Shown one piece after another: positions 1-20,413 of a stretch of DNA of 20,413 bases. The DNA comes from a virus. Made by a program: the position numbers and the translations under genes. Position 1 is the stretch's first letter, and each line of letters starts with the position of its first letter. The notes beneath the pieces are model-generated. The model did no database searches, had not been told where the DNA came from, and saw only the letters and a program-made list of their open reading frames with translations. The stretch lies in IMG/VR virus record IMGVR_UViG_3300027306_000019, positions 1 through 20,413 of that record. One strand, written 5' to 3'.

Positions 1-2
1 CC

Positions 3-35
3 CTGGCCATCTGGGGTTCGAGCGGTTCGTCCTGA
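3..35 (+). CDS. Possible C-terminal end of an upstream gene (partial)
   Basis: One forward frame reads LAIWGSSGSS and ends at TGA 33-35, 14 bases before the terminator stem. This is where the last gene of an upstream operon would be expected to stop. Only ten codons are visible, so no product can be named. The frame of the next gene is also open from base 2, so these bases could instead be non-coding or part of an extended reading of the next gene. The terminator directly after 35 favours an upstream gene ending here. Confidence 0.3.
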   Translation: MAIWGSSGSS

Positions 36-48
36 TTTCAGGCATACT

Positions 49-72
49 AGCGGGGCTTCGGCCCCGCTTTTT
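49..72 (+). terminator. Intrinsic (rho-independent) terminator
   Basis: The stem GCGGGGC (50-56) pairs perfectly with GCCCCGC (61-67) around a TTCG tetraloop (57-60), and A49-T68 can extend it. A run of five T (68-72) follows at once. This is the classic layout of an intrinsic terminator with a hyperstable UUCG loop. It lies directly before the Shine-Dalgarno and start of the next gene, so transcription of 86 onward needs either read-through or a promoter very close by; none is obvious. Confidence 0.9.
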
Positions 73-85
73 CATTGGAGGGTGT

Positions 86-823
86 ATGGGATCGTTCGTA
101 TTGGGTAGTGCGCTGCCAGCAGCCGCTACGGCACAACTTACGGTGGACCCCGCAGCCCGCTCGGTAGTTCGGACGCTGAGCCCCAGCCGACCGATAATTG
201 AGGCCAACCCAACGCTGCTGTTGCCGGCAGCTACCGCTATTTCCGCCGATGGGGCAGTAACCGGATTCAACACCGCACTCGCCAATACACCGACCGAGAT
301 TCTCCGCGTTTACGTGGCGCTCGCGGGGCTTGGTGGGTACAGCGGAATTTACTATGCGACGTTCAGCTCTACCACGGCTTGCCAACTGTGGGTTGATCCG
401 GCCGCCACGACCAAACCCTCCGGCTTGACCGTTGGGGCCTATGCGGGCACCACTGCTGCAGTAACCTTAGGCACGACCACTATCGCAGCGGGGCAGTTAC
501 CTGTAGGCGGCAGCCTCCGGTACCTCCCAGTTTGGGTGGGTTCCGCCGGCAGCCGCACATACCAAGTTGTGCTGAACGGTAACGTACTTCAGCAGGCGAC
601 TGCCAATGGTGGGCAGTATGTCCCAATCCAATGCCAGACTTTTGCGCGCGGCGCAAACCGCCAATACTCGATTGGGTCGGGGTTGCAGACCTCGGGGTCA
701 ATCGGGACAGTCACGTCCATCACGCCGGACACGACGCCGGTAGTCGTAGAGTTCCGGGCACAACTGACGTCCGCCAACGATTGGGCAGTGCTCGAGGCGT
801 GGTGCGTAGAGCTGCTTACCTAA
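86..823 (+). CDS. Beta-rich phage virion protein, possible receptor-binding or decoration protein
   Basis: Product of 245 residues, rich in Thr, Ala, Val and Gly, with alternating hydrophobic/polar stretches typical of beta-sandwich virion proteins. No catalytic motif, signal peptide or clear membrane segment is seen. The C-terminal part (for example VVVEFRAQL and WAVLEAWCVELL) looks like strands of a jelly-roll or fibre head. GGAGGG (77-82) lies 3 bases before ATG 86, a tight but usable spacing. The frame upstream is open but passes through the terminator, so the ATG at 86 is preferred. It is the first gene after that terminator and precedes a small protein and a tailspike-like protein, which suggests a shared surface structure. 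I do not recognise the family; the function is inferred from composition and context. Confidence 0.75.
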   Translation: MGSFVLGSALPAAATAQLTVDPAARSVVRTLSPSRPIIEANPTLLLPAATAISADGAVTGFNTALANTPTEILRVYVALAGLGGYSGIYYATFSSTTACQLWVDPAATTKPSGLTVGAYAGTTAAVTLGTTTIAAGQLPVGGSLRYLPVWVGSAGSRTYQVVLNGNVLQQATANGGQYVPIQCQTFARGANRQYSIGSGLQTSGSIGTVTSITPDTTPVVVEFRAQLTSANDWAVLEAWCVELLT

Positions 824-846
824 CTTGACTCATTCTAGGAGCCGCC

Positions 847-1131
847 ATGGCACACTACATCCAAACTTCTGAGAACAGCCCGGAGCGCCTCGAGTCGGCG
901 CTCAAGACGCTACTCATCCCGGCGGCCAACTTCGTTGGTATGCTGACCCAAGGTACCGCTACCACGGTTGACCTCGTCGGGGACGACGGGGTGGTGTATG
1001 GCACGTTCACCCTGGATACCATCAACCAGCCGGTATCGAGCGGGCTCCTGACCGCGCTGCCGCGTCGGATGCGGTTTTCGGTTACCAGTGGGACGGGCAA
1101 GTTCGTGATCGAAGTTCATCCGGGGGTTTGA
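847..1131 (+). CDS. Small phage virion-type protein of unknown function
   Basis: Product of 94 residues. TAGGAG (836-841) sits 5 bases before ATG 847, so the start is well supported. An N-terminal stretch (SPERLESALKTLLIPAANFV) looks helical, followed by short strands (TVDLVGDDGVVYGTFTLD) and a final strand FVIEVHPGV. No known motif is seen. The stop is one base before the ATG of the tailspike-like gene, so the two are probably translationally coupled, and a role as a partner, connector or assembly factor for the spike is plausible but not shown by the sequence. Confidence 0.75.
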   Translation: MAHYIQTSENSPERLESALKTLLIPAANFVGMLTQGTATTVDLVGDDGVVYGTFTLDTINQPVSSGLLTALPRRMRFSVTSGTGKFVIEVHPGV

Positions 1132-1132
1132 T

Positions 1133-2932
1133 ATGGGTACGTTTGCGGTTGGTGCAGCACGCGCGGTATCTGGGGGCGGCGACTTTACCCCATCCACGCA
1201 GTACAAGCACGTCGTCTACAAATCGGCCACCGAGACTCTGCAGCAGGCCATTGATCGGGCCCCTGCTTCAGCGGGTATGGTGCAGCGCCTCACTAACACG
1301 GTTGCGCTCGCTAACTCCACTTACGCTTTCCCGCTTTCAGAGAAGCCGACGCGGGTCTACATCAATGCGGATGAGCTGCGGGAGCGGCCCACGGCGTTCC
1401 AAGGCGCGGGCGGCACCTTCCAGCTTGAGCCGGGCGGCTTGGTTACACAGAACGTTTGGACCTGGGACGCTGCGAACAGTCGGGTCGTGGTGTACGACCA
1501 AGGCAACGCAGTGACCGCGATCGTGTGCGTCGACCAATGTGCCGTTGTCGCCCTTGACGCCCCCAGCTATGAGGCAGTCACGTTGCGCCCGGGTGTGGTT
1601 CTGGTGGGTATGGGGCCTGAGTTCAGCAGCATCCAGCCGACCGTGTCCGCGGTAGACACCGCCGTTCCGGCCTTGGCGTTCCACTACGCACTGCGGGCGG
1701 CCCAGTATGCGGGTGTCTCAGGATTCAAGGTCGTTCGCAACCAGTACGACAATGTGGTGGCCAGCAATGCGTGCGCGGTCCTGTTCCCGTACAACAGCAA
1801 CTGCGATGGATTCGTGATGGAGAAGTCGGAGGTGGTGATCTTGGCCGGTGTCGCAGCCGTCAACACTTCCGACTACGTTGGGGCGATCTTCTTCGGCTCA
1901 GGCCGTCAGCCTGCAGTATCAGTGAGCACCGAGCTAGAGTCTCGTGCAAAGGGCGTCGTGTTCCGCAACTGCGTTCTGCGGTCGGAGTCTCGCGCGTGGG
2001 TCATGGAAACTGCATCCTCGCTGTTCCAGGGCACCCTCACGTTCGTCAGCACGCCGATCTACGGGAACTGGTTCCTCGACGGCAAGTACATGACGTGCAA
2101 ATTCTTCGACTCGCCGACCACCAACTACACAGGTGAGGGCGTAGCCCACCCTGAAATTTCCAGTCAGGAAGGCACCGACTTCTTGTGCACCACCATCGGC
2201 GCGGCAGGCAACGATAAATACCCTACCGAGGCGTATGGCTTCGAGTTCCACAACAGCCCTGTGGCACCCAAGAATCCCGTCGGTGCGCGCAACGAGGCGG
2301 ACTACACCACCATTGCGTGGCAAGGGGACTTCCCGATCTACGTCAACAGCTCCAACATCGGTGGTGAAGTGTCGTTCGCCGACTACCTACTGGCCGCGCT
2401 GACACCCGCCAAGGCTGCGAAGCTCGTGACACGGCACAGTCGAGTGGCTCCACTTCGGATGACGACATTTTCGACGGCGAACAGCACCCCGCTCGTTCCA
2501 TGTGCAGTGGTCGACACCGCGGTGTCCAACTCCGGCACCACTGAACGGGCTTTCAGCCAGTTCCGGATCTCCTACGATGAGCTGCGCCGGCGCAAGTCGG
2601 CGGTCGTGTCGTTCGCCGGGCAGACCAATGGAACCGCCAACGCCCGGCTGTTCCGCCTCTACTTTGGTGAGGTGGGCACGACGCCGCTGGCCAAGGAGAC
2701 GTCTGTGACGGCCGCGAGTACCCCATTCCTCGGGCGGGCCGAGATCCAGTGGATCGGGTCCAACAACACCGTGATGGTCAATCTGGTCAGCTACAACTTG
2801 GGTGGGTTCTCGGGCGTCTACCAGCACAGCGGTCTCGCTGCCGGGGATGAGTTCGTGCTCTACTTTGCGGTGGCTGGGGTGGCCAGCAGCGACGCCACGA
2901 TCCGGGACCAGCGGATCGAGCTGGCGTACTAA
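1133..2932 (+). CDS. Tailspike-like protein, probable right-handed beta-helix
   Basis: Product of 599 residues. Residues around 140-160 read LRPGVVLVGMGPEFSSIQPT, which resembles the entry of pectate-lyase-type beta-helices (a 'pG..l.G.G...t.i' pattern). Many short repeating strands with Asn, Gly and Val follow (CAVLFPYNSNCDGFVMEKS, GVVFRNCVLRSES), as in spike and depolymerase domains. The last ~140 residues look like a beta-sandwich (VVSFAGQTNGTANARLFRLY, FVLYFAVAGV), often a trimerisation or sugar-binding cap. The start ATG 1133 follows the previous stop by one base and has only a G-run as ribosome site, which suggests coupling. The role would be host-surface binding and perhaps polysaccharide cleavage on the virion. 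No catalytic residues can be assigned. A plain fibre without enzyme activity is the main alternative. Confidence 0.6.
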   Translation: MGTFAVGAARAVSGGGDFTPSTQYKHVVYKSATETLQQAIDRAPASAGMVQRLTNTVALANSTYAFPLSEKPTRVYINADELRERPTAFQGAGGTFQLEPGGLVTQNVWTWDAANSRVVVYDQGNAVTAIVCVDQCAVVALDAPSYEAVTLRPGVVLVGMGPEFSSIQPTVSAVDTAVPALAFHYALRAAQYAGVSGFKVVRNQYDNVVASNACAVLFPYNSNCDGFVMEKSEVVILAGVAAVNTSDYVGAIFFGSGRQPAVSVSTELESRAKGVVFRNCVLRSESRAWVMETASSLFQGTLTFVSTPIYGNWFLDGKYMTCKFFDSPTTNYTGEGVAHPEISSQEGTDFLCTTIGAAGNDKYPTEAYGFEFHNSPVAPKNPVGARNEADYTTIAWQGDFPIYVNSSNIGGEVSFADYLLAALTPAKAAKLVTRHSRVAPLRMTTFSTANSTPLVPCAVVDTAVSNSGTTERAFSQFRISYDELRRRKSAVVSFAGQTNGTANARLFRLYFGEVGTTPLAKETSVTAASTPFLGRAEIQWIGSNNTVMVNLVSYNLGGFSGVYQHSGLAAGDEFVLYFAVAGVASSDATIRDQRIELAY

Positions 2933-2940
2933 GGCTACCG

Positions 2941-2977
2941 TGATACACTGGCACGACCGGGGTTACCGGCGTGCCAG
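2941..2977 (+). promoter_or_regulatory. Intergenic RNA hairpin with possible extended -10 element
   Basis: CTGGCACG (2948-2955) pairs perfectly with CGTGCCAG (2970-2977). Inside it CCGG (2957-2960) pairs with CCGG (2966-2969), giving about 12 bp with one bulged A and a GGTTA loop. No T-run follows, so it is not a standard terminator. Directly before it, TGATACACT (2941-2949) resembles an extended -10 promoter element (TGnTAnAnT), but the -35 region is poor. It lies in the largest gene-free gap of the window. It may stabilise the 5' end of a message, mark an RNA processing site, or sit just downstream of a weak promoter; the hairpin is certain, its role is not. Confidence 0.5.
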
Positions 2978-3030
2978 ACAGACCCGGCTGACGACATACC
3001 GACTGGCATGCCCTCGTATGTGAGGACACT

Positions 3031-3549
3031 ATGACTTTTGCATCTCGTCTCGGCGCGTGGCGCATCGGCACCCGGAAAGACACCACGGGCACGACCGCGG
3101 ACACCACCGCGAACATGGGTTGTGTGGCGGCGGTCCAGACTTTCAAGCGCGACTACGCCGGCACCACCACCGCCGGGCGTACCGACGTCCTGTTTGCGCT
3201 TCCGGCGGGCGCCCAGATCATCGACATCCTCGTCGACACCCTCGTTGGCTTCACGGGGTCGACTGCCGCCAACCTGCAGATTGGCGACGGCGTGACCGCA
3301 GACCAGTTTTGGGCCACCACCAACGTGACTACAGCTGGTCGCGCTGCGTACACCAACGCCCGCCTGGGCAACTGGGCTGGCGCCGCAACCGCCGCAGCGC
3401 CTCACGGTGCGGGCGTTGGCCCGACTCCGGTTTTGGTCGTGGCCACCATGACACCGACGGTCGCTACCGCCACCGCGGGCACTGTGCAGTACACAGTTTT
3501 GTACACGGTCCGCGCTGCCACTGGTGCGCAAGGCCCGGTGGCCGGTTAA
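3031..3549 (+). CDS. Phage structural protein, decoration- or head-fibre-like
   Basis: Product of 172 residues. GAGGA (3022-3026) precedes ATG 3031. After a short polar N-terminus, the body is beta-rich with the pattern LPAGAQIIDILVDTLVGFTG followed by LQIGDGVTADQFW and a C-terminal VQYTVLYTVRAATG. From memory, this 'LPAGA.IIDI.VD....F.G....L.IGD' layout occurs in phage structural proteins described as virion or decoration proteins. It starts a new group after the largest intergenic gap and is followed 11 bases on by another small beta protein. No enzyme motif is seen. It could be a head decoration or a tail-associated protein; the virion assignment is firmer than the exact site. Confidence 0.7.
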   Translation: MTFASRLGAWRIGTRKDTTGTTADTTANMGCVAAVQTFKRDYAGTTTAGRTDVLFALPAGAQIIDILVDTLVGFTGSTAANLQIGDGVTADQFWATTNVTTAGRAAYTNARLGNWAGAATAAAPHGAGVGPTPVLVVATMTPTVATATAGTVQYTVLYTVRAATGAQGPVAG

Positions 3550-3559
3550 GGGGTAGCAC

Positions 3560-3856
3560 ATGCGCCCAGTAACTGTCTCTCTGAGCGGATCCCCCGCGAC
3601 GTCCCCCACCATCGGGCTCGACACCTACAGTGCGACGCAGCAGGTCAGTGTCGAGCTCGCCATCACCGGCACCTTGACCGTCACAGTGGAGCGTACCTCT
3701 GGCGGCTCGCTGTGGCTGGCGGACGGGGCAGACGTCACGGCGTCGGGGGTTGTTGTACTCACCAAACTTCCGGCCACTGGCGTGCGGATCCGGACTACTG
3801 CTGGTACAGGGGCCGTGACCGCCACGGTGTTGCAGTCCGGCATGCCCGGTCGGTGA
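3560..3856 (+). CDS. Small beta-rich phage structural protein
   Basis: Product of 98 residues. AAGGGG (3548-3553), overlapping the previous stop, lies 6 bases before ATG 3560. The sequence alternates hydrophobic and polar residues throughout (VSVELAITGTLTVTVERTS, VRIRTTAGTGAVTATVLQSG), which predicts a single small beta-sandwich. Small proteins of this kind are common beside decoration or fibre genes in phages. No catalytic or metal-binding motif is visible. Position between the 172-residue virion protein and a membrane protein gives little more on its role. Confidence 0.7.
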   Translation: MRPVTVSLSGSPATSPTIGLDTYSATQQVSVELAITGTLTVTVERTSGGSLWLADGADVTASGVVVLTKLPATGVRIRTTAGTGAVTATVLQSGMPGR

Positions 3857-3862
3857 GGTTGT

Positions 3863-4186
3863 ATGAGCGGTTCGGATCGCCCTCCATCAGAAGAAAAGGT
3901 CCGTCTCTTGATCGGCGAAGCGCTTGATGTCCACGAGGAGCGCATTCGCACGTATCTGGATGAGCGGTTTGAAGAACTCGAGAAGGTGTTTTCGAGCGGG
4001 TTTCCTGGGGGCGATCCCCACGGACATCGGCTCGCACACGAAGAAGCCATTCGGCATGCCGGGGACCGGCGGAAACTGAAGGCTGAGGTCACCACCAAAG
4101 TGTTCACTGGCGGCATCTGGGCCGCCATTGTTTGGTTGGTGGTGAGTGGCTGGAACAATTTTTTGGACGTCATCGGGCGTCGATGA
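3863..4186 (+). CDS. Small single-pass membrane protein, holin-like candidate
   Basis: Product of 107 residues. GAGG (3855-3858) within the previous stop region lies 4 bases before ATG 3863. Residues ~10-45 form a charged, probably coiled-coil helix (VHEERIRTYLDERFEELEK). A conserved-looking FPGGDPHGHRLAHEEAI segment follows, then a hydrophobic segment GGIWAAIVWLVVSGW near residues 83-98 and a basic tail. Small phage membrane proteins with the 'FPgGD..GHR..HE' segment and one C-terminal membrane helix are familiar from phage genomes, often without a known role. A part in lysis (holin, antiholin or spanin-like accessory) is an inference. A better holin candidate is at 10082-10624, so this one may modulate lysis or act in entry instead. 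Confidence 0.65.
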   Translation: MSGSDRPPSEEKVRLLIGEALDVHEERIRTYLDERFEELEKVFSSGFPGGDPHGHRLAHEEAIRHAGDRRKLKAEVTTKVFTGGIWAAIVWLVVSGWNNFLDVIGRR

Positions 4187-4193
4187 GGACACC

Positions 4194-4379
4194 ATGAAAA
4201 AGCCTTTCCCCCCGGCCGCCAAGAAGGCCAACCCCTTTGCCAAGCCGGCCGCCAAAGCCGCGGGCAAACCTGCAGCCAAGAAAGCAGCCCCGTTCGCCGG
4301 TGCCATGCCGTTTGGCAAACCCGCTGCCAAGAAGGCCCCCATGGCCGGCGGCAAGACCAAGCCGTTCAAAGGAGCCTGA
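4194..4379 (+). CDS. Very basic Lys/Ala/Pro-rich small protein (histone H1-like composition)
   Basis: Product of 61 residues with about 15 Lys and no Asp or Glu, built from repeating PAAKKA / NPFAKPAAK / MPFGKPAAKKA units. The start at ATG 4194 is chosen because GAGG (4185-4188) lies 5 bases upstream; a longer in-frame reading from 4146 would overlap the previous gene and lacks such a site. The composition resembles the tails of histone H1 and bacterial H1-like proteins, which bind DNA non-specifically. In a virion gene block, a DNA-condensing or charge-neutralising protein in the head is a reasonable guess, but a scaffold-like or nucleic-acid-unrelated role is also possible. The stop is one base from the next ATG, and the next protein shares the same kind of tract. 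Confidence 0.7.
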   Translation: MKKPFPPAAKKANPFAKPAAKAAGKPAAKKAAPFAGAMPFGKPAAKKAPMAGGKTKPFKGA

Positions 4380-4380
4380 C

Positions 4381-5019
4381 ATGGCCACCAAGTGGGACAA
4401 GACCCCGTCGCTCAACGAAGACGTCGGTCGCGGCGTTTCTGAAGACGCCGGCAAAGTCAAAAAGGCGTTCACCAGCACCGCCAAGGGCGCGGCCAAGGAC
4501 GCGGTCAAGAACGCCGGCATCCGTGCCGGCTCGCGACTGGCTTCTCGCGCGGGCCTCGCGGGCACCGCGGCTTCGCTCGGCTGGGACGTTGGCCGTGCGG
4601 TCGACAAGACCACCGGCATCGGCAAGAAAATCGTCGACGCCACCGTCGGCGACGACATCGAGAGCTCGATCACCCGCGGTCACGGCGACGAGAACCTGTC
4701 TGCAGACACCAAGCGGCGCCTCAAGGACGGCGAAGCTGGCGGTGGCCGCGGCAAGGTCAACCCCCCGAACGCTCGTGACGCCGGCGGTGGCCGCGGTTTC
4801 GTGAACCCCGAGACCCCGAAAGCCGCCAAGTCCACCCCCAAGGCCGCCAAGCCGGCTGCCAAGGCCGACGCCCCCACGTCGAGCGTGCGGGAGGGCCGGA
4901 ACGCCAACATCGACGATGAGACCCGCAAGCGCGCCATGGCGTCGGTCGGGCTCAAGGCGGGTGGCTCGGTCCGTGGTTGGGGCGGCGCCCGCGGCGGCAA
5001 GTCCTGCAAGATGCGATGA
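4381..5019 (+). CDS. Gly/Lys/Ala-rich phage protein with repeated GRG[KF]VNP motif
   Basis: Product of 212 residues. AAAGGAG (4368-4374) lies 6 bases before ATG 4381; a longer in-frame reading from 4237 would run over the preceding gene and is rejected. Residues ~20-90 are an Ala/Lys/Gly-rich region with amphipathic helices. GGGRGKVNP (120-128) and GGGRGFVNP (135-143) form a tandem repeat. A Pro/Ala/Lys tract (TPKAAKSTPKAAKPAAK) follows. The C-terminus GGSVRGWGGARGGKSCKMR is a Gly/Arg tag; I recall similar endings on small proteins of environmental podoviruses. The GRGFVNP motif and a Lys/Ala tract recur in the virion protein at 15581-17122, so the two may share a partner, processing enzyme or location. 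I do not know the function. Confidence 0.7.
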   Translation: MATKWDKTPSLNEDVGRGVSEDAGKVKKAFTSTAKGAAKDAVKNAGIRAGSRLASRAGLAGTAASLGWDVGRAVDKTTGIGKKIVDATVGDDIESSITRGHGDENLSADTKRRLKDGEAGGGRGKVNPPNARDAGGGRGFVNPETPKAAKSTPKAAKPAAKADAPTSSVREGRNANIDDETRKRAMASVGLKAGGSVRGWGGARGGKSCKMR

Positions 5020-5027
5020 GGTGACCG

Positions 5028-5687
5028 ATGGCGACGTCCGGAACCACCAGCTTTGGCCTTGATCTCGTCGAGATCGCGGAGGAAGCGTTTGAGCGCTGCG
5101 GGGCTGAGCTTCGCAGCGGCTACGACTTGCGTACCGCACGTCGGTCGCTCAACCTCCTGTTCGCCGAGTGGTCCAACCGAGGGCTCAACCTCTGGACCAT
5201 GGAGCAGGGCACAATTGCGCTGGTGGCCGGCGTGGCCACATATGCGCTGCCGGCGGACACCGTCGACACGTTGGATCACTTCGTACGCACTTCGAGCTCG
5301 GATCTCGGCTGCAGCCGGATCGGGATGACGCAGTACCTGAGCATCCCCAACAAGAACACCCAGGGTCGCCCCGTGCAGGTGTTCGTCGAGCGCCTGCAGG
5401 CTCCGCGGATCACGGTCTGGCCGGTCCCGGACAGCGGCCAGTACACACTGGTGTACGGTCGACTTCGCCGCATTCAAGACGCCGGCGGCGGCGCCAACAC
5501 GATGGACGTGCCCGTGCGGTTCTTGCCGGCGCTCATCGCCGGGTTGGCCTACTACCTCTCCATGAAGATCCCGGAGGCCGCGGCGCGGGCGATCCCGCTG
5601 AAGGCCGCCTACGACGAAGCGTGGCAACTCGCCGCGGACGAGGACCGAGATCGCTCCCCCACCCGGTTTGTTCCTGGGGGGTACTGA
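5028..5687 (+). CDS. Head-to-tail connector / adaptor-like protein (gp4-like)
   Basis: Product of 219 residues. GAGGTGA (5018-5024) lies 3 bases before ATG 5028. The N-terminal region (LVEIAEEAFERCGAELRSGYD, then RTARRSLNLLFAEWSNRGLN) matches the layout of phage head-completion proteins such as P22 gp4: a helix of the type 'A...R.G', a second helix with 'L..L..EW...G..LW', then a beta region (IALVAGVATYALPADTVD) and a C-terminal helical part (LPALIAGLAYYLSMKIPEAA). Proteins of this type form a dodecameric ring below the portal. Its stop overlaps the next start (TGATG), and an SU10-type adaptor follows two genes on, so this block probably builds the neck. The family call rests on pattern recognition only. 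Confidence 0.55.
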   Translation: MATSGTTSFGLDLVEIAEEAFERCGAELRSGYDLRTARRSLNLLFAEWSNRGLNLWTMEQGTIALVAGVATYALPADTVDTLDHFVRTSSSDLGCSRIGMTQYLSIPNKNTQGRPVQVFVERLQAPRITVWPVPDSGQYTLVYGRLRRIQDAGGGANTMDVPVRFLPALIAGLAYYLSMKIPEAAARAIPLKAAYDEAWQLAADEDRDRSPTRFVPGGY

Positions 5688-6034
5688 TGGCCACGTTCGC
5701 CGCTGGAAAGCGCGCCCTCGCGGAATGCGATGTGTGCGGGCAGACGGTCAAGCACAAGACCTTGCGAGAGCAGGTCACCAAGCGGCGCCCCACCGGGATC
5801 ATGGCGTGCCGGGTCTGCTGGTCCCCAGACCACCCCCAGCTGTTCACTGGCGAGCGCGTTCCAGTTGACGCGCAGACGCTCCTGCGACCGCGCCCGGACC
5901 AGAGCCGCGCGCAGTCTCGCGTTTTCCAGTGGGGGTTCCCGAGGGTAGGTGGTGGTGACCCGGCGGTCACGCCGAACGACCTGTACGCTACCATGGCGGT
6001 TGCGACTGTCACCGTCCTCGAGGGGGAGCCATGA
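5687..6034 (+). CDS. Small four-cysteine (zinc-ribbon-like) phage protein
   Basis: Product of 115 residues. ATG 5687 overlaps the previous stop as TGATG, and the stop overlaps the next start as ATGA, so translation is tightly coupled on both sides. Two CxxC pairs, C14-C17 (CDVC) and C41-C44 (CRVC), are spaced like a zinc ribbon or knuckle. Near residue 74 is the segment RPRPDQSR, then a Gly-rich stretch and a hydrophobic C-terminal strand. I recall similar small phage proteins with two CxxC pairs beside adaptor genes, usually unnamed. Zinc binding would be structural. It may be a minor neck or tail component or an assembly factor, judging from its place between two connector genes. Confidence 0.75.
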   Translation: MATFAAGKRALAECDVCGQTVKHKTLREQVTKRRPTGIMACRVCWSPDHPQLFTGERVPVDAQTLLRPRPDQSRAQSRVFQWGFPRVGGGDPAVTPNDLYATMAVATVTVLEGEP

Positions 6035-6684
6035 ATTACACCGAGCTGACCGCGGCCCTCCAAGGGTACGCGGAGAACTACGGCGATGAGTTCGTCGACA
6101 TGATCCCGACGTTTGTGCGGCAAGCAGAACAACGCATTCAGCACACTGTGCAGCTCCCAACGCTGCGCAAGACGGTCCTGCTCACCGCTTCGGTCGGCAG
6201 CCCGTACGTCGATGCGCCGGATGATTTTCTGTCTGCGCACTCGCTGGCGCTCACAGGCCCTGGCGGGTTCCAGTTCCTCGTCGACAAAGACGCCAACTTG
6301 ATCCGTGAGGCGTATCCGCTGCCTACCAGCACGGGGGTGCCGCGGTACTACGCGCTGTTCGGCGTCCGCCCTGGCGACGACACGGAGCTGCGGCTCTTGC
6401 TGGGCCCGACGCCCGACGTGGCGTACGAGATGGAGCTGACCTACTCCGCGTACCCGCAGTCGATCGTGGACGCCGGCACGACGTGGCTGGGGGACAACTT
6501 CGACAGCGTGTTGCTCTACGGCTCGCTGCTGGAGGCCAATGTGTACATGAAGGGCGAGCAGGACGTGCAGGCCATGTACCAGCAACGGTACGAGATGGCA
6601 ATTTCGCAGCTCAAGACCCTGGCCGACGGTAAGATGCGCCGCGACTCCTACCGGTCCGGTCAAGTGAAAGTGCAGGTGTCCTGA
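6031..6684 (+). CDS. Phage adaptor protein, SU10-adaptor type
   Basis: Product of 217 residues starting at an ATGA overlap with the previous gene. It follows closely a pattern I know from many podovirus adaptor proteins: N-terminal MNYTELTAALQGYAENYGD, then IPTFVRQAEQRIQHTVQLP, FLVDKDANLIREAYP, TGVPRYYALF, LLLGPTPDVAYEMELTY, and a C-terminal helical part with WLGDNFDSVLLYGSLLEA and a final YRSGQVKV. These proteins join the portal ring to the tail nozzle and form part of the DNA channel. The family's usual length is about 200-230 residues, so this copy looks complete. The neighbours (gp4-like protein upstream, nozzle further downstream) fit that job. Confidence 0.8.
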   Translation: MNYTELTAALQGYAENYGDEFVDMIPTFVRQAEQRIQHTVQLPTLRKTVLLTASVGSPYVDAPDDFLSAHSLALTGPGGFQFLVDKDANLIREAYPLPTSTGVPRYYALFGVRPGDDTELRLLLGPTPDVAYEMELTYSAYPQSIVDAGTTWLGDNFDSVLLYGSLLEANVYMKGEQDVQAMYQQRYEMAISQLKTLADGKMRRDSYRSGQVKVQVS

Positions 6685-7082
6685 TGATGGCGCAGCAAGG
6701 CTTGTGCACGGCCTTCAAGGTGCAGCTCCTGGCTGGCAACTTCAGCCTCACCGATACCATCAAGCTGGCGCTGTACGCTGGCGCTGACATCGGGCCGGGC
6801 ACGGCCGCGTACTCGACCGCCAACGAGTTCTCGGGCGCTGGCTACACCGCCGGAGGTGTCGCGCTGGTCAACCCCGTGGTGTCGCAATCTGGCGCCGGCG
6901 CAGTTCTGACGTTTGACAACGCCATCTGGAACGCGCTGACCGGCGCGGTCACTGGCGCCCTGATCTACAACGCCAGCCGATCCAACTACGCCATTGCGGT
7001 GCTGGATTTCGGCGCCCCTCGCGTGCTGGCCAACCGCCGACTAGAATTGGTCATCCCCGATGGGTTCATCGGGATCCTGTAA
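6684..7082 (+). CDS. Conserved phage virion protein of unknown function
   Basis: Product of 132 residues. ATG 6684 overlaps the previous stop (TGATG); a second ATG at 6687 is an equally possible start. The sequence reads TIKLALYAGADIGPGTAAYS, then NEFSGAGYTAGGVAL, WNALTGAVTGALIYNAS and a final VLDFGAPRVLANRRLELVIP. From memory, the pattern 'lKlALY...A.l...t..Y...nE..g.GY.aGG..L' marks a small beta-rich protein common just before tail-fibre genes in environmental phages. That fits its position here. No enzyme motif is present. A tail-tip or fibre-attachment role is an inference from location. Confidence 0.75.
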   Translation: MMAQQGLCTAFKVQLLAGNFSLTDTIKLALYAGADIGPGTAAYSTANEFSGAGYTAGGVALVNPVVSQSGAGAVLTFDNAIWNALTGAVTGALIYNASRSNYAIAVLDFGAPRVLANRRLELVIPDGFIGIL

Positions 7083-7090
7083 GGAATACC

Positions 7091-7843
7091 ATGCCTACTT
7101 CCTATACCCCGTTGCTTGGGCTGGCGCAGCCGCAGACTGGGGAGTTGACCGGCACCTGGGGTGATGTCGTCAACCAGTCCATCACGGCACTTGTCGAGCA
7201 GGCCATTGCCGGCGCCACCACCCTCTCAACTGACGCCGACGTGGTGCTCACGACTTCGGCCGGCGCGGCGAACCAAGCACGGTCGATGATGGTCATCCTG
7301 ACCGGCGCACGCACGGCAGCTCGCACGATCACAGCGCCGGCGCAGAGCAAGCTATACATCGTGGCCAATAAGACGTCCGGCGGCTACGCGGTGACGTTCC
7401 GCGGCGTGGGGCCGACCACGGGGGTCTCGGTGCCTGCTGGAGCTGTCGCGGTCCTGGCCTGGACGGGGTCTGATTTTGAGGACATCATGGACCGTGCGCT
7501 CAAGACGAGCGGCGGTACGATGACCGGCGCGGTTTTCGAGAATCGCGTCACCATGGGAGCCGGTACGGCGATTGCGGTCAACACGGGCGCGGTCTTCACG
7601 AAAACGATCACCGCGGCGACCACGTTCACGGTGTCTGGTACGCCGCCCGCCGGCGTGGTGGCTTCGTTCCTGCTGGACCTGACCAACGCCGGCGCCTTCA
7701 CCATCACGTGGTGGTCTGGCGTGAAGTGGCCGGGCGGGTCGCCCCCGTCGCTGTCTGCCGCGGGCCGGGACGTTGTCGGGTTCTTCACCTACGACGGTGG
7801 GACCACGTGGACTGGGCTCTTGGTTGGGCGGGATATTCGATGA
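7091..7843 (+). CDS. Tail fibre protein
   Basis: Product of 250 residues. AAGGAA (7081-7086) lies 4 bases before ATG 7091. The N-terminus YTPLLGLAQPQTGELTGTWG, then NQSITALVEQAIAGATTLS, is a signature I associate with phage tail-fibre proteins of this kind ('P..G...GTWG...N......E.AIaG'). Next come strand-rich stretches and the fibre-type phrase LKTSGGTMTGAV (residues ~136-148), a repeat unit found in many phage fibres. The C-terminal part (FFTYDGGTTWTGLLVG) is a beta domain. The protein should sit on the virion and help host recognition. Its stop overlaps the start of the FG-GAP propeller gene (ATGA), so fibre and propeller are made together, and the propeller may be the binding head carried by this short fibre. 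Confidence 0.75.
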   Translation: MPTSYTPLLGLAQPQTGELTGTWGDVVNQSITALVEQAIAGATTLSTDADVVLTTSAGAANQARSMMVILTGARTAARTITAPAQSKLYIVANKTSGGYAVTFRGVGPTTGVSVPAGAVAVLAWTGSDFEDIMDRALKTSGGTMTGAVFENRVTMGAGTAIAVNTGAVFTKTITAATTFTVSGTPPAGVVASFLLDLTNAGAFTITWWSGVKWPGGSPPSLSAAGRDVVGFFTYDGGTTWTGLLVGRDIR

Positions 7844-9081
7844 TTCGCAGCGTGATTTTTGGCGCTATCGGTCGCGGGGTGTTTGACGCCCAGGGTATCC
7901 TGCGCGTCGACAGTGGGGGGACCGACCTCCGGCTGGGCACCTCAGTCGCTTTGTCTGCGTCGGGTGATGTCTGCGCGGCCGGGGCACCGCTTACCACCAC
8001 TTCGTCCGCCCCAGGTACCGGGTCAGTCAAGGTATTCCGCCGGACCGCTGGAGTGTGGTCGCCGGTCTTTGACACTATCGTCCCGGTATCCGGCCTTGAT
8101 GGGGATGAGTTCGGGTGCTCTGTGTCGCTTAGCAGTGACGGTACCCGCTGCGCGGTTGGGGCGCAGTCCGCGGATCCCGGCGCGCTCTATCAGTCGGGTC
8201 GGGCGTTCGTGTACGTGTGGTCTCCCGGGAGCTCGGCATGGCTCCAAGAGTCGGAGCTGGTTACCACCACCCCGGACACCGCCAACTATTTCGGTGCGTC
8301 GGTAGCCCTGTCTGCGAATGGTGCGACGTGTGTAGTCGGCGCTGCAAACGCTGACTATGTCGAGGTCTTCGTCCGAACCGCGTCCACGTGGTCGCAGCAG
8401 CAGCGGTTCACTGGCGTCGGTACCGTATCGGGTGACCGATTTGGTCATGCGGTTGCGGTATCAAGCGACGGCAACACCTGCGCTGTCGGAGCGTACCTAG
8501 ACTACACCGCGGGGGATGTTCGCACAGGGGCTGTGTATGTGTTCACACGTACGGGCAGCCTCTGGTCGCAGCAGCAGGTATTGGTGCCAACTGATGCGGC
8601 GGCTACCGACTTTTTTGGGTACAGTGTGTCGATGGCGGGGGATGGAAACACCCTGGTCGTCGGGAGCTACTTGAGCGATAACGGGGGTTCGGCGGGCGCA
8701 AACCGCGGAGCCGCTTACGTTTTCACTCGTTCCGGTGGGGTTTGGTCTCAGCAAGCCAAACTGATCGCGCCAGATGCCTCCAACGGCGATCAGTTTGGTC
8801 GAGCTGTCGCTATGGCGGCGGATGGCCTGACGTGCGTAGTAGGCGCGTTTTCTGACGATTTTGGGAGTACGGCCAACGCCGGCTCGACCTATGTGTTTAC
8901 CCGCTCCGGGTCGGCATGGGCCCAAGTAGACCGCATACAGGCGCCGGACGCCGCGGCGGACGACTTCTTTGGTTCGGCAGTCGCGCTCTCTGCATCGGGG
9001 CGCACCTGCGTAGTCGGGGCGCCCAATGATGACAACACAAGCGGGCCTAATGCGGGTACCGCGTACGCTTACATATGGTGA
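7840..9081 (+). CDS. Seven-repeat FG-GAP beta-propeller tail protein, candidate receptor-binding protein
   Basis: Product of 413 residues; ATG 7840 overlaps the fibre stop (ATGA), which decides the start over a longer in-frame reading from 7708. Seven repeats of ~50-60 residues are visible, their FG (or LG) pairs at about residues 32, 91, 151, 201, 259, 319 and 377. Each has the form 'FG.sVals.dG.tC.VGA ... vyVFtR....WsQQ'. Seven such blades predict a closed seven-bladed propeller as in integrin-alpha-type FG-GAP proteins. Six of seven repeats carry Cys at the same place (DGNTCAVGA and relatives; repeat 5 has Leu). Canonical DxDxDG calcium loops are not evident. No signal peptide is seen, so cell-surface secretion is unlikely and a virion role fits better. 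Binding of a surface sugar or protein is inferred. Confidence 0.8.
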   Translation: MIRSVIFGAIGRGVFDAQGILRVDSGGTDLRLGTSVALSASGDVCAAGAPLTTTSSAPGTGSVKVFRRTAGVWSPVFDTIVPVSGLDGDEFGCSVSLSSDGTRCAVGAQSADPGALYQSGRAFVYVWSPGSSAWLQESELVTTTPDTANYFGASVALSANGATCVVGAANADYVEVFVRTASTWSQQQRFTGVGTVSGDRFGHAVAVSSDGNTCAVGAYLDYTAGDVRTGAVYVFTRTGSLWSQQQVLVPTDAAATDFFGYSVSMAGDGNTLVVGSYLSDNGGSAGANRGAAYVFTRSGGVWSQQAKLIAPDASNGDQFGRAVAMAADGLTCVVGAFSDDFGSTANAGSTYVFTRSGSAWAQVDRIQAPDAAADDFFGSAVALSASGRTCVVGAPNDDNTSGPNAGTAYAYIW

Positions 9082-9452
9082 CTATGGAACTCGGACTCCA
9101 CCTCTACACTCACCACTTCGGGCAGATGCCCTGTGACGTGAATCCTGGCGTGTACGTCGTCGCGGAAGGCTTCGCCGGCGGGGTTTTCAAAAATTCGGAG
9201 TGTGAGACCGGCCTGTGGGGCGCGTGGGCGCCGCATACCAACGTCTTGACGGTCGGACCAGTGCGCGCCAAGGCTGGCGTCTTGCTGGGGGGTATCGCCG
9301 GATACCGGGCTGCGCCGCTTCTGCCTCTCGTGGTGCCGACCGTCGCCGTTCAGGTGGGCCCACTCCCCTGGATCCGGGCCAGCTACTTGCCGACGCACCC
9401 TACCCTGAACTCGGTGTCTGGAGTACATTTCTCCATCGAATACTCGTTCTGA
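9075..9452 (+). CDS. Small conserved phage protein next to lysis genes
   Basis: Product of 125 residues. ATG 9075 overlaps the end of the propeller gene by 7 bases; ATG 9084 is an alternative start giving a product beginning MELGLHLYTHHF, and neither has a clear ribosome site. The segment NPGVYVVAEGFAGGVFKNSE, then VGPVRAKAGVLLGGIAGY and a C-terminal VHFSIEYSF, is a pattern I recall from small phage proteins near endolysin genes that look like half of an outer-membrane-type beta-barrel or a beta-clip. Its function is not known to me. Eight bases separate it from the endolysin gene, so it may belong to either the fibre block or the lysis block. Confidence 0.7.
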   Translation: MVTMELGLHLYTHHFGQMPCDVNPGVYVVAEGFAGGVFKNSECETGLWGAWAPHTNVLTVGPVRAKAGVLLGGIAGYRAAPLLPLVVPTVAVQVGPLPWIRASYLPTHPTLNSVSGVHFSIEYSF

Positions 9453-9459
9453 GGGCGCC

Positions 9460-10080
9460 ATGGTCGACAAAAAGCGGCTCGTCTACGCCGGCATCCACCC
9501 CACACAGGCAGCGGTGTTCGCAGACCCCCTGAGGGCCGCGATGTGCCTGTTCGCCATCGACACCCCCGTACGAGCTGCGGCGTTCATTGCGCAGATGGCG
9601 CACGAGTCGGCGGACTTCACACAGCTGCAGGAGAACCTGTTCTACTCCAGTCCCGAGCGGATCCGTGCAGTGTTCCCGTCGCGCGTTCCTGATCTGGCCG
9701 CTGCCGCCAAGCTGGCGCGCAATCCGGAGGCCCTGGCCAACACGGTGTACGCCGGCCGGATTGGAAACGGGGATGTCGCCAGCGGCGATGGGTGGAGGTT
9801 CCGCGGGCGTGGGTTGGTGCAGCTCACGGGGCGGGCCAACTACTTCGACGCGGAGCGGGGGCTGAACCGACCCTACACCACCAACCCGGAGCTGGTCAGC
9901 CAGCCCGCGGACGCTTGTCTCACTGCGGCGTGGTTCTGGCACAATCACAAGCTGAACGTGCTGGCGGACGCCAGCCACATCGACGCCATCACGCGCGTCA
10001 TCAACGGGCCCAAGATGATGGGCGCTGCTGACCGGAGGCAGCGATTCGAGCAAGCGCTCAAGGCTTTTCGAGAGGTGTGA
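9460..10080 (+). CDS. Endolysin, glycoside hydrolase family 19 (chitinase-like) muramidase
   Basis: Product of 206 residues. GAGGG (9451-9455) lies 4 bases before ATG 9460. The family hallmarks are clear: AAFIAQMAHESADFTQLQEN with the likely catalytic acid Glu49 in HES, YAGRIGNGD, and GWRFRGRGLVQLTGRANY (about residues 111-128), the GH19 substrate-cleft signature. The C-terminal part has AWFWHNHKLNVLAD and ITRVINGP, also typical. Length fits a single-domain phage GH19 lysin with no separate wall-binding domain. There is no signal peptide, so export depends on a holin; the 3TM holin gene starts two bases after the stop. It would cleave the peptidoglycan sugar backbone from inside the cell at lysis. 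Confidence 0.92.
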   Translation: MVDKKRLVYAGIHPTQAAVFADPLRAAMCLFAIDTPVRAAAFIAQMAHESADFTQLQENLFYSSPERIRAVFPSRVPDLAAAAKLARNPEALANTVYAGRIGNGDVASGDGWRFRGRGLVQLTGRANYFDAERGLNRPYTTNPELVSQPADACLTAAWFWHNHKLNVLADASHIDAITRVINGPKMMGAADRRQRFEQALKAFREV

Positions 10081-10081
10081 G

Positions 10082-10624
10082 ATGGATCCGATCTCGGTAG
10101 CGCTGGGTCTGGCGCAGTTCTTCCCGGCCATTGCAAAGTGGGTGACGGGGAGCGACAAGGCCGCCGAAGTTGCCGAAAAGGTTGTCAAGGTCGCCAAAGT
10201 GGTGACCGGCAAAGACACCGGCGAAGAAGCCTTGGAGGTCATCAAGGTCGATCCGACTGTGGCCCTGCAGTTCCAGCAGGCCATGTTCAAGCACGAGACT
10301 GACCTCAACGCCCTCGCGGTCTCGAATGCCTCGGACATCAACCAGACGATGCGGGTCGAAGCCGGCAGTGAGCGCTGGCCGCAGTATTGGTGGCGCCCAG
10401 CCATCGGCTTTGCAGTGGCCATCGCCGTGATCCTGTCGGTGCTGGCCGTGTTCATGGCGTACATCGCGCTGTTCTACGGCCGGGCTGAGGGTGTGGCAGC
10501 GCTTCCGGGGATCCTGGGCGCCATTGCCGGGATCATCGCTGTCGTGTCCCCGATCCTGGGCATCGCGTCGTGGTTCCGCGGCAAAATGCAGGCTGATCCG
10601 AACATCCCCAACCCGAATCGCTGA
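10082..10624 (+). CDS. Holin, GTA-type 3TM family
   Basis: Product of 180 residues. AGAGGTG (10071-10077) lies 4 bases before ATG 10082. An N-terminal hydrophobic helix (MDPISVALGLAQFFPAIAKW) is followed by a Lys-rich amphipathic segment (KAAEVAEKVVKVAKVV), a helical middle part, then WWRPAIGFAVAIAVILSVL (from about residue 103) and a third hydrophobic stretch GILGAIAGIIAVVSPILGI (about 143-161) before a basic tail. The 'WRP' entry to the second membrane helix and the overall layout match the 3TM holin family used for phage and gene-transfer-agent release (Pfam GTA_holin_3TM). It would form membrane lesions that let the endolysin reach the wall. No Rz/Rz1-type spanin pair is evident next to it. 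Confidence 0.78.
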   Translation: MDPISVALGLAQFFPAIAKWVTGSDKAAEVAEKVVKVAKVVTGKDTGEEALEVIKVDPTVALQFQQAMFKHETDLNALAVSNASDINQTMRVEAGSERWPQYWWRPAIGFAVAIAVILSVLAVFMAYIALFYGRAEGVAALPGILGAIAGIIAVVSPILGIASWFRGKMQADPNIPNPNR

Positions 10625-10626
10625 CC

Positions 10627-12561
10627 ATGCCGATCAAGAAGCTCGAGTTCGCCCCTGGCATCTCCCGAGATGTCACCTCGCTCACGAGCAAGGGGCGGTG
10701 GTACGACTGCGACAAGATCCGGTTCCGCGCCGGCGCGCCGCAGAAACTCGGTGGGTGGGAACGACAGAACGCCGCGGTTGCGGCCGGAGCCACCCCACCG
10801 GGTGGCGCGTCGTATTGGGGTATCGCTCGGTGGCTGTTCGAGTGGCAGACGCTGTCGGGCACCAACTACCTCGCGGCCGGGACAGACCGCAAGCTATACG
10901 CACAGCAAGGCGTTGGTGGCGTGTTGTACGACATCACTCCTGTGCGAAGTACCGCTGCGGCCGGCACGGTCACTGTTGCCGCGACCCCTGGATCCAGCAC
11001 GATCACGGTTACCCACGTCGGGCACGGCGCGAGCGCAGGTGATTTCGTGACCGTCGCCGGCGCAGCCGACTTGGGCGGCAGCATCACCGCCGCGGTGCTG
11101 AACCGAGAATTTGAGGTGGCGTCGGCAACGGCGAACACCTTCACGGTGGTGGTTTCTGTCGCAGCCACGGCGTCGGACACCGGGAACGGTGGATCCGCCA
11201 CAACGCTTGAGTTCCAGCTCGGTGCCGGGTCGGACATCAACTACTCCGTTGCCGGGTGGGGCGCAGGGTCGTGGGGCTTCGGCGGGTGGGGTACCGGCAT
11301 CACCCAAGGCTCCGGGCGCTTGCGCCAGTGGTCGGGTGAGAACTACGGCCAGAACCTGATCTGCGCACCGCGCGGGGGTGCGATGTACTTGTGGGTGCCA
11401 CCCGCTGACAACGCGTTTTCCGCCGCTCGCGCTGGCCTGCTTTCGTCAGCCGGATCCGGTGTGTACGCCACCGATGCGGCCTGCCCTACCGTGGTCAACG
11501 AGGTTCGGGTCAGCGACGCATCGCGGTTTGTGCTCGCGTTCGGGTGCAACGACTACGGCAGCGCCACGCTGGACCCGCTGCTGGTGCGCTGGTCCGATCA
11601 GGAGAACTACGCGCTGTGGCAGCCGTCGGCCACCAATCAGGCCGGCAGCTACCGGCTCAGTCGCGGCAGTCGGATCGTCAGCGCCCGGCAGGCCCGCCAG
11701 GAGATTCTGGTCTGGACGGATGCCGCGCTCTACTCCATGCAGTACCTTGGCCCTCCGTACATCTGGGGCTTTACGCTGTTGGCCGACAACCTCAGCATCA
11801 TCAGCCCGAAAGCGGTGGCCACGGCGACTGGCGTCACGTACTGGATGGGCCTCGACAAGTTCTACGCGTACAACGGTCGTGCGCAAGCGCTGCCGTGCCC
11901 GGTCCTCGACAAGGTCTTCGGCGACATGAACGACGCTCAGCGTGAGCAGATCGTGTGCGGCACCAATGAGGGCTTCGACGAAGTCTGGTGGTTCTACTGC
12001 AGCGAGAACTCGAGTTCCGTCGACCGGTATGTGATTTTCAACTACGGCGACAACGCGTGGTACTACGGCTCGCTTGGCCGTACCGCATGGCTCGACAGCA
12101 ACTACCGCGAGGGGCCCATCGCGGCCGGCTACAGCGGCATGTTCATCCAGCACGAGCGCGGCACTGACGACGCGTCCGTCAACCCCGCGGTACCGATCCA
12201 GTCGTACGTGCAGTCCGCAGACGTGGACATCGGGGATGGCGACCGATACGCGCTCATCAACAAGATCGTGCCGGATGTGACCTTCGATGGGTCGACGTCG
12301 GTGGCGCCATCACTGGGCATCACGCTGCGCCCCCGCAGCAACCCGGGCGGCGCCCCACTGCCCGAGTCGTCCAACCCGCCGGTTGTCAGCGGGAATGATT
12401 ACTCCCTGCAGCGCATCTACTTGGTGCAGCGGTTCACCGAGCTGGTGTACTCGCGCGTTCGGGGCCGGCAGGTCGCTGTCCGGATCGCGTCGGACACCTT
12501 GGGTACTCAGTGGCGCCTGGGGACGCTGCGGATTGACGTGCGGGAGGATGGGCGGCGATGA
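10627..12561 (+). CDS. Tail nozzle protein (P22 gp10-like / T7 gp12-like)
   Basis: Product of 644 residues. The N-terminus has LEFAPGISRDVTSL and GRWYDCDKIRFRAGAPQKLG, a pattern well known from podovirus tail-hub or nozzle proteins ('F.PGi.rd.T....G.W.d.dkiRFR.G.P.K.GGW'). Residues ~117-190 look like an inserted beta domain (TVTVAATPGSSTITVTHVGH). A Trp/Gly run GWGAGSWGFGGWGTG lies at 210-224. The middle part reads as a beta-propeller-type body (FVLAFGCNDYG, ILVWTDAALYSMQYLGPPYI, DKFYAYNGRAQALPCPVLD), as expected for nozzle proteins. The C-terminal domain (LVYSRVRGRQVAVRIASD) fits the fibre-docking end. It would cap the adaptor ring and form the tip of the tail tube. The stop overlaps the next start (ATGA). 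Confidence 0.75.
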   Translation: MPIKKLEFAPGISRDVTSLTSKGRWYDCDKIRFRAGAPQKLGGWERQNAAVAAGATPPGGASYWGIARWLFEWQTLSGTNYLAAGTDRKLYAQQGVGGVLYDITPVRSTAAAGTVTVAATPGSSTITVTHVGHGASAGDFVTVAGAADLGGSITAAVLNREFEVASATANTFTVVVSVAATASDTGNGGSATTLEFQLGAGSDINYSVAGWGAGSWGFGGWGTGITQGSGRLRQWSGENYGQNLICAPRGGAMYLWVPPADNAFSAARAGLLSSAGSGVYATDAACPTVVNEVRVSDASRFVLAFGCNDYGSATLDPLLVRWSDQENYALWQPSATNQAGSYRLSRGSRIVSARQARQEILVWTDAALYSMQYLGPPYIWGFTLLADNLSIISPKAVATATGVTYWMGLDKFYAYNGRAQALPCPVLDKVFGDMNDAQREQIVCGTNEGFDEVWWFYCSENSSSVDRYVIFNYGDNAWYYGSLGRTAWLDSNYREGPIAAGYSGMFIQHERGTDDASVNPAVPIQSYVQSADVDIGDGDRYALINKIVPDVTFDGSTSVAPSLGITLRPRSNPGGAPLPESSNPPVVSGNDYSLQRIYLVQRFTELVYSRVRGRQVAVRIASDTLGTQWRLGTLRIDVREDGRR

Positions 12562-12821
12562 AGGGATTCCGACCCCCGAAGTCCCCGGCGCTGCCGGAGG
12601 TTGTCTCCGAGGCGCCGACAGCCGCGGAGTATGCGGCGCTGGTTCGCGCGTTGCGGACGTACTTTGCCGCTGTCGATGGCGTGTTCGCGCTGATGGCCCG
12701 GGACTTCCCGATGGGCGCGGCACTCCCCGAATTCGACAATGACACCGCCGCCGCTGCTGGCGGCGTTGCGCTGTACGGCTTCTACCGCCAGGGGAGCCAT
12801 ATCCATCAGCGTGTGACGTAA
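12558..12821 (+). CDS. Small protein coupled to the nozzle gene
   Basis: Product of 87 residues starting at an ATGA overlap with the nozzle gene. A Pro-rich N-terminus is followed by a helix (AAEYAALVRALRTYFAAVDGVFALMAR) and a C-terminal part with GGVALYGFYRQGSHIHQRV, which resembles the 'G.aLY..G..l.vr' ending seen in many small phage virion or assembly proteins near nozzle genes. No catalytic motif. The tight coupling suggests a stoichiometric partner or a chaperone for the nozzle, though this is inference only. A hairpin and a 42-base gap follow its stop. Confidence 0.7.
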   Translation: MKGFRPPKSPALPEVVSEAPTAAEYAALVRALRTYFAAVDGVFALMARDFPMGAALPEFDNDTAAAAGGVALYGFYRQGSHIHQRVT

Positions 12822-12822
12822 C

Positions 12823-12836
12823 GCCACATAGGTGGC
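12823..12836 (+). promoter_or_regulatory. Small intergenic hairpin before the internal virion gene block
   Basis: GCCAC (12823-12827) pairs with GTGGC (12832-12836) around an ATAG loop. It begins one base after the stop at 12821 and lies 18 bases upstream of the GAGG (12855-12858) that serves the next gene. The T-rich stretch downstream (TTACTTTT) is too far and broken to make a standard terminator. It marks one of only four gaps in the window with a hairpin. A role in message processing or 5' stability is possible but unproven. Confidence 0.35.
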
Positions 12837-12863
12837 ACAATTGCGATTACTTTTGAGGTGCCT

Positions 12864-14156
12864 ATGAGCCTGCACGACGCCGCCAAACATCTTGCCAGTA
12901 AGGGTCGCAACGGCGACACCCTCCTACTGCACGTCACGCCCGACGAGGTCGAGGGCATTCGCGCGCTCGCGCATGCGCGGGGGCACGAGCTACCGATCAA
13001 CCCGGAAACCGGCCTGCCGGAAGCCAACTTCCTGTCGGACGTCTGGAAAAGTTTCGGTCCGACCATCCTCGGAGCGGGTCTGGCTGCGACCGGCATCGGC
13101 GCTCCGCTGGCCGCACTGCTGGTTGGTGGTGGGTACGGTCTCGCTGAAGGTAGCCTGGAGAAGGGCCTGATGGCTGGTCTGGGCGCGTTCGGCGGCGCCG
13201 GGATCGGCGGAGGTCTGACCAGTCTGGGAGCCTCCGCCGCGGAGGCTGGCGCGTCTACTGCAGTCAATGCGAGTGCTGCCGCCGCGGAAGCTGGCGCGTC
13301 GAACCTCGCGTCGGGCACTGCGGCGCAGCTCGGCGCTGACGCCGGCACTCAGGCGCTGGGGAACTCACTCACCCTGGGGTCCACGGCAGCAGAGACGGCG
13401 ATACCTTCGGTATTCGACGCGGGCGCCAGCGCTGGCGCGAACACCGGCCTGACCATGGCGGACACTTTCGCACCCATGGCGAAAGCGCCGACGCCGCTGC
13501 AGGTCACCCCGGACCCCACGTTTGGCGAGAACGTCTCGAACATGGGTAAGGGCATCCAAGCCCTGGCCAAGCCCGGCGACTACGCCGGCAACTACGCGGA
13601 GTTCTCCAAGGCCACCGAGGCCGCTGCCGGTGTCAAGCCGACCACGGCTGGTATCGCCGCTGCCGCCCCCATGATGGCGGTCGACCCAATGAGCGCCCCT
13701 CCGACGGATCCTGGGTACATTCGACCCTACAGCTATGACCCGAAGACCGGCACTTTCACCGCCGGGGACGCTTACCGTGCCGGCAGCGAGTCGCGCATCC
13801 GCCCGTATGACTACGACGCGGGGTCCGGTCGGTTCACAGCCAAGGACTCACGCCCTGCTGGGTACGCTGCCGGCGGCATCGCAGAGCTGAGCCAAGGCCG
13901 TTTCCTGCGCGGCGGTGGCGACGGTGTGTCTGACAGCATCCCGGCCGAGATCGAAGGTGGGCGCCCGGCCCGACTGGCTGATGGCGAGTTCGTCATCCCC
14001 GCGCGCATCGTCTCTGAGTTGGGCAACGGCTCCTCGGAAGCCGGGGCGCGCCAGCTGTACGCCATGATGGAACGAGTGCAGAACTCCCGCCGCAAGTCGG
14101 CCGCCCCGGGTCGGTTTGCTGACGACACCAAGGCTTCCAAGCACCTGCCGGCATGA
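12864..14156 (+). CDS. Internal/virion structural protein, first of the ejection-protein block
   Basis: Product of 430 residues from ATG 12864; GAGG (12855-12858) lies 5 bases upstream. A GTG at 12858 overlaps that site and is less likely. The N-terminus (LHDAAKHLASKGRNGDTLLL, then INPETGLPEANFL) and the C-terminal half (RFLRGGGDGVSDSIPAEIEG, ARLADGEFVIPARIVSELGN, ARQLYAMMERVQNSRRK) match patterns I know from virion proteins of environmental podoviruses. Residues ~65-130 are Gly/Ala-rich and hydrophobic (GAGLAATGIGAPLAALLVGG), as in membrane-entering ejection proteins. Two imperfect repeats, IRPYSYDPKTGTFTAGD and IRPYDYDAGSGRFTAKD, lie near residues 288-335. The stop overlaps the GNAT-like gene (ATGA). 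Role in DNA ejection is inferred. Confidence 0.7.
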   Translation: MSLHDAAKHLASKGRNGDTLLLHVTPDEVEGIRALAHARGHELPINPETGLPEANFLSDVWKSFGPTILGAGLAATGIGAPLAALLVGGGYGLAEGSLEKGLMAGLGAFGGAGIGGGLTSLGASAAEAGASTAVNASAAAAEAGASNLASGTAAQLGADAGTQALGNSLTLGSTAAETAIPSVFDAGASAGANTGLTMADTFAPMAKAPTPLQVTPDPTFGENVSNMGKGIQALAKPGDYAGNYAEFSKATEAAAGVKPTTAGIAAAAPMMAVDPMSAPPTDPGYIRPYSYDPKTGTFTAGDAYRAGSESRIRPYDYDAGSGRFTAKDSRPAGYAAGGIAELSQGRFLRGGGDGVSDSIPAEIEGGRPARLADGEFVIPARIVSELGNGSSEAGARQLYAMMERVQNSRRKSAAPGRFADDTKASKHLPA

Positions 14157-14572
14157 AGATCGTCGCCGTACCTCCCGCCCACCTGCCGGACTTGATCCCG
14201 CAGCTCCTGCCGTTGCTGCACCGCGCCGCGGAGCGGACCGGGGGTCGTACCGACGCCGCCGAGATCATCCGGGCTGTGCTCAACGGTACGTTCGTGTTGT
14301 GGGTTGCCCTGGACGCCGCGGGCATCCTCGAGGGGCACTTCGTCACGGAGGTGCGACAATATCCGAAATGCAAGATGTTCGTGGTGCACCACTGCGCAAT
14401 GCGGCCGGGGTCTATGGAAGCGTTCGACGCAGCCATGCACCCGCTGGTGGAGGAAGTCGCCCGTTCTGCGGGGTGCGCCGGTATCGAATTCATGGGGCGC
14501 AGGGGTTGGCGGGCGCACGCGCGCAAGCACGGCTTCACGTCTGAGATGACTGTGTTCCAGAAAATGTTGTGA
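14153..14572 (+). CDS. GNAT-like protein, possible counterpart of T7 gp13
   Basis: Product of 139 residues; ATG 14153 overlaps the previous stop. It looks like an acyl-CoA N-acyltransferase (GNAT) fold: helices near the N-terminus, strands FVLWVALDAAGILEGHFVTE and KMFVVHHCAMRPGS, then a helix and the ending GCAGIEFMGRRGWRAHARKH followed by GFTSEMTVFQK, which parallels the 'G...Y.R.GF......l.K' end of GNAT proteins. The usual acetyl-CoA loop (Q/RxxGxG/A) is not clear, so it may be a non-catalytic relative. T7 gp13 is 138 residues, also lies after the nozzle gene and before the internal core proteins, and has been viewed as GNAT-like. The matching length and place suggest the same role in virion assembly; this is inference. 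Confidence 0.6.
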   Translation: MKIVAVPPAHLPDLIPQLLPLLHRAAERTGGRTDAAEIIRAVLNGTFVLWVALDAAGILEGHFVTEVRQYPKCKMFVVHHCAMRPGSMEAFDAAMHPLVEEVARSAGCAGIEFMGRRGWRAHARKHGFTSEMTVFQKML

Positions 14573-14580
14573 GGTAGGCC

Positions 14581-15573
14581 ATGGCCATCAATCCCTACGA
14601 GCTCAAGCGCCGTGCATCCGGCTACCACCGTCCTGGCAAGGGGGGTGGCGGAACGCCGGCCAACCAGACGGTGTCGCAGACGTCCATCCCGGAGTACGCC
14701 AAGCCGTACGTCGAGAACCTGCTGGGCAAAAGTGAGGCGCTGACCAACGCCCCGTACCAGCAGTACACGGGCGACCGGGTCGCCGGGCTCGACCCTCTGC
14801 AAACCGCGGCCCAGCAAGGGCTTGGTGGCATCAGCGGCTCCGGCATGATCGGGCAATCCGCCGCGGGCACCGGTGGGGCCATGCTGTCGGCTGCCGAACT
14901 GGCGGGCACTCAGGCCGGCGGGTTCACCGGCGCAACCGCCCAGGGGTACATGAGCCCCTACATCCAGAACGTGCTCGACGTGCAGAAGCGGGAGCTCGGT
15001 CGCGACGCCGCCATCGCCACCACCCAGCGCAACGCCCAGGCCACCCAGGCGGGCGCGTTTGGCGGCGCCCGACAAGCCATCACTGACGCGGAAGCTGAAC
15101 GCAACCTGATGCAGCGGCAGGCGGACGTGCAGGCTCAGGGCCTCCAAGGTGCCTACGACCGCGCCCAGAGCGCGTACTTCACTGACCAAGACCAGACCAA
15201 TCAGGCTCGGCAGGCGGGGATCTCGTCGCTCTTGTCCGGCGCAGGCCAGCTGTCCAACCTCGGGGCGCAGGTCATCGGCATGCAGGACACCCTGGGTAAG
15301 GACAATGCCGCGTTGGCGCAGCGCGAATTGGATGCGAAGTACCAAGATTTTGCAGACCAGCAGAACTGGAATTACAAGCAGCTCGGGTTCATGTCCGACA
15401 TCCTGCGCGGCAGCGCCAACCTGACGCAGAGCTCCAGTTCGGTCTATCAAGCACCGCCCAGCACGGCGGCCCAACTGGCCAGCCTGGGCACCGCCGCTGC
15501 TGGCTTGAGCAAGCTCAAGAAGGGTGGCCGGGTACGCTCGGGCCTTGCCGAGCTCGCACTGCACCAGATGTGA
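14581..15573 (+). CDS. Conserved podovirus virion protein (internal protein candidate)
   Basis: Product of 330 residues. GAGGTAGG upstream (14571-14578) gives ATG 14581 a good but close ribosome site. The pattern SIPEYAKPYVENLLGKSEAL, PYQQYTGDRVAGLDPLQ, then MSPYIQNVLDVQKRELGRDA, QAGAFGGARQAITDAEAERN and ALAQRELDAKYQDFADQQNW matches a widespread virion protein of environmental podoviruses. Much of residues 120-290 is predicted long helix, rich in Gln, Ala and Asn. The C-terminus ends in LKKGGRVRSGLAEL, one of the GG-tags seen across this block. By position it may stand where T7 gp14 does, but I see no sequence link to gp14. Virion location is likely; the exact role is not known. Confidence 0.7.
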   Translation: MAINPYELKRRASGYHRPGKGGGGTPANQTVSQTSIPEYAKPYVENLLGKSEALTNAPYQQYTGDRVAGLDPLQTAAQQGLGGISGSGMIGQSAAGTGGAMLSAAELAGTQAGGFTGATAQGYMSPYIQNVLDVQKRELGRDAAIATTQRNAQATQAGAFGGARQAITDAEAERNLMQRQADVQAQGLQGAYDRAQSAYFTDQDQTNQARQAGISSLLSGAGQLSNLGAQVIGMQDTLGKDNAALAQRELDAKYQDFADQQNWNYKQLGFMSDILRGSANLTQSSSSVYQAPPSTAAQLASLGTAAAGLSKLKKGGRVRSGLAELALHQM

Positions 15574-15580
15574 GAACGCC

Positions 15581-17122
15581 ATGCTGAACGTCAATCAGAT
15601 CACGCACTCCCTATCCATGATGGGGGACCACGACCTGCAGAAGTTCGCGGCCATGAACAAGGCTGACCCGTACATGCTGTCGCTGGCGGTCTCCGAGTCG
15701 AACCGCCGCAAGACCATGCGTCAGGAAGCCTCGGTGCCTCCCGCTGCCCAGCAGCCCAAGGTGGTGGATCAGGCTGTGGCCGGCATCGCAGCGCTCCCGG
15801 CGGACAACATGCAGTTTGCTGACGGCGGCATTGTTGGGTTCGCCGAAGGCGGCCAGACCTCGAGCCCTGGGATCATGCGGTACGGCGGCCCGTACGATGG
15901 CCCCAACATCTTGCCGATGCGGTCTCCGTACGCCGGCATGTCGTTCCCGGAGTTCGCAAGCGCCGTGTACGACGACTACGGCCGTCCGGTCGTCTCCGGA
16001 GTCCGCGACTTCTTCACCAAGCCGGGTACAACCCTGGCGGAGTACGCGCAGCGCGGCGTCAAGCCCGAAGCGGGGGCGGGTCGTGGGTTCGTCAACCCCT
16101 CGATGGACGCACCGATGCACGCGACGCCGGCCAAGGCGGCCAAGGCGGCCGAGCAAGCGCAGCCGCAGGAGACCCCCCGCCCGGCAGGCGGAATCACCTC
16201 GATGCGTGGCTCCGTGACGCAACAGGGTTCAGCTGGCGCCAGCGGCCCCGGCGCTGCCCCCGCGGTGCCTGGGTACAAGCCCGTGGCTCCGCAAGTGCAG
16301 AAGATCGCCGACAAGTATGCCGCGGACTCCAAGGCAGCGCTCGATGCCCGGAACGCCGAGTACGAGGCCAACCGCCCGGCCACGGAGAATTTCGCTGAGC
16401 GTCGCGAGCTGCTCGGTGAGGACACGTCGGCCCGCGACAAGGAAACCGCTCAGGGGATGGCTCTGTTGACGGCCGCCGCGGCCATGGTTCGCCCTGGTCA
16501 GAACGGCATGATGGCGCTGATCTCCGGCATCACGGAGGGTGGCAAGGACTACGCTGGGCGCATGAAGGACATCCGCGCGGCCGAGAAGGAGCGCAAGATG
16601 GCCATGGCCCAGCTGGCCGAAGCCGAACGTGCCGCCAAGCGCCAGGACTTCGAGAGTGCACAGGCCCGCCGCGACAAGGCTGCCGAGTACATGGCGAACG
16701 TCTCCGGCAAGACGACCGAGATCGTGGCGCAGTCCCTGGGCGTCGACGCAAAAGTGGCTGGCGACATTGTCACCACCGCCATGAACAACCGCACCCAGCG
16801 GGACATCGCCGCCGGCAACAACGCAACCACACTCAAAGCCGCTGCGATGCGGTCGGATGGGTCGATCGGTGGCGGCCAGGGCACGGACCTCAAGGCACTG
16901 CAGCTGCAGCAAAAGGCGATCCAGCAGGCGCTCACCGACGCGCGCAAGAGCCCGTTCACGCCGCAGGCGATCGCGCAGATCCGGGAGCTCGAGGCGCAAT
17001 CCGCCGCGGTGCGCGACAAAATCGCCCAACTCAGCGGCGCCGCCGACACAACCGCGGTGGCCGCGCGCCCGGCTGTGAACCTCGGCGGGTGGGGGAACAT
17101 GACCACCAACGCCCAGAAGTGA
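15581..17122 (+). CDS. Conserved podovirus virion protein with GG-tags and coiled coil
   Basis: Product of 513 residues from ATG 15581; a longer in-frame reading from 15524 overlaps the previous gene and is rejected, though only a weak GAG lies upstream of 15581. The N-terminus MLNVNQITHSLSMMGDHDLQ, then DPYMLSLAVSESNRRKTMR and FADGGIVGFAEGGQ (about residues 83-96), is a pattern I know from virion proteins of environmental podoviruses. GAGRGFVNP lies at 165-173 with a Lys/Ala tract after it, shared with the 4381-5019 product. Residues ~290-400 hold a hydrophobic Ala/Met-rich part (AQGMALLTAAAAMVRPGQNG) and a long charged helix (GRMKDIRAAEKERKMAMAQL). It is followed by the hairpin over the start of the giant gene. 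Probable ejection or internal head protein. Confidence 0.7.
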   Translation: MLNVNQITHSLSMMGDHDLQKFAAMNKADPYMLSLAVSESNRRKTMRQEASVPPAAQQPKVVDQAVAGIAALPADNMQFADGGIVGFAEGGQTSSPGIMRYGGPYDGPNILPMRSPYAGMSFPEFASAVYDDYGRPVVSGVRDFFTKPGTTLAEYAQRGVKPEAGAGRGFVNPSMDAPMHATPAKAAKAAEQAQPQETPRPAGGITSMRGSVTQQGSAGASGPGAAPAVPGYKPVAPQVQKIADKYAADSKAALDARNAEYEANRPATENFAERRELLGEDTSARDKETAQGMALLTAAAAMVRPGQNGMMALISGITEGGKDYAGRMKDIRAAEKERKMAMAQLAEAERAAKRQDFESAQARRDKAAEYMANVSGKTTEIVAQSLGVDAKVAGDIVTTAMNNRTQRDIAAGNNATTLKAAAMRSDGSIGGGQGTDLKALQLQQKAIQQALTDARKSPFTPQAIAQIRELEAQSAAVRDKIAQLSGAADTTAVAARPAVNLGGWGNMTTNAQK

Positions 17123-17129
17123 TCGTAGA

Positions 17130-17154
17130 ATGGGGCCTTCAGCGGAGGCCCCAT
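17130..17154 (+). promoter_or_regulatory. Perfect 9-bp hairpin burying the ribosome site and start codon of the giant gene
   Basis: ATGGGGCCT (17130-17138) pairs without mismatch with AGGCCCCAT (17146-17154), around the 7-base loop TCAGCGG. The Shine-Dalgarno GGAGG (17144-17148) lies at the loop/stem border and the first two bases of the start codon ATG 17153-17155 are the end of the stem, so both are occluded when folded. Just upstream TAGAAT (17126-17131) matches five of six bases of a -10 element, but no -35 is found. No T-run follows, so termination is not supported. The layout suggests control of translation start for the giant protein, for instance by translating ribosomes from the upstream gene opening the fold; its stop is only eight bases before the stem. 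Confidence 0.65.
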
Positions 17155-20100
17155 GCCTGTTTACACGATCACCGCGCCGAACGGCAAGTCCTACTCGATT
17201 GAGGGCCCCGAGGGCGCTACCCGCGAGGAAGTCGTCGCCGAGATCCTCCGGCGCGACCCCAGTGCCGCCAACCCACCCCCGAAGCAGACCATCGCGGGCA
17301 ACGTCAAGGAGTTCGCCAAGGGCGTGGTCCCAGGCGCGGTTGGCCTCGCGGAAACCGCCGCGATTGGCGCGTCTGCGCTGCTGCCGGACGACAAAGAGCG
17401 GGCAGTCCGCGACACCATCAAGTCTGTGGCTGACACCGCCAAAGCCCCGTTCGCCCCCGCCGCCGGGTACGAGGACGCGGTTGGTCGCAAGTTGGGTGAA
17501 GGTGTCGGGTCAGTGGCCCCGTTCCTGGCCATGGGCCCCCTCGGCTTGGCAGCCCGCGCGGCAGTTGGTACCGGTGTCGGCCTTGCTGCCGGCGCAGGTG
17601 AGGCCCGCGTACGCGCGGAGCGAGACGGCGCTACTGCAGACCAGCGAGCCACGGCGACGGCGTTGGGCATGATCCCAGGCGCGATCGAGTCGCTGCCTCC
17701 GTTCCGCATTCTCGATCGCCTGCCCGATGCAGCCAAGTCGGCCGGCATGCAGATGATCCGTCGTGCCGCGATCTCCGGCGGCGAGGAAGCCGCGCAAGAG
17801 GCCGCGCAGCAGTTTGCGCAAAACCTGATCGCCAAGGGGATCTACAAGCCTGAGCAGTCCCTGACCGGTGAAGTGCTGGATAATGCCTTGGTCGGTGGTG
17901 GGGTCGGTGCGCTGACTTCTGCATTGCTGGACGCCGCGGTAGGACGCCGCGCACGGACCACTACCCAGACTGACGCCACGCAGAAAGCGCTCGAAGCCCG
18001 CGTTCTGGCGTCTCAAGAAGCCGCTGCGCGTGCACAAGAGCCGGCACTGAAGGCAGCCAAGCCCGGTGCGCAAGGCCAGCTGTGGGAAGACATCCCTGGT
18101 CCGCGCCCGCAGGCTGCGCCGAGTGACGTTGAAGCTGAGGCTGCCGGTGAGGTCGATCCCGCCCAGATGGGGTTTGCGTTCGACGACGCCCAGGGCTACG
18201 GTGACCTGTTCAAGGAACGTGAGCGCCTGCGCCAGGGTGAGAAAAGTCCGGAAGCCAAGGCTCGCATCGACGAGATCTCCGCGCAGTTGCGGGGTCGCGA
18301 CGTGCAAGACGTATCCGACGTGCGCAAGGCCAAGAAGTCTGCGTTCAGCGCCGACGTCCTGCCGGAGCCGGTTCGGCGCGACAGCCTGCAGGACAACGGC
18401 CGTCGCAAGCCCGCAGAGCCCCACGCACTGACTGACCAAGTCAACGAAGAAATGGTCGGCCCTACCGCGGCCGGGTGGGCACAGAGCAAGTCCGGCCAGC
18501 GCTTCCTGCAGGAAGTCGGGCAGCTGCTGGACGCCAACAACGGGGATCTCGCCGCGGTGCGCATGTACCGTGACAAGCTGGTCCCGAAGACGAATGTGGT
18601 GAAAGGAGCCATCTTTGATGCGATCGTTCAACCCGACCCCGCGACTGAGCCAAAGGCTTATCAACCTGAGCTCGGAGGAGCTCAGCTTAGCCTGGGCCTA
18701 CCTGAACGCGACCCTGGCCGGGGAGAACCCGCCGATCCCGAAGTCGCTGGCGGGCCTGACCGTGCTGGACTGGCAGATGGCGCACGAGCTGATGGACCTG
18801 TGTATGGAGCAGAAGCGCAGCGAGCTGCACCACTGACGCCGGACCCGGAGCCGACGCCGGAGCCGCTTCCTGAGCGCATTCCGGAAGAAGACGTGGCGCC
18901 CACCCTGGACTCTGATCCCGAGGTGGACCCCAGCAAGGTGGCTCCCCCGACGATCGAAGCGCTGCGCGAACGCCTGACCCAGGTGCTGAATGACCGTGAT
19001 GCGCCCCGAGAGATCAAGCAGGAAGCCTTCAAGCTCTACGACTCGATCGACCCGGAGAGCCAAGAAGGGCTGCTCGACACTCAGGAAGATGTGGCTGCAG
19101 CGTACACGTACGCCGCCAAGCAGTACGAAAAGCTGATGGATCGGCAAGACCGCCTGCTCAACCGCTGGAAGCACAAGGCGGACGAAGGCGATGCGACTAC
19201 CGACGGCCTGGACATCGACTCACTGCGCCTGATGGAAAAGGGTGACCTGCAGGGCGTGCTGGCGCATGTCGCTGACCGGCACCCGAACCCCGTGGTGGCC
19301 GCTGTCGCCAACCGCGTTCGCCCACTGCTGGGGGCTACCAAGCTGACAATGCACAGCGAGCTCAAGACCAAGTCCGGTCAGAGCGCCCGCGGCGCGGCGA
19401 CAGTGGATGGCAGCCGAGTCATGCTCCGCCGGCGCGGCGCCGACGCGGAAGTGGTCGTACACGAAGCAGTGCACGCAGCCACCGAGCACGTGCTGCAGAA
19501 CCCGAAGTCGTGGACTCCAGACCAGCGCGCGGCTGTGCAGACGCTCCGAAGCCTCCACAACGCAGTGCTGGAGGCGGGCGTCCGCATGCCCGAGCCGGCC
19601 AAGACGGACCTGTCTGAGTTCATCGCCGAGGCGCTCTCGAACGCTCGAGTGCAGGCCCAGATGAAGCAGATCCCCTGGAAGCAGCAGACCGCGTGGCACT
19701 GGTTCAAGTCCGCGCTGCTCAAGATGCTGGGCGTGCAGACCCCGACCAACGCCCTGGAGGCTACCCTGGAGGCCGCCGACGCGGTCTTTGCCGCGCCTGA
19801 GCCGGTGGCCAAGTCGAATCCGCTCAACGTGAAGTTCTCGTTCGACGACGTGGTCAAGAGCAGCGAGGCGTATCAGGAGGGCGACGGCCCGGTCCGCAAG
19901 GCGGTCAAGTCGTTCGCTGATGCGTTGCGCACGTCGGGCGGGGTCAACCCGGGCACCAAGTTCCGCGTCTTGACGGTCGATTCGCTGGCCAGCGTCAGCA
20001 ACCGGTTCAACGCCTTGTTCGACAACGCCGTGCGCACGTCGTCCGGCATCGTGAACCCTGAAGGGGCGCTGCGCCAAGCCCAGGATACGGCCAAGCTGCT

Positions 20101-20413
20101 GCTGCCGTTCGTCGACCGTGGTGGGTTGGCCAAAGACCCCGCGACTGGCCAGTACCACGCCGTTGATGCCGAAGACTCCACCGCGAACATCCTGCGGGAC
20201 ATCACGGCTTGGGGCGAGCAGCAAGGCATGGACGAGCGCACTGCGTCCACCGCGGTGTCCAAGATGTTCGAGGCCATCCGCCTCGATGGTATGCGCCAGA
20301 GCAACGCCACCGGTGACACGGACTTCCCGATCCACCGCCTGTCGAAGAACGCCCCCGGCACGGCCGACCAGCAGATCGACGAAGCACTCGCCGAGGTGCT
20401 CAAACACCCTGAG
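17153..20413 (+). CDS. Giant polyvalent virion/ejection protein with HExxH metallopeptidase motif (partial, runs off the end)
   Basis: I read this frame codon by codon: 1087 codons with no stop to the last base. The N-terminus YTITAPNGKSYSIEGPEGAT is one I know from large phage virion proteins. Hydrophobic Gly/Ala segments lie near residues 117-149 and 237-264, flanking EEAAQEAAQQFAQNLIAKG; these could enter a membrane during DNA ejection. Residues ~489-600 are a Pro/Glu/Gly-rich linker over the nested gene. H770-E771-A-V-H774 followed by EFIAEAL (E822, E826) is the zinc-metallopeptidase pattern of phage 'large polyvalent' proteins (HExxH plus a later Glu). The remaining part is helical. It probably fills the place of T7 gp15/gp16. 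The start ATG 17153 is within a hairpin. Whether it is one chain or is cleaved or split near the linker is open. Confidence 0.8.
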   Translation, partial: MPVYTITAPNGKSYSIEGPEGATREEVVAEILRRDPSAANPPPKQTIAGNVKEFAKGVVPGAVGLAETAAIGASALLPDDKERAVRDTIKSVADTAKAPFAPAAGYEDAVGRKLGEGVGSVAPFLAMGPLGLAARAAVGTGVGLAAGAGEARVRAERDGATADQRATATALGMIPGAIESLPPFRILDRLPDAAKSAGMQMIRRAAISGGEEAAQEAAQQFAQNLIAKGIYKPEQSLTGEVLDNALVGGGVGALTSALLDAAVGRRARTTTQTDATQKALEARVLASQEAAARAQEPALKAAKPGAQGQLWEDIPGPRPQAAPSDVEAEAAGEVDPAQMGFAFDDAQGYGDLFKERERLRQGEKSPEAKARIDEISAQLRGRDVQDVSDVRKAKKSAFSADVLPEPVRRDSLQDNGRRKPAEPHALTDQVNEEMVGPTAAGWAQSKSGQRFLQEVGQLLDANNGDLAAVRMYRDKLVPKTNVVKGAIFDAIVQPDPATEPKAYQPELGGAQLSLGLPERDPGRGEPADPEVAGGPDRAGLADGARADGPVYGAEAQRAAPLTPDPEPTPEPLPERIPEEDVAPTLDSDPEVDPSKVAPPTIEALRERLTQVLNDRDAPREIKQEAFKLYDSIDPESQEGLLDTQEDVAAAYTYAAKQYEKLMDRQDRLLNRWKHKADEGDATTDGLDIDSLRLMEKGDLQGVLAHVADRHPNPVVAAVANRVRPLLGATKLTMHSELKTKSGQSARGAATVDGSRVMLRRRGADAEVVVHEAVHAATEHVLQNPKSWTPDQRAAVQTLRSLHNAVLEAGVRMPEPAKTDLSEFIAEALSNARVQAQMKQIPWKQQTAWHWFKSALLKMLGVQTPTNALEATLEAADAVFAAPEPVAKSNPLNVKFSFDDVVKSSEAYQEGDGPVRKAVKSFADALRTSGGVNPGTKFRVLTVDSLASVSNRFNALFDNAVRTSSGIVNPEGALRQAQDTAKLLLPFVDRGGLAKDPATGQYHAVDAEDSTANILRDITAWGEQQGMDERTASTAVSKMFEAIRLDGMRQSNATGDTDFPIHRLSKNAPGTADQQIDEALAEVLKHPE
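18602..18608 (+). promoter_or_regulatory. Strong ribosome-binding site of the nested gene
   Basis: AAAGGAG lies 9 bases before ATG 18618, inside the reading frame of the giant gene (where it encodes part of Val-Lys-Gly-Ala). It is as good as the best ribosome sites in the window, for example the identical AAAGGAG before 4381. A TTG three bases before the ATG could also serve. The site supports independent start of the nested frame. Confidence 0.7.
18618..18836 (+). CDS. Nested gene in the +1 frame inside the giant virion gene; unknown small protein
   Basis: Product of 72 residues from ATG 18618 (a TTG at 18615 would add one Met). AAAGGAG lies 9 bases upstream. By hand count 66 of 72 codons end in G or C in this frame, while the overlapping giant frame has only about 31 of 73; just outside the nested gene the giant frame returns to roughly 80-85%. 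So selection here follows the nested frame. The protein looks folded: LSSEELSLAWAYLNATLAG and LTVLDWQMAHELMDLCMEQK are two likely amphipathic helices joined by a Pro-rich turn. The giant protein has a low-complexity linker in the same stretch, as expected when a constrained gene is overprinted. I do not recognise the family; an assembly factor or regulator for the large protein is a guess. Confidence 0.72.
   Translation: MRSFNPTPRLSQRLINLSSEELSLAWAYLNATLAGENPPIPKSLAGLTVLDWQMAHELMDLCMEQKRSELHH

Follow-up and report, generated by a model that had tools for sequence, protein, structure and literature searches.

In the virus record of 20,413 bases analysed here (the whole of it hereafter named the window), a 72-residue open reading frame located inside the gene of a giant predicted polyvalent virion protein, and read in the +1 frame relative to it, is very probably (probability about 0.93, estimated from the sequences of the window and its relatives) a real protein-coding overlapping gene. 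The giant gene spans positions 17153–20413 of the plus strand and remains open to the window end, with 1087 codons present here and its 3' end beyond; complete relatives of this gene mostly comprise about 1,800–2,600 codons. The nested gene (18618–18836, plus strand) begins with an ATG at 18618 and ends with a TGA at 18834–18836, and it is preceded by the Shine-Dalgarno (SD) sequence AAAGGAG at 18602–18608 on the same strand. The giant open frame, the nested start and stop and the AAAGGAG motif had been pointed out in an earlier note on this DNA, and all of them were confirmed in the window. The SD motif is separated by 9 nt from the ATG and by 6 nt, the spacing typical of the family, from an in-frame TTG at 18615; both starts are plausibly spaced, and the nested product may therefore have either 72 or 73 amino acids. 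Across the overlap (18617–18836, plus strand) the giant frame reads as a disorder-prone linker rich in Pro, Gly, Ala and Glu, without detectable amino-acid constraint. The zincin-like motif HEAVH of the giant protein (19460–19474, plus strand), in a region that matches a zincin profile, lies 3' of the nested gene.

The codon signature over the overlap was compared between both frames. A recount gave G or C at the third position (GC3) in 66 of 73 codons of the nested frame and in 31 of 73 codons of the giant frame, reproducing the 66 versus 31 counted by hand in the earlier note. As a null model, the codons of the giant gene were redrawn synonymously 5000 times. The nested-frame GC3 was about 65 by default in these redraws and the +1 frame was equally open in 3928 of them, so that an open +1 frame and a high nested GC3 are both expected from the amino acids of the giant protein and neither is surprising alone. 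The giant GC3, in contrast, was expected to be 56.6, and none of the 5000 redraws fell as low as the 31 observed. This indicates that the signal consists in the loss of the signature from the giant frame. The codon-usage score (nested minus giant) reached 0.76 in the overlap, whereas none of 44 other windows of this giant gene exceeded 0.04. In every hit compared among the relatives described below, GC3 across the overlap was lower in the giant than in the nested frame. The codon-usage contrast failed to exceed that of every other giant window in 26 of 68 contigs, and the nested frame of one locus (L034) showed atypical codon usage.

When the nested protein was used as the sole query, no close match was obtained in viral contigs, named phages or family libraries. 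The upstream tail-stabilization protein retrieved 80 relatives, many of them too short to include the giant gene, and an iterated profile detected the nested protein in the window and in seven of them, in all cases inside a giant open reading frame and with an unchanged frame relation. Another 82 loci, identically arranged, came from scans with sub-family alignments. A third sample of 79 new loci was chosen by the N-terminal domain of the giant protein, independently of the nested gene; 63 of them carried it, and since four of the other 16 end before the site, this amounts to 63 of 75 untruncated loci. The homologues that the earlier note had proposed to look for were thus present in 154 environmental phage-contig loci, which contain 120 distinct DNA and 111 distinct protein sequences (distinct-sequence counts are given because some loci are overlapping pieces of the same contig). 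The 111 proteins form 89 clusters below 90% identity; the median identity is 37%, and conservation is still seen among sequences of about 23% identity. The nested frame was +1 relative to the long giant frame in 154/154 loci, the third frame over the overlap was closed by stop codons in 152/154, and neither opposite-strand nor free-standing copies of the nested gene were detected among the 154. No relatives were found in GTDB genomes, nor in named phages by tblastn. The retention of the nested frame by most of the relatives examined makes a real protein almost certain. One locus (L137, 4800–6200) has an intact nested frame with the giant frame broken on either side; it was considered as a split giant gene and rejected by eye, as the breaks look like single-base indels derived from assembly error or decay.

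A putative SD sequence of at least 4 nt, at a spacing of 5–9 nt, precedes 66 of 68 homologous starts, and one of at least 5 nt precedes 54 of 68. The corresponding background at other out-of-frame ATG or GTG codons of the giant genes is 11.7% and 2.5%, respectively, although the count at nested starts is somewhat inflated because each start was taken as the best of several candidates. The remaining two of the 68 sequences have no SD in the expected range, and in locus L136 the nested start would be TTG. Among the homologues, ATG and GTG interchange as starts and TAA, TAG and TGA are all used as stops.

Divergence by codon position was compared in 23 disjoint pairs of sequences. Within the overlap, divergence at positions 1, 2 and 3 of the giant codons was 0.289, 0.203 and 0.118, whereas in the flanks, which were alignable in only part of the 23 pairs, it was 0.161, 0.133 and 0.369 upstream and 0.195, 0.160 and 0.426 downstream. 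Hence, giant position 3 is the most variable in the flanks and the least variable in the overlap, where position 1 becomes the most variable one. The excess of changes at nested position 3 over nested position 2 had p = 2e-24. Classified substitutions gave dN/dS values over the overlap of 0.30–0.45 for the nested frame and 1.0–1.5 for the giant frame, a simplified estimate (not OLGenie) with a small doubly synonymous class. The nested protein is under purifying selection, and none is detectable on the amino acids of the giant protein in the overlap. Both the substitution pattern and dN/dS show the excess of constraint in the +1 frame by which the earlier note had proposed to judge its central claim, an overlapping +1 gene across the linker of the giant; that claim is now also backed by homologues and by a conserved start, stop and ribosome site. 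By composition, the overlap segment of the giant contains more disorder-promoting residues than its N-terminal part. Reinitiation of the giant protein at the nested stop was considered as well and rejected, since no giant-frame ATG was present within 7 codons in 150 loci, compared with 26% of background windows.

The nested proteins have a median length of 58 amino acids, a median pI of 4.7 and a C-terminal residue that is Gln or His in 68/68 sequences. A Trp residue is invariant where aligned, and Ala, Pro and Leu positions are near-invariant. AlphaFold (AF2) predicted a hairpin of two helices whose loop contains proline, with a pLDDT of 86.7 for the central member of the family and of 74.8 for the protein of the window, whose predicted helices comprise residues 19–33 and 49–70. 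No known family was matched in PHROGs, Pfam, PDB or PADLOC, and no fold relative was found by structure search. Twelve weak hits to phrog_5825, a partial match of 28 residues, and a match to PADLOC PDC-M16B (0.005 for 4 of 55 members) were judged to be due to chance.

With regard to the giant protein, LPD38 is present in the giants of L102, L100 and L141, the last of which also contains the ADP-ribosyltransferase domain ART-PolyVal, and an HExxH motif lies 3' of the nested gene in most carriers. The domains of these complete relatives identify it as a predicted phage-type polyvalent protein; the window ends short of the LPD38 region, and the zincin-like match at HEAVH is its only sign of this type. 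In the comparison with N4-type virion RNA polymerases, a weak match to a virion RNA polymerase PHROG covered only residues 738–925, around the zincin motif, the rest of the gene being outside the window. The giant gene follows stabilization and ejection-like genes. From this gene position, the LPD38/zincin architecture and the weak match to a virion RNA polymerase, a role as ejection protein is plausible. In nearly all carriers, the overlap marks the junction at which the N-terminal domain meets the zincin/C-terminal part. L109 has the nested gene at giant residue 954, 3' of the zincin motif and still in the +1 frame, and its sister L016 lacks the nested gene; the order in L109 indicates that the place of the nested gene relative to the domains can change. 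A simple association between the presence of the nested gene and that of the zincin was not clean.

At least 8 of the 12 untruncated loci of the N-terminal-domain sample that lack the nested gene have a different large module in its slot. Roughly 1150 residues separate the N-terminal domain from the zincin or the contig end in L185, L197, L199, L204, L219, L220, L231 and L236 from this sample, and in L003 from the stabilization-protein sample. Those of the modules that were compared fall into sub-groups of related sequences and match nothing in the carriers. The comparison of L198 covered its N-terminal part, and L200, L239 and L243 look like duplicates or close relatives of L199 and L236. The non-carriers L007, L016 and L081 are placed elsewhere in the tree, adjoining carriers, a pattern that looks like repeated loss. 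Retention of the linker with loss of the nested gene, which the earlier note regarded as the pattern that would speak against it, is not how the losses look: in at least eight of the 12, and in L003, a different module occupies the slot.

The start context suggests that the nested gene, wholly contained in the giant gene, would be translated by internal initiation from its own ribosome site on the shared mRNA. A chance open frame, or a constraint imposed by an RNA or DNA element instead of coding, is extremely improbable; an open +1 frame this long is in itself unremarkable in this GC-rich window, but the constraint is codon-periodic in the nested frame, the protein is conserved down to the lowest identities given above, and start and stop codons interchange among their synonyms. 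Production of the same residues by a programmed frameshift from the giant frame, which would yield a shortened giant ending in another tail and no independent small protein, would agree with the constant relative frame in all loci. It is nevertheless very unlikely, since nearly all 68 sequences keep a start and a well-placed ribosome site where the conserved block begins, and the open stretch of the nested frame 5' of this start varies in length. As to what an independently translated protein would do, we tentatively propose that the small acidic two-helix protein is a dedicated partner of the giant, serving for instance as an assembly or packaging chaperone, or as an inhibitor that would restrain the zincin or other activities before ejection. 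This role is suggested by linkage, which shared descent would also produce: no fetched locus had the small gene without the giant, and it is absent where another module fills the slot (nine loci). Nearly as possible, with a somewhat lower probability, is a small host-takeover or anti-defence protein that is unrelated to the giant and shares only its DNA. Many phage host-takeover factors are small acidic proteins. Polyvalent proteins, moreover, act in early phage-host conflict (PMC5512222). Against this stand the lack of any copy outside the giant gene in the 154 loci, the location of the nested gene among late structural genes, and the lack of a PADLOC match beyond chance, in a library that consists of defence and not anti-defence proteins.

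Whatever the function, the small gene would be the functional frame over the overlap, and ribosomes translating the giant would cross it in the only other open frame, the readthrough yielding a flexible linker from the N-terminal domain to the zincin/C-terminal part. Two histories could have led to this arrangement, and they are about equally likely on present data, each having a probability of roughly one in three. In one of them, raised in the earlier note and compatible with the nested gene as described, the small gene is the older one, two flanking virion genes fused through its unused frame and the linker of the giant is the newer layer. The native codon signature and the selection in the small gene next to an unconstrained giant linker agree with a fusion, as do the location of the overlap at a domain junction and the conserved hairpin, which favours an older small gene. 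A similar scenario, in which a primordial short S gene lay between two separate genes, has been proposed for P and S of hepatitis B virus (PMC8227390). However, a split giant with the small gene between its parts, as the earlier note had suggested seeking, was not encountered among the 154 loci with the nested frame, which speaks against this history. In the other history, the giant was already fused when the small gene was overprinted de novo inside its permissive linker, and selection followed afterwards. The new frame is +1 in most overlapping viral genes, above all in internal ones (PMC8227390), and relaxed constraint in the linker would permit overprinting. Against this history stand the good conservation of the small protein, its confidently predicted hairpin, its invariant Trp and its nearly fixed Ala, Pro and Leu, all of them unlike a young gene, and the native codon signature of the small frame. 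Codon usage tracks the frame under stronger selection, and in overprinted genes of great age it can converge (PMC8227390); it is therefore no sure guide to which layer came first. A broader scheme, in which the middle of the giant is an exchangeable slot for either the small read-through gene or the module of about 1150 amino acids, a fusion took place around the older gene and an obligate partner was replaced by the module, is considerably less likely.

Overlapping genes as a kind are already known. The comS gene inside srfA of Bacillus subtilis (PMC12350097) is a precedent of a gene inside a gene, but comS is a bacterial competence regulator in a surfactin-synthesis gene, whereas in the present case the host gene codes for a phage protein and many diverged phages share the arrangement; no sequence relation is claimed. 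The S gene of hepatitis B virus is likewise an other-frame gene within a large multidomain protein, in an unrelated virus with unrelated proteins, and the phages described here are without a known split ancestor. Embedded phage Rz1 spanin genes, such as JC1 gp75/gp76 (PMC9144972), also place a whole phage gene within another in a different frame; Rz1 is a lysis lipoprotein, while the product described here is predicted to be an acidic helical hairpin encoded inside a polyvalent-protein gene. The giant is, judged from its complete relatives, a phage-type polyvalent protein (LPD38, zincin, ART), and the small gene is an additional layer. In the 2017 survey of these proteins (PMC5512222) the word 'overlapping' is absent and 'nested' is used just for a hairpin fold. 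A literature search, with most subscription papers outside its reach, retrieved no description of this gene family, of its host gene or of the one-sided constraint. The gene is a strongly supported overlapping gene of tailed phages without a match in the annotation libraries searched, and its host belongs to a class studied for its role in early infection. Selection acts on one frame, with the other riding along as a linker, so that birth order and the cost of read-through become testable. The data also suggest that gene callers that forbid nesting have missed the small protein in most members of this environmental phage group.

Another candidate nested frame was observed in Synechococcus phage MinM2 (L083, 18098–18304), inside a giant gene annotated as RelA/SpoT. 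It lies in the +1 frame, encodes 69 amino acids and has a 6-nt SD and a GC3 of 0.99 versus 0.57; the family profile gives no match to it. In the window itself, two open reading frames (9460–10080 and 10082–10624) resemble, by eye, a GH19-type endolysin and a holin.
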